From Gordonia pseudamarae (GTDB lineage Bacteria; Actinomycetota; Actinomycetes; Mycobacteriales; Mycobacteriaceae), in assembly GCF_025273675.1 (NCBI RefSeq), contig NZ_CP045809.1, positions 1,426,001 to 1,490,000 of the forward strand: 64,000 nucleotides of DNA, given 5' to 3'. Below, in pieces: positions 1 through 64,000 of the stretch (within the stretch, counting starts at the first letter, position 1; every line of letters starts with the position of its first letter). The notes beneath the pieces are model-generated. The model was not told where the DNA came from and searched no databases. It saw nothing but the letters and a program-made list of their open reading frames with translations. The position numbers and the translations under genes were made by a program.

Positions 1-191
1 ACGAGTGGGTGCGGTACCGGACGGTCGGCGACCTGACGATCACCGGCGCGGTCCGTTCCACCGCCACCACGCTGCCCGAGATCATCGCCGAGGTATCGGA
101 GGCAACAGTGTCCGAACGTGGCGAAACCCGTGCCGACGACCGAACCTCCAGTGCAGCAATGGAAGACCGCAAACGTGAAGGATACTTCTGA
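1..191 (+). CDS. cysD: Sulfate adenylyltransferase subunit 2 (CysD), C-terminal end only
   Basis: Only the last ~63 codons lie in the window; the reading frame is open from base 3. The tail reads [14 protein letters not shown], then [10 protein letters not shown] and [10 protein letters not shown], which is the characteristic CysD C-terminus. CysD is the ATP-pyrophosphatase subunit that forms adenosine 5'-phosphosulfate from ATP and sulfate in the cytoplasm, driven by GTP hydrolysis in CysN. Its TGA shares bases with the ATG of the next gene (TGATG), so the two are translationally coupled, as usual for cysDN operons. The identification is firm; the rest of the gene is outside the window. Confidence 0.93.
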
Positions 192-2104
192 TGACCGTGA
201 CAGATCTGGACGCCCCGCCCGCCCCCGCGGCCAACAGGCAGTTTCTGCGGCTGGCGACCGTCGGCAGCGTCGACGACGGCAAATCCACCCTCATCGGCCG
301 GATACTGCACGACACCGGGTCGCTGCCCACCGACCACATCGAGTCGGTGACCGGCGAGGACGGTGAACTCGACCTGGCCGCACTGTCGGACGGGTTGCGT
401 GCCGAGCGTGAACAGGGCATCACCATCGACGTTGCCTACCGGTTTTTCTCCACCGACACCCGTAGCTACGTCCTCGCCGACACGCCCGGTCACGAGCGGT
501 ACACCCGCAACACCTTCACCGGGGCGTCCAACGCCCATGTGGCCGTGGTGCTCGTCGACGCCCAGCACGGCCTGCAGCGCCAGACGCGGCGCCACGCGCG
601 GATAGCGTCGCTGGTGGGTATCCGGCATGTCGTGGCAGCGGTCAACAAGATCGATCTCGTCGACTTCTCCGAGGACCGGTTCGGCGCGGTCAAGGCCGAG
701 CTCGACGAGTTGGCGCTGCAGGTGGGCATCGACACGATCACCGCGATCCCGGTCGCCGCCCGCAGTGGTGACAATGTGGTGCACCGATCGGCCTCCACTC
801 CTTGGTACGGTGGCCCGACGCTGTTGGAATTCCTTGAGGAGATCGAACTTTCGGCACCATCGCCGCGTGCCCAGGAACTGCGGTTGCCCGTGCAGTACGC
901 CTCGCGGCCCAGCGTCACTCACCGTCGGGTGTACAGCGGCCGTATCGTGGCCGGCACCATCAACGTCGGCGACGAGATCGCCGTACTGCCGTCGGGTAGC
1001 CGCAGCACCGTCACCGCCGTCGACACCCTTGACGACTCGCGGACGACAGGTGTTGCCGGACTGTCGGTGTCGGTGCAGCTCGCCGACGACATCGACGTCG
1101 GCCGCGGTGATGTGATCGTCAGCGCCGCCGACGACGCGCACCTTCCGGTGGTGGCCCGCGAACTCGAGGCCACCGTGTGCTGGCTGGCCGAGAAACCGCT
1201 GCGCGCCGGAGACCGGGTTGCGCTCAAACACGGTACGACCACGGTGCGGGCCACCGTGCAGTCGCTCGACCGTCGCCTCGATCCGGACAGTCTCATCGAA
1301 CAGGTCGGCCCGAGTTCGCTGGAACTCAACGATATCGGCACCGTCACCCTTCGCACCTCCTCGGTGGTGCTCGCCGACAGGTACGCGGAGAACCGGGACG
1401 GCGGTGCGTTCGTTCTCATCGACGAGGCATCAAACGAGACCGTCGCCGCCGGAACCATTTCCGAGGCACGGGAAGTGGTGCCGGGCAAGGCCGCCCGCAA
1501 CGACGTCAAGTGGCATCCCAGCTCGCTTGCGCGCAATGAACGCTGGCGCAAGACCGGCCAGCGCGGTGCGACGGTCTGGCTGACCGGTCTGCCCGCATCG
1601 GGCAAATCCACCCTGGCGGTGGCACTCGAACGGCTGCTGGTCACCCAGGGGCGGGTCGCGTACCTGCTCGACGGTGACAACATCCGCCACGGCATTTCCG
1701 ACGACCTCGGCTTCTCACCCGGAGACCGCGCCGAGAACATCAGGCGGGTAGGCCATCTCGCTCGGCTGTTCGCCGACGCCGGGGTCATCGCGATCGCCTC
1801 GCTGGTCTCGCCGCTGCGTTCGGACCGGGAGATCGCCCGCGAACTCCACGACGCCGCCGGCATCGACTTCGTCGAGGTACACGTTTCGACGCCGGTGGCC
1901 GAATGTGAACGCCGCGATCCCAAGGGGCTCTACAAGCGTGCCCGCGAAGGCACGCTGCGCGGCCTCACCGGCGTCGACGCCCCGTATGAGAAGCCGGAGT
2001 CCCCAGATCTGCGCTTCGACACCACCGGCGCCGACATCAACGATCTCGCCGACCGTATCGTGGCGGCGCTGACCGAACGCGGCATCCTCGACGCCGGTCG
2101 CTGA
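191..2104 (+). CDS. cysN: Bifunctional sulfate adenylyltransferase subunit 1 / adenylylsulfate kinase (CysNC)
   Basis: This 637-aa protein is a fusion of two sulfate-activation enzymes. The N-terminal ~430 residues are an EF-Tu-like GTPase: P-loop GSVDDGKS at residues 25-32, DTPGH near 97 and NKID near 152, followed by beta-barrel domains. The C-terminal ~180 residues are APS kinase, with P-loop GLPASGKS near 465, a DGDNIRHG segment and the CERRDPKGLYKRAREG stretch. The GTPase activates CysD for APS formation and the kinase then makes PAPS. The same fusion is known in mycobacteria. The gene overlaps the end of cysD and is followed by a repeat element. Confidence 0.97.
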   Translation: MTVTDLDAPPAPAANRQFLRLATVGSVDDGKSTLIGRILHDTGSLPTDHIESVTGEDGELDLAALSDGLRAEREQGITIDVAYRFFSTDTRSYVLADTPGHERYTRNTFTGASNAHVAVVLVDAQHGLQRQTRRHARIASLVGIRHVVAAVNKIDLVDFSEDRFGAVKAELDELALQVGIDTITAIPVAARSGDNVVHRSASTPWYGGPTLLEFLEEIELSAPSPRAQELRLPVQYASRPSVTHRRVYSGRIVAGTINVGDEIAVLPSGSRSTVTAVDTLDDSRTTGVAGLSVSVQLADDIDVGRGDVIVSAADDAHLPVVARELEATVCWLAEKPLRAGDRVALKHGTTTVRATVQSLDRRLDPDSLIEQVGPSSLELNDIGTVTLRTSSVVLADRYAENRDGGAFVLIDEASNETVAAGTISEAREVVPGKAARNDVKWHPSSLARNERWRKTGQRGATVWLTGLPASGKSTLAVALERLLVTQGRVAYLLDGDNIRHGISDDLGFSPGDRAENIRRVGHLARLFADAGVIAIASLVSPLRSDREIARELHDAAGIDFVEVHVSTPVAECERRDPKGLYKRAREGTLRGLTGVDAPYEKPESPDLRFDTTGADINDLADRIVAALTERGILDAGR

Positions 2105-2118
2105 GGTTGTCGGGTCAC

Positions 2119-2270
2119 CGGGTTTCGAGGCTCGTCGCTTACGCTCCTCGCACCTCAACCGGCGGGGACGCTGCCGGTTGAGGTGCGAGCTTGCGAGGGT
2201 TTTGCCGGTTGAGGTGCGAGCTGCGAGGGTTTTGCCGGTTGAGGTGCGAGCTTGCGAGCCTCGAAACCCG
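2119..2270. repeat. 152-bp palindromic repeat element with 16-bp terminal inverted repeats
   Basis: The ends CGGGTTTCGAGGCTCG (2119-2134) and CGAGCCTCGAAACCCG (2255-2270) are perfect inverted repeats. Inside, three tandem copies of a ~34-bp unit beginning GCCGGTTGAGGTGCGAGC start near 2173, 2204 and 2234. A single reversed copy (CGCACCTCAACCGGC) lies at 2149-2163. The element sits between the convergent cysNC and efeB genes. It looks like a REP/MITE-type element. A degenerate relative is present at 56796-56865. Confidence 0.8.
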
Positions 2271-2280
2271 CGTGCGCCGG

Positions 2281-3642
2281 CTATCCCTCGAACAGGTGCT
2301 GGCCCCAGTACTCGCGTTCGGCCAGGCCGGGTGGGATCGCGAAAGTCGCTGAGCCGTTGGGGATCAGGTACTCGGTCATCGCATCCTTGCGCGACAGTTC
2401 CTGTTGCATCGGGACGAACTGCCTGGCGGTGTTCCGGTTGAACGCGATGAAGAACAGGCCGGCGTCGAGGTGGCCGAAACCGTCGGAGCCGTCGGTGAAG
2501 TTGTAGCCGCGCCGCAGCAGACGCACACCGATGTGCTTTTCGTGGGCGAGCCGGACGTGGGAGTCCTTGGGGATCAACGGCACTCCGTAGGAGGTGATAT
2601 CGAAGTCCGGTTCGTCGAATTCGGCGTGCTGGCCGAGGGGCGCGCCGTTGCCTTTGAGTCGTCCGACGATCTGTTCCTGTTCGAGCAGATTCGCCCGGTC
2701 CCACGGTTCGATGTCCATCCGGATACGGCGGGCCACCAGATACGTGCCGCCGGTCATCCACTGTGCGGAATCAGGGTTATCGGCCGTGTCGACCCAGACC
2801 CACTTGTCGAGGAGTTCGGGTTCCTCGGCGTGCAGGTTGTTGGTGCCGTCCTTGAATCCGAACAGGTTTCGCGGGGTGTTCTGGGCTGTCGAGGTCGACG
2901 CGGTGCGGCCGAAACCGAGTTGGGACCACCGCACCGCCACCACTCCCATCCCGATGCGGGCGAGGTTGCGGATGGCGTGCACGGCCACCTGCGGGTCGTC
3001 GGCGCAGGCCTGGACGCAGATATCGCCGTACGAGCGGTTGGTCTCGATCTTCTCGGCGGCGAACAGCGGCAGGTCGTCGAAACCTTTCGGCTTGCGGCCA
3101 GCGAGCCCGAATCGGTCGCGCAGGCCCGGCTGCGCCGATGTCGGCCCGAACAGGCTCGGACCGAACCCGATGGTCAGGGTCAGGTGCGCGGGTGTGAGAT
3201 CGATGGCCTCACCGGTGTCGGCGGGGGGAGTGTAGTCGCCCAGGCCCACGGCGCCGTCGGGTGCGGTTTCCTCGCCGCGCGTCAGCCGCTCGGCCGCGGT
3301 CGTCCATTCCTTGAGCAGCCCGATGAGTTCGTCCCGCTTGTCGGTGATGACGTCGAAACTCGCGAAGTGAAGCCGGTCCTGGGCGGCGGTGATGATGCCC
3401 GCCTGGTGCGTTCCGCGGAACGGGACGACCTGGTCGCTCGACGAATCGTTGTCGCGGGAGGTGTGGCGGCCGGCGGCGAATCCGGTCGCGGCCACGGCCG
3501 CCGCGCCGATGCCCGCGCCCGCCAGCACGGTGCGGCGCGACACCGGGGAGCGGCCGCCCGGAAATACCTCGTCGCTTCGCTCACCCCGGCCCCCGCCGGC
3601 GGAGGGGTCCGCCTGCGGTGGAGCGGACTGGTCGTCGGTCAT
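2281..3642 (-). CDS. efeB: Deferrochelatase/peroxidase EfeB (Dyp-type heme peroxidase)
   Basis: This 453-aa protein has a twin-arginine signal (SRRTVLAGAGIGAAAV, near residues 33-48) followed by a Dyp-type peroxidase domain with the FGFKDGTNN motif. EfeB is exported folded with heme and works with EfeO and EfeU in ferrous-iron oxidation and uptake; deferrochelation of heme has also been proposed. The start at 3642 is preferred because AAGGAGGACAGACC lies directly upstream. A longer in-frame reading to 3774 has no ribosome-binding site and begins with non-family sequence. It is the third gene of the efeUOB operon, 195 bp downstream of efeO. Confidence 0.95.
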   Translation of the reverse strand: MTDDQSAPPQADPSAGGGRGERSDEVFPGGRSPVSRRTVLAGAGIGAAAVAATGFAAGRHTSRDNDSSSDQVVPFRGTHQAGIITAAQDRLHFASFDVITDKRDELIGLLKEWTTAAERLTRGEETAPDGAVGLGDYTPPADTGEAIDLTPAHLTLTIGFGPSLFGPTSAQPGLRDRFGLAGRKPKGFDDLPLFAAEKIETNRSYGDICVQACADDPQVAVHAIRNLARIGMGVVAVRWSQLGFGRTASTSTAQNTPRNLFGFKDGTNNLHAEEPELLDKWVWVDTADNPDSAQWMTGGTYLVARRIRMDIEPWDRANLLEQEQIVGRLKGNGAPLGQHAEFDEPDFDITSYGVPLIPKDSHVRLAHEKHIGVRLLRRGYNFTDGSDGFGHLDAGLFFIAFNRNTARQFVPMQQELSRKDAMTEYLIPNGSATFAIPPGLAEREYWGQHLFEG

Positions 3643-3837
3643 GGTCTGTCCTCCTTCGGTGCTCACCGTTCTGGGTCTCACCGGCATAGGGCCGCACCGG
3701 GGCGGGAAAGCCGACCCGCTCGGAGTCCGGACTGTCACCGGGTGACGGCCGGACTCCGAACGGGGAAACGACAACTACCAGGATGTGCCTGCCCATTCTC
3801 CGGCCGATGCCCGGCACAGGGAATGGGGAGGCCTGCC

Positions 3838-5043
3838 CTAGCTCAGGACGAGTCCGGGCACCTTGGACAGTGTCGCCGACAGCGCGTCGATCTGGTTGGA
3901 CAGTTCTTTACGCTGCTCGGCGGTCACGTTGGTGTAGGTGATGTAGCCGTCGCCCTCCCGGTACTTGTCGAGGGTGGTGCGCAGCCCGTTGAACTGTTCG
4001 GTGATCTTGTCCATGAGCGCCTGGTCCTTGCCCGAGATGATGGGCTGCAGTTCGGCGATCAGCGTTTCGGAACCGTCGACGTTCGCGGCGAAGTCCCACA
4101 GATCGGTGTGCGAGTAGCGGTCTTCCTCGCCGTCGACCTTGGTGGCGGCGACCTCGTCGATCAGGGCCTGCGGGCCCGCCACGAACATGCGGGTCTCGAA
4201 GCTGAAGTCGGGCTTGTCGAGTTCGTTCTTGAGCGTGGTGACGTCGGCGAGGAGGCCGTCGGCGATCACTCCGATCGACTGGGCGTTGTCCTTGTCCTTG
4301 GCATCGGCGGCGTCGTCGGGCGAGACCTGCCCCGGCTTGTCGCCGATCTCGGAGGCCTGCGGCGGCCACAGGTAGCGCTCGACGCGGTGGAAGCCGGTGA
4401 ACTCGGTCGTGCCGCCCTCGGTGTCGTCCCAGCGCATGTCGATCTTGGGGTCGAGATCGGGGAACGATTCGGCGACCGGCTCGATGCGTTCGTAGAAGGT
4501 ACGTACCTGGCCGAACATGTCGCGGGCGCCGTCGAGGTCGTCACTCTTGACCTTGGCGACGAAGTCGGTGGTCTGCGAGACCAGGCCGTCGAGCTGGCCG
4601 CGCACATAGTCCAGGTACCGTTCGCGTGCGGCGTTGACATCGGCGGGTGCCTGCGACTTCTCCTTCTTGTCGCCGGTGACATTGAGGTCCTTGCGGATGC
4701 CGGAGCCCACCATGCCCGGCTTGCAGGCGACGGTGTAGGTTCCCGGGTCGGTGATTTCCACGGTCAGGTTGCCGGTGACACCGGGCCCGATGTTCTCGAC
4801 CTCGCCGAGCACCCGGTTGTTGTTGCCGTACACGTAGAACTCGGTGACCTTGTTGCCGTTGTTGGTGACGCTGAAGTCGACGTCGCCGGTCTCGGCCTCA
4901 TCGGTACCCAGGTCGCATTCGGTCTTGGTCGAGGTGACCTTGATGGCGTCTTCGTCGGCTTTGTCGGTACATCCGGCAAGGATCAGTGGCGTGGCCACCG
5001 CGAGCGAGATGAACGCGGCGGGGGTCGCGATGCGTTGAATCAC
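3838..5043 (-). CDS. efeO: Iron uptake system protein EfeO (lipoprotein, cupredoxin + imelysin/M75)
   Basis: This 401-aa protein begins with a lipoprotein signal ending in LILAGC, with the lipid-modified Cys at residue 25. An N-terminal cupredoxin-like domain (about 35-130) is followed by the imelysin-like M75 domain. That domain carries the HxxE metal-binding motif in GFHRVERYLW. EfeO is thought to bind and oxidise Fe2+ or deliver Fe3+ to the EfeU permease on the outer face of the membrane. It starts 11 bp after the efeU stop codon, so the two are co-transcribed. The full-length two-domain architecture is intact. Confidence 0.95.
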   Translation of the reverse strand: MIQRIATPAAFISLAVATPLILAGCTDKADEDAIKVTSTKTECDLGTDEAETGDVDFSVTNNGNKVTEFYVYGNNNRVLGEVENIGPGVTGNLTVEITDPGTYTVACKPGMVGSGIRKDLNVTGDKKEKSQAPADVNAARERYLDYVRGQLDGLVSQTTDFVAKVKSDDLDGARDMFGQVRTFYERIEPVAESFPDLDPKIDMRWDDTEGGTTEFTGFHRVERYLWPPQASEIGDKPGQVSPDDAADAKDKDNAQSIGVIADGLLADVTTLKNELDKPDFSFETRMFVAGPQALIDEVAATKVDGEEDRYSHTDLWDFAANVDGSETLIAELQPIISGKDQALMDKITEQFNGLRTTLDKYREGDGYITYTNVTAEQRKELSNQIDALSATLSKVPGLVLS

Positions 5044-5054
5044 CTAAATTCCTT

Positions 5055-5978
5055 TCAGATACCGGCGTCGGATGTGGCCGGGGTTTGTGACGGGGGATCG
5101 GTGGGGGTGGCGCCGGTGGTGGCTCGGGCCGTCCGCGGACGCCGGTTGGTCCGGACGAACAGCCACAGCACCACCACCAGGTACACCGACCAGGCGATCA
5201 CCTGAAGCACGGTGGGGTCGGGGCGAAAATTGAAGATACCCGCGAGAAGCATTCCATACCAGGATGATTGGTCGTAGTGCTCGGAGAAGTCGAACGCCGT
5301 GGAACCGATTCCGGGGAGCCATCCGTAGGTCTGCAGCGCCCGCACGCCGTACGACAGGATGCCGGCGGCGACGAAGATGAGGAAAAGGCCGGTGTAGAAG
5401 AAGAACTTGTGAAAATCGAGGGTGATCGCGCCGCGGTACAACAGCACGGTCAGCAGGACCGCGACCAGCACGCCGAGCAGCAGGCCGATCAACGGCCACC
5501 AGCCGCCCGACACGCTTTCGGCGTAACCGACCATCAGCAGCGCGGTCTCGAAGCCTTCCCGGCCGACGGCGAGGAATGCCAGCCCCATCACGGCGGGGCC
5601 GCCGCGTACCAGCGCGTCGGCCATTCCTGACCTCAGGTCCGACGAGATATGCGCCGAGGCCTTGCTCATCCACAGAATCATGGTGGTCACGATCACCACC
5701 GCCACCAGTGATGCGAGTCCGGCAATCAATTCGGCGGTCAGGTTACTGATGGTGGAGGTGCCCAGATGAATGATCAGGAACGTGCCCAAGGTCATCGCCA
5801 CGGCGAGGGCGACACCGGCCCACACCCATTTCAATGCGTCGCGGCGACCGGACTTGATCAGAAATGCGATGAGCACCATGACCACAATGCCCGTTTCCAG
5901 ACCTTCGCGAACCCCGATCAGTCCGCTGCCGAACATTTGCGAGCCGATCGACGGCCCGTCCGCGAGGAACAGGTTCAT
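5055..5978 (-). CDS. efeU: Ferrous/ferric iron permease EfeU (FTR1 family)
   Basis: This 307-aa polytopic membrane protein has seven or so hydrophobic segments. It carries the two signature RExxE motifs of the FTR1 family, REGLE in the first helix (VREGLETGIVVM) and REGFE mid-protein (GREGFETALLMVG). These glutamates line the iron path. The gene is first in the leftward efeU-efeO-efeB operon. A candidate IdeR/DtxR box lies about 50 bp upstream, consistent with iron repression. The C-terminal tail (RTNRRPRTARATTG onward) is cytoplasmic and low complexity. Confidence 0.95.
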   Translation of the reverse strand: MNLFLADGPSIGSQMFGSGLIGVREGLETGIVVMVLIAFLIKSGRRDALKWVWAGVALAVAMTLGTFLIIHLGTSTISNLTAELIAGLASLVAVVIVTTMILWMSKASAHISSDLRSGMADALVRGGPAVMGLAFLAVGREGFETALLMVGYAESVSGGWWPLIGLLLGVLVAVLLTVLLYRGAITLDFHKFFFYTGLFLIFVAAGILSYGVRALQTYGWLPGIGSTAFDFSEHYDQSSWYGMLLAGIFNFRPDPTVLQVIAWSVYLVVVLWLFVRTNRRPRTARATTGATPTDPPSQTPATSDAGI

Positions 5979-6026
5979 GGTGGTCCTTTGCTGTGCGCAT
6001 CACCCTGGCGACCCGAAGGATTCGAT

Positions 6027-6045
6027 GTGGGTGAGGCTAACCATG
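6027..6045. promoter_or_regulatory. Candidate IdeR/DtxR iron box upstream of efeUOB
   Basis: The 19-mer GTGGGTGAGGCTAACCATG matches 13 of 19 positions of the IdeR consensus TTAGGTTAGGCTAACCTAA, including an uninterrupted AGGCTAACC core. It lies 49-67 bp upstream of the efeU start, a normal promoter position. By analogy, Fe2+-loaded IdeR would repress efeUOB. The left half-site is weak. Confidence 0.6.
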
Positions 6046-6259
6046 CATACGGTAGTCGGCGAGGGGCGGGAACCGGAAGACGGACCCCGGAGTTGGCTAC
6101 GTGATCAGGTCTTGTGGCGCCGTGCGGGTATTCTCGCCCGCTGGTGTCAGGCGTTGAGTGTGGCGATGGAGTTCATGGGTGAAGAAGCTAGCCGATAGCC
6201 GGGAGAATTCGAGGGTGTTTCTCAGGGCGTCCTCAGTGTGGAATGGCGGTGGTTCCGAA

Positions 6260-7063
6260 ATGCCCGATTCAGGGTCGGGTATGGCCGCGAAAGGGCGTGT
6301 GCGGTCCCATCGGCGGAATCGGGTGGCATGGTCACGGAATCGAACAGTGGTGGGAATCGTCGTGCTTGCCGTGGCGCTCGGAACAACGGCGTGTGTGAGT
6401 TTTCCGCAGTCGCGGCCCGACATTCCCGACGGCGTACCGCCGGGCGCCGGAACCCCGCAGCCCTACATCGACATCAATGGCCCCGGGCGCACCGCCGATC
6501 TGCTCGCCGACTGGGCGGAACCGATCTCGAAGTCCACCGGTATCCCGGTCACCGCGCTCACCGCCTACGGCAATGCCGCCGAGATTCAGCGTCAGCAACA
6601 CCCCGAATGCGGGATCGGCTGGACCACACTGGCCGGTATCGCGGCGGTCGAGAGCAAACACGGACGCCATCGCGGTACGTCCATCGCCGCGAACGGCGAC
6701 ACCTCGCCGCACATCAGGGGGGTCGCCCTCGACGGCACCCGGGGCAACCTGAAGATCAAGGACACCGACGGCGGCAGGCTCGACGGCGACCGCACCTACG
6801 ACAGGGCGATGGGGCCGTTCCAGTTCATCCCGGAGACCTGGCAGCGCTACGGCGTCGACGCCAGCGGCGACGGGGTGGCAAGCCCCGACAACATCGACGA
6901 CGCGGCACTGTCGGCCGCGCGCTACCTGTGTGTGTCGGCGCAGGGCGACATGACCACCCCGGGCGGCTGGGAGCGTGCGATCGGTGTCTACAACAACTCG
7001 CGGCAGTACCTGTTGGACGTCCGCGACCACGCCAACGCCTATTCGATCAACGTCCGCTACTGA
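6260..7063 (+). CDS. lpqU: LpqU-like lytic transglycosylase (exported, probable lipoprotein)
   Basis: The basic N-terminus is followed by a hydrophobic segment ending VALGTTAC, a weak lipobox. The remaining ~200 residues are an SLT/lytic-transglycosylase fold. Recognisable parts are TTLAGIAAVESKHGRH, with the catalytic Glu of the VESKHG motif, then RAMGPFQFIPETWQRYG and AALSAARYLC. Such enzymes cleave the MurNAc-GlcNAc bond of peptidoglycan. Position directly before eno matches lpqU in M. tuberculosis. The start is uncertain: ATG at 6260 or 6281 gives a short basic lead into the signal, and the frame stays open back to 6158. No strong ribosome-binding site decides between them. Confidence 0.87.
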   Translation: MPDSGSGMAAKGRVRSHRRNRVAWSRNRTVVGIVVLAVALGTTACVSFPQSRPDIPDGVPPGAGTPQPYIDINGPGRTADLLADWAEPISKSTGIPVTALTAYGNAAEIQRQQHPECGIGWTTLAGIAAVESKHGRHRGTSIAANGDTSPHIRGVALDGTRGNLKIKDTDGGRLDGDRTYDRAMGPFQFIPETWQRYGVDASGDGVASPDNIDDAALSAARYLCVSAQGDMTTPGGWERAIGVYNNSRQYLLDVRDHANAYSINVRY

Positions 7064-8473
<1,410 letters not shown>

Positions 8474-8486
8474 TTAGCTGGTTCCT

Positions 8487-9344
8487 ATGACGGCAGACGG
8501 CAGACGGGCGGATCGGCGTGCCTCGCGGGCGCGACGGTCCGCCCGTTCGCGTCCGTCGGCGTCGCGGTCGGCCGCAGGCCAGGATCGTCGTCCCACGCCT
8601 GCGGACCGGATCGCCATCGACGATCTCACCGACTCCGGCGAGCACGACCTCAGCGAGGTGTTCGATCCGGATGACGCTCCGGGCACGGGGCCGGTGTCCG
8701 GGCGCGCCACACTGGGTCCGCTGACGCGCGGCACGCGCTCTGCCTCGGCATCGGACACCATCGACACCGAGGCGCCTGAGGAGGCCGCCGACCGCGGGAA
8801 GACCACCGCCGGGGACTCCGGGAGCGCGCGGTCGCGCGCTGGCCGGTCGGCGCTGTCCGGGAAATCGCGGAGATCGTCGCGGACGGGCCGGACCTCCGGG
8901 TCCGCGAAGGCCACGGGTACCGGGAAGCGTCGCGGAGGCTTCGACCTGCTGGTGGGTCTGACCCATCGCTGGTCCAATCGGACGATCGGTCTGGCGATGG
9001 TCCTCATCGTCGCCGGAATCGCCGTGGCGCTCACCCTGGCTGCACCACTGCGCAATTCGATGTCCAACCGCTCGGAGTTCGCCCAGCTGTCGGCATCGAA
9101 CAGCGATCTGCGCAAACAGATCGCCTACTATGAGCAGAAGATCAATGAGCAGAACGATCCCGCATACATCGAGGCGCAGGCCCGGGAACGTCTGCACTTC
9201 GTGTACCCGGGAGAGAAGGCCGTTGTGATGATGTACCCGGGCGATGACGCCCGGAAGGCAGCCGAACGTCAGGCCGCCCAACATGCGAACAATCCCTGGT
9301 ACTCCAACCTGTGGGACGCGGTGGCGACACCGCCGAAGAAGTGA
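8487..9344 (+). CDS. ftsB: Septum formation initiator family protein (FtsB/DivIC-like)
   Basis: This 285-aa single-pass membrane protein has a long Arg/Ser/Ala-rich cytoplasmic N-terminus (about 1-160). One transmembrane helix follows at about 165-187 (TIGLAMVLIVAGIAVALTL). An extracytoplasmic coiled coil (FAQLSASNSDLRKQIAYYEQ, about 198-222) leads to the family end ERLHFVYPGEKAVVMM. FtsB-type proteins bridge early and late divisome components with FtsL and FtsQ. It corresponds to Rv1024 by position. The basic N-terminal extension is far longer than in E. coli FtsB, as is common in actinobacteria. Its TGA overlaps the GTG of the next gene. Confidence 0.93.
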   Translation: MTADGRRADRRASRARRSARSRPSASRSAAGQDRRPTPADRIAIDDLTDSGEHDLSEVFDPDDAPGTGPVSGRATLGPLTRGTRSASASDTIDTEAPEEAADRGKTTAGDSGSARSRAGRSALSGKSRRSSRTGRTSGSAKATGTGKRRGGFDLLVGLTHRWSNRTIGLAMVLIVAGIAVALTLAAPLRNSMSNRSEFAQLSASNSDLRKQIAYYEQKINEQNDPAYIEAQARERLHFVYPGEKAVVMMYPGDDARKAAERQAAQHANNPWYSNLWDAVATPPKK

Positions 9345-9901
9345 CGGTGTCGCAGGCCGACCTGGAGGTTGTCGCACGACAGCTCGGCCGTGAACCGCGA
9401 GGCGTGATCGAGATCGCCTACTACACGCCCGACGGCGTGCCCGCCGTGGTCAAGACGGTGCCGCGCCTGCCCGACGGCACACCGTTTCCCACCCTGTACT
9501 ACCTGACCGATCCGCGGCTGACCGCCGAGGCGAGCCGGCTCGAGTCGGCGGGGGTGATGCGAGAGATGACCGCGCGCCTGGAATCGGATCCGGAGGTGGC
9601 CGCGGCGTACCGCCGGGCACACGAATCGTTCCTCGCCGAACGTGATGCGATCGAATCCCTGGGCACGGACTTCTCCGGCGGTGGCATGCCCGACCGGGTC
9701 AAATGCCTGCACGTGCTCATCGCGCATTCTCTGGCCAAAGGCCCGGGAGTCAATCCGTTCGGCGACGAGGCGGTGGCACTGGCCGGTCGAAATGGTCTGG
9801 CGGGCACCGCTGTTCCCCCGGACTGGCCCGGTGTGGCAGATGCCGGGGCGAGCGAAGCGACGGGAAATGTCACCGGGGCGAGCGAAGCGACGGGGAAATG
9901 A
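9341..9901 (+). CDS. DUF501 domain-containing protein
   Basis: This cytoplasmic 186-aa protein of unknown function belongs to the DUF501 family, always found between ftsB and ppx in Mycobacteriales (Rv1025). Typical segments are PRLPDGTPFPTLYYLTDPRL, the GGGMPDRVKCLHVLIAHSLA region with conserved Cys and His, and GVNPFGDEAV. The GTG at 9341 overlaps the ftsB stop; GTG at 9347 is an alternative. The last 18 residues (GASEATGNVTGASEATGK) come from a 30-bp tandem duplication that also carries the start signals of ppx, so this tail is probably not functional sequence. Confidence 0.92.
   Translation: MTVSQADLEVVARQLGREPRGVIEIAYYTPDGVPAVVKTVPRLPDGTPFPTLYYLTDPRLTAEASRLESAGVMREMTARLESDPEVAAAYRRAHESFLAERDAIESLGTDFSGGGMPDRVKCLHVLIAHSLAKGPGVNPFGDEAVALAGRNGLAGTAVPPDWPGVADAGASEATGNVTGASEATGK
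9843..9901. repeat. Two-copy 30-bp tandem repeat spanning the DUF501/ppx junction
   Basis: Unit 1 (9843-9872) and unit 2 (9873-9901) both read CCGGGGCGAGCGAAGCGACG and end in GGGAAATG. Unit 2 has one extra G. The second unit supplies the Shine-Dalgarno-like GGGG and the ATG of ppx. The first unit therefore contains a duplicate initiation site whose ATG at 9867 is out of frame with ppx. Confidence 0.85.
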
Positions 9902-10863
9902 CCGAACGGTTCCCGGCAGTCGGCGCCGTCGATTGCGGTACCAATTCGATCCGGCTGCTGGTGGCATGTCCCGACGAGTCCGGGCACCTGGTGGATCTGT
10001 ACCGGGAGATGCGGGTGGTACGCCTGGGCGAGGGCGTCGACGCGACCGGCAGGTTCACCGACGCGGCGATCGAACGTACCCGGCGCGCACTGGCCGACTA
10101 CGTCGATCTGATGGTTTCGCTCGGCGTGCGACGGGTTCGGATGGTCGCCACGTCGGCGACCCGGGACGCCGCCAACCGTGACGAGTTCTTCGCGATGACC
10201 GCCACGCTTCTGGGTCGGGTGGTGCAGGGTGCGGTGGCCGAGGTGATCACCGGCGACGAGGAGGCCAGGCTGTCGTTCCGCGGCGCTGTCGGCGAACTCG
10301 ACCCGGCCGCGGGGCCTTTCGTGGTCACCGACCTCGGCGGCGGATCCACCGAGGTGGTGCTCGGCGACGCCGACGGTGTCCGGGCGGCCCAGTCCGCCGA
10401 CATCGGTTGTGTCCGGCTCACCGAACGGACGTTGCACTCCGATCCACCGACCCGCGAAGAGATCTCCGCCGCAACGGAATTCGCGCAATCGCGGCTGGCG
10501 TCGGCATTCGCCGCGGTGCCCGTGGCGCAGGCGCGGACCTGGGTGGGGGTGGCGGGCACCATGACCACGCTGTCGGCGATCGGGATGGGTCTGGCCGAAT
10601 ACGACTCCGACGCCATCCACCTGTCCCGGATCTCGCTGTCCGACCTGGTCGAGGTGTGTGAGCGGTTGATCGCGATGACCCGCGCCGATCGCGCCGCACT
10701 GGGGCCGATGCATCCGGGCCGCGTCGATGTCATCGGCGGTGGATCGTTGGTCACGTTGCTGCTGGCGGCGGAGTTCGCCGAGCGCGCCGGGATCACCGAA
10801 CTCGTCGTCAGCGAACACGACATCCTCGACGGTATCGCGCTGGGTCTGCTCGACCCCGTGTGA
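9898..10863 (+). CDS. ppx: Exopolyphosphatase / Ppx-GppA family phosphatase
   Basis: The 321-aa product has the ASKHA-fold signatures of the Ppx/GppA family: AVDCGTNSIRLLV at the N-terminus, VITGDEEARLSFRGAV, the phosphate-binding VVTDLGGGSTEVVLG, and GVAGTMTTLSAI. The enzyme removes terminal phosphates from polyphosphate and/or pppGpp. It lacks the C-terminal HD domain of long Ppx proteins, as Rv1026 does. The ATG overlaps the preceding TGA (ATGA). The initiation region is a duplicated sequence. Confidence 0.95.
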   Translation: MTERFPAVGAVDCGTNSIRLLVACPDESGHLVDLYREMRVVRLGEGVDATGRFTDAAIERTRRALADYVDLMVSLGVRRVRMVATSATRDAANRDEFFAMTATLLGRVVQGAVAEVITGDEEARLSFRGAVGELDPAAGPFVVTDLGGGSTEVVLGDADGVRAAQSADIGCVRLTERTLHSDPPTREEISAATEFAQSRLASAFAAVPVAQARTWVGVAGTMTTLSAIGMGLAEYDSDAIHLSRISLSDLVEVCERLIAMTRADRAALGPMHPGRVDVIGGGSLVTLLLAAEFAERAGITELVVSEHDILDGIALGLLDPV

Positions 10864-10872
10864 TCCCGCCCG

Positions 10873-11385
10873 TCAGGACGGGTCCGGTGAGCCGACGCTC
10901 TGCGCGGGCCGGAGGGCGATGTTGTTGCAGGCCTCGCACACGGTGTCCGGGATGACGCCGCGCTGCTGGAGGAATCCGAAGATGGTGCAGCCGAGGCAGA
11001 AGCCGAGGACCGATTCGAGGCCGGCGGCCACCACCACGAGTGCGACGGTGATCTGGGCGGCGACGGTCGCGCCGGTCAGGCTCAGGACGAGCGCGAGGGT
11101 GGTGAGAGTGAGTCCGATGGCCTGGGCGAATCGTTTGGGCGGACCGGGCACCAGCTTGGTCTTGCGTCAGATCTTGGGCACGATGAACCGCACCGAAAGC
11201 TGACCGAACGGCGACAACGTGGGCCCGGACAGTACGCGCAGTGCGAATCCGAGTGCCAGCAGCGCGTACAGGACCGGATGATCGACGATGATGGTGACCA
11301 CGGCCAATACCACGACCAGTCCCGCCGTGGAGCGGGCCGCGTAGTCGTTGACGGGGTTGGGGAAGGTGAATAGGGGAGACGCCAC
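10873..11385 (-). pseudogene. DUF4395 membrane protein interrupted by an in-frame TGA
   Basis: Two open segments (11385 to 11170, and 11166 to 10873) lie in one frame and are separated only by the TGA at 11167-11169. The first encodes FPNPVNDYAARSTAGLVVVL to RFIVPKI. The second continues RKTKLVPGPPKRFAQAIG to VLGFCLGCTIFGFLQ and VIPDTVCEACNNIA. Together they form one complete DUF4395 protein of ~170 aa with four transmembrane segments and a CLGC motif. A C-to-T change of CGA (Arg) to TGA would explain the break. Alternatives are stop readthrough, restart at GTG 11151, or a sequencing error. The function of DUF4395 is unknown; it often accompanies thioredoxin-like proteins. Confidence 0.75.
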
Positions 11386-11490
11386 GTCGTGACACGCTAG
11401 CGGGGACGGTAGGTGTGCGAAAGGGTTGCGTTCGGCCGGATTCTTTCCGGGTGCGTCTGCCGACGACCGGGCCGGGGCCGCCGGGACGCA

Positions 11491-11558
11491 GATGTGCCGC
11501 AGTGACAGGGATGTGCCGCAGTGACAGGGATGTGCCGCAGTGGCACGGATGTGCCGAG
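11491..11558. repeat. 19-bp tandem repeat, three copies plus a partial one
   Basis: The unit GATGTGCCGCAGTGACAGG occurs at 11491-11509 and 11510-11528 without change, then at 11529-11547 with two substitutions. A fourth copy (GATGTGCCGAG) begins at 11548 and runs into the terminator stem. No gene covers it. Confidence 0.9.
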
Positions 11559-11599
11559 GGCGCCCGTCGCCGCGGCTGTGCGGTGACGGGCGCCCTCGG
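11554..11599 (-). terminator. Hairpin terminator of the desaturase operon
   Basis: CCGAGGGCGCCCGTC (11554-11568) and GACGGGCGCCCTCGG (11585-11599) form a perfect 15-bp stem, 16 bp past the desaturase stop codon. There is no clear U-tract, which is common in high-GC actinobacteria. Confidence 0.75.
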
Positions 11600-11614
11600 G
11601 ACGTGCGCGGCGGA

Positions 11615-12805
11615 TCAGGCGGCGGATGCCTTCGTGCGCTCGATGTTGACGACGATCTCGTCGTCGTCGCGGGTCCACGAGTCGGGCAGCGACAACTTGG
11701 CGATCTTCGTCCACGTCGACCACAGCTGGTGGCGCAACGACCCGGTGTTGTAGGGCATCCCGTAGCGTTCGCAGATCTCCCGGACCTCGACGGCCATCGC
11801 CGGGTAGCGACCGGCCGGGATGTCGGGGAACAGGTGGTGCTCGATCTGGTGGCTCAGGTTGCCGCTCATGATGTGGAACAGCGTCCCGCCCTCGATGTTG
11901 GCCGAACCCAGCATCTGCCGCAGGTACCACTGGCCGCGGGTTTCGTTCTCGCATTCCTCCTTGGTGAAGGTCTGCGTGCCGGTGGGGAAATGTCCGCAGA
12001 AGATGATCGAGTACGCCCACACGTTGCGCACCAGGTTGGCGGTGGCGTTGCCCAGCAGGGTGGACACGAACAGCGGTCCGGTCAGCGCGGGGAAGACCAC
12101 GTAGTCCTTGAGGGCCTGCTTGCGGGCCTTGCGCCACATACCCTTGGCCAGGCCTTTGACGTCGGACCACGAACGGTTGCCCTTGATCAGGTTCTCGGCT
12201 TCGAGGTCGTGCAGCATGACACCCCATTCGAACAGCAGCATCAGCGCGGTGGCGTAGGCGAGGTTGCCCAGGTAATAGGGGTGCCATTTCTGCTCGCGGG
12301 CCATGCGCAGGATGCCGTAGCCGATGTCGCGGTCCATGTCGACGATGTTGGTGAACGTGTGGTGCAGGTAGTTGTGGCTGTGTTTCCACTGATCGCCGGG
12401 GCACACGTTGTCCCATTCGAAGTCGCGCGAGTTGTAGTTGTCCTCGCGCATCCAGTCGTACTGGCCGTGCATCACGTTGTGGCCGATCTCCATGTTGTCG
12501 AGGATCTTCGACACCGACAGCGCGGCCACCCCGGCGATCCATGCCGGGGGCAGGAAGCCGAGGTACATCAGGCCCCGGCCGCCCACCTCGAGTCCGCGCT
12601 GGACGCGGACGATGGTGTACAGGTAGTCGCGGTCCTTCTGGCCGAGGTCGGCGACCACGCGGGCGCGCAACTCGTCGAGTTCACGACCGAGGGCCTCGAC
12701 CTGCTCGAAGGTCAGATTGATCTCGGTGATGTTGTCGGGGGTGGCCGGGGTCGCCGGCTTGCGGAACGCAGGGGACTTGCCGAACGCGGTGATGGGCGTC
12801 GCCAT
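11615..12805 (-). CDS. desA3: Acyl-CoA/fatty acid desaturase (DesA3-type)
   Basis: This 396-aa membrane di-iron desaturase has the three histidine boxes of the family: HNVMH, HSHNYLHH and HQIEHH. Hydrophobic pairs of helices lie between them. DesA3 of M. tuberculosis (Rv3229c) is the stearoyl-CoA delta-9 desaturase that makes oleate, taking electrons from its partner oxidoreductase Rv3230c. The same partner is encoded immediately upstream here, 65 bp away. A good ribosome-binding site (GGAGGTAACC) precedes the ATG at 12805. Substrate is inferred from family; delta-9 stearoyl-CoA is most likely. Confidence 0.93.
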   Translation of the reverse strand: MATPITAFGKSPAFRKPATPATPDNITEINLTFEQVEALGRELDELRARVVADLGQKDRDYLYTIVRVQRGLEVGGRGLMYLGFLPPAWIAGVAALSVSKILDNMEIGHNVMHGQYDWMREDNYNSRDFEWDNVCPGDQWKHSHNYLHHTFTNIVDMDRDIGYGILRMAREQKWHPYYLGNLAYATALMLLFEWGVMLHDLEAENLIKGNRSWSDVKGLAKGMWRKARKQALKDYVVFPALTGPLFVSTLLGNATANLVRNVWAYSIIFCGHFPTGTQTFTKEECENETRGQWYLRQMLGSANIEGGTLFHIMSGNLSHQIEHHLFPDIPAGRYPAMAVEVREICERYGMPYNTGSLRHQLWSTWTKIAKLSLPDSWTRDDDEIVVNIERTKASAA

Positions 12806-12870
12806 GATGGTTACCTCCGTGATCTGTGGGGTAGTGGTGGTTCGCGGGTGGGTTGTCGTCGGGCCGGTGG

Positions 12871-13980
12871 CTACAGGTCGAGTTCGACGTCGCCGACGGG
12901 GGCGTTGACGCAGATCTGGATCTGGGCGTCGGCCTCGGTATTGAGCTCGCCGGTGACGACGTTGCGGGTGCAGCCGCTCTTCTTGACCGCGGTGCAGGAG
13001 AAGCAGATTCCCATCCGGCAGCCCGATGCGGGCGCGAGACCCGCCGATTCCGCCTGGTCGAGGATGGTGCGTCCGTCATTGTCTGCGTTGCGCCCGGCTC
13101 TGGTAAAGGTCAGCTCGCCGGTGATGGGCTCGTCGGGGTCGACCTCGACGGGTACGGCAGCGACGAATGCCTCGGAGTGAACCGGATTGGTCAGGCCGGC
13201 GTCGGTGACGTGGGCGTTGACCGCGTCCATGAGTGCGGGCGGGCCGCAGACGAACAGGTCGGCGCCGGCGAACCCGTCGATGCCGTCGAGGTGGGCGGCG
13301 GAGAAGTGTCGGCCGGGGTTCTCGTCGTCGCCGCGGGTGTAGTAGAGGCGCAGGTCGATGTTCGCGGCCCCGTCACGTCGTCCGCCCGTGTGGTCGGCGG
13401 CGAGCGCGGCGAGTTCGGCGCGGTAGGAGACGTCGGCGGGGGTGCGGGCGTAGTGCAGGAAGGTGATGGGCCCGGTGAACTTCCGGGAGATGAGTGTACG
13501 CATCATTGAGAGTACAGGTGTAATGCCACTGCCGCCGCTGATGAAGACCGCGGATTCGAGTGCGGCCGGCAGGACGAACCCGCCCTGCGCCTGGGAGACG
13601 CCCAGGACCATCCCTTCGCGGGCGTTGTCGCGCAGGTAGGTGGAGACGAAGCCGTCGTCGTGTGCGGTGATGGTGAGTTCGATGGGGCTCCAGGCGCCGG
13701 CCGAGGAGTTGGCCGGCGAATAGCAGCGGCTGTGCCGAACTCCGTCGATGACGACGCTGAGCTGGAGATATTGTCCGGCCTGATGGCCTTTCCACTGGCG
13801 GGTGGGCCGAAGTGCGAGGCGGACAGTGCGTTCGGTGGGTCGGTTGACGCTGACGACGGTGGCGCGTACGTCGCGCCAGGTGAGGCTGGGATCGACCAGT
13901 TCGAGGTAGCTGTCCACCGGATGCGGGGTGAGGGCGGCCTCCACGATCGAACCGACAAGCCGGGGGAGTCGAATACTCAT
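12871..13980 (-). CDS. Ferredoxin-type oxidoreductase, electron donor to the desaturase
   Basis: This 369-aa flavoprotein has an FAD-binding barrel (KGHQAGQYLQLSV, RHSRCYSPAN), an NAD(P)-binding domain (VFISGGSGITPVLSMMRTL) and a C-terminal plant-type 2Fe-2S domain. The cluster cysteines lie in CRMGICFSC and a later SGC. It resembles Rv3230c, the NADPH oxidoreductase that drives DesA3. Start 13980 (MSIRLPRL) follows GGAAGAA. An in-frame ATG at 14055 would add 25 residues encoded by an 18-bp tandem repeat (MPTLVN, MPNLVN), which looks like promoter DNA rather than protein. Confidence 0.92.
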   Translation of the reverse strand: MSIRLPRLVGSIVEAALTPHPVDSYLELVDPSLTWRDVRATVVSVNRPTERTVRLALRPTRQWKGHQAGQYLQLSVVIDGVRHSRCYSPANSSAGAWSPIELTITAHDDGFVSTYLRDNAREGMVLGVSQAQGGFVLPAALESAVFISGGSGITPVLSMMRTLISRKFTGPITFLHYARTPADVSYRAELAALAADHTGGRRDGAANIDLRLYYTRGDDENPGRHFSAAHLDGIDGFAGADLFVCGPPALMDAVNAHVTDAGLTNPVHSEAFVAAVPVEVDPDEPITGELTFTRAGRNADNDGRTILDQAESAGLAPASGCRMGICFSCTAVKKSGCTRNVVTGELNTEADAQIQICVNAPVGDVELDL

Positions 13981-13997
13981 CGGGGTTCTTCCGTTCG

Positions 13998-14051
13998 TGT
14001 TCACGAGATTGGGCATGTTCACGAGAGTGGGCATGTTCTCGATTTGAGTGA
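13998..14051. repeat. 18-bp tandem repeat carrying iterated GTTCAC half-sites
   Basis: TGTTCACGAGATTGGGCA (13998-14015) is followed directly by TGTTCACGAGAGTGGGCA (14016-14033), 17 of 18 bases identical. A degenerate third unit begins TGTTCTCGA (14034-14051). Each unit starts with the half-site found in the operator at 14048-14063. The block lies between that operator and the reductase start. Confidence 0.85.
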
Positions 14052-14063
14052 ACATCTGTACAC
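14048..14063. promoter_or_regulatory. DesT-like operator between the desaturase operon and tetR
   Basis: GTGAACATCTGTACAC is an inverted repeat with 6 of 7 arm positions paired. With the preceding A, it matches about 12 of 18 positions of the Pseudomonas DesT operator as I remember it (AGTGAACGCTTGTTGACT). DesT is a TetR-family regulator of a desaturase/reductase pair, the same arrangement as here. Binding by the adjacent TetR protein is inferred. Confidence 0.6.
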
Positions 14064-14210
14064 GAATAAGTGTGGCATATGTACCGCTGTCGCGGTCAAG
14101 TCGTCGTCGATGTGACGGCTGTCACCGTGTCTGTGCGTCCGTGCCGGGGTGCAACGCGCGTGGCGCGGGCGGTGTGGTCACCGCCCGAACGCAGGATTTA
14201 GACTCGACGG

Positions 14211-14978
14211 GTGACCCGTACCGGAAACTCGACCCGCTCATCACGTGGGCGGCGTGCCGAATCGGGTGAAGGCGACGGGGAGGTCACCTCGCGCCCGGAC
14301 TCTGCGAGCCGGGTCGCCAAGGGGTCGGACGCCAAGCGCGCCGACGCCGAAAGTCGTGCCGACCGCAAGAGCCGCACGCGGCAGGCGCTGCTGGACACCA
14401 CCCTCGACCTGGTGTCCGAACGCAGCTTCGCCAGCATCAGCCTGCGTGAGGTGGCGCGCGGCGCGGGCATCGTCCCGACCGCCTTCTACCGGCATTTCGC
14501 TTCGATGGAGGATCTGGGGGTCACCCTCGTCGAGGACTCGATGCGCGTGCTGCGCCGAACCCTGCGCGACGGCCGGCGCGATCTGGCGGCCCGGCAGGCG
14601 TTGCCCACCGTGCGGACCTCGGCCGACATCCTGTTCAACCAGGTTCGGGAGGACGAACCGGCGTTCCGGTTCCTGATCCGCGAGCAGCACGGCGGGGTGG
14701 CCGAGGTACGGCGCGCCATCGACACCGAGCGCAGGCTGTTCGCCAAGGAACTGGCCATCGACCTGGCGCGGCTGCCCGATCTGGCCGCCTGGGACGCCGA
14801 GGACCTCGAACTGGCGGCCGATCTGATCGTGACGATCATGCTGACCTCGGTCGCCGAGTACCTCGACAGCGACTACCGTGGCCGGGGTGGCGAACGGGAG
14901 GCGATTGACCGGGTCGAACGTCAGCTGGTGCTGGTGTTCCTGGGGATGAGTCGGTGGCGTCCGCGTCGCAACCGCTGA
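14211..14978 (+). CDS. TetR family transcriptional regulator, probable desaturase regulator
   Basis: This 255-aa protein has a charged, low-complexity N-terminus of about 50 residues and then a TetR DNA-binding domain. The helix-turn-helix is ISLREVARGAGIVPTAFYRH, followed by FASMEDL. The C-terminal ligand-binding helices include FRFLIREQHGG. It is divergent from the desaturase/reductase operon, with a 230-bp shared region holding an inverted-repeat operator. This mirrors DesT of Pseudomonas, which senses the saturated/unsaturated acyl-CoA ratio. That role is inferred from context. A GTG at 14211 opens the frame; a later start is possible because the first ~45 residues are not family-like. 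Confidence 0.88.
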   Translation: MTRTGNSTRSSRGRRAESGEGDGEVTSRPDSASRVAKGSDAKRADAESRADRKSRTRQALLDTTLDLVSERSFASISLREVARGAGIVPTAFYRHFASMEDLGVTLVEDSMRVLRRTLRDGRRDLAARQALPTVRTSADILFNQVREDEPAFRFLIREQHGGVAEVRRAIDTERRLFAKELAIDLARLPDLAAWDAEDLELAADLIVTIMLTSVAEYLDSDYRGRGGEREAIDRVERQLVLVFLGMSRWRPRRNR

Positions 14979-15089
14979 GCTGAGAGGCCCGCCGGCCTCG
15001 TGAACCTGTGCGGTCACGGAGTCGGTCGTCCGATCGGTTTCCGGGCCGCGGGTGCGTCATTTGTCCGAACCAATGAATATGCTCGGCGT

Positions 15090-16736
15090 ATGAATGCGCA
15101 CAATCGCGTCGGGAGTTCATTCGGGCCCTACCGGCTCGACGACCTCATCGGTCGTGGCGGTATGGGTGAGGTATACCGCGCGTACGACACCACCAAGGAT
15201 CGTTTTGTCGCACTGAAGATCCTGTCCCAGGGTCCCGCCGCCGACCCCACCTATCAGGCACGGTTCCGGCGTGAGTCGCAGGTGGTGGCCAGGCTCGGCG
15301 AACCGCACATCATTCCCATCCACGACTGGGGTGAGATCGACGGCGTCCTCTACCTGGACATGCGGTTGGTGGAGGGCAAGGACCTGCGGGCCGTGTTGCG
15401 CGAGGAGGGTGCGCTGAGCCCGGCGCGCGCCGTGGCGATCGTCGAGCAGGTGGGGGCCGCACTCGATGCGGCGCACCGTGACGGGCTCGTGCACCGCGAT
15501 GTCAAGCCCGAGAACATTCTGCTGTCCGAGAACGACTTCGCCCACCTGGTGGACTTCGGCATCGCCCAGGCGGGCGACGACACCCGCCTCACCCAGGCCG
15601 GTACCGCCATAGGCTCGCTCGCCTACATGGCGCCGGAGATGTTCGAGACGGCGCCCATCACCTCGGCATGCGACATCTACGCGCTGACCTGTGTACTGTT
15701 CGAGACCTTGACCGGGCAGGTGCCCCATCCGGCGAGCACCGTCAGCTCGGCTATCAAGGCGGCGCTCTTCGACACCCCGCCGCGGGTCGGCGCGGTGAAC
15801 TCCGCGGTACCCGCGAGCTTTGACGCCGTGATCGCCCGTGGTATGAATTCCGATCCGCTGCAACGCTATTCGTCGGGCAGGGAGTTGGCACGGGCGTGCC
15901 GTGCCGCGCTCGAGGCCACCGAGCAGGCGCCCGCTCTCGAAGTACCCGATCCGCCCACCGCGTATCCCGCGGGTCAGTACGAGCAGACGCAGATCCGGGT
16001 CACCGGACCGTCGGCCTCGGGGCCGGCGGGCCCGGCACCCACCGGCGGGAATCCCCCCGGCACGAACCCGTACGGCGCGCAGGTGCCACCGGGTCCTGTC
16101 GGCACCCCGATCGGCGCAGGGTTCGCCCCGGAGGTTCGGCAGGGCACCACGCCGTACGGGGCGTCCGGGCAGTACGGCGGGGCCTACGGGACCGGTCCGC
16201 AGGCCACCGGACCGTACGGGCAGGGGCCGCACCCGACAGGGGCGCAGGGGTATCCGACAGGGGCACAGGGGTATCCGCCCGGAGACGGCGGGCGTGGCCG
16301 GAGTCTGCTGGTGCCGATTGTCGGCATCATCGCCGTCGCACTCGTCGGGCTGCTCGCAGTGGTGGCCGTCGTGCTGCTGACCAAGGATTCCGACGGCGAC
16401 TCCGATACCAGGGCTGAGCAGTCGACGGCGGTGGTCACCACCACGGTCACCCCGGCCCAGGACACTCCGGCAACCACCACCCCCACCGTCACCGGGCCGC
16501 CGGCCAATTCCTCGCGGTGCGACGGCTCGGTCGGCATCGAGGCGGGAACCCCCACGAGCTGTGAGTTCGCGGCGAACGTCCGTTCGGCGTACCTGGCCTC
16601 CGGACCCAAGGGCGAGGCCCGGGTGGTCACCGCGAGCAGCCCGATCACCGGCTCCACCTACCGGATGTCGTGCGGGCCGGAAAACGGCATCGTGGTGTGT
16701 CGCGGCGGGAACAACGCCGTCGTTCACATTTACTAA
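15090..16736 (+). CDS. Receptor-type serine/threonine protein kinase
   Basis: The 548-aa protein has an N-terminal Hanks-type kinase: glycine loop GRGGMGEVY, catalytic Lys in FVALKIL, HRDVKPENI near residue 134, DFG in LVDFGIA and MAPE. A Pro/Gly/Tyr/Thr-rich linker (about 290-400, with repeats such as TGAQGYPTGAQGYPPG) leads to one transmembrane helix at about 402-430. A ~115-residue extracellular domain with paired cysteines (SRCDGSVG, TSCEFA, MSCGPE, VVCRGG) follows. It resembles mycobacterial PknE/PknF-type receptors, with an unknown sensed ligand. ATG 15090 is chosen because the kinase fold begins there; upstream sequence is not family-like. Confidence 0.94.
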   Translation: MNAHNRVGSSFGPYRLDDLIGRGGMGEVYRAYDTTKDRFVALKILSQGPAADPTYQARFRRESQVVARLGEPHIIPIHDWGEIDGVLYLDMRLVEGKDLRAVLREEGALSPARAVAIVEQVGAALDAAHRDGLVHRDVKPENILLSENDFAHLVDFGIAQAGDDTRLTQAGTAIGSLAYMAPEMFETAPITSACDIYALTCVLFETLTGQVPHPASTVSSAIKAALFDTPPRVGAVNSAVPASFDAVIARGMNSDPLQRYSSGRELARACRAALEATEQAPALEVPDPPTAYPAGQYEQTQIRVTGPSASGPAGPAPTGGNPPGTNPYGAQVPPGPVGTPIGAGFAPEVRQGTTPYGASGQYGGAYGTGPQATGPYGQGPHPTGAQGYPTGAQGYPPGDGGRGRSLLVPIVGIIAVALVGLLAVVAVVLLTKDSDGDSDTRAEQSTAVVTTTVTPAQDTPATTTPTVTGPPANSSRCDGSVGIEAGTPTSCEFAANVRSAYLASGPKGEARVVTASSPITGSTYRMSCGPENGIVVCRGGNNAVVHIY

Positions 16737-16742
16737 GAGACC

Positions 16743-17648
16743 ATGCGAATCCTTCAGGTGCCGGGTCTCGGCGCGGTGCTGGTGCTGGCGATGTCGATGA
16801 CCGGGTGCTCCGGCGGTGACGACGCGACGGCGCGCCCGACGACGTCGACGGTGACGGTTACCGCGTCCGCGACGCCCGCGCACAGCAGTGTCGCCGTGAC
16901 TTCATCGAAGGCCCGGACACCGAATGCGACAAGCCGGGCCCGACTGGTGTCGGCGCTGGATGCGGCGATCGAGCGGGCCGGCCAGCCGGTCGGTGTCGCG
17001 ATCGTTCCCGTCGGGCGGTCGGCGCGGGCGATCACGGCGGGAGATCAGACACCGATGGTCGCGTGGTCGACCATCAAGGTGCCGGTCGCGGTCGCATCCG
17101 AACGTGCCAATGGGCAGTCCGCATCGCAGACCCCGGCGATCGTCGAATCCGACAACGCCGCGGCCGAACATTTGTGGTCCTCACTCGGATCCGACACCGA
17201 CGCGGCGGCCGCCGTGACCGAGGTGCTGCGTGACGGCGGAGACACCACCACCACGGTGCCCAGCGCACACCTGAGGTCGGGGTTCACCATCTTCGGGCAG
17301 ACGACGTGGCCGCTGCGGGATGCCGCCGCGTTCACCGCGCACCTGCCGTGTATGGCGGGCACCGAGCACGTGCTGTCGCTGATGGGGCAGGTTGCCGGTA
17401 ATCAGCAATGGGGTGTGGAAGCCATGGCATCGCCGGTGTCGACGGCGGTCAAGGGCGGCTGGGGACCCGGTCCGGCGTCCGGGTACGTGGTCCGCCAGAT
17501 CGGCCTCATCACGCACGCCGACGGCACGATGACCGCGGTCGCGATGGGCACCTCGGGGCCGTCGCTGGACAGCGGAATCGGGGCGCTGAACACGGTGGCG
17601 CAACACCTCGACGAGTCGATCAGGATGCTGCCGCGAGGGCGGTGCTGA
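16743..17648 (+). CDS. Beta-lactamase-fold lipoprotein (LppW-like serine hydrolase)
   Basis: This 301-aa protein has a lipobox MTGC with Cys at residue 22 and a Thr/Ser-rich linker. A class A beta-lactamase/DD-peptidase-like domain follows: STIK supplies the SxxK nucleophile, SDN is conserved in VESDNAAAEH, and KGGWGP stands where the KTG triad would be. Replacement of the hydroxyl residue of KTG by Gly suggests altered or absent lactamase activity. Two cysteines may form a disulfide. It starts 6 bp after the kinase stop and may share its transcript. A secreted paralog lies at 19143-20069, across one oxidoreductase gene. Confidence 0.83.
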   Translation: MRILQVPGLGAVLVLAMSMTGCSGGDDATARPTTSTVTVTASATPAHSSVAVTSSKARTPNATSRARLVSALDAAIERAGQPVGVAIVPVGRSARAITAGDQTPMVAWSTIKVPVAVASERANGQSASQTPAIVESDNAAAEHLWSSLGSDTDAAAAVTEVLRDGGDTTTTVPSAHLRSGFTIFGQTTWPLRDAAAFTAHLPCMAGTEHVLSLMGQVAGNQQWGVEAMASPVSTAVKGGWGPGPASGYVVRQIGLITHADGTMTAVAMGTSGPSLDSGIGALNTVAQHLDESIRMLPRGRC

Positions 17649-17732
17649 CCGCACGGTCGCGATGTCTCCCCTTTCGGTCCGGGCGATTTCAACCCTGGAC
17701 CGGGGATGCGCGGGCGGCGAGACTTGCCTACC

Positions 17733-18902
17733 GTGTCCGCGCATTTTCATTGGTTCCTGCCCACGTACGGTGATTCCCGCAATCTGATGGCCGGAGGTCA
17801 CGGGAGTTCGATGTCCGGCGACCGCCGGGCAGATCTGCGGTATCTCAAGCAACTCGCCGCTGCCGCCGAGGTCAACGGATTCGAGGCGGTGCTCACCCCC
17901 ACCGGGCTGTGGTGCGAGGACGCCTGGCTCACCACCGCGGCGTTGATCGATGCCACCGAGACGCTGAAGTTCCTGGTTGCCTTCCGGCCCGGCCTGACCA
18001 GCCCCACGCTGGCCGCGCAGATGGCGGCCAGCTTCCAGTGGCATTCGCAGGGAAGGCTTTATGTCAATGTGGTCACCGGTGGTGAGGCGAGCGAGCAGCG
18101 CGCGTTCGGTGACTTCCTCACCAAGGAGGCCCGGTACGAGCGTGGGGACGAGTTTCTGACCGTCGTTCGCCGGCTGTGGGAGTCGGATGAGCCGGTGAAC
18201 TTCTCGGGGAGCCACGTCCGGGTGGAGAACGCGGTCCTGGGCCGCAGGCCCGACCCGTTGCCGCAGGTGTTCTTCGGCGGATCGTCGCCGGCGGCCGGAA
18301 CGGTTGCCGCCCGCCACGCCGACACCTATCTGACGTGGGGGGAGAAGCCCGACGCGGTCGCCGAGAAGATCTCCTGGATCTCCGGTCTGGCCGAACGTGA
18401 ACAACGCACCCTCGACTACGGCATCCGGCTGCATGTGATCGCCCGGGAGACCTCCGAGCAGGCGTGGGCGGAGGCCGGCCGGTTGTTGTCGGGGCTCGAC
18501 CCGCAGACGGTGGCGGCCGCACAGGCCAACCTGGCGCGTTCGGAATCCGAGGGGCAGCGCCGGATGCTCGAACTGCACGGCGCGGGATCCGCCTTCGACT
18601 CCGCCGACCCGCATTCGCTGGAGGTCTATCCCAACCTGTGGGCCGGCGTGGGCCTGGTGCGTGGGGGCGCGGGTACCGCGCTGGTCGGCTCGTACACCGA
18701 GGTCGCCGAGCGCATCGCCGAATACCACGCACTCGGTCTCGACCATTTCGTCCTGTCCGGGTATCCGCACCTGGAGGAGGCATATCACTTCGGTGAGGGG
18801 GTGCGCCCGCAGCTGGCACGCCTCGGTCTGATCGAGCGTGAGGACGACGGTGAGGTGGTCCACGGCGCGTTCCTGCCGACCCTGCGGGCCGCGTCGTCGT
18901 AG
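17733..18902 (+). CDS. LLM-class flavin-dependent oxidoreductase (SsuD-like)
   Basis: This 389-aa bacterial-luciferase-like TIM barrel opens with SAHFHWFLPTYGDSRNLMAG and contains LKFLVAFRPGLTSPTLAAQM, NVVTGGEASEQRAFGD and PQVFFGGSSPAAGTVAARHA. These segments are typical of FMNH2-dependent alkanesulfonate or dialkylsulfone monooxygenases. Such enzymes release sulfite from organosulfur compounds using a separate flavin reductase. No reductase or ABC sulfonate transporter is adjacent, so the substrate is unknown. GTG 17733 begins the family sequence; the frame is open to 17706. The gene is flanked on both sides by beta-lactamase-fold paralogs. Confidence 0.9.
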   Translation: MSAHFHWFLPTYGDSRNLMAGGHGSSMSGDRRADLRYLKQLAAAAEVNGFEAVLTPTGLWCEDAWLTTAALIDATETLKFLVAFRPGLTSPTLAAQMAASFQWHSQGRLYVNVVTGGEASEQRAFGDFLTKEARYERGDEFLTVVRRLWESDEPVNFSGSHVRVENAVLGRRPDPLPQVFFGGSSPAAGTVAARHADTYLTWGEKPDAVAEKISWISGLAEREQRTLDYGIRLHVIARETSEQAWAEAGRLLSGLDPQTVAAAQANLARSESEGQRRMLELHGAGSAFDSADPHSLEVYPNLWAGVGLVRGGAGTALVGSYTEVAERIAEYHALGLDHFVLSGYPHLEEAYHFGEGVRPQLARLGLIEREDDGEVVHGAFLPTLRAASS

Positions 18903-19142
18903 ACCGGTTCGGCACGCTGCGGCGGCCTGACCGACGCCGGAACGAATCTTCACCCGTCCCGAGTGGGAACGGCCTCAGGCGTTCCTGAAAGCGGTGCTCA
19001 TCCATGGAGACGCGTTCTCGGAGCGTCGGTTGGGTAACGGTCGGCTTGCACGTCGGTCTCGCCGTCCGCGATGCCGGATTTTCGAATGGCCTGGCGTGTT
19101 CCGGGCATCTAGTGTGTTACGTAAGTGATGCAGGAGATGCAT

Positions 19143-20069
19143 GTGACAAAGTTTGCCAGGCGGATCGTGGTGATATCGGTTGCGCTGTCCGCGGCCGTGA
19201 TGATGGTGATGATGATGTCGGCCGGTGGCGCCCAGGCCGCCCCGCGCGGACCGGTGCCGCCGAGGTTGCCGACGCCGACCGAAATCAGGCAGAGTATCGA
19301 GGACTTCCTCAACCCGCAGGCCAAGAACACCCGGACGCTGCGTAAACAGTTCCGCACGCTGGAACGGTCGCTGCGCCGGTCCGGGAAGGTCGGTCTGGCC
19401 ATCACCCCCGTCGGGGCCGACACCCCGGTGACGTTCGGTTCGGTTGTCGCCGGCCGGGCGTGGTCGACGCTCAAGGTTCCCGTGTCGCTGGCCGCTGAGC
19501 GACACGGCGGCGCGAAGGTGTCCGAATGGGAGAGTAAGGCGATCCGGGCATCCGACAACGACGCCGCGGGTGAACTGTGGGGAAGCCTCGGTGGGGGCCG
19601 GGCATCGGTCGATGCGGTGACAGCGGTGCTGCGCGAAGGGCACGATGCCACCACCCACGTCAGCTCGGAGGTCGACGGCCCCGATTCATACCCCGGGTAC
19701 ACCCGATGGGCGATTGCCGACCAGTCGCGATTCGCGGCCAACCTGCCGTGCATGTCGGGCACCGCGCACCTGCTGTCGCTGATGTCGAGTGTGGAGAGCA
19801 ATCAGGACTGGGGAATCCGGAAGATCTCCCGGTCCGGGGTGAGCACAGCAGTGAAGGGCGGCTGGGGTCCGGTCAGCGACGACACGGGCAACTACGTGGT
19901 GCGCCAGCTCGGGATCATCACCACCGGGCGCGGGCAGCTCGGGGTATCGATGATCGCCATACCCCGCAGCGGAGGCTTCGGGGACGGCACGCGGCTGCTC
20001 ACCACGATGGGCACCTGGCTCGGCCGCAACCTGAACCGGCTCCCGATGGGGCGTTGCGGTCTGCTCTGA
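19143..20069 (+). CDS. Secreted beta-lactamase-fold protein (paralog of 16743-17648)
   Basis: The protein has a signal peptide with an unusual Met-rich core (AAVMMVMMMSAGGAQA) and no lipobox. The mature part repeats the marks of the upstream lipoprotein: AWSTLKVPVSLAAER, RASDNDAAGELWGSLG, LPCMSGTAHLLSLM and STAVKGGWGP. It therefore also has SxxK, SDN and KGG in place of KTG. GTG 19143 is chosen because CAGGAG lies 6 bp upstream; starts at 19125, 19128 and 19137 are in frame but overlap that site. The pair arose by duplication, one membrane-anchored and one secreted. Confidence 0.83.
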   Translation: MTKFARRIVVISVALSAAVMMVMMMSAGGAQAAPRGPVPPRLPTPTEIRQSIEDFLNPQAKNTRTLRKQFRTLERSLRRSGKVGLAITPVGADTPVTFGSVVAGRAWSTLKVPVSLAAERHGGAKVSEWESKAIRASDNDAAGELWGSLGGGRASVDAVTAVLREGHDATTHVSSEVDGPDSYPGYTRWAIADQSRFAANLPCMSGTAHLLSLMSSVESNQDWGIRKISRSGVSTAVKGGWGPVSDDTGNYVVRQLGIITTGRGQLGVSMIAIPRSGGFGDGTRLLTTMGTWLGRNLNRLPMGRCGLL

Positions 20070-20084
20070 TCCGTCCGCCGACGT

Positions 20085-21950
20085 TCAGTCGGGCCGTGAA
20101 TGCCTGCCGGGGCGCCGCGGTGCCGGTGGTTGTGGTGCCGGTGGCTGTGGGGCATGCGGCTGTGGGGCAGGCGGCTGCTCGGCCGCCGGTCGCCCGCCCG
20201 GCGGCGGTTCCGGTGACGACTGCCGGGGCGGCGGCGTCTGCCGGAGCGGCGGCAGCTGTTGGGCCGGCCGCTGCGGTGGCGTGGCGGGAGGCGGCGTCGC
20301 CTGCGCGGGAGGTCGAGCCGGCCGGTTACCGGGAGTTCCCGCGACCGGGCTCGTGTTCGGCCGGCCCGGTGTCGCTGATCGCGGGCGGTCGCCCGGCGCC
20401 GCCGGACGGATGCCGGGTGACGCGGCGCGCGGTACGTTCGCCGCGGGCGCAGCCGGGGCCGGGGTGTGTGAAGGTGGAGCCGCCGGGGTCTTCGTGCCCG
20501 CCGTGCTCTCGTCGGCCTGGTCCGGGCCACGCCGCTCGGATTCCGGGTCATGGTGGTCGTCGTCGTGGTGATGACCGTCGTGGTGATGGCCGTCGTGGTC
20601 GTCGGCGCCGGGGGTGGTCAGCGCGGCGGCGATCGCCGTGGTCAACGGCACCGACAGTGCGATGGCGATGCCGCCGACGAAGGATCGGCCCAGCTCCACG
20701 GCCACCGCGTCGGTGGTCACCAGCGAACCGAACGGCTGCTGGGCCACCGAGAACAACAGCAGCAGGGGCAGCGCGCTGCCCGCGTAGGCGAAGATCAGCG
20801 TGTATACGGTGCTCGCGATATGGTCGCGGCCCACGCGCATCGCCGCCCGGAACGTTGCCAGCCGCGACGGTTCACCCGCCGCGGCCAATTCGAACGCGGC
20901 CGAGGCCTGGGTGATCGTGACGTCGTTGAGCACTCCGAGCGCACCGATGATGAAGCCGGCCAGCAACAACCCGCTGATCGAGATACTGCCCTGGTAGACC
21001 TGCAGGTTCATCGTCTGATCGCCGGACAGGCCGGTCAGGTTCATCGTGGTGATGGCCAGCGCGGACAGGGCACCGGCCAGGAACAGCGACACCAGCGTGC
21101 CCAGTAGGGCCGAACTGGTGCGCATACTCACCCCGTGCGCCAGATACAGCACCACGAACAGGATCACGGCCGAGGACACCACCGCGACCGCGACGGGCGA
21201 GCTGCCTTCCAGGATCGCGGGCAGCGTGAAGAAACCCAGCACGGCGAAGGCGAAGACCAGCCCGATGATCGAGCGGAGCCCGCGCCACGAGGCGACCAGC
21301 ACGATCGCCGCGACAAACGCGATCGCCCAGAGGATCGTCGCCGTCCCGCGCCGGAAGTCGAAGAATCCGTAGCGAACGCCGCCGTCGGGCGTGGGGGTGA
21401 CCGCGACCCGGATCTTGTCGCCGACATGCAGGGTCGGCTGGCCCGGCTGCGGGTCGTCGAGCGTGCGTTCGTCGATGGCCACGCTGTCCGGGCCCTGACC
21501 GGACTGGGCCCGGTTCGTCGGAACCTCCAACAGCGTGAACCGGCCCTTGTGCTGCCCCGATGTCAGTTTGACGATGTTCTGGATACATGGGCCGACGCCC
21601 TCGTTCTCCACCGCGATATCGGCGGTGTCCTGCACCGTGCCGCTCAGCGGGTTGAGACAGTTCGCCCGTCGCTGCTCGAAGATCTCGGCGTCGACGGTGG
21701 TAATCGAACCGCCGTCGGCGGACCGGAACTGGGTGGGGATCGGGTGATCGCTGTACGACGGCCACAGCACCATCGCCCCGGCCGCCACCCCGAGCCCGAT
21801 GAGGCTCAACGCGCCGATGACCACCCACCGGGCGAGCGGCGAGAACGAGGCGGCAATCGCCGACAGATCGTGCGAGTGTCCGTGCCCGTGCGAGTGGGCG
21901 CGTCCGCCGGCATTGTCGTGTCCGGGCCGGCCGGGGCGTGATGGGGTCAC
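20085..21950 (-). CDS. YibE/F family membrane protein with His-rich ends
   Basis: This ~621-aa polytopic protein has a His-rich N-terminus (HSHGHGHSHD), a first transmembrane helix, an extracytoplasmic domain (about 60-180), and then the YibE/F core of seven or so helices. Recognisable are GSSPVAVAVVSSAVILFVV, LLAGFIIGALGVLNDVTITQ and MRVGRDHIASTVYTLIFAYA. The C-terminal ~170 residues are unusual: a second His/Asp-rich stretch (HDGHHHDGHHHDDDHH) and a long proline-rich tail. YibE/F proteins have no established function. The His clusters and the divergent metal exporter suggest divalent-metal handling. GTG 21950 is chosen; the frame runs to 22253 but that part overlaps the divergent gene. Confidence 0.87.
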   Translation of the reverse strand: MTPSRPGRPGHDNAGGRAHSHGHGHSHDLSAIAASFSPLARWVVIGALSLIGLGVAAGAMVLWPSYSDHPIPTQFRSADGGSITTVDAEIFEQRRANCLNPLSGTVQDTADIAVENEGVGPCIQNIVKLTSGQHKGRFTLLEVPTNRAQSGQGPDSVAIDERTLDDPQPGQPTLHVGDKIRVAVTPTPDGGVRYGFFDFRRGTATILWAIAFVAAIVLVASWRGLRSIIGLVFAFAVLGFFTLPAILEGSSPVAVAVVSSAVILFVVLYLAHGVSMRTSSALLGTLVSLFLAGALSALAITTMNLTGLSGDQTMNLQVYQGSISISGLLLAGFIIGALGVLNDVTITQASAAFELAAAGEPSRLATFRAAMRVGRDHIASTVYTLIFAYAGSALPLLLLFSVAQQPFGSLVTTDAVAVELGRSFVGGIAIALSVPLTTAIAAALTTPGADDHDGHHHDGHHHDDDHHDPESERRGPDQADESTAGTKTPAAPPSHTPAPAAPAANVPRAASPGIRPAAPGDRPRSATPGRPNTSPVAGTPGNRPARPPAQATPPPATPPQRPAQQLPPLRQTPPPRQSSPEPPPGGRPAAEQPPAPQPHAPQPPAPQPPAPRRPGRHSRPD

Positions 21951-22053
21951 GCGGCCACAGTAGAGGATTCCGCCGGGCACGGTGGTATCCGCGGGCCCGG
22001 GCGCGGCCCGCGTACAGCTCCGCCAGTGCGCCGATGCGTGAGACGATCGCCTG

Positions 22054-23046
22054 ATGCGCGAGGAATACGACGCGACCACCGTCGGCGACGGTCCGGCGCG
22101 GCCCGAACGTGACGCGGCCGGATCCCTGACGACGGTGATCATCGCTTTCGTGATGAACATTCTGGTGGCGCTGGCCAAGTCGGCGGCGGCCCTGGTGACG
22201 GGGTCGGCGGCGATGGTCGCCGAGGCGGCGCATTCGTGGGCCGACGCCGGCAATGAGGTGTTCTTGCTGATCGCCGAACGGCGCGGCGCGCGGGGCCGCG
22301 ACAGGCGGCACCCGTTCGGTCACGGACGGGAGACCTACATCTGGTCGATGTTTGCCGCGTTCGGTCTGTTCACCGTCGGCGCGGTGGTGTCGATCATGCA
22401 CGGGGTGAGCGCGCTGCGGCACCCCGAAGAAGGAGGGGACTACCTGGTCGGCTACATCGTGCTCGCTGTTTCGGCTGTGCTGGAAGGTGTTTCATTCCTG
22501 CAGTCGTTGCGGGAGGCCCGCTCGGGCGGCCGTCGCCTGTCGATGCATCCGGTGCGATACATCATTCGCACCTCCAACACGACGCTGCGGGCCGTATTCG
22601 TGGAGGACGCCGCCGCGCTGATCGGTCTCACGATCGCCGCGGCGTGTATGGCATTGCACGAGGTCACCGGCGATGCCACCTGGGACGCGGTCGGATCGAT
22701 TCTGGTGGGCGTGCTGCTCGGCTTTATCGCGGTGTTCCTGATCACCCGCAACAGCGAGTTCCTGGTCGGGCAGCCCGCGCTGCCCGGACGCCGCGAACTG
22801 GCGTTGCGGCATCTGCTCGAACACCCCTCCGTCGACCGGGTCACCTACCTGCATCTGGAATACGTGGGGCCCGAGCAGTACTATCTGGTCGCGGCCGTCG
22901 ACATCGTCGGAGATCTGGCCGAACATGATCTCGCGGTACGGTTGCGGGACATCGAGGCGCAGATCGAAAGCCTCGACTCGGTCGTCGAGGCGGTCCTGAC
23001 CTTGGCCACACCCGACGAACCGTCACTGACGCCGCACCCGGCGTAG
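22054..23046 (+). CDS. Cation diffusion facilitator (CDF) family transporter
   Basis: This 330-aa protein has five or six transmembrane helices followed by a cytoplasmic domain. TM2 carries AEAAHSWADAGNEVFLL, the CDF position of the metal-binding HxxxD pair (HSWAD). TM5 has the second acidic/neutral site near FVEDAAALIGL. HPFGHGRETYIW is a family loop motif. CDF proteins export Zn2+, Fe2+, Co2+ or Mn2+ in exchange for protons. The gene is divergent from the His-rich YibE/F gene with about 100 bp between starts, so shared metal control is plausible. The specific metal cannot be read from sequence. Confidence 0.92.
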   Translation: MREEYDATTVGDGPARPERDAAGSLTTVIIAFVMNILVALAKSAAALVTGSAAMVAEAAHSWADAGNEVFLLIAERRGARGRDRRHPFGHGRETYIWSMFAAFGLFTVGAVVSIMHGVSALRHPEEGGDYLVGYIVLAVSAVLEGVSFLQSLREARSGGRRLSMHPVRYIIRTSNTTLRAVFVEDAAALIGLTIAAACMALHEVTGDATWDAVGSILVGVLLGFIAVFLITRNSEFLVGQPALPGRRELALRHLLEHPSVDRVTYLHLEYVGPEQYYLVAAVDIVGDLAEHDLAVRLRDIEAQIESLDSVVEAVLTLATPDEPSLTPHPA

Positions 23047-23056
23047 TTTGGCGAAG

Positions 23057-24034
23057 GTGCAACTGCGAATCTTCACCGAACCACAGCAAGGGGCCACCTA
23101 CGACGACCTGGCGCGGGTGGCCGTCGCCGCCGAGGATCTCGGCTTCGACGCCTTCTTCAGATCCGATCATTACTTGGCGATGAATGCCCCCGGTGATCCC
23201 GGACCGACCGACGCGTGGCTGACATTGGCGGGGTTGGCCCGCGACACCACGCGCATCAGGCTCGGCACCCTGGTCACCTCCGCGACGTTCCGGTATCCGG
23301 GACCGCTGGCGATCGGTGTGGCCCAGGTCGACCAGATGAGCGGTGGCCGTGTGGAACTGGGATTGGGCGCGGGCTGGTTCGCGGCCGAACACGCCGCCTA
23401 CGGCATTCCGTTCCCGCCGCTCGGCGAACGTTTCGACCGTCTCGAGGAACAACTGTCGATCATCACCGGACTGTGGGCGACGCCCGCCGGTGACCGGTTC
23501 GCCTTCGACGGAGCGCACTACACGTTGAGCGACTCGCCCGCCCTGCCCAAACCGGTGCAGGGCATGCCCGGACATCCTTCCTCGATGTCGGCGGCCGCGC
23601 CGCACCCCGGACCGCCGATCATCATCGGTGGTCAGGGCAGGGTGCGTACCCCGGCGCTCGCCGCCCGCTTTGCCGCCGAGTTCAATGTGGTGTTCGAGCA
23701 GCCCGACGTCGCCGAGACCCGGGTGGCGCGGGTACGTCAGGCGTGCGAGCGGATCGGCCGTGATCCGTCGGGCCTGGTCTACTCGGCGGCGCTGGTGCTG
23801 TGCACGGGCCGCACCGACGCCGAACTGTCCGCACGTGCCGACGCCATCGGCCGGGAGGTCGATGAGTTGCGTCTGAACGGGGCCGCGGGTACGCCCGCGG
23901 AGGTGGTGGAGAAGATCGAGCGGTACCGGGCCGCCGGGATCAGCAGGATTTACCTGCAGGTGCTGGACCTGTCCGACCTCGACCACCTCGCGTTGGTCGC
24001 CGACAAGGTCGCACCGCACCTCGCATCGATGTAG
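23057..24034 (+). CDS. LLM-class F420-dependent oxidoreductase
   Basis: This ~325-aa luciferase-like protein begins QLRIFTEPQQGATYDDLARV, with DLGFDAFFRSDHYLAM, a typical opening of mycobacterial F420-dependent enzymes. LGAGWFAAEHAAYGIPFPP and PPIIIGGQGRVRTPALAARF are further family segments. It is expected to use F420H2 in the cytoplasm; the substrate is unknown. GTG 23057 matches the usual family N-terminus; TTG 23048, four bases past the CDF stop, is the alternative. The gene ends before a strong bidirectional hairpin. Confidence 0.9.
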   Translation: MQLRIFTEPQQGATYDDLARVAVAAEDLGFDAFFRSDHYLAMNAPGDPGPTDAWLTLAGLARDTTRIRLGTLVTSATFRYPGPLAIGVAQVDQMSGGRVELGLGAGWFAAEHAAYGIPFPPLGERFDRLEEQLSIITGLWATPAGDRFAFDGAHYTLSDSPALPKPVQGMPGHPSSMSAAAPHPGPPIIIGGQGRVRTPALAARFAAEFNVVFEQPDVAETRVARVRQACERIGRDPSGLVYSAALVLCTGRTDAELSARADAIGREVDELRLNGAAGTPAEVVEKIERYRAAGISRIYLQVLDLSDLDHLALVADKVAPHLASM

Positions 24035-24041
24035 GGACCCG

Positions 24042-24105
24042 GACAGAACGGAGCACCGATCCCGCTGCCGAGACCGGCAGGGGATCGGTGCTCCGTTCTT
24101 CTGTC
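24042..24105. terminator. Strong bidirectional hairpin terminator
   Basis: AACGGAGCACCGATCCC and GGGATCGGTGCTCCGTT pair over 17 bp, extended by GACAG/CTGTC at the base. An inner CTGCC/GGCAG stem forms the top. It separates the rightward F420 oxidoreductase from the leftward small secreted-peptide gene and fits termination of both. Confidence 0.85.
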
Positions 24106-24120
24106 GCTGGGTGGACTCGA

Positions 24121-24297
24121 TCAGCAGATCGAGATGCGGAACTGTCCGACCGGGATATGGACGCACACGCTGACCGAGCCGATCGCGTAGTACGGTTCCT
24201 TCTCGACGGGCGCTGCGGAAGCTGTCGGGGCAACGGCTCCGGTGATCGCGAAAGCCGCTGCAACCGTGCCCAATCCGATGGCGATTCGTTTCTTCAC
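24121..24297 (-). CDS. Small secreted peptide, 58 aa, function unknown
   Basis: The product has a clear Sec signal: KKR, then a hydrophobic core, then AVAPTASAA with AxA cleavage near residue 28. The mature peptide of about 30 residues is PVEKEPYYAIGSVSVCVHIP to FRISIC, with two cysteines that could form a disulfide. The GTG start at 24297 follows GAGGAG at a good distance, which strongly supports translation. It is monocistronic and ends against the bidirectional terminator. I do not recognise the family; mycobacteria have many such short exported proteins. Confidence 0.75.
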   Translation of the reverse strand: MKKRIAIGLGTVAAAFAITGAVAPTASAAPVEKEPYYAIGSVSVCVHIPVGQFRISIC

Positions 24298-24491
24298 TGC
24301 TACTCCTCGATATCGTTGGTGGTCGCCGGTCGCCTTGGCGCACAAGACGTCAGTGCCAAAATTTTCCCCGGTTCGGGGCCTTTTGCTGACTATACCCATG
24401 TCGGGAGTCGGCGAAAAGTGCTATGGCGAAAACGGTGTACATTCGTAAAGATTTGGTCCGTGTGACGGACACGCGGCGGTGGGCGGCCCGT

Positions 24492-25916
24492 TCAGCGGGC
24501 GTACCCGAGCAGCGACTTGACCTCCAGGAAGTCGTCGAACGCGTAGTCGCTCCATTCCCGACCGTTTCCGCTCTGCTTGTAGCCGCCGAACGGGGTGGCC
24601 GGGTCGGGCCCGGCGCCGTTGATGAAGATCTGCCCCGCCCGGATCCGGGCGGCCACCGAGCGTACGGTGTCGACGTCCTCGCCGGAGACATAGCCGGCCA
24701 GACCGTAGTCGGTGTCGTTGGCGATCGACACCGCGTCGTCGACGTCGTCGTAGCCGATGATCACCAGGACGGGGCCGAAGATCTCGGTACGCGCGACCTC
24801 CATGGTGTTGTCGACCTCCGCGAACACCGTCGGCCGCACGTAGTAGCCGGCCGTCAGGCCGTCGGGCCGTCCGGTGCCGCCGAAGGCGACGGTCGCCCCG
24901 GCGTCGATGCCGGATTGGATGAGGGTCTGGATCTTGTCGAACTGTGCCTGCGACACCACCGGGCCGAGCCGGGCCCCGCTGTCGGGTGCGCCGACCGTCA
25001 GCTTGGCTTCGACGGACCGGGCCGCCTCGATCGCCTCGGCCATCCGGCCGGCCGGGACCAGCATACGGGTGGGTGCGTTGCAGGACTGACCGGAGTTGTT
25101 CATCACCGACAGCACACCGTCGGCGACGTTCTTGGCGAACGACGTATCGTCGAGAATGATGTTGGGGCTCTTGCCGCCGAGTTCCTGCGCGACCCGTTTG
25201 ACCGTCGGTGCCGCGGCACGCGCCACCTCGATTCCGGCGCGGGTGCTGCCGGTGAACGAGACCATGTCGATGTCGGGGTGCCCGGACAGCGCGGCGCCCA
25301 CTCCGGGGCCGTCACCGTTGACCAGGTTGAACACCCCGGCCGGAACGCCTGCCGTGGCAAGGACTTCCGCGAGAATCGCAGCGCTGAACGGAGCCACCTC
25401 CGACGGCTTGACCACCATCGTGCAGCCGGTGGCCAGGGCGGGGGCGATCTTGCAGGTCAGCTGATTGAGGGGCCAGTTCCACGGGGTGATGAACCCGCAC
25501 ACGCCGATCGGTTCCTTGACCACCCGTGAGGTACCCCGGTCCTCGGTGAACGAGTAGCCGGGAAGCTGCGCGGCGGCCGTCATCAGGTGCGCGAGCCCGA
25601 TCGGGACCTGTGAACCGGCCGCGAGGCGGTCCGGCGCACCCATCTCCTCGGTGACCGCGGCGGCCAGATCACCCATCCGATTCTGGTATTCGGCGATGAT
25701 GGCGTTCAGCAACTCCACACGTTCGGCGACGGAACTGCGGCTCCACGTGGCGAACGCGCGTCGGGCGGCGTCGACGGCGGCGTCGACATCGCGGGCTCCC
25801 CCGAGGGCGACGTGACCGGCGACCTGCTCGGTGGCGGGATTGATGACATCGAGGAGGGTGGGCTCGTGGGGCTCGACCCACTGTCCGTCAATGTAGAACC
25901 TGGTGATCTCGCGCAT
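24492..25916 (-). CDS. NAD(P)-dependent aldehyde dehydrogenase
   Basis: This complete 474-aa ALDH-superfamily enzyme shows FITPWNWPLNQLTCKIAPAL for cofactor binding, the general-base Glu in RVAQELGGKSPNIIL, and the catalytic Cys in NSGQSCNAPTRMLVP. FGGYKQSGNGREWS closes the family pattern. It oxidises an aldehyde to the acid; the substrate cannot be assigned. A strong ribosome-binding site (GGAGGAGCACG) precedes the ATG. An inverted repeat at 25939-25961 just upstream may be an operator. No alcohol dehydrogenase or regulator lies beside it. Confidence 0.95.
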   Translation of the reverse strand: MREITRFYIDGQWVEPHEPTLLDVINPATEQVAGHVALGGARDVDAAVDAARRAFATWSRSSVAERVELLNAIIAEYQNRMGDLAAAVTEEMGAPDRLAAGSQVPIGLAHLMTAAAQLPGYSFTEDRGTSRVVKEPIGVCGFITPWNWPLNQLTCKIAPALATGCTMVVKPSEVAPFSAAILAEVLATAGVPAGVFNLVNGDGPGVGAALSGHPDIDMVSFTGSTRAGIEVARAAAPTVKRVAQELGGKSPNIILDDTSFAKNVADGVLSVMNNSGQSCNAPTRMLVPAGRMAEAIEAARSVEAKLTVGAPDSGARLGPVVSQAQFDKIQTLIQSGIDAGATVAFGGTGRPDGLTAGYYVRPTVFAEVDNTMEVARTEIFGPVLVIIGYDDVDDAVSIANDTDYGLAGYVSGEDVDTVRSVAARIRAGQIFINGAGPDPATPFGGYKQSGNGREWSDYAFDDFLEVKSLLGYAR

Positions 25917-25938
25917 CGTGCTCCTCCGGCTGCTGTGA

Positions 25939-25961
25939 CGTAGGCAATACTGGTACCTACG
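25939..25961. promoter_or_regulatory. Inverted repeat upstream of the aldehyde dehydrogenase gene
   Basis: CGTAGG, 11 bases, then CCTACG form an inverted repeat 23-45 bp upstream of the ATG. The spacing of half-sites suits a dimeric repressor overlapping the promoter. The regulator is unknown. Confidence 0.4.
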
Positions 25962-25982
25962 ATCACACTACTGCGATGGCGA

Positions 25983-26144
25983 TCACGCGTGCTTCTTGAT
26001 CAGCTTCTTCGCTTCGTCCCCGGTGACGTTCTTGGCGACCTGCTTGCCGTTCTTGATCTTTCGGATCGTGTAGAGGCCGTCCTTCTTGGCTGCGGCGACA
26101 TGGAGTCCGGCCTTCTTGGCTGCTTTGTTGAGGTCTTCGAGCAT
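25983..26144 (-). CDS. Lysine-rich small protein, 53 aa
   Basis: The frame reads MLEDLNKAAKKAGLHVA, then DGLYTIRKIKNGKQVAKNVT, then DEAKKLIKKHA. Thirteen of 53 residues are lysine, giving a very basic cytoplasmic protein with predicted helices at both ends around a short beta-like centre. Codon third positions are strongly G/C, as in real genes here. No ribosome-binding site stands out. It could be a nucleic-acid-binding protein, but that rests only on charge. It follows the ALDH promoter region and is read in the same direction. Confidence 0.6.
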   Translation of the reverse strand: MLEDLNKAAKKAGLHVAAAKKDGLYTIRKIKNGKQVAKNVTGDEAKKLIKKHA

Positions 26145-26236
26145 GAGCCGGATACTACGGGGCGAAGATGAACACGCAAGCCGAATTGCGGGCGGGTTAC
26201 CGTGGACGCCACCTGACAGGGGGTGCTACGGCGGCA

Positions 26237-26449
26237 TCAACCGATGCTGCTGGCTATCGCGATGATCACGCCGGCCACGCTGAGGATGATCACCGACGCG
26301 GCCGTGCCGATGGCCAGTCGCCGGCGATGATTGGCCATCGCGTGCACGAACAGTCCGACGCAGATCAGAATGGTCGCGGCGTAGAGCGCGATACCCAGGG
26401 TGAGCAGGGCGGCACCACCATCGGCCGCCGCGATGTCGATTGTCGTCAC
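26237..26449 (-). CDS. Small membrane protein, 70 aa, two TM helices
   Basis: Two hydrophobic helices (about residues 14-35 and 46-67) are joined by a short basic loop, HAMANHRRRLAIG. This gives a hairpin membrane protein with both ends probably outside. The family is not recognised. It lies about 60 bp downstream of a 28-codon gene with a perfect ribosome-binding site and the same orientation, so the two may form a small operon. Function is unknown. Confidence 0.6.
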   Translation of the reverse strand: MTTIDIAAADGGAALLTLGIALYAATILICVGLFVHAMANHRRRLAIGTAASVIILSVAGVIIAIASSIG

Positions 26450-26510
26450 AGGATGTCCTGAGCCCGTCGCGGATCGCCGGGATTCGCGACGCGGCGTCGG
26501 GTCCTACGGG

Positions 26511-26597
26511 TCAGAAGACCTGGCTCATGACGTCGGAGAGAAACGCGTACAGAGCCGGCTGTGACCGGATGAAATCCCAAATCGCTTGTTCGAACAT
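26511..26597 (-). CDS. 28-aa amphipathic micropeptide with strong ribosome-binding site
   Basis: The sequence CAGGAGGGACAGTCC directly precedes an ATG at 26597 that opens MFEQAIWDFIRSQPALYAFL and ends DVMSQVF at the TGA of 26511. The peptide is short, hydrophobic and probably helical, with aromatic residues along one face. There is no signal peptide. The optimal Shine-Dalgarno and spacing are the main evidence that it is translated. It could be a membrane-active or regulatory peptide, or a leader for the two-helix protein downstream. Confidence 0.55.
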   Translation of the reverse strand: MFEQAIWDFIRSQPALYAFLSDVMSQVF

Positions 26598-26699
26598 GGA
26601 CTGTCCCTCCTGAGTGATCGTGATGACGACGGACCTCACAGTATCGCCCGTATCCTGTGCCTGGTTATCGGGTCCTGATGAGCCGGCCCGTGGTCCCGG

Positions 26700-27248
26700 T
26701 TATCGTCTGTCCTGCCACGTCGTCCGGTCGAGCCGGTGGACCAGGCAGTCATCGCCGTCGAACGATCGCCGCCCGACCACACGGAATCCGAGTCGCTGAT
26801 AGAAGCGGTGCGCGTCGGTGTTCGAGTTCAGCGGATCGATGATGATCGCCACCGTCGACGGGTCGGCGAAGGCGCCGTCGATCACCTGGGTCATCATCGA
26901 GGTGCCGTATCCGCGGCCCAGCGCATCCCTCTCGCCGATCCAGATGTCGATGGCCCGAAGATGGGGTTCCACCTCGCCCCAATAGTGGGTCGGTTCGGCC
27001 AGCGGATCGATCACCTGCATCGCCCCGATCGGCCGCCCGTCGACCTCCGCGATCAGGTGGTAGTCGGCATCACCGGCCCCGGTGATCTCCTGCGCCCAGT
27101 CGGTATTATCGAAAGCTGTTGTGGCGGCAGGGTTGTCGGTGCTGCAAGCGATGACGTGCGGTTCCCGGTCCCACTTCTGGAGAATCGGCACGTCATCCAG
27201 TGTCGCGGGGCGCAGCGTTACCTCGTGCGGTGAAGGGCCCATCGACAC
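26700..27248 (-). CDS. GNAT family N-acetyltransferase
   Basis: This 182-aa single-domain acetyltransferase begins VTLRPATLDDVPILQKWD and has the acetyl-CoA-binding motif A in ALGRGYGTSMMTQVIDGAF. A C-terminal NTDAHRFYQRLGFRVVGRR completes the fold. It is closest to the AAC(6')-like/RimJ group, so aminoglycoside acetylation is possible but cannot be claimed. ATG at 27242 (MGPSP) is an alternative start. It is monocistronic beside the tRNA gene. Confidence 0.88.
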   Translation of the reverse strand: MSMGPSPHEVTLRPATLDDVPILQKWDREPHVIACSTDNPAATTAFDNTDWAQEITGAGDADYHLIAEVDGRPIGAMQVIDPLAEPTHYWGEVEPHLRAIDIWIGERDALGRGYGTSMMTQVIDGAFADPSTVAIIIDPLNSNTDAHRFYQRLGFRVVGRRSFDGDDCLVHRLDRTTWQDRR

Positions 27249-27377
27249 AGCCTACGTCGGCCCGGCATGTCCTGTAGGACGTTGCGGCGGAGCCGCACGC
27301 CGCGAGGTGGAGCCCCGGAATGGAGTGCGTATGTGCTCTGCGGAAGCGTGCCGAAACCGCTTCCACCTGCGGTCATC

Positions 27378-27454
27378 TGGTGCCCCTAGTCGGACTCGAA
27401 CCGACACTCGGCGGATTTTAAGTCCGCTGCCTCTGCCAATTGGGCTATAGGGGC
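27378..27454 (-). tRNA. tRNA with anticodon UAA (Leu), class I shape, CCA encoded
   Basis: A full cloverleaf folds from 27454 to 27381: acceptor GCCCCTA/TAGGGGC, a D arm with GCC/GGC, anticodon stem GCGGA/TCCGC with loop CTTAAAA (anticodon TAA), a 5-nt variable loop CGAGT, and T arm GTCGG-TTCGAGT-CCGAC. The discriminator is A and CCA is encoded (27380-27378). UAA reads the Leu codon UUA. The short variable loop is unusual, because bacterial tRNA-Leu is normally class II with a long arm. Confidence 0.9.
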
Positions 27455-27555
27455 GAACACCGCACGCATCGGCCCGGTGGCCTTCCAGGCTAGGGCAGAG
27501 CTCGCGGCCGGTTGGTGGCGGGGTGGGCCAGGAGGTGCGCGTCGGTGAATCCTGT

Positions 27556-28785
27556 TCAGTCGGGTATCGGGTCGCGTTCAATGGGGCACGACATGCAACG
27601 TGGTCCGCCGCGGCCCCGGCCCAGTTCATTGCCGGCGATCGGAATCACCTGGATACCGTTGTCGCTGAGAAACTTGTTGGTGGTGATGTTGCGTTCGTAT
27701 CCGATCACCACGCCGGGGGCCGCGGCCAGAAAATTGTTGCCGTCGTCCCACTGCGCCCGCGCGGCCTCCAGCCGGTCGATCGGGGCGCGCAGCACCCGTA
27801 GGTCGTCTACGCCGAGTGCCTCGGCGACCACCGGCCACAGATCGTTGTTCTCGGTGACCGTATAGCCACGGGATTCGTTGGTGCGCAACGTGAACGAGCG
27901 TAGCGACGCCGGCAGGTAGGGGTAGACGCTGAACGCGTCGCGGTCAACCTGGGTCATCGCGGTGTCCAGGTGCATGAACGCGCGTTCGCGGGGCAGTTCG
28001 ACGACGATCGCGGTATGCACGTTGCCGCTGCGGAACAGCGCTGAGGCCAATACCTCAATACCCTGCGGTGCGGTCCGTTCGCTCAGGCCGATCATCACGT
28101 GTCCGTTGCCGATCACGAGAATGTCACCGCCTTCGATGGTGGCGGGCGCGTGGTATCCGGCGTCGTTGCCGTAGTAGAAATCGAATGACTCGGCGGTGAA
28201 CATCGGATGAAAGTTGTAGATCACCTGCGAGTTGATCGTTTCGCGCTGCCGGGCCGGTTTGGCCATCGGATTGATGCTGACGCCGGAATAGATCCAGGCC
28301 GAATTGTCACGCTGAAAAAGGTGGTTGGGGAGCGGGGCGAGCAGGAAATCGTCGTCGTCGAGATAGGACAGCAGCAGGCTCGACGTGCCGTGCAGATGCG
28401 GGGCGATCTCGCGTTTGAGGAGTCCGCCGATAAGGATCTCGGCGAGTTCGCCCGCGTCGTGGGTGCTCAGGAACTCCTTGAGGGGATCGCTGAGCGCCGG
28501 ACCGAACAGCGACGGTGTGGTGAGCCGCTCGCGCAGGAAGTCACGCGCACCGTCGACGTCGATGGCCTCGGTGAGCAGTCGGTGATAGCTGTGGACCCGG
28601 GTGCCGAGGTCGCGGAGCACCTGCGCGAACGCCTCGTGCTCCTCGCGTGCCCGCTCGGCCCACATGATGTCGTCGAACAACAGGTCGTCCACGTTGGATG
28701 GGGTCAGCCGCAGCAGCTCGACGCCAGGTTTGTGCAGAATCACCTGCCGGAGCGGACCGACCTCCGAGTCGACGTGAAATGCCAT
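27556..28785 (-). CDS. arcA: Arginine deiminase
   Basis: This 409-aa protein hydrolyses arginine to citrulline and ammonia. It opens FHVDSEVGPLRQVILHKPG and contains FQRDNSAWIYSG, EGGDILVIGNGHVMIG, AFMHLDTAMTQVDRD and the terminal catalytic Cys region GGPRCMSCPIERDPI. These are the guanidino-binding Asp, catalytic His and nucleophilic Cys of the family. There is no arcB, arcC or arcD beside it, so the citrulline fate must be handled elsewhere. rocD, 25 kb away, also acts in arginine/ornithine breakdown. Confidence 0.96.
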   Translation of the reverse strand: MAFHVDSEVGPLRQVILHKPGVELLRLTPSNVDDLLFDDIMWAERAREEHEAFAQVLRDLGTRVHSYHRLLTEAIDVDGARDFLRERLTTPSLFGPALSDPLKEFLSTHDAGELAEILIGGLLKREIAPHLHGTSSLLLSYLDDDDFLLAPLPNHLFQRDNSAWIYSGVSINPMAKPARQRETINSQVIYNFHPMFTAESFDFYYGNDAGYHAPATIEGGDILVIGNGHVMIGLSERTAPQGIEVLASALFRSGNVHTAIVVELPRERAFMHLDTAMTQVDRDAFSVYPYLPASLRSFTLRTNESRGYTVTENNDLWPVVAEALGVDDLRVLRAPIDRLEAARAQWDDGNNFLAAAPGVVIGYERNITTNKFLSDNGIQVIPIAGNELGRGRGGPRCMSCPIERDPIPD

Positions 28786-28923
28786 GTGGTCACCTACGTT
28801 TCCGGGCGTTCGGCGTGACTGTGTCCGGTGCGCCCCGGTGCCACGCCGGCCTCGCTGTCACGCTAACACCGCCCGGTCGGTGTCGTCGGATGTTCGGCGA
28901 GGCTTGCCCAAATGGGTTACTGG

Positions 28924-28936
28924 CGTTAACTTAACG
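28924..28936. promoter_or_regulatory. Palindromic operator candidate for the MMPL-tetR operon
   Basis: CGTTAACTTAACG is a perfect 13-bp palindrome, flanked by further TTAC and TTAA elements. It stands 41-53 bp upstream of the MMPL start. Binding by the TetR protein encoded at the end of this operon is inferred. Confidence 0.55.
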
Positions 28937-28963
28937 GCATTAACCCACGGGAGGACAGCAGAC

Positions 28964-28993
28964 ATGGGGGAACTCCGATGCCCGAACGCCTGA
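28964..28993 (+). CDS. Putative 9-codon leader ORF overlapping the MMPL start
   Basis: GGGAGGACAGCAGAC stands at ideal distance from the ATG at 28964, which opens MGELRCPNA and stops at 28991-28993. The MMPL gene starts inside it at 28978 in another frame and has no ribosome-binding site of its own. Translation of the short frame could feed ribosomes to the MMPL start. Alternatively the site simply serves ATG 28978 at a long distance. Confidence 0.4.
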   Translation: MGELRCPNA

Positions 28994-31185
28994 CCCGAGC
29001 GATCATCGGCGCGCCGCGAACGGTGCTGATCATCGCTCTTATTCTCTTCATCGGCGCGGGAATCTACGGCGCGGGCGCCGCCAAGGACCTGCTCCCCGGC
29101 GGGTTCAGCGACCCCGATTCCGAATCGTCGGTGGCCGAGCGAATCCTGGATGAGCGCTTCGACCGGGGCGGCCTGCGGGCCGTGATCAAACTCGACGTCG
29201 ATCTGGGCACCGACATTTCCACCGATCCCGCCGCGAGCCAGGTCGGCCGACAGATCATCGACGAGCTGAAGACCATCGACTACGTGCAGGACCCGGTCCT
29301 GTCGATCTGGGACCAGCCCCAACTGGAGGCGGGACTGCTCAGCATCGACAGATCCTCGACGCAGATCATCGTCAGCCTGTCCGGCGGCGAGGACAAGGCA
29401 CCCGCCCGCGCCGAGGAACTGTCCGACAGGTTCAGCGGAGAACGGCAGGGCGTACGGATCCGGGTCGGCGGGCAGGCCATGGTGTTCGCAGAGATCAATA
29501 CCCAGTCCTCCCGCGACCTGGCCATCGCCGAGGCGATCGCCATCCCCATCACCTTCCTCGTGCTGATCATCGTGTTCGGCGGGGTGGTCGCGGCCTCGCT
29601 GCCCGTCGGTATCGGCATCATCGCGATCGTGCTGACCTTCGCATACCTGCGGCTCATAGCGATCTTCACCGACGTGTCCGTCTACGCGCTCAACCTCGCG
29701 ACCGCGATGGGTCTGGCGCTGGCCATCGACTACACACTGCTGCTGATCACCCGCTATCGGGAGGAGGTGCACGCCGGCCGAGGACGCGAGGACGCCATCG
29801 TGATCACGATGGCCACCGCGGGCCGCACCGTCCTGTTCTCGGCCATCACCGTCGCGCTGGCGCTGGCCGCGCTGGTGATCTTCCCGATGTACTTCCTGCG
29901 TTCGTTCGCCTACGCGGGTATCGGTGTGGTGGTGGTGGCGCTGGCCGCCGCGCTGATCCTGACGCCCGCACTGCTGACCGTGCTCGGGCCCCGCGTCGAC
30001 AGTCTCGGCGTGAGCCGCCTGCTGCGCCGGGCCGATCGCCCGCAGCCCGCCGTCGAGGGCACCGTCTGGTACCGGATCGGCCGGTTCGCGATGCGCCGCG
30101 CCGTCGTCGTCATGGTCGCGGTCACCGCGTTCCTGCTGCTGCTCGGTGTGCCGTTCCTGTCGTTCAAATTCGGCTTCCCCGACGATCGGGTGCTGCCCGC
30201 ATCGGCCAACTCGCACCAGATCCAGCAGGAGGTCCGCGACACCTACGCGCAGAACCTGTCGGGGGTGTCGACGGTGGTCGTGACCGGCGCCAACGACCCC
30301 GACAGCTTCGCGCTGCGCAGCTACAGCCAAGACCTGGCCAGAGTCGAGGGCGTCGACTCGGTGACATCGTCGGCCGGCCTGTTCGTCCAGGGGGCGCAGG
30401 TGGCCGAGGGCGACCCGACGGCCACTTCCGGCGGTATCGCGATCCTCACCGTGTCGTCCTCGCTGGAGCCGACCAGCCAGGAGGGCGGTGACCTGGTCAG
30501 GGCCCTGCGCGAAGTCGAACCGGCCGAGGGGATGGAAGCCTGGGTCACCGGGATCGCCGCAGGCGGCATCGACGCCGTCGACTCGATCTACGAGCACCTG
30601 CCGGCGGTGCTGGCGGTGATCGCCGTGGCCACCTTCATCCTGCTGTTTCTGTTCACCGGGTCGGTGGTGCTGCCGTTCAAGGCGCTCATCCTCAATGTGC
30701 TGTCGTTGACAGCGACGTTCGGGGCGATGGTGTTCATCTTCCAGGAAGGTCACCTCGGTGGCTTCGGGACTGTCGCGACCGGGCATCTCGTCGCCACCAT
30801 GCCGGTCCTGATGTTCTGTATCGCGTTCGGGCTGTCGATGGACTACGAGGTGTTTCTGCTCGGCCGGATACGTGAGGAGTTCCTGGCCTCGGACGGTAGC
30901 CGGGAGGCCGGTGACCACGCCGTGGCCGTCGGCCTGGCCAAGACCGGCCGGGTGATCACCGCCGCCGCGTTGCTGATGAGCATCGTGTTCGCCGCGATGG
31001 CGGCCTCCGGTGTGTCGTTCATGCGGATGTTCGGAGTGGGGTTGGCCATCGCCGTGTTGATGGACGCCACCCTGATCCGGCTGCTGCTGGTGCCCGCGTT
31101 CATGCGGCTGATGGGGCGGCTCAACTGGTGGGCGCCGGCCCCCCTGCGCCGGTTGCATCAGCGGATCGGCCTGTCGGAATCATGA
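28978..31185 (+). CDS. MMPL/RND family membrane transporter
   Basis: This 735-aa RND-type exporter has the two-fold repeat of the MMPL family. Each half has one helix, a periplasmic loop and five further helices. The proton-relay Asp-Tyr pairs are in LAIDYTLLLITRYREE of the first half and LSMDYEVFLLGRIREE of the second. MMPL proteins export lipids or small lipophilic molecules across the plasma membrane. The substrate is unknown; the attached tetR gene suggests an inducible exporter. No ribosome-binding site precedes ATG 28978; coupling to the short upstream frame is proposed. Confidence 0.95.
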   Translation: MPERLTRAIIGAPRTVLIIALILFIGAGIYGAGAAKDLLPGGFSDPDSESSVAERILDERFDRGGLRAVIKLDVDLGTDISTDPAASQVGRQIIDELKTIDYVQDPVLSIWDQPQLEAGLLSIDRSSTQIIVSLSGGEDKAPARAEELSDRFSGERQGVRIRVGGQAMVFAEINTQSSRDLAIAEAIAIPITFLVLIIVFGGVVAASLPVGIGIIAIVLTFAYLRLIAIFTDVSVYALNLATAMGLALAIDYTLLLITRYREEVHAGRGREDAIVITMATAGRTVLFSAITVALALAALVIFPMYFLRSFAYAGIGVVVVALAAALILTPALLTVLGPRVDSLGVSRLLRRADRPQPAVEGTVWYRIGRFAMRRAVVVMVAVTAFLLLLGVPFLSFKFGFPDDRVLPASANSHQIQQEVRDTYAQNLSGVSTVVVTGANDPDSFALRSYSQDLARVEGVDSVTSSAGLFVQGAQVAEGDPTATSGGIAILTVSSSLEPTSQEGGDLVRALREVEPAEGMEAWVTGIAAGGIDAVDSIYEHLPAVLAVIAVATFILLFLFTGSVVLPFKALILNVLSLTATFGAMVFIFQEGHLGGFGTVATGHLVATMPVLMFCIAFGLSMDYEVFLLGRIREEFLASDGSREAGDHAVAVGLAKTGRVITAAALLMSIVFAAMAASGVSFMRMFGVGLAIAVLMDATLIRLLLVPAFMRLMGRLNWWAPAPLRRLHQRIGLSES

Positions 31186-31826
31186 CGGCGCGGCGACGGT
31201 CCCCACGCGGATCCGGCGAGCGGCTCGCGGGCGAGATCATCGACGCCGCCACCGACCTGCTCATCGCGGCCGGCGACGACTCGGCGGTGTCCATCCGCTC
31301 GGTCGCCGCCCGTGTCGGGGTCACCCCGCCGTCGATCTACCTGCACTTCGCCGACAAGCAGGAATTGCTCGACGAGGTGTGGCTGCGCTACTTCGAATCG
31401 ATCGACAGTGTGCTCGAGGCCGCGGGCGACGGCGTCGACGATCCGCTCGAACGGCTGGTGCGGATGGGGATGGCCTATGTGCGCTTCGCCGCGAGCGCGC
31501 CGGCGCTGTACCGGCTGCTCGACGTCAGAACCCCGGGCAAGGGACACGGTTCGAAGGGCGACGAGGCGCTGATGACATCCGCGTTCGTCCGATTTCACGA
31601 GGTGGTCGCCGAACTCGTCGAGTCCGGGGGCGTCACCGACCGCGCTCCGGGTGACCTGGTGCTGGAACTCTGGGCCGCCGCGCACGGCATCGCGTCATTG
31701 ATGATCGCCCTACCGGACCTGGGCTGGGATACCGATCTGTCGCACGCCGAGCACATGTTCACGGTACTGAGCCGGGGGATTCTCACCTCGGGTTCGCCCC
31801 GCGCCGATACGGTGGAGCAGCCGTGA
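31182..31826 (+). CDS. TetR family regulator of the MMPL transporter
   Basis: This 214-aa protein has an N-terminal HTH (SIRSVAARVGVTPPSIYLHF, then ADKQELLDEV) and a TetR-type C-terminal domain with AAHGIASLMIALPDLGW. Its ATG overlaps the MMPL stop codon (ATGA), so both are translated from one message. It most likely represses the operon through the palindrome at 28924-28936 and responds to the exported compound. The regulatory link is inferred from overlap and the palindrome. Confidence 0.92.
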   Translation: MTARRRSPRGSGERLAGEIIDAATDLLIAAGDDSAVSIRSVAARVGVTPPSIYLHFADKQELLDEVWLRYFESIDSVLEAAGDGVDDPLERLVRMGMAYVRFAASAPALYRLLDVRTPGKGHGSKGDEALMTSAFVRFHEVVAELVESGGVTDRAPGDLVLELWAAAHGIASLMIALPDLGWDTDLSHAEHMFTVLSRGILTSGSPRADTVEQP

Positions 31827-31909
31827 TGGTCAAGAGTAGGTAAAGTCGGAACCCTACGTACCCGTCACACGTTGGGGGAAGTAGACGCCCTACCCAGAAG
31901 GAGCCTGTG

Positions 31910-32776
31910 GTGAGAGAGAGCAGTAACCCGGTTATGCGCGGAGTCGTCCGCGATAACCAGACCGGCTATGCCGGATTCGGCGCCGGGGCCGCGGGGGCGG
32001 CCCAGGGCGCGATGTTCAACCAGCGCGGTCAGCAGTACGACCCTTACGCCCAGCAGCTACAGCCGCCCACCCAGCCGGCGACGCGCCAGCTCACCGTCGA
32101 TGATGTGGTCACCAAGACCGCCATCACGCTCGGTGTGCTCACGCTGTCGGCGATCATCTCGTACTTCTTGGTCGACGCCAACGACTCGCTGGCCACCCCG
32201 CTGCTGGCGGTCGGCGCGATCGGCGGTCTGGTGCTGGTCCTGGTCGCCAGTTTCGGCCGGAAACAGGACAACCCGGCCATCGTGCTCGCCTACGCGGCGT
32301 TCGAGGGGCTGTTCGTCGGATCGATCTCGTTCGTCTTCGGCAACTGGGTGGTCAGCGGTGACACCTCGGCCGGTGCGCTGATCGGTCAGGCCGTCCTGGG
32401 CACGTTCGGCGTGTTCTTCGGAATGCTGGTGGTGTACAAAGTCGGTGCCATCCGCGTCACGCCGCGGTTCACCCGGATGCTGTTCGCCGGCATGATCGGC
32501 GTCGTCGTGCTGATGCTTGGCAACCTGGTGGCCGGATTCTTCACCGACGGCGGTTTCGGATTGCGCGACGGTGGCCCGCTGGCGATCATCTTCTCATTGG
32601 TCTGCATCGGCATCGCCGCGTTCAGCTTTCTGCTCGACTTCGATTCGGCCGACCGGCTGATCCGCGCCGGAGCCCCATCGAAGGCCGCCTGGGGTGTGGC
32701 GCTCGGCCTCACCGTGACCCTGGTCTGGCTGTATGTCGAGATCCTGCGTCTGCTGAGCTACTTCAACTCCGACTAG
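31910..32776 (+). CDS. Bax inhibitor-1/YccA-like membrane protein
   Basis: This 288-aa protein has a soluble N-terminus (RESSNPVMRGVVRDNQTGYA, then Gln-rich) and seven transmembrane helices. It matches the actinobacterial BI-1/DUF3488-unrelated YccA-like group, with FEGLFVGSISFVFG and SFLLDFDSADRLIRAGAP. Members may act as H+-regulated calcium leak channels; the bacterial role is unclear. Two adjacent GTG codons at 31907 and 31910 follow AAGGAG; the second has the better spacing. Its TAG stop is also the first triplet of a dispersed hairpin repeat. Confidence 0.88.
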   Translation: MRESSNPVMRGVVRDNQTGYAGFGAGAAGAAQGAMFNQRGQQYDPYAQQLQPPTQPATRQLTVDDVVTKTAITLGVLTLSAIISYFLVDANDSLATPLLAVGAIGGLVLVLVASFGRKQDNPAIVLAYAAFEGLFVGSISFVFGNWVVSGDTSAGALIGQAVLGTFGVFFGMLVVYKVGAIRVTPRFTRMLFAGMIGVVVLMLGNLVAGFFTDGGFGLRDGGPLAIIFSLVCIGIAAFSFLLDFDSADRLIRAGAPSKAAWGVALGLTVTLVWLYVEILRLLSYFNSD

Positions 32777-32848
32777 GGCGTGTCTCCAATTCTTCTGTCG
32801 AGGACGGCAAAGGGAATTGGGGAACAGGCCACAGTCGCGGATCGCTGG
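32774..32848. repeat. Dispersed hairpin repeat, copy A, starting at a stop codon
   Basis: The sequence begins TAGGGCGTGTCTCCAATTC and ends near GCTGGT. It matches 47533-47613 over ~75 bp with scattered changes. Inner arms CCAATTC and GGAATTGG pair. In both copies the first three bases are the stop codon of the preceding gene. Confidence 0.8.
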
Positions 32849-32860
32849 TTTCACGACGAT

Positions 32861-32897
32861 CGCCGCGCCCTCTCCGAAGAGAGGGCGCGGCGACGTT
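32861..32897 (+). terminator. Rho-independent terminator after the BI-1-like gene
   Basis: CGCCGCGCCCTCTC and GAGAGGGCGCGGCG form a perfect 14-bp stem with a CGAA loop, followed by ACGTTTTG. The remaining sequence between here and 33177 holds no gene or signal that I can support. Confidence 0.85.
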
Positions 32898-33176
32898 TTG
32901 GCACCCCGCCGACTGCCGGACATCGGCCGTATGATCGCGATACCGGATGTCGTCGGTGGCGGTAGGTGGGCTATCACCGGCATTCGTCGGATATGGTTCC
33001 GGGGCGACGGTGACCGGGCCGGAGTCGGCTATCGGGCCGACGGAACAGTCGTCGCCGGCCCGAGACGACCAAGACCGCGGCGGCTGACACCCGATGAAAT
33101 GTCAGTGGTCGATGTCAGAATCTGATTCAGCCTGGATGCGGTTCGGTACCAGGAAGCCTCGAGGAGATCAGGAACT

Positions 33177-34481
33177 ATGGCCGATAGCGTTGCGAACAAA
33201 GTCGATGAACCGACTTCGGATGAATCGAAAGAATTCGAAGGACTGGCTCGCTTCTGGCTGCCGCCGGAGATGGTCGACCTGCGGGAGACTGCGGTTCTGG
33301 GCGGGTACGACATCGAAGTGCGCAACCGCTGTCTCGACGATGGAACTCCCTGCTGCACCATGCTGGTGCATAGTGTCGATGCCGACGGTAACGACCGCGA
33401 CGACTTTGTGTGCTTCACTACCGACTACGTCGGCGGGGAATGGGTGGTGCCACGCGGCGGTACCGGTACGTTGCCCAATTTACTATCCGGGAAGGGCATT
33501 GCGGTTCAGTCGGTTCCGGTCCGCGAACTACTCCGTCGCATCGGTACTCACACTAATCCGTGGGATGTGGCGGTGTCCGATGATCCTGTGCGGTGCGCGA
33601 CGGCGCAGGACGAGTACCTCCGGATCTTTTCCTACGGTACTTATGACGAGATGGTTGGTGCGAACGCCGAGCATCTCGCGCGAGCTTCGCAATCTGAGGA
33701 TTTTCGTGCGCTGTATACCGTCGGGATTCTCTGCGGTCACGACGTCATAATCAGAAATAGCCGTGTCGAGGACACGCTCGAAACCGGAGTCCGTGTCCAG
33801 CTAGTCGATCGTGACGGCGCACCGGAAGGTACTCCGGTCGATGCCGTATCGGTATACCACGATGGTGAATGGAAACTTGACCCGGAGCGCGTCGGGTTGC
33901 TGAATGAGGCTGACGGAACCCTTGAACCCACGCCGGTCGAGGATTTGTTGGATTTCATGGTTTCGCAGGTGAACGACTGGGATTTTGCCGATGAGACGTT
34001 GGTCGAAGAGGACGGCCCGGCGCTGACCGAGCGGCAGCGGCGGACGATGCGTGCCACGCTGGCCGAAGCCGGCAACCTCGACGTCGCCGACCTGCGGGCG
34101 GTCATCCTGACACTCTCGGTATACCAACCTGTCACCGACCGGTACGAGGGCCGAGACTACCGCACCGTATGGTACTCGTCGCAGCGTGAGCACATCGCCG
34201 GCTGGCTCGCCGAGTACTCCGGCCCGGGCGCGTACAACAGGCGCACCGGCTCGGGCAGTTCCAAGGCGTTCTACGGGCGGTTCAAATGTGCGCCCGGACT
34301 TCTCTGGCTTGCCGAGGCGCTCGGCGAGGACCCGGCCATCTGCGATCGGGCGATCACCGCGGCCGACGCGGCGGGGAGTAACGTCGCATCGCAGTGCGGC
34401 GCGTTCCGCAAAATCGTCCCGTGGTCGCGGATCGTGGAACTACTCGACCGGACATTGGCCATTGGCGGGTCGACTACCTGA
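33177..34481 (+). CDS. Hypothetical protein with duplicated N-terminal domain, 434 aa
   Basis: I do not recognise the function. Residues ~35-155 and ~175-275 are diverged copies of one module. Compare LGGYDIEVRNRCLDD with LCGHDVIIRNSRVED, HSVDADGNDRDD with QLVDRDGAPEGT, GGEWVV with DGEWKL, PVRELLRRIG with PVEDLLDFMV, and NPWDVA with NDWDFA. A C-terminal ~110-residue region (REHIAGWLAEYSGPGAYN, SKAFYGRFKCAPGLLWLAEA, ASQCGAFRKIVPWSRI) looks like a separate helical domain. There is no signal peptide or membrane helix. The first ~800 bases are less GC-rich than neighbours, which suggests transfer. A ribosome-binding site (AGGAGATCAGGAACT) supports the start. Confidence 0.8.
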   Translation: MADSVANKVDEPTSDESKEFEGLARFWLPPEMVDLRETAVLGGYDIEVRNRCLDDGTPCCTMLVHSVDADGNDRDDFVCFTTDYVGGEWVVPRGGTGTLPNLLSGKGIAVQSVPVRELLRRIGTHTNPWDVAVSDDPVRCATAQDEYLRIFSYGTYDEMVGANAEHLARASQSEDFRALYTVGILCGHDVIIRNSRVEDTLETGVRVQLVDRDGAPEGTPVDAVSVYHDGEWKLDPERVGLLNEADGTLEPTPVEDLLDFMVSQVNDWDFADETLVEEDGPALTERQRRTMRATLAEAGNLDVADLRAVILTLSVYQPVTDRYEGRDYRTVWYSSQREHIAGWLAEYSGPGAYNRRTGSGSSKAFYGRFKCAPGLLWLAEALGEDPAICDRAITAADAAGSNVASQCGAFRKIVPWSRIVELLDRTLAIGGSTT

Positions 34482-34495
34482 CCGCGGAGTGCTGC

Positions 34496-35887
34496 TCAGC
34501 TCCTGCAAACGCCGACCCGCCGGGACACCGCGCGCAGCAGTGTTTGCCACTCGTCGTTGCCCTGACCGGCGAAATCACCCGACGGGTGTAGTTGTACGGT
34601 GTGCGCCATGCGTACACCGGTCAGGCAGCTTTCCGGGACCACGGTGATGTACTGCCCCTGGAAACCATTGGCCTGGAAGCCGCGCGGTGTGGCGCCCGAC
34701 CACCACTGGTAACCATATGAGCCGACATTCTCGTCGGCGGCATCACGGGCCGGTCGACGGTTCATCGTCGCCTCGGTGACCCAGGAGCGGGACACCACTT
34801 GGCGCCCGCCGACGGCCTGTCCGCCGTTACGCATCAGCTCGCCGAACCGGAGGAAGTCCACCGGCCGGGCAAACAAGGACATCGACGCCACCGCGGCCCC
34901 GGTCCGATCGGTCATGATGTCGGCGTCGGCCTCCATTCCGGTCGGCCGCCAGACCTTCTCCGCGATGGTCGTGCTCAGTGGGCGGGCATAGACAGACTCC
35001 AGCAGCCAGCCCAGCACCTGGGTGTTGGCGCTGTTGTAGTTGAACGCCGTGCCCTGGGGGGCCACCCGGGGGAGTGCAAGCAGGAACTCGTTGCGGGTCT
35101 TACCGATTCGGCCGCCTGAGTGGTAGTCGAGGGCGAGATCGATCCATTGCAGGAACTGGTCGTTCGCCGTGATCTCGGAGGTGTGTTCGTCCCATTTCAC
35201 TCCCGATCGCATCAGCAGGATGTTCCTGATCGTCGTACCCTGCCAGGCCGACCCACGGACGCCGGGGACGTACCGCTCGATCGGCTCGTCGAGGGAGGAT
35301 ATCCGGCCCTCGTCGACGGCGATTCCGACGAGAGTGGAGATCACCGATTTGGTTGTCGACCATCCGTGGTGTGCGGTGGTGCGCCGGTAACCGTTCGCGT
35401 AGAACTCGGCGATCATCGAGCCGTCGCGCATCAACAACAGCGCGTCGGTCTGGGTGTCGCGGATAAAGTCGCGGACGGTTTTCGTCCGGCCTGACCACCG
35501 GTAGCTCACCGACCCGATATCGACGGGTGACCGCATGCGAGGCAGTGTGTTGGCCGTACCGGCGGTGATCGGCTGGTGTGGGAGGAACAAATCGGGTTTG
35601 ACGATGTCGGTGGGTAACGGCAGCAGCATCCGGTTGTTGGTGATCGCCTCGTGCGTCCAATTCGACCAGAAATCCGGGGAGGCCAGAGTTGTCGCGGCAC
35701 CCGCCGCGAGATCGGGCAGCGCGGGAACGCCGAGGAGTCCGCCGCCCCGTGCGACGGCCAGCAGCGATCGTGCGTCGGTGACCGAGGGGGTAGGGGGCGT
35801 GGCGTCGGCGGGTGCACTCGACAGTGCCGCGGCGATGGAGACCACGAGTGCGAGGGCGCTCTTGGTGATGGCTGTCACCCGGCACAT
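34496..35887 (-). CDS. Exported beta-lactamase-family serine hydrolase (class C/esterase type)
   Basis: This 463-aa protein has a Sec signal peptide (ITKSALALVVSIAAALSSAP) and a class C beta-lactamase/6-aminohexanoate-dimer hydrolase-like domain. STTKS supplies the SxxK nucleophile and Lys, and YNSANTQVLGW the YxN motif. GSYGYQWWSG and GFQANGFQGQYITVVP are typical of the NylB/esterase branch. It probably hydrolyses an ester or amide outside the cell. GTG 35878 is an alternative start. It converges with the unknown gene 33177-34481. Confidence 0.9.
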   Translation of the reverse strand: MCRVTAITKSALALVVSIAAALSSAPADATPPTPSVTDARSLLAVARGGGLLGVPALPDLAAGAATTLASPDFWSNWTHEAITNNRMLLPLPTDIVKPDLFLPHQPITAGTANTLPRMRSPVDIGSVSYRWSGRTKTVRDFIRDTQTDALLLMRDGSMIAEFYANGYRRTTAHHGWSTTKSVISTLVGIAVDEGRISSLDEPIERYVPGVRGSAWQGTTIRNILLMRSGVKWDEHTSEITANDQFLQWIDLALDYHSGGRIGKTRNEFLLALPRVAPQGTAFNYNSANTQVLGWLLESVYARPLSTTIAEKVWRPTGMEADADIMTDRTGAAVASMSLFARPVDFLRFGELMRNGGQAVGGRQVVSRSWVTEATMNRRPARDAADENVGSYGYQWWSGATPRGFQANGFQGQYITVVPESCLTGVRMAHTVQLHPSGDFAGQGNDEWQTLLRAVSRRVGVCRS

Positions 35888-35992
35888 GATGCCAGACCGG
35901 CATCGGAAAGTGCCCCCGATATAGGCGTCCCGTATGGCGTCTCGTCCTAGCCCACCGCTCTATCGGCAGAACTCTTTCCGACACGCCCGGGC

Positions 35993-36025
35993 AGGGCAGG
36001 TTCACCTCCGGGGTGGACCTGCCCT
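35993..36025 (-). terminator. Hairpin terminator of the thiolase gene
   Basis: AGGGCAGGTTCACC (35993-36006) and GGTGGACCTGCCCT (36012-36025) pair over 14 bp with one G-U. The hairpin starts 18 bp beyond the thiolase stop codon. It lacks a U-tract. Confidence 0.65.
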
Positions 36026-36043
36026 ATCCGGGGTATGTCTGAA

Positions 36044-37267
36044 TCAGGACAGGCGTTCGAGAACCATCGCCATGCCCTGGCCACCGCCGACGCACATCGA
36101 CTCGATACCGAAGGTCTTGTCGTGTGTGCGCAGGTTGTTGAGCAGCGTGGTGGTGATCCGGGCGCCGGTCATACCGAACGGGTGGCCGATCGCGATGGCG
36201 CCGCCGGAGACGTTGAGCTTGTCGTGATCGATGCCCAGTTCGTTGGCCGAACCGAGAACCTGCACGGCGAAGGCTTCGTTGATCTCGACGAGGTCGATAT
36301 CCGAGAGCGACATCCCCGAGATGCGCAGTACCTTGCGGATGGCCTCGATCGGGCCCAGACCCATGATCTCGGGGGACAGTCCGGTCGCGGCGGTGGCCAC
36401 CACGCGGGCCAGCGGGGTCAGGCCCAGCTCCTTGGCCTTGGTGTCACTCATGATCACCAGCGCCGCGGCACCGTCGTTGAGCGGGCATGCATTGCCCGCG
36501 GTGATGGTGCCGTCGGGGCGGAAGACCGGCTTGAGCTGGCTGATCTTCTCGTAGGTGGTGCCTGCGCGCGGGCCGTCGTCGGTGGACACGGTGCTGCCGT
36601 CGGGCAGGGTGACCGGGTCGATCTCGCGTGCGAAGAAACCGGCCTTGATGGCGGCCTCGGCACGGTTCTGGCTCAGCACACCCCAGCGGTCCTGGTCGTC
36701 CCGCGAGATGCCGGTGTAGCTGGCGACGTTCTCGGCGGTCTGGCCCATCGCGATGTAGACGTCCGGGATCAGGCCGTCCTCACGAGGATCGTGCCAGCTG
36801 TCGGCGCCACCCTCGGCGCTCTTCTCGCTGCGCGCGATGGCCTCGTCGAACAGGGCGTTCTTGGAGTTGGGGGCGCCGTCGGCGCCGCCGGAGATGCCGA
36901 AACTGGAGACGCTCTCGACTCCGCCGGAGATCACCACGTCGACCTCACCGGCTTTGATGGCGTGCAGCGCCATCCGGGTGGTCTGCAACGACGACGAGCA
37001 GTACCGGTTGACCGTGACACCGGGGATGTGGTCGTAGCCGAGTTCGACGGCGATGACACGGGCGATGTTGTAGCCGCCCTGGCCGCCGGGCTGTCCGATG
37101 CCCCAGTGGATGTCCTCGATGTCCTTGGGATCGAGCGACGGGACCTTGGCGAGCGCCGCGGCCACCATCTGGCGCGAGAGCTCGTCAGGGCGAACGTCTT
37201 TGAGAGATCCCTTACCGGCACGGCCGATCGGGGAACGGGCATGGGCGACAATCACTGCTTCTGGCAT
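36044..37267 (-). CDS. fadA3: Acetyl-CoA acetyltransferase / 3-ketoacyl-CoA thiolase (FadA3-like)
   Basis: This 407-aa thiolase has the acylated Cys in TVNRYCSSSLQTTRMA, the His of GGAIAIGHPFGMTGAR, and the second Cys of MCVGGGQGMA. It catalyses thiolytic cleavage or condensation of acyl-CoAs. Position next to cbs matches fadA3 (Rv1074c). ATG 37267 is chosen because PEAVIVAHARSPIGRAGKG is the family start; an in-frame extension to 37447 overlaps the divergent gene. It is read away from cbs across a 137-bp shared region. Confidence 0.95.
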   Translation of the reverse strand: MPEAVIVAHARSPIGRAGKGSLKDVRPDELSRQMVAAALAKVPSLDPKDIEDIHWGIGQPGGQGGYNIARVIAVELGYDHIPGVTVNRYCSSSLQTTRMALHAIKAGEVDVVISGGVESVSSFGISGGADGAPNSKNALFDEAIARSEKSAEGGADSWHDPREDGLIPDVYIAMGQTAENVASYTGISRDDQDRWGVLSQNRAEAAIKAGFFAREIDPVTLPDGSTVSTDDGPRAGTTYEKISQLKPVFRPDGTITAGNACPLNDGAAALVIMSDTKAKELGLTPLARVVATAATGLSPEIMGLGPIEAIRKVLRISGMSLSDIDLVEINEAFAVQVLGSANELGIDHDKLNVSGGAIAIGHPFGMTGARITTTLLNNLRTHDKTFGIESMCVGGGQGMAMVLERLS

Positions 37268-37404
37268 GTGAAACACGTTACTGCACGTGCCCAGGTGCCG
37301 GTATCGGCGGCGGTGCGGGGTGACGACGACCGCTTTTTGTGCGCCCGGCACCGATAGTGCGGGCGGGATTCGGGGTCTGCGGTCATCAATGGGACCATGG
37401 AGGT

Positions 37405-38802
37405 ATGCGCATCGCGAATCATGTCGTCGACCTGGTGGGCAACACACCCCTTGTCAAGCTCAACTCGGTGGTCAAGCCCGGCTCCGGCCTCGTCGCGGCC
37501 AAGGTGGAATACCTCAATCCGGGCGGCAGCAGCAAGGACCGCATCGCGGTCCGCATGGTGGACGCCGCCGAGGCCTCCGGTGAACTCAAGCCGGGCGGCA
37601 CCATCGTCGAACCCACCTCCGGCAACACCGGCGTCGGTCTGGCCCTGGTCGCCCAACAGCGGGGTTACAAGTGCGTGTTCGTCTGTCCCGACAAGGTCGG
37701 CGAGGACAAGCGCAACGTCCTCAAGGCATACGGTGCCGAGGTCGTGGTCTGTCCTACGGCGGTACCGCCGGAGCATCCCGACAGCTATTACAACGTCTCC
37801 GACCGGCTGGTCCGGGAGATCGACGGTGCCTGGAAGCCGAATCAGTACGTCAATCCGGCGGGACCCCAGAGCCACTACGAGACCACCGGCCCCGAGATCT
37901 GGCGGGACACCGACGGCACGGTGACCCATTTCGTGGCCGGTGTGGGCACCGGTGGCACCATCACGGGCACCGGCCGGTACCTCAAGGAGATCTCCGGCGG
38001 CAAGGTCAAGGTCGTCGGCGTCGATCCCGAGGGCTCGGTGTACTCCGGTGGCACGGGGCGGCCGTACCTGGTGGAGGGCGTGGGCGAGGACTTCTGGCCG
38101 CAGGCCTACGATCCCTCGATCCCGGACGAGATCATCGCGGTCTCCGACGCCGACTCGTTCGACATGACCCGGCGCCTGGCCCGCGAGGACGGCCTGCTCG
38201 TGGGCGGCTCGTGCGGCATGGCGGTGGTCGCCGCGCTGCAGGTCGCCGAACGCGAGGGTCCCGATGCGGTGGTCGTGGTGCTGCTGCCCGACGGCGGCCG
38301 CGGCTACATGGCCAAGATCTTCAACGACAAGTGGATGAGCAGCTACGGTTTCCTGCGGTCCACCCTCGACGGCAAGACCGCCGGTGAGCCGTTGGTGGGC
38401 GAGGTGCTGCGCGGTAAGGGCGGCGAACTGCCCGACCTGGTGCACACCCATCCGTCCGAAACCCTGCGCGATGCCATCGAGATCCTGCGCGAGTACGGCG
38501 TCTCGCAGATGCCGGTGGTCGGTGCCGAGCCGCCGGTGATGGCGGGTGAGGTGGCCGGTGCGGTCACCGAGCGTGACCTGCTCAGTGCGGTGTTCGAGGG
38601 CCGCGCGAACCTTGCCGACCCGGTGTCGGCGCATATGGGCGAGCCGTTTCCGCTGATCGGTTCGGGCGAACCGGTCTCCGCGGCCACCAGGGCGTTCAGC
38701 GAGACCGATGCGTTGATGGTGGTCGAGGACGGCAAACCCGTCGGCGTCCTCACCCGCCACGATCTGCTCGCCTTTGTCAGCACACATCCCTTCGTCGGAT
38801 AG
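37405..38802 (+). CDS. cbs: Cystathionine beta-synthase
   Basis: This 465-aa PLP enzyme condenses serine and homocysteine to cystathionine. The PLP Lys lies in LNPGGSSKDRIAVRMV. EPTSGNTGVGLALVAQQRGY and VGTGGTITGTGRYLKE are fold-type II signatures. The C-terminal ~130 residues are a pair of CBS domains (VHTHPSETLRDAIEIL, VTERDLLSAVF, VGVLTRHDLLAF), as in Rv1077. ATG 37405 follows GGAGGT. metB starts 10 bp downstream, so the operon provides transsulfuration steps. Confidence 0.97.
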   Translation: MRIANHVVDLVGNTPLVKLNSVVKPGSGLVAAKVEYLNPGGSSKDRIAVRMVDAAEASGELKPGGTIVEPTSGNTGVGLALVAQQRGYKCVFVCPDKVGEDKRNVLKAYGAEVVVCPTAVPPEHPDSYYNVSDRLVREIDGAWKPNQYVNPAGPQSHYETTGPEIWRDTDGTVTHFVAGVGTGGTITGTGRYLKEISGGKVKVVGVDPEGSVYSGGTGRPYLVEGVGEDFWPQAYDPSIPDEIIAVSDADSFDMTRRLAREDGLLVGGSCGMAVVAALQVAEREGPDAVVVVLLPDGGRGYMAKIFNDKWMSSYGFLRSTLDGKTAGEPLVGEVLRGKGGELPDLVHTHPSETLRDAIEILREYGVSQMPVVGAEPPVMAGEVAGAVTERDLLSAVFEGRANLADPVSAHMGEPFPLIGSGEPVSAATRAFSETDALMVVEDGKPVGVLTRHDLLAFVSTHPFVG

Positions 38803-38812
38803 GACAGCAACC

Positions 38813-39952
38813 ATGAGTCACGGTTTTTCCACCCGCGCCATCCACGCCGGATACGACCCGGACCCGTTGACCGGCGCGGTCAACGTGCCGATCTACGCGT
38901 CCTCCACCTTCGCCCAGGACGGGGTCGGCGGCCTGCGGGGCGGATTCGAGTACGCGCGCACCGGCAATCCCACCCGGCGGGCCCTCGAAGCCAACCTGGC
39001 GGCCCTGGAGGGCGGCACCTTCGGGCGTGCCTTCGCCTCCGGGATGGCCGCCACCGACGCCCTGTTGCGCGCCACCCTGCGCCCCGGTGATCACCTGGTC
39101 ATCCCCAACGACGCCTACGGCGGTACGTTCCGGCTCATCGACAAGGTGTTCACGCAGTGGGGGATCGACTATTCGGTCGCCCCGATCACCGACCCCGACG
39201 CGGTGCGCGCCGCCGTCACCGACAAGACCAAGCTGGTGTGGATCGAAACCCCCACCAACCCGCTGCTCAACGTCGGCGATATCGCGGTGCTCGCCGAGAT
39301 CGCCCACGGTGCCGGTGCGAAGCTCGTGGTGGACAACACTTTTGCCTCGCCATACCTGCAGCAGCCGTTGGCGCTGGGGGCTGATGTGGTGCTGCATTCG
39401 ACCACCAAGTACCTCGGCGGCCACTCGGATGTGGTGGGCGGTGCACTGGTCACCGCCGACGAACAACTCGACACCGACATCGCCTTCCTACAGAACGGCG
39501 CCGGTGCGGTACCGGGCCCGTTCGACGGCTACCTGACGATGCGCGGCATCAAGACCCTCGCGGTGCGAATGGACCGCCACAGCGACAACGCCGAACGTGT
39601 CGTCGACTTCCTCGCCGCACACGCCAAGATTGAGAAGGTCCTCTACCCGGGGCTGGCCGACCACCCCGGCCACGGCGTGGCCGCCAAGCAGATGGCCCGC
39701 TACGGCGGCATGGTGTCGGTGCTGGTCAAGGGTGGTCTGGAAGCGGCGCAGGACTTCTGTGCCCGTACCGAGGTGTTCACCCTGGCCGAGTCGCTCGGCG
39801 GCATCGAATCGCTGATCGAGCATCCGGGCGCGATGACGCACGCGTCGACCGCCGGTTCACTGCTGGAGGTCCCGGACAATCTGGTCCGGTTGTCGGTGGG
39901 CATCGAGGACATCGACGACATTCTCGGTGACCTGGAGAAAGCACTGCACTGA
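38813..39952 (+). CDS. metB: Cystathionine gamma-synthase / gamma-lyase family enzyme
   Basis: This 379-aa fold-type I PLP enzyme opens GFSTRAIHAGYDPDPLTGAV. It has the PLP Lys in LHSTTKYLGGHSDVVGGAL, plus FEYARTGNPTRRALE and SLGGIESLIEHPGAMTHAS. Position after cbs matches metB (Rv1079). With cbs it handles cystathionine: CBS makes it from homocysteine and this enzyme makes or cleaves it. Gamma-synthase and gamma-lyase activities cannot be told apart by sequence alone here. Its ATG lies 10 bp past the cbs stop. Confidence 0.95.
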   Translation: MSHGFSTRAIHAGYDPDPLTGAVNVPIYASSTFAQDGVGGLRGGFEYARTGNPTRRALEANLAALEGGTFGRAFASGMAATDALLRATLRPGDHLVIPNDAYGGTFRLIDKVFTQWGIDYSVAPITDPDAVRAAVTDKTKLVWIETPTNPLLNVGDIAVLAEIAHGAGAKLVVDNTFASPYLQQPLALGADVVLHSTTKYLGGHSDVVGGALVTADEQLDTDIAFLQNGAGAVPGPFDGYLTMRGIKTLAVRMDRHSDNAERVVDFLAAHAKIEKVLYPGLADHPGHGVAAKQMARYGGMVSVLVKGGLEAAQDFCARTEVFTLAESLGGIESLIEHPGAMTHASTAGSLLEVPDNLVRLSVGIEDIDDILGDLEKALH

Positions 39953-39982
39953 GCGTGTGCTCTGCTGCGTACTCTGGGCGGG

Positions 39983-42900
39983 GTGTCGACGTCGCAGACT
40001 GAATCCTCGGTGACGACGGTGATCGGGCTGCTCGGTCCGGTCGGCGTCGTGCGCGACGTCACGGCCGCCTGTGCCCCGGGTGCCGGCGAGCCGGTGCCGG
40101 TGGCCGGGGTTCGGGCCCGCCGGTTGCTGGCCTCCCTGGCGATGGCCGAAGGACGGGTGCGGACCGCCGAACGACTCATCGACGACGTGTGGGGTACCGA
40201 TCGGCCGGGATCGCCGGCCGCGGCCCTGCATACGCAGATCTCCCGTCTGCGCCCGGTGCTCGGCCCGGCGCGTGTGGAGGCGGTCGCCGGTGGCTACCGG
40301 CTGACCGGGTGCCGGACCGATCTGTCGGTGGTGGCCGAACTGGCCGCTTCCGGAGATCCGGCGGACCTGGCGGCGGCACAGACGTGGTGGCGCGGGGTGC
40401 CCGGTGATGATCTCGGCGACGCCGACGTGGGATTGGCCAGCGAGTTACGTTCTCGTGCAAACGCGTTGCGGGAGGCCGTCGACCGCGGGAGACTGGCCGC
40501 GTTGCTCGCCGGCGGTGATTTCGCCGAGGCTCGGACCGTGGCCGAAAGGCTCTGTGCAACAGATAATCTGGACGAGACCGCGCATGTGGGGATGATGCGG
40601 GCGCTCGCCGGGCAGGGCGCAACCGCCGCCGCGCTCGCCGTTTTCGACAGGCTCCGCCGCTCACTGACCGCCGAACTGGGGGCTGATCCCGGCCCCGAGG
40701 CCGCCGCCGTGCACGCGGAATTGCTCGCGGCCACGGCTGTTTCGGGCGCCGGTTCAGCTGTCCCTCCGCAGGTGATCGAGCCCACCGGTCGCGGTCCGCG
40801 TTCGAAGGTCGTCGGTGTCATCGCGGATTCGTCCGAGCTCGTGGGCCGTGACCACGACATCTCGGCGATCCTGGACCTGCTCGGCCGGTATCGGCTGGTC
40901 ACCCTGCAGGGGCCGGGCGGGGTGGGCAAGACCCGGGTGTCGCATCGGGTCGGCGCCCGACTCGCCCGGGCCGGCCGCAGCGTCTTCTACGTGCCGCTGG
41001 CACCCATTCGCAACGACGACGATGTGGTAGGGGCGATCGCCGCGACACTCGGGGTCGGTGACACCGAGTGGACGCCCGGTGGCCGTCCGCGGCGCGCGGT
41101 TGCCGATCTCACCGCCCGGATCGTCGACGAGATCCGCGGGCTGGGTGCGGTACTGATTCTCGACAACTGCGAGCAGGTGGTGGCCCGGTGCGCTCTCCTG
41201 GTCGCCGAACTGCTCACGGCCGAACCGGATCTGGTGGTACTGACCACCAGCCGGTCGCCGTTGCTGCTGGCCGCCGAACACATCTACCAGTTGCCCGCGC
41301 TCGGGGTGGACGTCGACGGGGCGTCGGCGGAACTGTTCGGGCGCCGGGCACGGGCGATCCGGCGGTCGGCGACCCTCGACCCGATCCAGGTGGCCGGCCT
41401 GTGCGCCCGGCTCGACGGGCTGCCGCTGGCCATCGAACTCGCGGCCGCCAGGATCCGGACGATGTCGGTGGGGGAGATCACCGCCCGGCTCGACGAGCGA
41501 TTCGGGTTGTTGCGCGGCTCGGATCGCAGTGCCCCCGACCGGCACCGCACCCTGTACGCCGTCATCGACTGGAGTTGGGATCTGCTCGGCGACGATGCCC
41601 GGTCGGCGCTGCGGCGGCTGTGCCGGTTCCCGGCCGGATTCACCGCCGATACCGCGGCTGCCGTACTGGGATACGGCGGCTACCGGATCGACGATGTCCT
41701 GGAGGAACTGGTCAATCAGTCACTGCTGGCGGTGGTGGAGACCGTGACGGGCACGCGGTATCGCATGCTGGAGACGGTCCGTGAGTTCGGCGAGACCACA
41801 CTGGCCGCCGATCCCGGTCTCTCACGCGTCATCGATGTGGCCATCTGTTGCTGGGCACGGTCTTTCGCACTGTCGGTCAGCGCGGAGTACGAGCATGATT
41901 TCGCCTCGCCGGCGCTGCTGGACAGGGTCGCCGCCGAGACGGAGAACCTGCTCTGGGTGTTGCGCCGTTGTGTCGCATCCGAATCCGGTCGACCCTCCGA
42001 TGACGAGGTGATCACCGTGGTGACCGTGTTCCCGGTGCTCGGGGGTCTGTGGGTGATCCGGGGCCTGCATTCGGAGGTCATCGCGTGGAGTGCCAAGGTG
42101 GTGCCGATACTTCCCCGGCCGCCGGCCGGGCTGCCCGATGAACTCCGCAAATGCTGGCAGGCAACGGTGCTCGTGTCGTCCATTCATCAGATGATGCACC
42201 ACGACCTCAGGCATGTGGCCCGTTGCCGGATGTTGTTGCGGGCCTTGATCCACCGAGACAAGGTACTGACCGGGCAGACCGACTTCCTATCGGCGCTGGC
42301 CCTGGCCGTCCGCGGACCGGCGCTGCACCGGCTGATCGTGTCGGGTGTGCGCGCCGGCACGCCCAGGGTGGCGCTCATCGCCAGGGGGTTGCGGATGGCG
42401 GTGCGGGAGAACACCGGATCTCTCGACCCGGCGTTGCGTGACGGTCTGCACATGCTCGAGCTGACCTCTCGCTACGACGATGTCTGGCTCTCTGCAATGC
42501 CGAAGAACGCGGTCGCGGGAATCTATGGTCAACGCGGGCAATGGGAACGGTCGATCGGCTACTACCATGACGCCATCGCCGGACTGGAACGGATCTCGGC
42601 GACCGAGGACTCGGACGGCTCGCGCTGCTACCTCGCGGCCGCGCTGACCGCGCTCGGCCGATTCGACGAGGCCGAACAGGTTCTGGCGCCGGTCGCGGGC
42701 GGCTGGACGGTGCGGGGTCCGGAGCCGCAGGGACACACCGAAGTGGTCGCCGCGATGATGATGGCCTGGGCCGAGATCCGGTACGGACGAGGCGACAGGA
42801 TCGGAGCCGCCGAGGCGTTCGGCCGTTCGGCCGCCCTGATCCATCGGGACCACCCGTTCCTGAGCAGCGACCCCGGCGCGGTGATGTTGTTGAGCGGATC

Positions 42901-43285
42901 GGTCGCAGGTCTGCTGCTCTGCGGTGAGACCGACACGGCCAGAATATATCTCGACACACTGTGTGCCGGTCTGCGCTCCACGATCAGTGGGCGGATCTGG
43001 CTGGACCTACCGCAGGGTGCCACCATCGCGCTGGTCGTGGGACTGCTCCTCAACGCGGATGCGCGGACCGGCGACAAGGCGCCGGGCGCCCGGCTCATGG
43101 CGCTGGGTGTGCGGCTCGGTGCCCGCCAGGATCTGCCGAGCCTGCATCGCGCCGTCGTCGACGCCCAGCCGAACTCGGGGTTGTCCGAGGACGACTGGGC
43201 ATCGATGTGGACGCAGGTGGTGCGGCGTTCGCGAAGACAGGTGCGTGAGGAGATCCTCGATTTCGTAGTCCACCACGTGAGCTGA
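39983..43285 (+). CDS. Large SARP/AfsR-like regulator: wHTH-BTAD-NB-ARC-TPR
   Basis: The 1100-aa protein has a winged-helix DNA-binding domain (about 10-100, GVRARRLLASLAMAEGRVRT), a BTAD helical domain (about 105-255), and an NB-ARC/AAA ATPase with P-loop GPGGVGKT near 310-317 and LILDNCEQV. ARC-type helices follow (RFGLLRG, IDWSWDLLGDDARSALRRL), then a long helical TPR-like C-terminus. Such signal-transducing ATPases switch transcription of nearby genes when ligand and ATP bind. It starts 30 bp after metB and converges with the ABC exporter. The stop codons of both lie in the palindrome CTGACGGCCGTCAG (43282-43295). Targets are unknown. Confidence 0.9.
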   Translation: MSTSQTESSVTTVIGLLGPVGVVRDVTAACAPGAGEPVPVAGVRARRLLASLAMAEGRVRTAERLIDDVWGTDRPGSPAAALHTQISRLRPVLGPARVEAVAGGYRLTGCRTDLSVVAELAASGDPADLAAAQTWWRGVPGDDLGDADVGLASELRSRANALREAVDRGRLAALLAGGDFAEARTVAERLCATDNLDETAHVGMMRALAGQGATAAALAVFDRLRRSLTAELGADPGPEAAAVHAELLAATAVSGAGSAVPPQVIEPTGRGPRSKVVGVIADSSELVGRDHDISAILDLLGRYRLVTLQGPGGVGKTRVSHRVGARLARAGRSVFYVPLAPIRNDDDVVGAIAATLGVGDTEWTPGGRPRRAVADLTARIVDEIRGLGAVLILDNCEQVVARCALLVAELLTAEPDLVVLTTSRSPLLLAAEHIYQLPALGVDVDGASAELFGRRARAIRRSATLDPIQVAGLCARLDGLPLAIELAAARIRTMSVGEITARLDERFGLLRGSDRSAPDRHRTLYAVIDWSWDLLGDDARSALRRLCRFPAGFTADTAAAVLGYGGYRIDDVLEELVNQSLLAVVETVTGTRYRMLETVREFGETTLAADPGLSRVIDVAICCWARSFALSVSAEYEHDFASPALLDRVAAETENLLWVLRRCVASESGRPSDDEVITVVTVFPVLGGLWVIRGLHSEVIAWSAKVVPILPRPPAGLPDELRKCWQATVLVSSIHQMMHHDLRHVARCRMLLRALIHRDKVLTGQTDFLSALALAVRGPALHRLIVSGVRAGTPRVALIARGLRMAVRENTGSLDPALRDGLHMLELTSRYDDVWLSAMPKNAVAGIYGQRGQWERSIGYYHDAIAGLERISATEDSDGSRCYLAAALTALGRFDEAEQVLAPVAGGWTVRGPEPQGHTEVVAAMMMAWAEIRYGRGDRIGAAEAFGRSAALIHRDHPFLSSDPGAVMLLSGSVAGLLLCGETDTARIYLDTLCAGLRSTISGRIWLDLPQGATIALVVGLLLNADARTGDKAPGARLMALGVRLGARQDLPSLHRAVVDAQPNSGLSEDDWASMWTQVVRRSRRQVREEILDFVVHHVS

Positions 43286-43291
43286 CGGCCG

Positions 43292-44152
43292 TCAGGCGTT
43301 GCGCATGTAGGCGCGCACCGCCAGCGGGGCGAAGATCGCGGTCACCACCGCTGCACCCAACAGGGACCATCCCACATGCGAACTCATGTGTCCGTCGGTG
43401 GTCAGATCACGCACCGCGCTCACCAGGTGGCTGACCGGATTGACCTTCACCCACGCCTGCAACCAGCCGGGCATTGTGTCGGTGGGGGCGAAGGCGTTGG
43501 AGGCGAATGTCAGCGGGAACATGATCATCATCGAAACGCCCTGCACCGCCGATGCCTTGCTCATCAGGCAGCCCATGAGCGCGAAGATCCAGGACAGGGC
43601 GAAGCTGCACACCATGATCAGCAGTGCCGAGGCCACCACCCCGAAGGCATCCGGTCGCCAGCCCATGATGATGCCCATGATCACGGTGAGCACGGTGGCG
43701 ACGAAGTACCGGATGACGTCGGCCAGCAGCGCACCGGCCAGCGGACTGATCCGGGAGATCGGCAGCGACCGGAAGCGGTCGAAGACACCCTTGTCCATGT
43801 CCTCGCGCAACTGTGTTCCGGTCACTATCGAGGTCATGACCACGGTCTGCACCATGATTCCCGGAATGATGACCGGCAGGTACGACGTGACGTCACCGCT
43901 GATGGCCCCGCCGAACACGTAGGTGAACAGGAGCGTGAAGATGATCGGCTGGAAGGTGACGTCGAAGAGTTGTTCGGGGTTGTGCCGGATCTTCAGTACG
44001 CCGCGGTAGGCCATCGAGAACGACTGGGTGATCGTCTCCAGCGGGGATATCGATGTCTTGGCCTCCTTCCTGGCGGTGTCGGTGCGAATACCTTTCTGCG
44101 GCAAGACCGGTTCGTGATTCGTCTCGGTATTCGTGCTGGTTGTCGCGGTCAT
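43292..44152 (-). CDS. ABC exporter permease (DrrB-like, ABC-2 type)
   Basis: This 286-aa protein has six hydrophobic segments in the ABC-2 permease pattern. NPEQLFDVTFQPIIFTLLFT near residue 60 and the LREDMDKGVFDRFRSLPISR loop are typical of DrrB. It should form the membrane channel for the ATPase encoded 1 bp upstream. Known relatives export daunorubicin-like drugs or phthiocerol lipids; the substrate here is unknown. The first ~35 residues are polar and cytoplasmic. Confidence 0.93.
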   Translation of the reverse strand: MTATTSTNTETNHEPVLPQKGIRTDTARKEAKTSISPLETITQSFSMAYRGVLKIRHNPEQLFDVTFQPIIFTLLFTYVFGGAISGDVTSYLPVIIPGIMVQTVVMTSIVTGTQLREDMDKGVFDRFRSLPISRISPLAGALLADVIRYFVATVLTVIMGIIMGWRPDAFGVVASALLIMVCSFALSWIFALMGCLMSKASAVQGVSMMIMFPLTFASNAFAPTDTMPGWLQAWVKVNPVSHLVSAVRDLTTDGHMSSHVGWSLLGAAVVTAIFAPLAVRAYMRNA

Positions 44153-44153
44153 G

Positions 44154-45125
44154 TCAGGCCACCTCCGTGGTGTCGTCGGCGGGCTTGCCGGTGATGGTGA
44201 GAAAGACCTCGTCGAGGCTCGGTTTCTGGACGTTGATCTCGTCCACGGTGATGTTCTGTTCGCGCAGGGCGATCAGGATGTCGGGTACCAGGTCCGCGCG
44301 ATGCAGGGCGGCGGTGACCCGTCCCGCCTCCGGGCTCAGCGCGGAACCACCAAGGAACTGCTCGACGATCCGCGCGACCTGAGGTGCGTCGGCACGGTGT
44401 GCCGGAATGAGTTGCAGGGTGCTCGATCCGACGGACTGTTTGAGTTCGTCCGCGGTGCCGTCGGCGATCACCACCCCGTGGTCGATGACGGCGATCCGGT
44501 CGGCCAACTGATCCGCCTCGTCCAGATACTGGGTGGTCAGCAGCACTGTCGAGCCCTGTTTCACCAGTTCGCGGATGGTGTCCCACATCTGGGCTCGCGT
44601 GCGCGGGTCCAGGCCGGTGGTCGGCTCGTCCAGGAAGAGCAGCGGCGGGGTGTCGATGAGGCTGGCGGCGAGATCGAGCCGCCGGCGCATGCCGCCTGAG
44701 AAGTTCTTGAGCGGGCGATTGGTGGCCTCGGTCAGTGCGAAGGCCTCCAGGAGTTCGCCCGCGCGGCTGCGGGCACGGGCCCCGGAGAAGCCGAGCAGCC
44801 GGGCGAACAGCACCAGGTTTTGCAGTGCGGTCAGGTCCTCGTCCACCGACGCGTACTGCCCGGTGACCCCGATAAGTGAGCGCACGGCCACCGCGTCGTC
44901 GACGACGTCGTGCCCGAACACCGCCGCGCGGCCCGCGTCCGGTCGCAACAGTGTCGCAAGCATGCTCACCGTCGTCGTCTTCCCGGCTCCGTTGGGTCCG
45001 AGCACGCCGTACACGGATCCGGTCGGGACCGACAGGTCGACGCCGTTGACGGCGCGGGTGGCCCCGAAGTGCTTCACCAAACCGGTGGCCTCGATGGCCA
45101 GGTCCGTGGATGTTCCATGTGTCAT
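44154..45125 (-). CDS. ABC exporter ATP-binding protein (DrrA-like)
   Basis: This 323-aa ATPase has Walker A GPNGAGKTT, the signature NFSGGMRRRLDLAASLI, Walker B LLFLDEPTTGLDPRTR, and the His switch in VLLTTQYLDEADQ. The C-terminal ~100 residues are the regulatory extension typical of DrrA. It is the first gene of a two-gene exporter operon, with the permease beginning one base after its stop. The nearby SARP-like regulator may control it; no motif proves that. Confidence 0.95.
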   Translation of the reverse strand: MTHGTSTDLAIEATGLVKHFGATRAVNGVDLSVPTGSVYGVLGPNGAGKTTTVSMLATLLRPDAGRAAVFGHDVVDDAVAVRSLIGVTGQYASVDEDLTALQNLVLFARLLGFSGARARSRAGELLEAFALTEATNRPLKNFSGGMRRRLDLAASLIDTPPLLFLDEPTTGLDPRTRAQMWDTIRELVKQGSTVLLTTQYLDEADQLADRIAVIDHGVVIADGTADELKQSVGSSTLQLIPAHRADAPQVARIVEQFLGGSALSPEAGRVTAALHRADLVPDILIALREQNITVDEINVQKPSLDEVFLTITGKPADDTTEVA

Positions 45126-45170
45126 GGCGACAACGATGCGCGCCGCCGCTGTCGCCGGACTTACACCGGC

Positions 45171-46526
45171 TTACGTCGCCCTCGCGTAGCCTGCCGGACC
45201 CGTCGGCCGAGTTCGCCACTTCGGCCACGGACGGCGCCCCGTCACGGGTGGACGGGCGGGGGTGAACCGGTGGATCAGCGCCGGGGTGGCGGCCATCGCG
45301 GTGAGGTGGCGATTGAGCAGCACCTGGTGTGGATGGGTCTGCCGATACACGATGCCGGCCAGCCCGATCAGCAGCATCGGGATGAGCAGATATCCGAACC
45401 GGCCGACCGGGGCGAGGAGGAAGAAGCAGGTCAGGCCCACCGCCAGATAGGTGGCCATCGCCTCGAAGGTGCGTGGCGGGTGGCGCAGCAGGCACAGTCC
45501 GATGACGCCCGCGCACATCGCCAGCAGCAGCATGTCGGCGTTGCGGCCGGCGGGCCCGAACTCGGCGAGCAGTACGCCGGGCATAGGGCTGCGCGCGGGC
45601 GTGCTGACGGGGCCGTTGCCGGTGGGGAACTCGAATACCTGCGCGATGGTGTCCGACAGCGAGAGCATCGCCGGCAGGATGAACGCCGCCGATGCCGCCG
45701 CGAGCACGGCCGAGAACCTTGCCAGCGCGCCGCGGCCGAACCTGGCGAGCAGGAAGGCCGCGACGATCGGCAGGGCCAGGAGCGCCACCCACTTGATGGC
45801 GGCGGCCGCGGCCAGGCAGATCGCCCCGGTGACCAGGTGCCGCCTGGCCACCAGCGCCAGTGCGAGGATCAGTAGACCCGCGAGCGGGAGGTCGACACCG
45901 CTGGCGCACAGCTCCAGCGCGACGGTCGGCGAGGCGATGAACAGCAGTACCGCACCCGCGGTCCACCAGTTCAGCGCGCCGAGAATCCGCAGCGAACCCC
46001 AAATGGCGATACCGGCGATCAGCGCACACCACAGCCGGGGGTCGCCGACCGCGTTCCAGGCGCTGCCGGTATCGATGCCGGTCCGCTCCAACAGCGCCCT
46101 GGGCACCCCGAACACCGCCATCATCGGCAGGTACGGATTGATATCGGAGACGCTGGTCGCGTCGGGCAGATACGGGATGCCGCTGCTTAGCAGGAGGTCG
46201 CCGGACCGGGTCACGACATCGATCTCGCTCTGCATCGGGTGCTGTCCCGACGTGAGTGTGATGAACGGCACAATCACCGATCCGGCGGTGGCGACGACCC
46301 GCGCGAGGGCCGTGCGTGAGACGCGGAGGCTGAACGGGGCAAGTCCGATAAATGCGGCGCTACAGTATCCGATGGCCGCTGAATGTGCCCAGGTGACGTG
46401 GGTGTCGAAGCCGGAGAGCACGTACAGGGCATACGCGCCGCAACCGAACATCAGGTAGGCCGTGGCCTCGACGTGCCGGGTCCCGACATGCCTGTGGAGG
46501 TGGGGCGCGAGTGCGTCGTCAAGCAT
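45171..46526 (-). CDS. GT87/DUF2029-type polytopic mannosyltransferase-like protein
   Basis: This 451-aa membrane protein has about ten hydrophobic helices and a basic C-terminal tail. The pattern fits polyprenyl-phosphate-dependent glycosyltransferases of the GT87/GT-C group, which elongate lipomannan/lipoarabinomannan or related glycans outside the membrane. DINPYLPMMAVFG follows the first large loop and AAAAIKWVALLALPIVAAF is a characteristic helix pair. The exact sugar is unknown. It is divergent from the PAP2 gene, with about 90 bp between starts, and lies behind the ABC exporter. Confidence 0.75.
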   Translation of the reverse strand: MLDDALAPHLHRHVGTRHVEATAYLMFGCGAYALYVLSGFDTHVTWAHSAAIGYCSAAFIGLAPFSLRVSRTALARVVATAGSVIVPFITLTSGQHPMQSEIDVVTRSGDLLLSSGIPYLPDATSVSDINPYLPMMAVFGVPRALLERTGIDTGSAWNAVGDPRLWCALIAGIAIWGSLRILGALNWWTAGAVLLFIASPTVALELCASGVDLPLAGLLILALALVARRHLVTGAICLAAAAAIKWVALLALPIVAAFLLARFGRGALARFSAVLAAASAAFILPAMLSLSDTIAQVFEFPTGNGPVSTPARSPMPGVLLAEFGPAGRNADMLLLAMCAGVIGLCLLRHPPRTFEAMATYLAVGLTCFFLLAPVGRFGYLLIPMLLIGLAGIVYRQTHPHQVLLNRHLTAMAATPALIHRFTPARPPVTGRRPWPKWRTRPTGPAGYARAT

Positions 46527-46617
46527 CGGGATACCTACGCGTTACTCTTGGTTCTTGGTGAGTTGCACCTGTGTGTGCCTGAAGAATATTCACCCAGACG
46601 TTACCCGTGGGGAGGCC

Positions 46618-47535
46618 ATGTCCATAACGGCACAAGACGACACGCAGACGCGGCCCGCTGATCAGGCGGGCCGTGGTGCGCGTGTGCGCTTGTGGCTGAC
46701 CTGGGCGCGGAGCTATTTCTCCGTGCCGCGGTGGTGGCTCGAACTTGCGGTCATCTACTCGATCTACCGGGTGTACTCCTACATCCGGAACCTCGGCGGC
46801 AAGGATGTCGAGCCGGCGTTCCGGCACGGCACCGCGGTGCTGGATCTGGAGAAGAAGCTGCACATCGACATCGAGATGTCGCTGAACAGGTTTGGGGAGC
46901 ACTTCACGATCGTGCGGGATATCGCCTCGCTGCACTATCACACGCTGCACTGGTGGATGACGATCGGCACCGCCGTGTGGCTGTTCGTCACCAACAAGGC
47001 CGGCTATCGGCGCGGCTCGTTCGTGCTGATCCTGACCACGTTGATGGCACTGGCCGGTTTCTACCTGATGCCGACCGCCCCGCCGCGCATGTACGACGGT
47101 TTCGTCGACACGCTGGCGCAGACGTCGTCGTGGGGATGGTGGAGCCCGTCCGGCTCGCCGGGTCCGGACTCGTTGAGCAACCAGTTCGCGGCGATGCCGT
47201 CGCTGCATTGCGGCTGGGCCATCTGGTGCGGTCTGATGATCGTGCTGTACGCCAAACGTATCTGGGTCAGGGTGCTCGGTGTCCTGTACCCGGTGTCGAC
47301 GATCCTCGTGGTGATGATCACCGCCAACCACTACATTCTCGATGCCGTTGCCATCATGGTGGTCATCGGTATCGCCGTCACGGTGGTGTACGCCCCATGG
47401 AGTGCGGTGTACGCACAGGTGTTCGTTCGGCGGGATGTCCGGGCCGTGCGCGCCGAGAGCGCAGAGGACGGCTTGCTGCCGGAGTCGTTGCCGCGTCTCG
47501 CGCCCGCACTGGTACCCGACGAATCCGATCGTTAG
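46618..47535 (+). CDS. PAP2-family membrane phosphatase
   Basis: This 305-aa protein has six helices and a PAP2 active site. PTAPPRM replaces the first motif, MPSLHCGWAIWCG is the second (catalytic His), and TANHYILDAVA the third (nucleophilic His). This set matches the actinobacterial inositol-phosphoryl/aureobasidin-type PAP2 group. It probably dephosphorylates a lipid phosphate or transfers a headgroup at the membrane. ATG 46618 follows GGGGAGG. Pairing with the GT87-like gene suggests a shared glycolipid or prenyl-phosphate cycle. Its TAG begins a dispersed hairpin repeat. Confidence 0.85.
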   Translation: MSITAQDDTQTRPADQAGRGARVRLWLTWARSYFSVPRWWLELAVIYSIYRVYSYIRNLGGKDVEPAFRHGTAVLDLEKKLHIDIEMSLNRFGEHFTIVRDIASLHYHTLHWWMTIGTAVWLFVTNKAGYRRGSFVLILTTLMALAGFYLMPTAPPRMYDGFVDTLAQTSSWGWWSPSGSPGPDSLSNQFAAMPSLHCGWAIWCGLMIVLYAKRIWVRVLGVLYPVSTILVVMITANHYILDAVAIMVVIGIAVTVVYAPWSAVYAQVFVRRDVRAVRAESAEDGLLPESLPRLAPALVPDESDR

Positions 47536-47613
47536 GGCGTGTCTCCCAATTCTTCCGCCGAAGGCGGCAAGGGGAATCGGGAAACATGCCCTGGCTGCCA
47601 CGAGTTCGCTGGT
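47533..47613. repeat. Dispersed hairpin repeat, copy B, starting at a stop codon
   Basis: This copy begins TAGGGCGTGTCTCCCAATTC and folds end to end: GGGCGTGT with ACATGCCC, TCCC with GGGA, ATTC with GAAT, and an inner GCCGaaggCGGC. It matches 32774-32848. It may terminate the PAP2 transcript, but has no U-tract. Confidence 0.8.
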
Positions 47614-47650
47614 GCCGGGATTCGCCCGGCCGGTCCGTCGGTGGGCGGAC

Positions 47651-47839
47651 TCAGCGCCGGGTGCAGACAACCATCGCCACACCGCGTTCCCTGACGTGTG
47701 CGGGGAGCATCGCGACCAGTTCGGCGGGGGCGGGCCGCAGTGCGGCCGGTGACGGGACTCCGACGTCGATCGGGGTGTCCCGGCGAGTGAGCGTTGCGAT
47801 GACACACGCCGCGGTACTGACGAACAGCACCACAATCAT
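47651..47839 (-). CDS. Small exported/membrane protein, 62 aa
   Basis: The frame opens MIVVLFVSTAACVIATLTRR, one membrane helix or an uncleaved signal, then TPIDVGVPSPAALRPAPAEL and VRERGVAMVVCTRR. Function is unknown. No clear ribosome-binding site is present; TTG 47854 is an alternative start. It lies ~130 bp downstream of a DosR-type box read in the same direction and may belong to that transcript. Confidence 0.5.
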   Translation of the reverse strand: MIVVLFVSTAACVIATLTRRDTPIDVGVPSPAALRPAPAELVAMLPAHVRERGVAMVVCTRR

Positions 47840-47858
47840 CGAGAGACCGATCAACGTA

Positions 47859-47918
47859 TCACCACGCCATCACGAAAGCTACCAAAGAGTAGGTTGAATA
47901 TCCTGAACTTACTGCCAT
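47859..47918 (-). CDS. Possible 19-aa micropeptide downstream of the DosR box
   Basis: ATG 47918 opens MAVSSGYSTYSLVAFVMAW and stops at 47859. An earlier in-frame ATG at 47951 would give 30 aa. The peptide is short and hydrophobic. GC content is well below the window average. Evidence is limited to its position between the DosR-type box and the 62-aa gene. Confidence 0.3.
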   Translation of the reverse strand: MAVSSGYSTYSLVAFVMAW

Positions 47919-47971
47919 GATATTACCCTGACCAGCGCCGATGTCCTGCATGCGGGATGTGAAATCATAAA

Positions 47972-47991
47972 ATTGGGACTTTAGTCCCATT
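47972..47991. promoter_or_regulatory. DosR (DevR) box with perfect 14-bp core
   Basis: GGGACTTTAGTCCC (47975-47988) matches all 14 core positions of the DosR consensus TTSGGGACTWWAGTCCCSAA and is a perfect palindrome apart from the central TT. DosR activates genes under hypoxia or nitric oxide in mycobacteria and relatives. The box stands 133-152 bp upstream of the 62-aa gene and 54 bp upstream of a 19-codon frame, both leftward. Nothing rightward could use it, because greA is read leftward. Confidence 0.75.
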
Positions 47992-48058
47992 TTCCACGTG
48001 GTGATGGCAGTCACTCCGGCTGGCGGGGGTCGGTGTCGGGCGGTCAGTCGAAAATCGG

Positions 48059-48109
48059 ACAAAAAAGTAAACCCGCAGTTGCCGCCGGGATTCGGCAGCG
48101 ACTGCGGGT
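48059..48109 (-). terminator. Rho-independent terminator of greA
   Basis: On the minus strand ACCCGCAGT and ACTGCGGGT enclose an inner TGCCG/CGGCA stem, followed by TTTACTTTTTTGT. The hairpin begins 28 bp past the greA stop. It has one of the few clear U-tracts in the window. Confidence 0.9.
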
Positions 48110-48136
48110 ATGGCGTCGGGGTGCTCCGGGTGGGCG

Positions 48137-48631
48137 TCAGCCGTGGTACGGCTCAGCGCTGACGAGGGTCACCTTGACCGTCGCACCGCTGGGCACGGTG
48201 TACTCGCGGGACTCGCCGACCTTGGCGTCGATGAGCGCCGCGCCGAGCGGGGAGCTCGGCGAGTAGGTTTCGATGTCGCCGTCCTTGGCGCTCTCCTCGC
48301 GGGTGGCGATCAGGAACGTCTCGGTGTCACTCTCGTCGCCGTCGTAGTAGACCTTGACCACCGAACCGGGCAGTGCGACACCCGACTGGGTCGGGGCCTC
48401 GCCGACCTTGGCGTTGTTGAGCAGATCCTGCAGCTGGCGGATGCGAGCTTCCTGCTGGCCCTGCTCTTCGCGGGCGGCGTGGTAGCCGCCATTCTCCTTG
48501 AGGTCGCCCTCTTCGCGGCGTTCGTTGATCTCGGCGGCAATGACCGGGCGGTTGGCTATCAGCGAGTCGAGCTCACCTTTCAGGCGGTCGTGAGACTCCT
48601 GGGTCAGCCAGGTCACCTGGGTGTCGGTCAT
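48137..48631 (-). CDS. greA: Transcription elongation factor GreA
   Basis: This 164-aa factor reactivates backtracked RNA polymerase by stimulating transcript cleavage. The N-terminal coiled coil carries [20 protein letters not shown], with the acidic tip residues D and E. The C-terminal FKBP-like domain ends [20 protein letters not shown] 48631 follows AAGGAGTGACGACC; longer readings are not supported. A TATGAT -10 element lies 129 bp upstream and a strong terminator follows. Position matches Rv1080c. Confidence 0.97.
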
Positions 48632-48718
48632 GGTCGTCACTCCTTTGTGTCGTCCGCGTCCCGACCCGGTGCGCACTGGTGTGCGACGTGTCCGGCGGGG
48701 CCTGTGGACTGCTCTAAA

Positions 48719-48809
48719 TGCAGCAACACGACCCCTCGCGGAGCCGTGTGTATCCGACTATCATATCAGATCTCAGGACGCGGATCACGCGAGGGGCGCG
48801 TTTGCTGCA
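48719..48809 (-). promoter_or_regulatory. greA promoter enclosed by a 22-bp inverted repeat
   Basis: TGCAGCAACACGACCCCTCG (from 48719) and CGCGAGGGGCGCGTTTGCTG (from 48788) are arms of a 22-bp inverted repeat matching at 17 positions. Between them, on the minus strand, lies a good -10 hexamer TATGAT (48760-48765). The left arm falls in the predicted greA leader RNA, and the right arm lies just past the stop of the upstream transporter gene. Confidence 0.55.
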
Positions 48810-48823
48810 CAATTGAGCAATAC

Positions 48824-49636
48824 TCAGCGCGTGGTGCCGGCAGTCTCGGGTGCGCCGTGGCGTCGCGCATGCAACGCCTCCCGGTAGGTGGGCTCGGCCA
48901 GCTTGAGCCGGTTTACCACCAGGTACGTCAACGGCATGACGAGAATCTCGACCAGCGTCTTCCACACGAAACCGACGATCGTGTAATTGATGAAGTCGCC
49001 CCATGTGGCGATGCCGAGGGCGGTGGCCGCGATCGAGCAGAACACGATGGTGTCGGCCAGCTCGCCCACAACGGTCGATGAGATGAGCCGGGCCCACAGG
49101 CGGCCTTCGCCGCTGCGTTCCTTCATCTTGACCAGTACGTAGGAGTTGAGGAGCTCGCCGACCACATACCCGGCCAGGCCGGCGGCGAGGAACTGCGGGA
49201 CGACACCGGCGACGTCGCGGAAGGCCTGCTGGCCCTCGTAGAAGTCGGCGGCCGGAAGTTCGATGGTCAGCCAGAAGCACAGTGACGCCACCATGAGCAC
49301 GGCAAAACCGGTGAGGATGGTCCGGCGCATCGCGCGGAAACCGTAGACCTCGCTGATCACGTCGCCGAGGACGTAGGCAAGAGGAAAGAGGTAGAACGCG
49401 CCATCGGTGACGAGGCCGTCCATCTTGATCGGCCCCACGTCGATATGGAGCCAGCTGTCGAACAGGATGACACCCTTGGTGCCGGTGATGTTGCTGATCA
49501 GCATCACGCCGACGAAGGCGGCCATCAGCATAGGAAAGTACGGGCTGGGTACGGCCGCGAAGACTGCACGATGACGATGTGCGGCGTTCGCGACCTGCCC
49601 AGACTCCTCAGGTCCCGGATCTGTGGGTTCTGTCAC
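48824..49636 (-). CDS. Queuosine precursor transporter family protein (YhhQ/DUF165, VUT family)
   Basis: This 270-aa membrane protein has six or seven helices. Family marks are MLISNITGTKGVILFD, YLFPLAYVLGDVISEVYGF, and the RLWARLISSTVVGELADTIVF stretch. E. coli YhhQ imports 7-cyano- or 7-aminomethyl-7-deazaguanine for queuosine tRNA modification. No queuosine riboswitch or tgt gene is adjacent. The GTG start at 49636 overlaps the DUF4307 stop by 4 bases, so the two are co-translated. Confidence 0.9.
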   Translation of the reverse strand: MTEPTDPGPEESGQVANAAHRHRAVFAAVPSPYFPMLMAAFVGVMLISNITGTKGVILFDSWLHIDVGPIKMDGLVTDGAFYLFPLAYVLGDVISEVYGFRAMRRTILTGFAVLMVASLCFWLTIELPAADFYEGQQAFRDVAGVVPQFLAAGLAGYVVGELLNSYVLVKMKERSGEGRLWARLISSTVVGELADTIVFCSIAATALGIATWGDFINYTIVGFVWKTLVEILVMPLTYLVVNRLKLAEPTYREALHARRHGAPETAGTTR

Positions 49637-50058
49637 TGTTTATCTGCTTTCAGGTAGGCGGGAATCGTGGTGCTGCAGCCGAACACCTCGCCGATGACCG
49701 GCGGCTGCGAGGTCTGCACCGTGGTCTTGACACCGATCTGGGTGTTTTTGCTCGGCGGGATGAGGATCTCCCGGCGGCCTGTCTCGCCGCCGTCGAGAGA
49801 ACGCCCGCGGACCACACACGCAGCCGGTTGTGACGGGTCGGACCTGGTCACGGTGAACTGCACGGCCACGGTGTGCGAGTCGATGATCTCGTAGCCGGTG
49901 GCCTCACCTTTGACATCGGTGTCGGAGTATTTGAGGTAGCCGATCACGGCCAGAGCCACTCCCATGATCACCACCGCCGTCGAGGCGGCGAGGAACCAGC
50001 GACGCCGGTTCTGCGGGGATCGTTCGGTGGGGTACGTGGCCCGGGGTCCGCTTGTCAC
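49633..50058 (-). CDS. DUF4307 membrane protein
   Basis: This 141-aa protein has a cytoplasmic basic N-terminus, one transmembrane helix (about 21-42, FLAASTAVVIMGVALAVIGY), and an extracytoplasmic beta-rich domain of ~100 residues with two cysteines (PAACVVRG, VFGCSTTIP). It is the Rv1081c homolog by position between greA and mca. Function is unknown. It is divergent from mca, with ~50 bp between starts. Confidence 0.9.
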   Translation of the reverse strand: MTSGPRATYPTERSPQNRRRWFLAASTAVVIMGVALAVIGYLKYSDTDVKGEATGYEIIDSHTVAVQFTVTRSDPSQPAACVVRGRSLDGGETGRREILIPPSKNTQIGVKTTVQTSQPPVIGEVFGCSTTIPAYLKADKQ

Positions 50059-50107
50059 GCGTCAATACCTACCATGGAGCCAGACACGTAGCTGAAGGTG
50101 AGGAAGC

Positions 50108-50995
50108 GTGACCGATCTCGACCGGCCGACCGGACTTCGACTCATGGCAGTGCACGCCCACCCCGACGACGAATCGTCCAAGGCTGCGGCGACAACCGCG
50201 AAATACGCGGCCGAAGGTCACGATGTGCTGGTGGTCACCCTCACCGGCGGTGAACGCGGTGACATCCTGAATCCGGCGATGGACCGTCCCGGGATCAAGG
50301 AGAACATCGCGCAGGTCCGGCAGGAGGAGATGGCCAAGGCCGCCGCCGCGCTCGGGGTGCGGCACACCTGGCTGGGTTACGTCGACTCCGGGCTGCCCGA
50401 GGGCGATCCGCTGCCGCCGCTGCCGGAGGGATCCTTCGCGACCGTCCCGCTCGAAGAGTCGGGTGAGGCGCTGGTGAAGGTGGTCCGTGAATTCCGGCCG
50501 CACGTCATGATCACCTATGACGAGCACGGCGGATATCCGCACCCCGATCACATCCGCTGTCACGAGGTGTCGATGCTGGCCTACGAACGTTCCGGTGATC
50601 CCGGGGCGTACCCCGATGCCGGCGAGCCGTGGACGGTGTCGAAGGTCTACTACACGCACGGTTTCCTGCGGGCCCGCATGGTCGCCTTCTCCGACGAGTT
50701 CGAGAAGCACGGTCAGGAAAGCCCGTTCAAGGAGTGGCTGGCCCGGTGGGACGCACGTGGCGGCGACGTGATGAGCCGGGTCACCACACAGATCACCTGC
50801 GACGACTATTTCGGTGCGCGTGATGAGGCGTTGCGCGCCCACGCCACCCAGGTCGACCCGAACGGGGTGTTCTTCGCGGTGCCCACCGAATGGCAGATCC
50901 GGCTGTGGCCGACGGAGGAGTTCGAGCTGGCCCGCACCCGCGTGCAGACCTCGATCCCCGAAACCGATCTTTTCGCCGGAATCGAGACCCCATGA
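50108..50995 (+). CDS. mca: Mycothiol S-conjugate amidase
   Basis: This 295-aa zinc enzyme of the LmbE/PIG-L family cleaves mycothiol S-conjugates to mercapturic acids and GlcN-Ins during detoxification. The zinc/catalytic motif is [12 protein letters not shown] near residues 15-23, with the third metal-binding His in [34 protein letters not shown] separates Mca from MshB. It follows AGGAAGC. It is strong evidence for a mycothiol-producing actinobacterium. Position matches Rv1082. Confidence 0.97.
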
Positions 50996-51330
50996 TGACG
51001 ACAGCACTCCAGTCCGCCGCTCTGATCCTGGCCGAGGAGAATCCCGAAGGCCCGGAGTTCGGCAAGTCCTCGCCGTTCGGCCTGCTCATCATCATCCTGC
51101 TGCTCGTGGGCACGGCGCTGCTGATCTGGTCGATGAACAGCCAGCTCAAGAAGCTCCCCAAGTCGTTCGACGCCGATCATCCCGAAGCCGATCAGGCCTT
51201 CGACGAGGGCACGGATTCCGCCGGTGCGGGCAGTGCGGCCGGGGATGCCGCCGATCTGTCGGCCGACGCCGACCCGCCGCGTCAGGACCCGTCACATCAA
51301 TCGGTGCCGCACAAATCAGCCGACATGTGA
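50992..51330 (+). CDS. Small single-pass membrane protein after mca
   Basis: This 112-aa protein has one helix (about 29-48, [20 protein letters not shown]) and an acidic, Asp/Ala-rich C-terminus. [13 protein letters not shown] after the helix is a conserved segment of Rv1083-like proteins. The ATG overlaps the mca stop (ATGA); ATG 50995 is an alternative. Function is unknown. Coupling to mca is conserved in Mycobacteriales. Confidence 0.85.
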
Positions 51331-51334
51331 TCCG

Positions 51335-53332
51335 ATGCCGAATCGTCTCGCCGGGTCCACCAGCCCATACCTGCGCCAGCACGCCGACAACCCGGTCGAG
51401 TGGTGGGAGTGGGGTCCCGAGGCGTTCGCGGAGGCCGCGCGCCGGGACGTGCCGGTACTGCTGAGCGTCGGATACGCCGCATGTCACTGGTGTCATGTGA
51501 TGGCGCACGAGTCGTTCGAGGACGCCGACACGGCGACACAGATGAACGCAGATTTCGTGTGTATCAAGGTGGATCGGGAAGAACGGCCCGATATCGACGC
51601 CATCTACATGAACGCCACCGTCGCGATGACCGGTCAGGGCGGGTGGCCGATGACGTGCTTCCTCACCGCGGCCGGGGCACCGTTCTACTGTGGCACCTAC
51701 TATCCGCTCACACCGCGCGGCGGCCAGCCTTCGCTGCGGCAGGTACTCACCTCGATCTCGGAGGTGTGGACGCAGCGCCGGGATGAGGTCGACGACGTCG
51801 GAGTGCGGGTCGGGAAACATCTGAGCGACAACGCCGCGCCGCTGCCGGTGGCCGGACCGGGCATCGACGCCGTGCTGCTCGACGCCGCGGTGGCCGCGAT
51901 CCTGGCCGATGAGGACCACGTCGCGGGCGGGTTCGGTGGGGCACCCAAGTTTCCGCCGTCGGCACTGCTCGAAGGTCTGCTGCGGCATGGTGAAGCGGTG
52001 GCACCCGCGGCGGGCGCGGCCGCGGCCCGCACCTGTGAGGTGATGGCGCGCGGCGGCATCTACGACCAGCTCGGCGGGGGATTCGCCCGGTATGCCGTCG
52101 ACAACGCCTGGGTGGTACCTCATTTCGAGAAGATGCTGTATGACAATGCGCAACTGCTACGTGCCTACGCACATCTGGCGCGCACCACCGGTGACGCGCT
52201 CGCGCTGCGGGTTACCGAGGAGACGATCGAGTTCCTGGAACGTGACCTGCGGGTCGGCGGCGGGTACGCCTCGTCGCTCGACGCCGACGCCGGCGGTGTT
52301 GAGGGGTCCACCTACGTGTGGACGCCGGCGCAACTGGCCGAGGTCCTGGGCGAGGACGACGGCACCTGGGCGGCGGAGGTTTTCGGCGTCACCGCGGCGG
52401 GGACATTCGAGCACGGCTCGTCGACGCTGCAATTGCCGCGTGACCCCGACGACCGGGAACGTTGGGCCCGCGTTCGCGCGGCGCTCCTCGTGGCGCGTGC
52501 CGGGCGACCACAACCGGAGCGTGACGACAAGGTGGTCACCGCCTGGAACGCGATGACCGTCACCGCGCTCGCCGAGGCGGGAGCGGGGCTCGGCCGCGCG
52601 GACTGGGTTGAGTCCGCTCTGCGGTGTGTCGATTCCCTGTGGCGCAATCATATTCGTGACGGCCGGCTGCACCGGTCGTCGTTGGGTGGAGTGACCGGGC
52701 AGCCACTGGGTGCGCTCGACGACCATGCCGCGTTGTGCGTCGCGCTGTTCACCGTCCATCAGGTGACCGGCGACATCGTCTGGCGTGATCGCGGGATCAC
52801 CCTGCTCGACCGGGCGATCGATCTGTTCGGAGATCCGGACGCCATCGGAAGTTGGTTCGACTCAAGCGAATCCGGTCTGATCGTGCGCCCGCGTGATCCC
52901 GTCGACGGTGCGACTCCCGCCGGTGCGTCCCTGCTGGCCGAGGCGCTGCTGATGGGTTCGCTGCTCGCGGATGCCGATGTCGCGGCCAGGTATTCGGAAC
53001 TGCTCGATGCGACACTGCGCCGCGCCGCGGTCCTGTTGGCGAAACTGCCTCGCTCGGCCGGGCATTGGCTGGCCGTGGCCGTGGCCGAGCGCACCGGACC
53101 GTTGCAGATCGTCGTCGCGCAGACGGCCGAGAGCACCGGAGAGTTGGTGGCCACGGCCCGAATGCTGGCGCCGGGTGGATCGATTGTGATTACCGGCCCG
53201 AAGGATTCGACACCATTGCTGGTCGGCCGGGGCCCCGTCGACGGCGTCGACGCCGCCTACATCTGCCGAGGCACCGTGTGCGGGCTGCCGGTGACCACTC
53301 CCGAAGGGCTCGCCGGCGCACTGAGCTCGTGA
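51335..53332 (+). CDS. YyaL/DUF255 thioredoxin-domain protein
   Basis: This 665-aa cytoplasmic protein opens [20 protein letters not shown] and contains the thioredoxin-like [16 protein letters not shown] with CxxC. An (alpha/alpha)6-barrel glycosidase-like domain follows ([38 protein letters not shown]). It is the Rv1084 homolog, related to SPATA20. The enzymatic role is unknown. ATG 51335 lies 4 bp after the previous stop, so mca, the small membrane protein and this gene form one operon. Confidence 0.93.
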
Positions 53333-53388
53333 GTGGGCCCGATACCCATTCGCCGGACTCGCGGACATATCCGGCCGTCGCCGGCCGG

Positions 53389-54009
53389 TCAGATCGATGA
53401 CGCCGACGCCCAGCTGCCGACCGGGCCGATCAACTGTGACAGGCGCCGGTCGCGGTCGGTGTCGGTGAGCAGCGCCGAGCCGGCCGGACGCAGGTCGATA
53501 TTCGCTCCGCAGGTGATCGGCCAGCCCAGATAGCGGCCGATGAACGACCGTGAGAAATGGCCGTGCGAGACGACCACCACATCCTTCGTCGTCAGCAACG
53601 CATCGACATGGGCGATGGCGGCGTCCACCCGGGCCAGCATGTCCTCGACCGACTCACCGTTGCGTCCACCCTTGGACCAGATCGTCCAGTCGGGGTCGTG
53701 GTCGGCGCGGATACGTTCGCGGGTCAGGCCCTCGTAGTCACCGTAATCCCATTCGGCGAACAACTCACTGACCTCGTCGACGGGCAGGTCGGCCAGTTCG
53801 GCGGTGCGCCGGGCCCGGGTGCGGGGTGAGCTGATGACATGCGGGGAGACGAGTCCGGTGACGTCGAGGATGCCGCGTAGTCCGGTGGCGTCGGATTCGC
53901 CGCGCTCGGTGAGTGCGATGTCGGTGCGTCCGGTGTGCTGATCGGACAGCGACCATTCGGTCTGGCCGTGCCGGATCAGCAGGATGCGACGATCGGTTCG
54001 CGGTGCCAT
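53389..54009 (-). CDS. Histidine phosphatase superfamily (acid phosphatase) protein
   Basis: This 206-aa protein has the RHG phosphohistidine motif in ILLIRHGQTEWSLSDQHTGR and the second catalytic His in DVVVVSHGHFSRSFIGRYLG. The fold is that of phosphoglycerate-mutase-like phosphatases. The substrate is unknown. It lies 21 bp downstream of rocD in the same direction and is probably co-transcribed. Confidence 0.92.
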   Translation of the reverse strand: MAPRTDRRILLIRHGQTEWSLSDQHTGRTDIALTERGESDATGLRGILDVTGLVSPHVISSPRTRARRTAELADLPVDEVSELFAEWDYGDYEGLTRERIRADHDPDWTIWSKGGRNGESVEDMLARVDAAIAHVDALLTTKDVVVVSHGHFSRSFIGRYLGWPITCGANIDLRPAGSALLTDTDRDRRLSQLIGPVGSWASASSI

Positions 54010-54030
54010 CTGATCACGGTAGACCCGCGC

Positions 54031-55212
54031 CTACCCCCGGTGCAGGGCGTCGGCGAAATGGTCCGCGACCAGGTCGATCTCCTCGTGGGTGATCACCAGC
54101 GGCGGTGCCAGCCGCAGCGTCGACCCATGGGTGTCCTTCGCCAGCACCCCGCGCGCGGCCAACCGTAGACAGAACTGTTTGCCGGTGCCCAGTGCCGGAT
54201 CGATGTCGATACCGGCCCACAGGCCCTTGCCGCGCACCGCGTACACCCCGTGCCCGATCAGCGCGTGCAGCCGGGAATGCAGGTGTTCGCCGAGATCGGC
54301 GGCCCGCGCCTGCCAGGTGCCGTCGGCGAGCATGCCGACCACGGTACGCCCCACAGCCGCTGCCAACGGATTGCCCCCGAACGTCGAACCGTGCGTACCC
54401 GGGGTGAGCACCCTGAGGACGTCGCTGTCGGCGACCACGGCGGACACCGGCAGTATCCCGCCGCCGAGGGCTTTGCCGAGGGTGAAGACGTCCGGGGCCA
54501 CGTCCCAGTGGTCGACGGCGAACGTCCTCCCGGTGCGCCCGAGTCCGGACTGGATCTCGTCGGCGATCAACAGCACGTTGTTGTCGGTGCACAGCGCCCG
54601 CAGCCGGGGCAGGTAGTCGTCGGGCGGCACGATGATCCCGGCCTCGCCCTGGATCGGTTCGACGAGCACCGCCACGGTGTCGGCGGTGACCGCTGCCGCG
54701 AGAGAGTCGATGTCGCCGAACGGTACCCGGTCGAATCCCGGTGTGTACGGGCCGAATCCGGCGCGTGCCGCGTCGTCGTCGCTGAAGCTGACAATGGTGG
54801 TGGTGCGGCCGTGGAAGTTGCCGCCGGCCACGATGATCCGCGCCCGCCCGTCCGGTACGCCCTTGACCTCGTATCCCCACTTACGCGCGACCTTGACCGC
54901 GGACTCGACGGCCTCGGCGCCGGTGTTCATCGGCAGCACCATGTCTTTACCGCACAGGTCGGCCAGTGCGGCGCAGAAGGGTTCGAGCTGATCGGACATG
55001 AAGGCGCGGCTGGTGAGGGTGACCCGGCCGAGCTGTGCGGTTGCCGCGGCGACGATCCGCGGATTGCGATGGCCGAAGTTCACGGCCGAGTAGGCGCCGA
55101 GGCAGTCGAGGTAGCGCCTGCCGTCGACATCGGTGATCCACACCCCCTCCGCGGTGGCGGCTGTCACCGGTAGAGGCGAGTAGTTGTGTGCCACATGGTG
55201 TTCCGTGCTCAT
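54031..55212 (-). CDS. rocD: Ornithine aminotransferase
   Basis: This 393-aa class III aminotransferase converts ornithine and 2-oxoglutarate to glutamate semialdehyde and glutamate. The PLP Lys is in DVFTLGKALGGGILPVSAVV. DCLGAYSAVNFGHRNPRI and LPMNTGAEAVESAVKVARKW are ornithine-aminotransferase segments. ATG 55212 is the family start (STEHHVAHNYSPLPV). In-frame extension upstream is not family-like. With arcA it points to arginine/ornithine catabolism, though the genes are far apart. Confidence 0.94.
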   Translation of the reverse strand: MSTEHHVAHNYSPLPVTAATAEGVWITDVDGRRYLDCLGAYSAVNFGHRNPRIVAAATAQLGRVTLTSRAFMSDQLEPFCAALADLCGKDMVLPMNTGAEAVESAVKVARKWGYEVKGVPDGRARIIVAGGNFHGRTTTIVSFSDDDAARAGFGPYTPGFDRVPFGDIDSLAAAVTADTVAVLVEPIQGEAGIIVPPDDYLPRLRALCTDNNVLLIADEIQSGLGRTGRTFAVDHWDVAPDVFTLGKALGGGILPVSAVVADSDVLRVLTPGTHGSTFGGNPLAAAVGRTVVGMLADGTWQARAADLGEHLHSRLHALIGHGVYAVRGKGLWAGIDIDPALGTGKQFCLRLAARGVLAKDTHGSTLRLAPPLVITHEEIDLVADHFADALHRG

Positions 55213-55432
55213 GTCAGTGATCCTTCGCCGCGCTGCGATCGGTCTGCCGGTATCGGCAATTCTAGGGCGCGGCACCTGATTCCGTCGCCGCGTCGCCGAC
55301 ATCGAACCCGGCGATGGTGAACCGGCCGCTTCGATCCCGGCGGCAGTGGATCCGGGGCCGTATCGGCGGTCCGCCGATCGCCGGCCGGGCCGTCCGTGAA
55401 GTCGCAATGGCCGCTGTGCTACCGTGGTCGAC

Positions 55433-55501
55433 GTGAATAGATCCGCGTGCGCGTATTGGCGCTTTATCGAGGCTCCGGGTGGGGCCACGGTGAAGCGCTG
55501 A
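55433..55501 (+). CDS. Leader peptide of aroF, 22 aa with Tyr-Trp-Arg-Phe
   Basis: The GTG at 55433 opens a 22-codon frame that reads NRSACAYWRFIEAPGG and ends at TGA 55499-55501. Tyr, Trp and Phe codons (55454-55465) occur within four codons. A -10-like TACCGT at 55420-55425 would place the transcript start at or next to the GTG, so the leader may be leaderless. A hairpin terminator follows at 55534-55560, and aroF starts 155 bp past the leader stop. This is the layout of a ribosome-mediated attenuator, as described for aroF (aroR) in Corynebacterium glutamicum. Confidence 0.7.
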   Translation: MNRSACAYWRFIEAPGGATVKR

Positions 55502-55533
55502 GCTGCGTTCGCACAACAAACCATCCGGAGCCC

Positions 55534-55570
55534 GAGCAGTGACCATCATGGTCGCTGCTCTTGTCGTTTC
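55534..55570 (+). terminator. Attenuator hairpin between the leader peptide and aroF
   Basis: GAGCAGTGACC (55534-55544) and GGTCGCTGCTC (55550-55560) pair over 11 bp with one G-U, loop ATCAT, then TTGTCGTTTC. An upstream alternative pairing, GGCTCCGG (55471-55478) with CCGGAGCC (55525-55532), joins the end of the leader frame to the base of this hairpin. Confidence 0.75.
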
Positions 55571-55656
55571 AGGGCACCGGAACACAACCAGGGACTGTGC
55601 CCCGGGACCGAGAGACAAAACCCCGACGACAGGCACAACCTGAAAGGCACATTGGC

Positions 55657-56748
55657 GTGACCACCACCACCGACGACCTCGCACTTTCCGTCAGCGCACC
55701 GTCGCAGTCCACCAGCGACCGCCGCATCAAGACCTTCCGGGCCATCCCGTCGCCCGACACCCTGCGCAACGAACTGCCACTCACCGCGCGCCGCGCACTG
55801 GCCGTGCAACGTGACCGCGACGAGATCGCCGCAATCCTCGCGGGTCACGACGACCGGCTGATCGTCGTCGTCGGGCCGTGTTCGGTGCACGACCCGGTCG
55901 CCGCCCTCGACTACGCCCGCCGGCTGGCACCGCTGGCCGCCGAATACGCAGACCGGCTCAAGATCGTGATGCGCGTGTACTTCGAGAAGCCGCGTACCAC
56001 CGTCGGGTGGAAGGGTCTGATCAACGACCCCGGCATGGACGAGACCTACGACGTCGAGCGGGGCCTGCGCACCGCGCGGTCGCTGCTGCTCGACATCATC
56101 GACCTGGGCCTGCCCGTGGGCACCGAGTTCCTGGAGCCGACCAGCCCGCAGTACATCGCCGACGCCGTGTCCTGGGGTGCGATCGGTGCCCGCACCACCG
56201 AATCCCAGGTGCACCGGCAGCTCGCCTCGGGTCTGTCGATGCCGATCGGGTTTAAGAACGGCACCGACGGCAACGTGCAGGTGGCGGTCGACGGGGTGAA
56301 CGCCGCCGCCGCACCGCACGTTTTCTTCGGCGTCGACGACTTCGGCCACGGTGCGGTGGTGGAGACCGTCGGCAACACCGACTGCCACATCATCCTGCGC
56401 GGCGGTACCCGCGGACCGAACTACGACGACGCGTCCGTCGCCGCTGCCGTGGCAAGCCTGGCCAAGGCGGGCGTGGCCCCCAAGGTGATGATCGACTGCT
56501 CGCACGCCAACTCCGGCAAGGACCACATTCGTCAGGCCGAGGTGGCCCGCGAGGTCGCTGCGGATGTGCGTGCCTCGCGCGCCGCCGGCGAGGAGCCGAC
56601 GATCAGCGGCGTCATGCTGGAGAGCTTCCTCATCCCCGGTGCGCAATCCACCGACGCCCGCCCGCTCACCTACGGCCAGTCGGTCACCGACAAATGCATG
56701 GGCTGGGACCCCACCGCCGACGTCCTTGCCGAGCTCGCCCGCAGCTGA
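55657..56748 (+). CDS. aroF: 3-deoxy-7-phosphoheptulonate synthase, class I (AroFGH type)
   Basis: This 363-aa DAHP synthase condenses phosphoenolpyruvate and erythrose 4-phosphate, the first step of aromatic amino acid synthesis. Class I marks are VVGPCSVHDPVAALDYARRL, RVYFEKPRTTVGWKGLINDP, GARTTESQVHRQLASGLSMP, MIDCSHANSGKDH and the end ITDKCMGW-like VTDKCMGWDPT. The GTG at 55657 opens TTTTDDLALSV. The family is usually feedback-inhibited by Tyr, Phe or Trp. A leader peptide with all three codons lies upstream, so expression is probably attenuated too. Confidence 0.95.
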   Translation: MTTTTDDLALSVSAPSQSTSDRRIKTFRAIPSPDTLRNELPLTARRALAVQRDRDEIAAILAGHDDRLIVVVGPCSVHDPVAALDYARRLAPLAAEYADRLKIVMRVYFEKPRTTVGWKGLINDPGMDETYDVERGLRTARSLLLDIIDLGLPVGTEFLEPTSPQYIADAVSWGAIGARTTESQVHRQLASGLSMPIGFKNGTDGNVQVAVDGVNAAAAPHVFFGVDDFGHGAVVETVGNTDCHIILRGGTRGPNYDDASVAAAVASLAKAGVAPKVMIDCSHANSGKDHIRQAEVAREVAADVRASRAAGEEPTISGVMLESFLIPGAQSTDARPLTYGQSVTDKCMGWDPTADVLAELARS

Positions 56749-56795
56749 ACGGGTTCGACCACCTGACGCATACGAGAGTGGGCCCCATTTTTGCC

Positions 56796-56865
56796 GGTTG
56801 AGGCGTGAGCTCGTGCCTCAACCAGCGGGATGGGTGACGTGTGCTCGTGCCTCAATCAGCGGTGT
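56796..56865. repeat. Degenerate relative of the 2119-2270 repeat
   Basis: GCCGGTTGAGGCGTGAGCTC is followed by GTGCCTCAACCAGC and then by a further CGTGCCTCAATCAGC. The core GCCGGTTGAGG matches the repeat at 2119-2270. It lies between aroF and the XRE regulator. Confidence 0.6.
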
Positions 56866-56885
56866 GGGGTCAACCTTGAGCCCGG

Positions 56886-56938
56886 TCTGCTCTGAGCAGA
56901 ACGGGGCGGCACGATCGGTGTGCGATGGCTACCATCGC
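56886..56938. promoter_or_regulatory. Two palindromes at the XRE regulator promoter
   Basis: TCTGCTCTGAGCAGA (56886-56900) is a perfect 15-bp palindrome. GCGATGG, CTA, CCATCGC (56922-56938) is a second inverted repeat with perfect 7-bp arms, ending 4 bp before ATG 56943. These are candidate autoregulatory operators. Confidence 0.55.
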
Positions 56939-56942
56939 GGGT

Positions 56943-57293
56943 ATGACCGGCAATGATACCTATCCCGAACCGCTGTGGCGTGAGGTGACCGGTCGCGTGT
57001 TGCGCCGGCACCGGCACGAGCGCGGCGAACGTCTCGTCGAGGCCTCGCGGCGTGCCGGTGTGTCCACCCAGTACCTGTCGGAGCTCGAACGCGGCCGCAA
57101 GGATGCGTCGTCGGAGGTGCTCGCGGCCGTTGCCGGGGCACTCGGTCTCACCCTCGTCGATCTGGTCCGCGAGGTGGCCGTCGAACTCGTGCGCCGAACG
57201 CGGCCGGTGCCGGTCCTGCGATCGGTGTCGAGTGCTCCCGTCGCCGTACCCGCCACACCGATCCGCCGGGGCCCCTACGCGCTGGCGGCCTGA
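56943..57293 (+). CDS. XRE-family regulator (ClgR/PopR-like)
   Basis: This ~116-aa protein has one helix-turn-helix domain: [20 protein letters not shown], then [20 protein letters not shown] and [20 protein letters not shown]. The [13 protein letters not shown] recognition helix is that of ClgR. ClgR and PopR activate clp protease genes in actinobacteria, and this gene converges on a clpP pair with 19 bp overlap of the ends. ATG 56943 is preferred; ATG 56925 is also in frame. The C-terminus is a short tail with no second domain. Confidence 0.88.
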
Positions 57294-57886
57294 CCCCGGG
57301 TTCGCGTATCGATGATCTGGTCGGCGATGCCGTAGTCGACGATCTCCTGGGCGCGCAGGATGCGGTCACGGTCGGTGTCTCGGCGCAGTGTGTCCACGTC
57401 TTGGCCGGTGTGCCGGCTCAGGGCCTGTTCGATCTCCTCGCGGGTGCGCAGGATCTCCTCGGCGGCCAGGATCAGGTCGGGGATGGTGCCACGGCCCTGC
57501 CCGGACGGCTGGTGCAGCAGGACACGGGCATGCGGGAGGACCGAGCGGCGCCCCGGGGTTCCCGCGGCCAGGAGCAGTGCCGTGGTCGAGAGTGCTTGTC
57601 CCACACAGGTGGTGGCGATTGGGGCATGGCAGTACTGCATGGTGTCGTACAGCGCGAACGTGGCCATCACCGAACCGCCGGGTGAGTTGATGTACAGGTC
57701 GATGGGTGCTTCGGGATTGTCCGAGTCCAGGTGCAGGATCTGCGCGATCAACGTGTTCGCGACCCCGTCGTCGATCTCGGTGCCCAGGTAGATGATCCGG
57801 TCGTCGAGCAGGCGGCTGTACACGTCCATCACCCGTTCGCCCTGCGGGGTGCGGCTGATGACATTGGGAATGGTGTAGGTACTCAT
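57275..57886 (-). CDS. clpP: ATP-dependent Clp protease proteolytic subunit (accessory copy)
   Basis: This 203-aa ClpP serine peptidase has INSPGGSV, the nucleophile in [19 protein letters not shown], the catalytic His in [11 protein letters not shown], and the Asp in [18 protein letters not shown]. The triad is complete. AxS surroundings (ALSTTA) differ from the usual AASM. It is translated from an ATG overlapping the stop of the upstream clpP. The absence of clpX and tig nearby suggests this is a second clpP pair, like clpP3-clpP4 of Streptomyces. Confidence 0.92.
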
Positions 57887-58497
57887 CGGGACACTCCGAA
57901 TCCTGATGCGGCGGGGGCATGGGGGCGGACCTGGGCGACACCGTCGACGATGTGGTCGATGAATCCGTAGTCAATGGATTCCTGCGCGGTGAACACATGG
58001 TCGCGCAGTGAGTCATCGAAAATCCGGTCCATCGGTTGACCGGTTCGGGCGGCGATCAAGCCCAGCACGGTGTCGCGGACATGCCGCAAATCGTCGGCCT
58101 GCAGTTCGATATCGGGAGCATAGCCGCCGATCCCGGCGGACCCTTGGTGCAGTAGCACTTTCGCGTGCGGGAGGGCGTATCGTTTGCCGGGAGTGCCGCA
58201 GCACAGCAGGAATTGTCCCGCGCTGTAGGCCATTCCGAGGTTCACCGTCGCCACGTCGTTGGGGATCACGTCCATGGTGTCTGCGATGGCCAGCATCGCG
58301 GGTACCGAGCCGCCCGGCGAATTGATCCATAGCGCGATGTCGGCGGTCGGGTCGTGTGCCGACAGCAACACCAGCTGCGCACACAGCTGGCTGCCGATCT
58401 CGTCGTCGAGGGCTGAATCGAGCATCAGAATCCGCTGGTTCAGCAGGCTTTCCGCTGTCGCCTTGCTCAGCGGCAGGTTTCGTTTCTCATCGCTCAT
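57883..58497 (-). CDS. clpP: ATP-dependent Clp protease proteolytic subunit (accessory copy, first of pair)
   Basis: This 204-aa ClpP has [20 protein letters not shown], nucleophile in [20 protein letters not shown], catalytic His in [17 protein letters not shown], and Asp in [17 protein letters not shown]. The full triad is present. [10 protein letters not shown] is taken as the start (58497); the frame is open to 58581. It overlaps the next clpP by 4 bases. Two different ClpP subunits made from one message favour a hetero-tetradecamer, as in other actinobacteria. Confidence 0.92.
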
Positions 58498-58539
58498 GCC
58501 CCGATGCTGCCGGTATGCGGGCCCGGCGACCACCGGGTG

Positions 58540-58572
58540 CCGCCCACAGCGGAACGGTGCCGCTGTGGGCGG
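58540..58572 (-). promoter_or_regulatory. Perfect 13-bp inverted repeat before the clpP pair
   Basis: CCGCCCACAGCGG and CCGCTGTGGGCGG flank a 7-nt loop. It stands 43 bp upstream of the first clpP and 47 bp past the stop of the PepSY gene. It may terminate the PepSY transcript, serve as an operator for clpP, or both. GCGGAACGGT is repeated directly on the right side of each arm. Confidence 0.6.
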
Positions 58573-58618
58573 AACGGTCACTCCGGAAGGCGGCCGTCGG
58601 CTATGTCGCGGCCGTCGG

Positions 58619-60067
58619 CTATGTCATGGTGGCCCGGTGCCGTGTCCAGGCCCCGACGGCGCCGTCGGCCGAGAGGAACACCAGCAGCGGAATGCCGAGC
58701 AGCGGCAGGAACCAGCCGACCGCCACCACGGCCACGAGGCCCGCGACACCGGCGGCGGGCGGAACCCGGCGCCAGGGGCCACGAACCGGCGGAGTGCCCG
58801 TGGGTCGGGATTCGTTGCGCGGCCGTCGTTGCCACCACATCGCGTAGCCGCGCACGATGACGATCACCAGTACCACCGCCAGCGCGGCGAGGGCGAGCTG
58901 ACTGGCCAGGCCGAACAACAGGCCCATGTGCAGGGCGATCCCCCAGGTGGTGAGCTTCGCCGCCAACGGCCAGTCGCCAAACCAGGAGATGTCGACAATG
59001 TCGCCGCTATCACCTTCCACTGCAACCGAACTCGGTGACAGCTGCCATTCCCGGCGGACCTCGGTCACGGTGAACGCGGTGTGCGGCGTCGACGGGATGC
59101 CCACCTGGACGGCGTCGTCGATACCGGCTTCTCGCGCGGCGGCCAGCACCGCATCGAGACGCCCGACGTTGCGTGTCACCACGGTCGTGTCGGCACCGGA
59201 CGACGACGCGCCGTGGCCGTGATCGTGACCACCGCCCGACGACGGCGCGTCGGGCTCGGCACCGAGGTCGGTGTTCACCGACGGCGTCGTCCAGCTCAGT
59301 GCCGAACGCAGGTCGCCGACGTTCTCACCGGCATAGCGCGACCAGGTCAGCCCGGTGGCCGACAGCATCAGCAGGCCCAGGGCGATCCAGATACCCAACA
59401 CACCATGCCAATTCAGATTGCGGGTCCGTCCGCGGGCGGAGCGGTCGACGGTGGCCAGCCGGGCCTTGGCCGGGTTGTTGCGGCGCTTGTTCCGGTACCG
59501 CGCCACCCACAGCATCAACCCGCCGAGCGCCACCACCCACAACCACGACGCGGCCAGTTCGCTGTACAGCCTGCCCGGTTCGCCCAGATGCAGATTGCGG
59601 TGCAGGCCCGACAGCCACGTGCGCAGCGGCAAGGCGGCGGCACTCCCGTAGGAGACCGAATCGCCCACCACGTCGGTGCTCACCGGGTCGATGAACACTG
59701 CCCGGGTCTCCGACTCGCCGAGAGACGGGTCGGCGAACAGCACCCGCGTGGTGTCCCCGGCCGACGCGGGTGGACGCACCGCCGAGACCATCAGATCGGG
59801 GAATCGAAGCTGTGCGGCACGCACCTGATCGGCCAGCGGCGCAGGAGAACCGGACGAATCGGTGGTGAGCAGGTCGGCGTAGACAAACTTTTCGACGGTG
59901 GGCGCCACCGCGTACAGGCCGCCGGTCACGGCGGCCACCAACAGGAACGGCGCGATGAGAATGCCCGCGTAGAAGTGCAGGCGTTTGAGTAGTGGAACCC
60001 AGGACCGGGGCGGGGACGGATCCGCCGCGCCGGTTCCGGCGGAGGGGGAATGATCGATCACGGACAT
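58619..60067 (-). CDS. PepSY-associated TM helix protein (PiuB/iron-uptake reductase-like)
   Basis: This 482-aa protein has four transmembrane helices separated by PepSY-type extracytoplasmic domains: first helix in RLHFYAGILIAPFLLVAAVT, then a ~140-residue loop, then TWLSGLHRNLHLGEPGRLY. A His-rich insert (GGGHDHGHGASSSG) is in the third loop, and GIALHMGLLFGLASQLALA is the family helix. PiuB-like proteins are linked to iron or metal reduction and siderophore uptake; the role here is inferred. ATG 60067 (SVIDHSPSAG) is preferred. It lies 58 bp after a membrane-protein gene of the same direction. Confidence 0.88.
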   Translation of the reverse strand: MSVIDHSPSAGTGAADPSPPRSWVPLLKRLHFYAGILIAPFLLVAAVTGGLYAVAPTVEKFVYADLLTTDSSGSPAPLADQVRAAQLRFPDLMVSAVRPPASAGDTTRVLFADPSLGESETRAVFIDPVSTDVVGDSVSYGSAAALPLRTWLSGLHRNLHLGEPGRLYSELAASWLWVVALGGLMLWVARYRNKRRNNPAKARLATVDRSARGRTRNLNWHGVLGIWIALGLLMLSATGLTWSRYAGENVGDLRSALSWTTPSVNTDLGAEPDAPSSGGGHDHGHGASSSGADTTVVTRNVGRLDAVLAAAREAGIDDAVQVGIPSTPHTAFTVTEVRREWQLSPSSVAVEGDSGDIVDISWFGDWPLAAKLTTWGIALHMGLLFGLASQLALAALAVVLVIVIVRGYAMWWQRRPRNESRPTGTPPVRGPWRRVPPAAGVAGLVAVVAVGWFLPLLGIPLLVFLSADGAVGAWTRHRATMT

Positions 60068-60125
60068 GACGAAATCTGCCTTTCGGGCTGCGTGAGATGG
60101 CCGCCCGCCGAACAGAGGTCGCGGG

Positions 60126-60758
60126 TCAGCCTGAGGTGAATGCGGGAACCGGGCCGCACGGCGGGCCCCGGGTTCCGTCGGCACACGGCACACGCCTGCC
60201 GCGCCCGAGCGGCCTCTGATCGCCGCGCCGGGCGGTCCACGACAACCGCAGGTCCGCGGTGGGGACGGGGAGCCTGGTCAGTCCGGCGAACGTCGCCAGC
60301 GCCATCACGGCGGCCAGCACCGCCACCAGCAGCGGATAGGCGGTGGCCTCGACCAGCGCCCACACGCCGACGGTGAGCATGGTCGCGCCCATGTGTGCGA
60401 CCAGCATCAGCACCCCGCCATGCGTGGGCAACTCACCGCTCAGACCCGCCATCGAACAATGCGCCAGCACCTGGCCGGCGATGAGGAGTCCGGCGAACGA
60501 GACCACACCCATGCCGCCCCGCGGAGATCGGCCGGCCACCGCCCGGCCCAGCGCCCCGCACACCGCGACCATCAGGATCAGCGAGCCGGTGTCGGGGAGC
60601 ATGCCATGACCGATGGTGTGCGCACCTATCGCGGTACCGGCGGATCCGGCACCGATCACCGCGCCCCGGATGCGGGCGAGGGTGCGGAGTGGATCGTGAC
60701 GGTGGCCACGGGCGGGCACATCGGTGCCCGCCACGCGCGGTCCGCCCTCCGAATCCAT
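60126..60758 (-). CDS. Membrane protein of unknown function, 210 aa
   Basis: About five hydrophobic helices lie between residues ~30 and 165, with HTIGHGMLPDTGSLILMVAV, LIAGQVLAHCSMAGLSG and LMLVAHMGATMLTVGVWALV. His and Met residues within helices suggest metal or heme contact, but that is speculation. The C-terminal tail (RRGDQRPLGRGRRVP) is basic and low complexity. It probably forms an operon with the PepSY protein. I do not recognise the family. Confidence 0.7.
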   Translation of the reverse strand: MDSEGGPRVAGTDVPARGHRHDPLRTLARIRGAVIGAGSAGTAIGAHTIGHGMLPDTGSLILMVAVCGALGRAVAGRSPRGGMGVVSFAGLLIAGQVLAHCSMAGLSGELPTHGGVLMLVAHMGATMLTVGVWALVEATAYPLLVAVLAAVMALATFAGLTRLPVPTADLRLSWTARRGDQRPLGRGRRVPCADGTRGPPCGPVPAFTSG

Positions 60759-60856
60759 GGATGGAGACTAACCGTCACGGGGCAGTCGGCCACCGGTCAC
60801 CCTCGCGGTGGGTTTATCGCGCCGACCGGCCGTGCCGCGGCTGCCCGGTGGCGTGC

Positions 60857-61543
60857 TCAGGCGGCGAGCACCAGCCAGACGGCGATGTAGTGCAGGGTGG
60901 CGGCGACCGCGGTGCAGGCGTGGAAGACCTCGTGGTGCCCGAAACTCGACGGCCACGGATCGGGCCACTTCGCGGCGTACAGGACACCGCCGACGCTATA
61001 GAACACGCCGCCGACGGCGAGCAGTACGAGCACCGCCGCCGAGGAGTGGTCGACGAGTGTGGGGGAGACGGCGATGATCACCCAGCCGAGCAGGATGTAC
61101 AGCGATACCCCGAGCCAGCGCGGTGAACCCGGCCACGCGATCTTGAGCGTCACACCGCTGATCGCGCCCGCCCACACGACGGCCAGCACCCACCAGTTGA
61201 CCGGAGACGGCAATGCCATCAGGCAGAACGGGGTGTAGGTGCCGGCGATGAACAGGAAGATCATCGAATGGTCGGCGCGCTTCATCCGGACGTGGGCGCG
61301 CGGCGACTTCCACGACAGGCGGTGGTAAAAGGCGCTCACCGCGAACAGTCCGACGATGGTGATCGCGTATACGGTGCACGCGAGGGTTGCCGCGGCATCG
61401 CGCAGGGCGGCGGCGCCGACGACGACGCCCGCTCCGGCGAACGCGGCGACGACGGCGGCGTAGGAGTGGATGACCCCGCGCAGGCGGGGCTTGATCAGGT
61501 CGGTCGCGCTGGTGGCCGTGGGAACGGCTGCCGGAATGCTCAC
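60857..61543 (-). CDS. trhA: Hemolysin III / PAQR family membrane protein (TrhA-like)
   Basis: This 228-aa protein has seven helices and the PAQR/HlyIII signature: PRLRGVIHSYAAVVAAFAG, SAFYHRLSWKSPRAHVRMKR with the metal-site His, RADHSMIFLFIAGTYTPFCL, and the final FGHHEVFHACTAVAATLHYI. The conserved His, Ser and Asp residues form a zinc hydrolase-like site in eukaryotic PAQRs. Bacterial members (TrhA) affect membrane-fluidity homeostasis. It is the Rv1085c homolog, divergent from the prenyl synthase gene. Confidence 0.93.
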   Translation of the reverse strand: MSIPAAVPTATSATDLIKPRLRGVIHSYAAVVAAFAGAGVVVGAAALRDAAATLACTVYAITIVGLFAVSAFYHRLSWKSPRAHVRMKRADHSMIFLFIAGTYTPFCLMALPSPVNWWVLAVVWAGAISGVTLKIAWPGSPRWLGVSLYILLGWVIIAVSPTLVDHSSAAVLVLLAVGGVFYSVGGVLYAAKWPDPWPSSFGHHEVFHACTAVAATLHYIAVWLVLAA

Positions 61544-61687
61544 AAACCTACGGTACCGTAGGTTCGGCGGCGGGGTAAACGGTAGCGTTGCGCGCAGTCC
61601 ACGGCGTTCCGGGGGCCGGCCACAGTCGGCGCGTAATGTGTCGTGGGTGATGGCACACCCCGGTGAACGCGGCGAACGGCCGATGCG

Positions 61688-62470
61688 ATGAAGCTGCTAC
61701 CCGACCGTGTGCGCCGGCCGATCCTGTCGCTCTACGAGCGTCGTGTCCTCAACGACCTGGACCCCGCCGGCTTTCCGCACCATGTCGCCATCATCTGCGA
61801 CGGCAACCGGCGCTGGGCGCGCGAAGCCGGTTTCGAGGACGTCAGCCACGGACACCGGGTCGGTGCCCAGCGGATTGCCGACATGCTCGGCTGGTGCGCC
61901 GACCTCGGTATCGGCACTGTCACCATCTACCTGCTCTCGATCGAGAACCTAAGCCGCAAGTCCGATGAGCTCGACGCGCTGATGGAGATCGTGCCCGACA
62001 TCGTCGACGAGATCGCCCGTCCGACCGGCAACTGGCAGGTACGGATCGTCGGCACCCTCGACCCCCTGCCCGAGGACGTCGCCGAACGACTGCGCAGGGC
62101 ATCCGAACGGACCACCGACCACGGCGGCATGAACGTCAACGTCGCCGTCGGCTACGGCGGCCGGCAGGAGATCGTCGACGCCGTGCAGGCACTGTTGCGC
62201 GAACGCGCCGCCGCCGGCGACAGCGTGGACGAGATCATCGGGGCCGTCACCGTCGAGGCCATCGACCGTAACCTGTACACCGGTGGCCAGCCCGACCCGG
62301 ACCTGGTGATCCGCACCTCCGGCGAGCAGCGGTTGTCGGGCTTCCTGCTCTGGCAGAGCGCCTACTCGGAGATCTGGTTCACCGACGCTTACTGGCCCGA
62401 GTTCCGGCGCGTGGACTTCTTGCGCGCGCTGCGCGACTTCTCCGCCCGCACCCGGAGGTTCGGCAAGTAG
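61688..62470 (+). CDS. uppS: Cis-prenyl (Z-farnesyl/isoprenyl) diphosphate synthase
   Basis: This 260-aa UPP-synthase-family enzyme has the catalytic Asp in HVAIICDGNRRWAREAG, YLLSIENLSRKSDEL, MNVNVAVGYGGRQEIVDAV, and PDLVIRTSGEQRLSGFLLWQ. The family adds isoprene units in cis. In M. tuberculosis the positional homolog Rv1086 makes short-chain Z-farnesyl diphosphate as a precursor for decaprenyl phosphate. The same role is likely here. It is read rightward and converges with coaA. Confidence 0.94.
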   Translation: MKLLPDRVRRPILSLYERRVLNDLDPAGFPHHVAIICDGNRRWAREAGFEDVSHGHRVGAQRIADMLGWCADLGIGTVTIYLLSIENLSRKSDELDALMEIVPDIVDEIARPTGNWQVRIVGTLDPLPEDVAERLRRASERTTDHGGMNVNVAVGYGGRQEIVDAVQALLRERAAAGDSVDEIIGAVTVEAIDRNLYTGGQPDPDLVIRTSGEQRLSGFLLWQSAYSEIWFTDAYWPEFRRVDFLRALRDFSARTRRFGK

Positions 62471-62484
62471 TCCGGACCTTCCGG

Positions 62485-63426
62485 CTAGATCTTGCGCAAC
62501 CGGACCCGGTTGATCGAATGGTCGGTGTCCTTGCGCAACACCAGGGTTGCGCGCGGCCGGGTCGGCAGGATGTTCTCGATCAGGTTGGGCCGGTTGATGG
62601 AGGTCCAGATGTCACGCGCGGCGACCTGTGCCTGTTCGTCCGAGAGCGATGAGTACAGGTGGAAATGCGAATTGGGGTCGGCGAACGCAGTGGTCCGCAT
62701 CTGCAGAAAACGTGAGATGTACCACTTCTCGATGTCGTCGGTCTTGGCGTCCACATACACCGAGAAGTCGAACAGGTCCGACACGGTGAGCGTCGGACCT
62801 GTCTGCAAGACGTTGAGCCCCTCCAGGATCAGGATGTCGGGCTGACGGATGTAGTGCCGCACATCGGGCACGATGTCGTAGGTGATGTGCGAATACACCG
62901 GTGCGGTCACCTCGCGGGCACCCGACTTGACTTCGGTGACGAATCGCAGCAACGCCCGCCGATCGTAGGACTCGGGAAAACCCTTGCGGTGCATCAGTCC
63001 CCGTCGCTGCAGTTGCGCGGTGGGCAGCAGAAAACCGTCCGTGGTGACCAGATCGACCTTGGGGTGCGACTCCCACCGGGCCAGCAGCGCGGCCAGCACA
63101 CGCGCGGTCGTCGACTTGCCGACGGCCACACTGCCGGCGATGCCGATGACGAACGGCACCTGCCGATTGGTCTGCCGTTCACCGAGGAACGTCGAAGTGG
63201 CGGCGAACAACCGTTGCCGGGCCGCCACCTGCAGGTGGATCAGACGGGACAGCGGCAGATAGACCTCGGCGACCTCGGTCAGGTCGATCTGCTCACCGAG
63301 GCCGGTGAGCTGCTCGAGTTCGTCCTCGTTGAGCACCATCGGCATAGAATTACGCAGGTCGCGCCACTGTTTTCGATCGAGCTCCAGATACAGGCTCGGG
63401 TCGCGGTCGGCCCCGGGCCGCCCCAT
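62485..63426 (-). CDS. coaA: Type I pantothenate kinase
   Basis: This 313-aa kinase catalyses the first step of coenzyme A synthesis. The P-loop is [20 protein letters not shown], followed by [46 protein letters not shown] and [21 protein letters not shown] 63426 ([13 protein letters not shown]) gives the usual length; the frame is open to 63516 but lacks a start with family sequence. It is the Rv1092c homolog. It ends 14 bp from the prenyl synthase stop. Confidence 0.96.
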
Positions 63427-63559
63427 CAGCCGCGGTCCCCGGGCAGGGAACGGGGCGACCAGCTGATCTGCTCGGTTGTGCTTGCCGGTGTCGACATGCG
63501 GACAGTCTAGAACCACACCGGTCGGCGGCTTTTCGGCGCGGTCGGTAGCCTGCGGAGGT

Positions 63560-64000
63560 ATGGATGCTGCCCCGGCACACGCCGACGAACTTTCCGGCGA
63601 ACTCGTCGACGACTATCTGCGTCTCGGGCTGGCCTTCGACCGGCTCGAAGAGGGCTTCGTCGACGCCTACACCGGTGATCGGGCGCTGCGTGCGCAGGTG
63701 GCGGACGCGCCCGCCCCCGAACCCGCCGAGCTGGCCCGGCGGGCCCGGTCATTGCTGGCGCGGGTCGACGATCAGTCGGACTCCGCACGGGCCGGGTTCG
63801 TCGCCGCGCATCTGCGGGCCCTGGAATGCTCGGCCCGCAAGTTTGCCGGCGAGGACATCGGCTTCGTGGACGAGGTCAAGAGCTACTTCGACGTCGACAT
63901 CAGCCCCGGCGATCCCGGGCTCTATCGCGATGCCCACGCCCGGCTCGCCGAAGCCCTCGACGTCCCCGGGGCGACCGGCGAGCGGCTGGCCGAGGCCTAT
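63560..64000 (+). CDS. Hypothetical protein, 5' part only (truncated by window edge)
   Basis: ATG 63560, after CGGAGGT, opens [20 protein letters not shown] and runs off the end after 147 codons with no stop. Segments include [37 protein letters not shown] and [20 protein letters not shown]. It is soluble and helical, with no signal peptide. A resemblance to DUF885-type peptidase-like proteins is only an impression. It is divergent from coaA, with 133 bp between starts. Confidence 0.75.

Follow-up and report, generated by a model that had tools for sequence, protein, structure and literature searches.

A putative ribosome-mediated attenuator with a Tyr-Trp-Arg-Phe leader ahead of aroF in Gordonia and other Actinomycetes

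In Gordonia, the gene for the DAHP synthase AroF is preceded by a short reading frame with Tyr, Trp, Arg and Phe codons in a row, by two complementary elements that we name A and X, and by a terminator hairpin, T. This arrangement of leader and terminator before aroF is more than chance. We consider it quite probable that aroF is under a ribosome-mediated transcription attenuator that responds to how much charged Tyr-, Trp- and Phe-tRNA is available. As to how it would work, we tentatively propose antitermination without an antiterminator, in which the long-range A:X pairing, spanning some 50-60 nt, would dock a ribosome at the foot of T once it has stalled on any of the three aromatic codons, and the ribosome, not RNA competition, would block the hairpin. 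The kind of regulation is known from aroR of Corynebacterium glutamicum; new are the triple amino-acid leader, its spread and the missing overlapping antiterminator. The window is the whole 64,000-nt stretch of Gordonia pseudamarae DNA that was analysed, and the features are given below in its coordinates.

55420..55425, + strand: -10 box TACCGT (TANNNT), 7 nt ahead of the leader GTG; spacing conserved
55433..55501, + strand: leader ORF with a GTG start, 22 codons plus TGA; probably leaderless; kept in Gordonia relatives
55454..55465, + strand: control codons TAT TGG CGC TTT, lying ahead of element A by 17 nt (Tyr) and 8 nt (Phe)
55456..55469, + strand: 5' arm of the lower stem of hairpin H1; pairs with 55488-55501
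55471..55482, + strand: element A (GGCTCCGGGTGG); partner is X or A*
55481..55486, + strand: element A* (GGGGCC); pairs with 55471-55476 within H1
55488..55501, + strand: 3' arm of the H1 lower stem; the last leader codons and the stop
55521..55532, + strand: element X (CCATCCGGAGCC); pairs with A
55534..55560, + strand: terminator hairpin T, 11 bp plus loop; from the terminator scan and covariation
55561..55570, + strand: T-rich tail TTGTCGTTTC; from the terminator scan
55571..55580, + strand: A' (AGGGCACCGG); pairable with X or 55597-55602; role uncertain; conserved without covariation in relatives
55597..55602, + strand: S* (GTGCCC); pairable with A' or the ribosome-site region; by eye; role uncertain
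55642..55647, + strand: probable aroF ribosome site GAAAGG; by eye; GAAAGGCA/GGAAGGCA conserved in relatives
55657..56748, + strand: aroF, class I DAHP synthase; PF00793 profile match

Most of these parts had been proposed by a first-pass annotation of the sequence. The 22-codon GTG frame with its run of Tyr, Trp, Arg and Phe codons is present as described there, and the peptide read from it is VNRSACAYWRFIEAPGGATVKR. The 11-bp terminator hairpin with a T-rich tail, followed by a DAHP synthase gene, is also found where claimed: the hairpin is the only + strand terminator-like site within 55300-55700 (both strands together have three, against a shuffle mean of 0.3), its tail is interrupted in the window copy, and the aroF product matches PF00793 with an E-value of 6.4e-90 (301.2 bits, cut-off 25.5). 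The RNA fold of the leader-aroF region that the annotation had called for, run over 55420-55660, has a stability z of -3.94. A second pairing had been drawn between 55471-55478 and 55525-55532, joining the leader end to the terminator base. That pairing has no mismatch and can be lengthened to 12 bp (55471-55482 with 55521-55532), but its upstream segment lies mid-leader, in codons E-A-P-G, and the helix abuts the terminator stem without overlapping it; the ordinary antiterminator role that the pairing implied has to be dropped. An Rfam 15 scan of 54900-56000 gives four matches at E-values up to 1, all below their gathering scores and unrelated in kind. Beyond aroF, we noted by eye an inverted repeat GGTTGAGGC..GCCTCAACC with a repeated unit GCTCGTGCCTCAAYCAGCGG at window positions 56796-56861; at 56925-58581, judged by translations only, a small XRE-like ORF adjoins two opposite-strand ClpP-like ORFs.

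All 59 Gordonia genomes have AroF, and all 59 have upstream of it a short frame with a Tyr-Trp-Arg-Phe run, whose end lies 98-202 nt ahead of the position matching the window's aroF start. TAT and GCTC(C/T)GG are retained in every one of them, as is X (CCGGAGCC) followed by the hairpin, and the A:X helix ranges from 9 to 12 bp. Loss of the Tyr-Trp-Phe codons or of the hairpin in close relatives, which the first-pass annotation had named as evidence against the element, did not occur: the codons, A, X and the hairpin are kept in 59/59 congeners. True A:X partners outreach every one of 5000 reshuffled sets of partners (160, with 152 the highest among the reshuffled), with the caveat that this control does not remove relatedness. 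In one locus, L018, a single-base deletion truncates the peptide to APGGA and leaves the RNA design in place.

Wider counts come from a set of 165 loci (the YWRF set) out of 194 input regions, selected by TAY-TGG, GGCTC(C/T)GG and CCGG(A/G)GCC. Because the set is chosen by core patterns, the A and X cores and the Tyr-Trp codons are present in it by selection. Gordonia contributes 63 of the 165, some genomes are counted twice, and four Gordonia loci (L137, L175, L196 and L210), which have an additional Phe codon, had been left out by an earlier filter. Alignment A2 consists of 53 sequences from the 165 that are less than 90% alike. Alignment A3 covers mycobacterium- and Williamsia-like sequences, with Gordonia absent, and keeps 29 of 36 selected (dropped were L088, L115, L162, L171, L172, L203 and L208).

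In 165/165 loci of the YWRF set, an in-frame start is preceded at 6-8 nt by a TANNNT box, the distance being exactly 7 nt in 150 of them; the starts are GTG in 140 cases and ATG in 25. Out-of-frame control searches find the box in only 4/330. Such a spacing is that of a leaderless mRNA, with the -10 box 6-8 nt before the start and the 5' end on the start codon, and it supports the earlier suggestion, made from TACCGT, that the leader message begins at the GTG itself; the transcript is predicted to start there and to be translated at once. The rare codons TAT and TTT are each retained in 164/165 loci, against a background usage in window ORFs of 21% for TAT and 13% for TTT (in the 34 long window ORFs, TAT accounts for 46/215 Tyr codons, and GCT for 144/1830 Ala codons). 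Judged by its codons, it is plausible that the leader senses all three end products, Tyr, Trp and Phe.

In A2, both T and H1 carry compensatory changes. For A:X plus T, 95.2% of the cells are paired and 70 are double-changed, where shuffles have a mean of 18.7 and 0/500 are as high; 10 of the 11 T pairs covary. In the A:X helix, two edge pairs covary. The core is almost without variation, in part because of how the loci were selected, so covariation says little on A:X. A compensated change in the A:X core is found outside A2, as GGTTCCGG/CCGGGACC in L293 versus GGCTCCGG/CCGGAGCC in L288. For H1 plus T, the alignment has 89.8% paired cells and 94 double-changed ones (shuffle mean 29.6, 0/500 as high). 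The codons near the stop vary by genus (ATG AAG CGC, GAT ACA GCG, GAT AAA GCG) while their complementarity to the Arg-Phe-Ile codons is retained. The H1 lower stem has z below -2 in 117/165 loci and is weak, with z above -1, in Dietzia, Lolliginicoccus, Streptomyces, Mangrovactinospora and Isoptericola; pairing at the H1 base is weak as well (mean z -1.12 over loci, -0.69 over groups).

In 154/165 YWRF loci the final aromatic codon is Phe, placed 8 nt before A; in the remaining 11, from Dietzia and its kin, an additional Trp stands at -2, along with Phe at -8. Leaders outside the set have the last Phe at -5 to -8 from the helix start, except that L110 has two Tyr codons instead, and in L111 element A is in a different frame at nearly the same distance. 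T follows X by 0-2 nt in 149/165 loci and by 3-7 nt in 15, the stem not being found in one; the distance from A to X runs from 43 to 61 nt. The geometry scan, like the complementarity test against T below, uses shuffles that keep base composition only. Conservation is mainly at the RNA level. Peptide conservation as the main force is ruled out by the L111 frame, the L018 deletion and the changing tails.

We propose that when aromatics are ample, the ribosome would pass through the leader, whose RNA would fold into H1 and hold A there; T would then form, and transcription would stop short of aroF. If Tyr, Trp or Phe is short, the ribosome would stall on TAT, TGG or TTT, and its front (estimated from a standard footprint) would come to lie no more than about 5 nt from where A begins. 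H1 would be blocked, A would pair with X, and RNA polymerase would read through into aroF. The docking proposal adds that A:X would park the stalled ribosome at the foot of T, where it would block the hairpin sterically. A ribosome that has reached the stop codon would occupy the loop that separates A from X, at a distance from T, and H1 could refold after its release. The sequences show the parts with their conservation and covariation; the direction of regulation and the way in which A:X stops T are what we infer. Docking is proposed because A:X does not overlap T, and because one placement remains constant: the front of the stalled ribosome comes up to where A begins, and the end of X lies at the foot of T.

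Folding with a masked ribosome footprint in the 59 congeners favours A:X in 59/59 with the ribosome on the Tyr, Trp or Arg codon, in 20/59 on Phe, and in 58/59 at the stop. Without a ribosome, A:X forms in 23 and A is locally paired in 33. Thus A:X, favoured also at the stop codon and, in those 23 congeners, without a ribosome, is not specific to starvation. T forms in every ribosome state at equilibrium, so equilibrium folding alone does not switch T off.

Set beside a trp-type attenuator, the region has leader codons for the end products of the pathway, read from the sequence in all 59 congeners with AroF downstream, and a predicted intrinsic terminator, the T-tailed and covarying hairpin, between leader and first gene. 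An antiterminator overlapping the terminator stem was not found: A:X abuts T, with an overlap of 1-2 nt solely in two loci of family f18. Nor do upstream segments have conserved complementarity to the T 5' arm (mean z 0.00, 0.04 and -0.11), so the textbook overlapping antiterminator is missing. Against the T 3' arm the z is -0.53, with 10/30 groups below -1, which we count as weak. A pairing of TGGCGCT with the T 5' arm, present in single folds of L001, is unsupported across groups.

The nearest alternative to docking is the ilvBNC scheme of C. glutamicum with minimal overlap, a three-hairpin attenuator in which H1 would be the anti-antiterminator, and A:X an antiterminator whose competition with T is limited to a few bases in the lowest pairs of the hairpin. 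As described in the available parts of PMC11857589, ilvBNC has the identical order of anti-antiterminator, antiterminator and terminator, a short leader peptide, and an overlap of merely the boundary GCC shared by antiterminator and terminator, and in f18 A:X extends as far as T, or 1-2 nt into it (L290, L292). Unlike ilvBNC, the stems here abut and the amino acids differ; the 149/165 loci with T 0-2 nt after the X core have it there without overlap, and the lack of conserved upstream pairing with the T 5' arm just given also speaks against competition. We take this scheme to be a serious possibility that falls somewhat short of probable. Translational control of aroF is possible too, with A', S* and the ribosome site in alternative pairs that would hide or open the aroF site. 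Complementarity among A', S* and GGCAC at the ribosome site is retained in the 29 sequences of A3 (92.6% and 91.4% paired cells; 87.0% for X:A'), but none of the three pairings has covariation above shuffles in A3, one X:A' position never pairs, and T is a well-formed terminator with covariation. That control is mainly translational is therefore unlikely.

A different reading places the signal in the nascent peptide, whose APG part would arrest the ribosome in the manner of RAPG and RAPP, which are arrest peptides. APGG or close variants do follow the aromatic run in most leaders, including those of the second class described below (there with the Ala codon GCC); the peptide of L111, however, reads EWGSGR with A in another frame, Gordonia has the variants APVE, ALGE and APGE, L109 has APVG, and tails differ while the RNA complementarity stays. 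We find peptide arrest very improbable. The logic could also be reversed, with A:X promoting T, for example by stacking, since A:X is favoured with stalled and stopped ribosomes alike and T adjoins it. Such a device would turn aroF off in starvation, the opposite of what is reported for C. glutamicum aroR, which raises aroF under Phe limitation in the part of PMC11802643 available, and it seems to us improbable. The docking proposal itself we regard as possible rather than probable; if it is true, its signature would be that the Phe-A distance (8 nt) and the X-T distance (0-2 nt) stay fixed over many genera of actinobacteria amid changing tail, linker and codon order.

The aroR-aroF attenuator of C. 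glutamicum was reportedly described by Neshat and colleagues in 2014. The portions of PMC11802643 and PMC4046766 at hand give aroR a Phe-Tyr-Phe leader and a Phe response. The Gordonia element is like aroR in having a short aromatic-codon leader before aroF, together with ribosome stalling and attenuation, both proposed in our case; it is unlike aroR in its Tyr-Trp-Arg-Phe run, and the two are likened by description, not by sequence. With the trp attenuators of Corynebacterium and Streptomyces, as presented in the accessible text of Seliverstov et al. 2005 (PMC1262725), it shares a leader with end-product codons, alternative hairpins and a GC-rich terminator, whereas there conserved complementary triples join antiterminator to terminator. 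The same text reports no conserved structures before phenylalanine or tyrosine operons in the Actinobacteria studied. According to the excerpted PMC4824070, ribosome-repressed intrinsic terminators of E. coli are prevented from terminating by a ribosome a few bases before them, and where translated sequence ends a few bases ahead of the terminator, repression is nearly complete; there the ribosome is near in the linear RNA, whereas here it would be brought by A:X. The open-access literature surveyed, as far as its available text goes, describes no aroF leader in Gordonia, mycobacteria or Streptomyces. Eight leaders are reported for S. lividans (PMC8079986) and three for C. diphtheriae (PMC5784534), none of them for aroF in the parts of these papers available.

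Across the family, AroF is matched in 250/301 genomes and 26/31 genera. Of 60 upstream regions outside Gordonia, 40 have the A/X design, 18 a second class of leader, and in two (L116, L124) none was found. The leader motifs among the 40 include YWRF, YRWRF, RFYF and others; L109-L112 have aromatic leaders with A and X cores (RFYF in L109, L111 and L112), and L111 was assigned to the 40 by eye, the script having missed it. The second leader class (L117-L135 except L124, 18 loci) stands before a more distant AroF and reads YFWF..PAPGG and variants. Its hairpin is GAGCCGG..CCGGCTC, without a T tail, which is perhaps a different mode of control.

A three-core pattern run over named genomes matches at least 119 stretches, 80 of which were examined. 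Among these listed matches, AroF lies 78-195 nt after the leader stop in 75/80, and in L138, L185 and L205 the sequence ends within about 400 nt after the leader. The listed matches come from Gordonia, Mycobacterium, Mycolicibacterium, Williamsia, Tsukamurella, Dietzia, Tomitella, Hoyosella, Lolliginicoccus, Jongsikchunia, Glycomyces, Luteimicrobium, Isoptericola, Phytoactinopolyspora, Streptomyces and Mangrovactinospora. A match in Paraburkholderia (L214), with neither such a leader nor AroF, is a chance one. A Mycolicibacterium houstonense contig (L171) has two leader copies about 1 kb apart, at 1315-1385 and 2341-2411, the second nearer AroF; they are identical over the 260 bases compared, by duplication or assembly artefact. 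L153, labelled Acidobacteriaceae, has a leader resembling that of Tsukamurella and an AroF with 73% identity to the one in the window, and is probably a misassigned contig.

An RNA model was trained on A2, and thus matches A2 sequences by construction. It finds one copy in the window genome, at an E-value of 8.6e-27 with that copy in the training set; the next match, at 0.93, is without a leader. Over the class, it has matches in 40/296 genomes and 12/114 genera, distributed as 11 in the window's own family, 19 in f21, 8 in f18, and one each in f46 and f38. No leader was seen at the f38 match or at the second match in genome G446, and the weak matches L256, L295 and L296, without a leader, were discarded. 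The f21 leaders are YRYF, WYWRF, WYRRF and similar, with AroF in 11/11 of the f21 loci listed. The f18 leaders (L286-L293) have the same A/X/T design with RYSSF, SFAF and similar runs, and the AroF query finds nothing downstream in 8/8. Two f18 downstream genes were scanned: L286 is above cut-off for both DAHP synthase I and chorismate mutase II, and L289, a cut piece, is above it for DAHP synthase I and below it for chorismate mutase II. A Trp codon is absent from all eight f18 leaders, which fits a downstream enzyme committed to Phe and Tyr; yet the YRYF leaders of f21 also lack Trp and stand before a plain AroF, so the rule is not general. Taken on sequence evidence, the element is real and widespread in Actinomycetes.

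The element poses the question of how a stalled ribosome can prevent termination without an RNA segment that competes with the terminator. It may also have a use, as a handle in strains producing aromatic compounds. If our reading is true, the one described case, aroR, would grow into a family whose members share an RNA design and a recognisable rule of spacing, and a single leader would monitor, at the first enzyme of a branched pathway, each of its three products, from Gordonia and the mycobacteria to Streptomyces.
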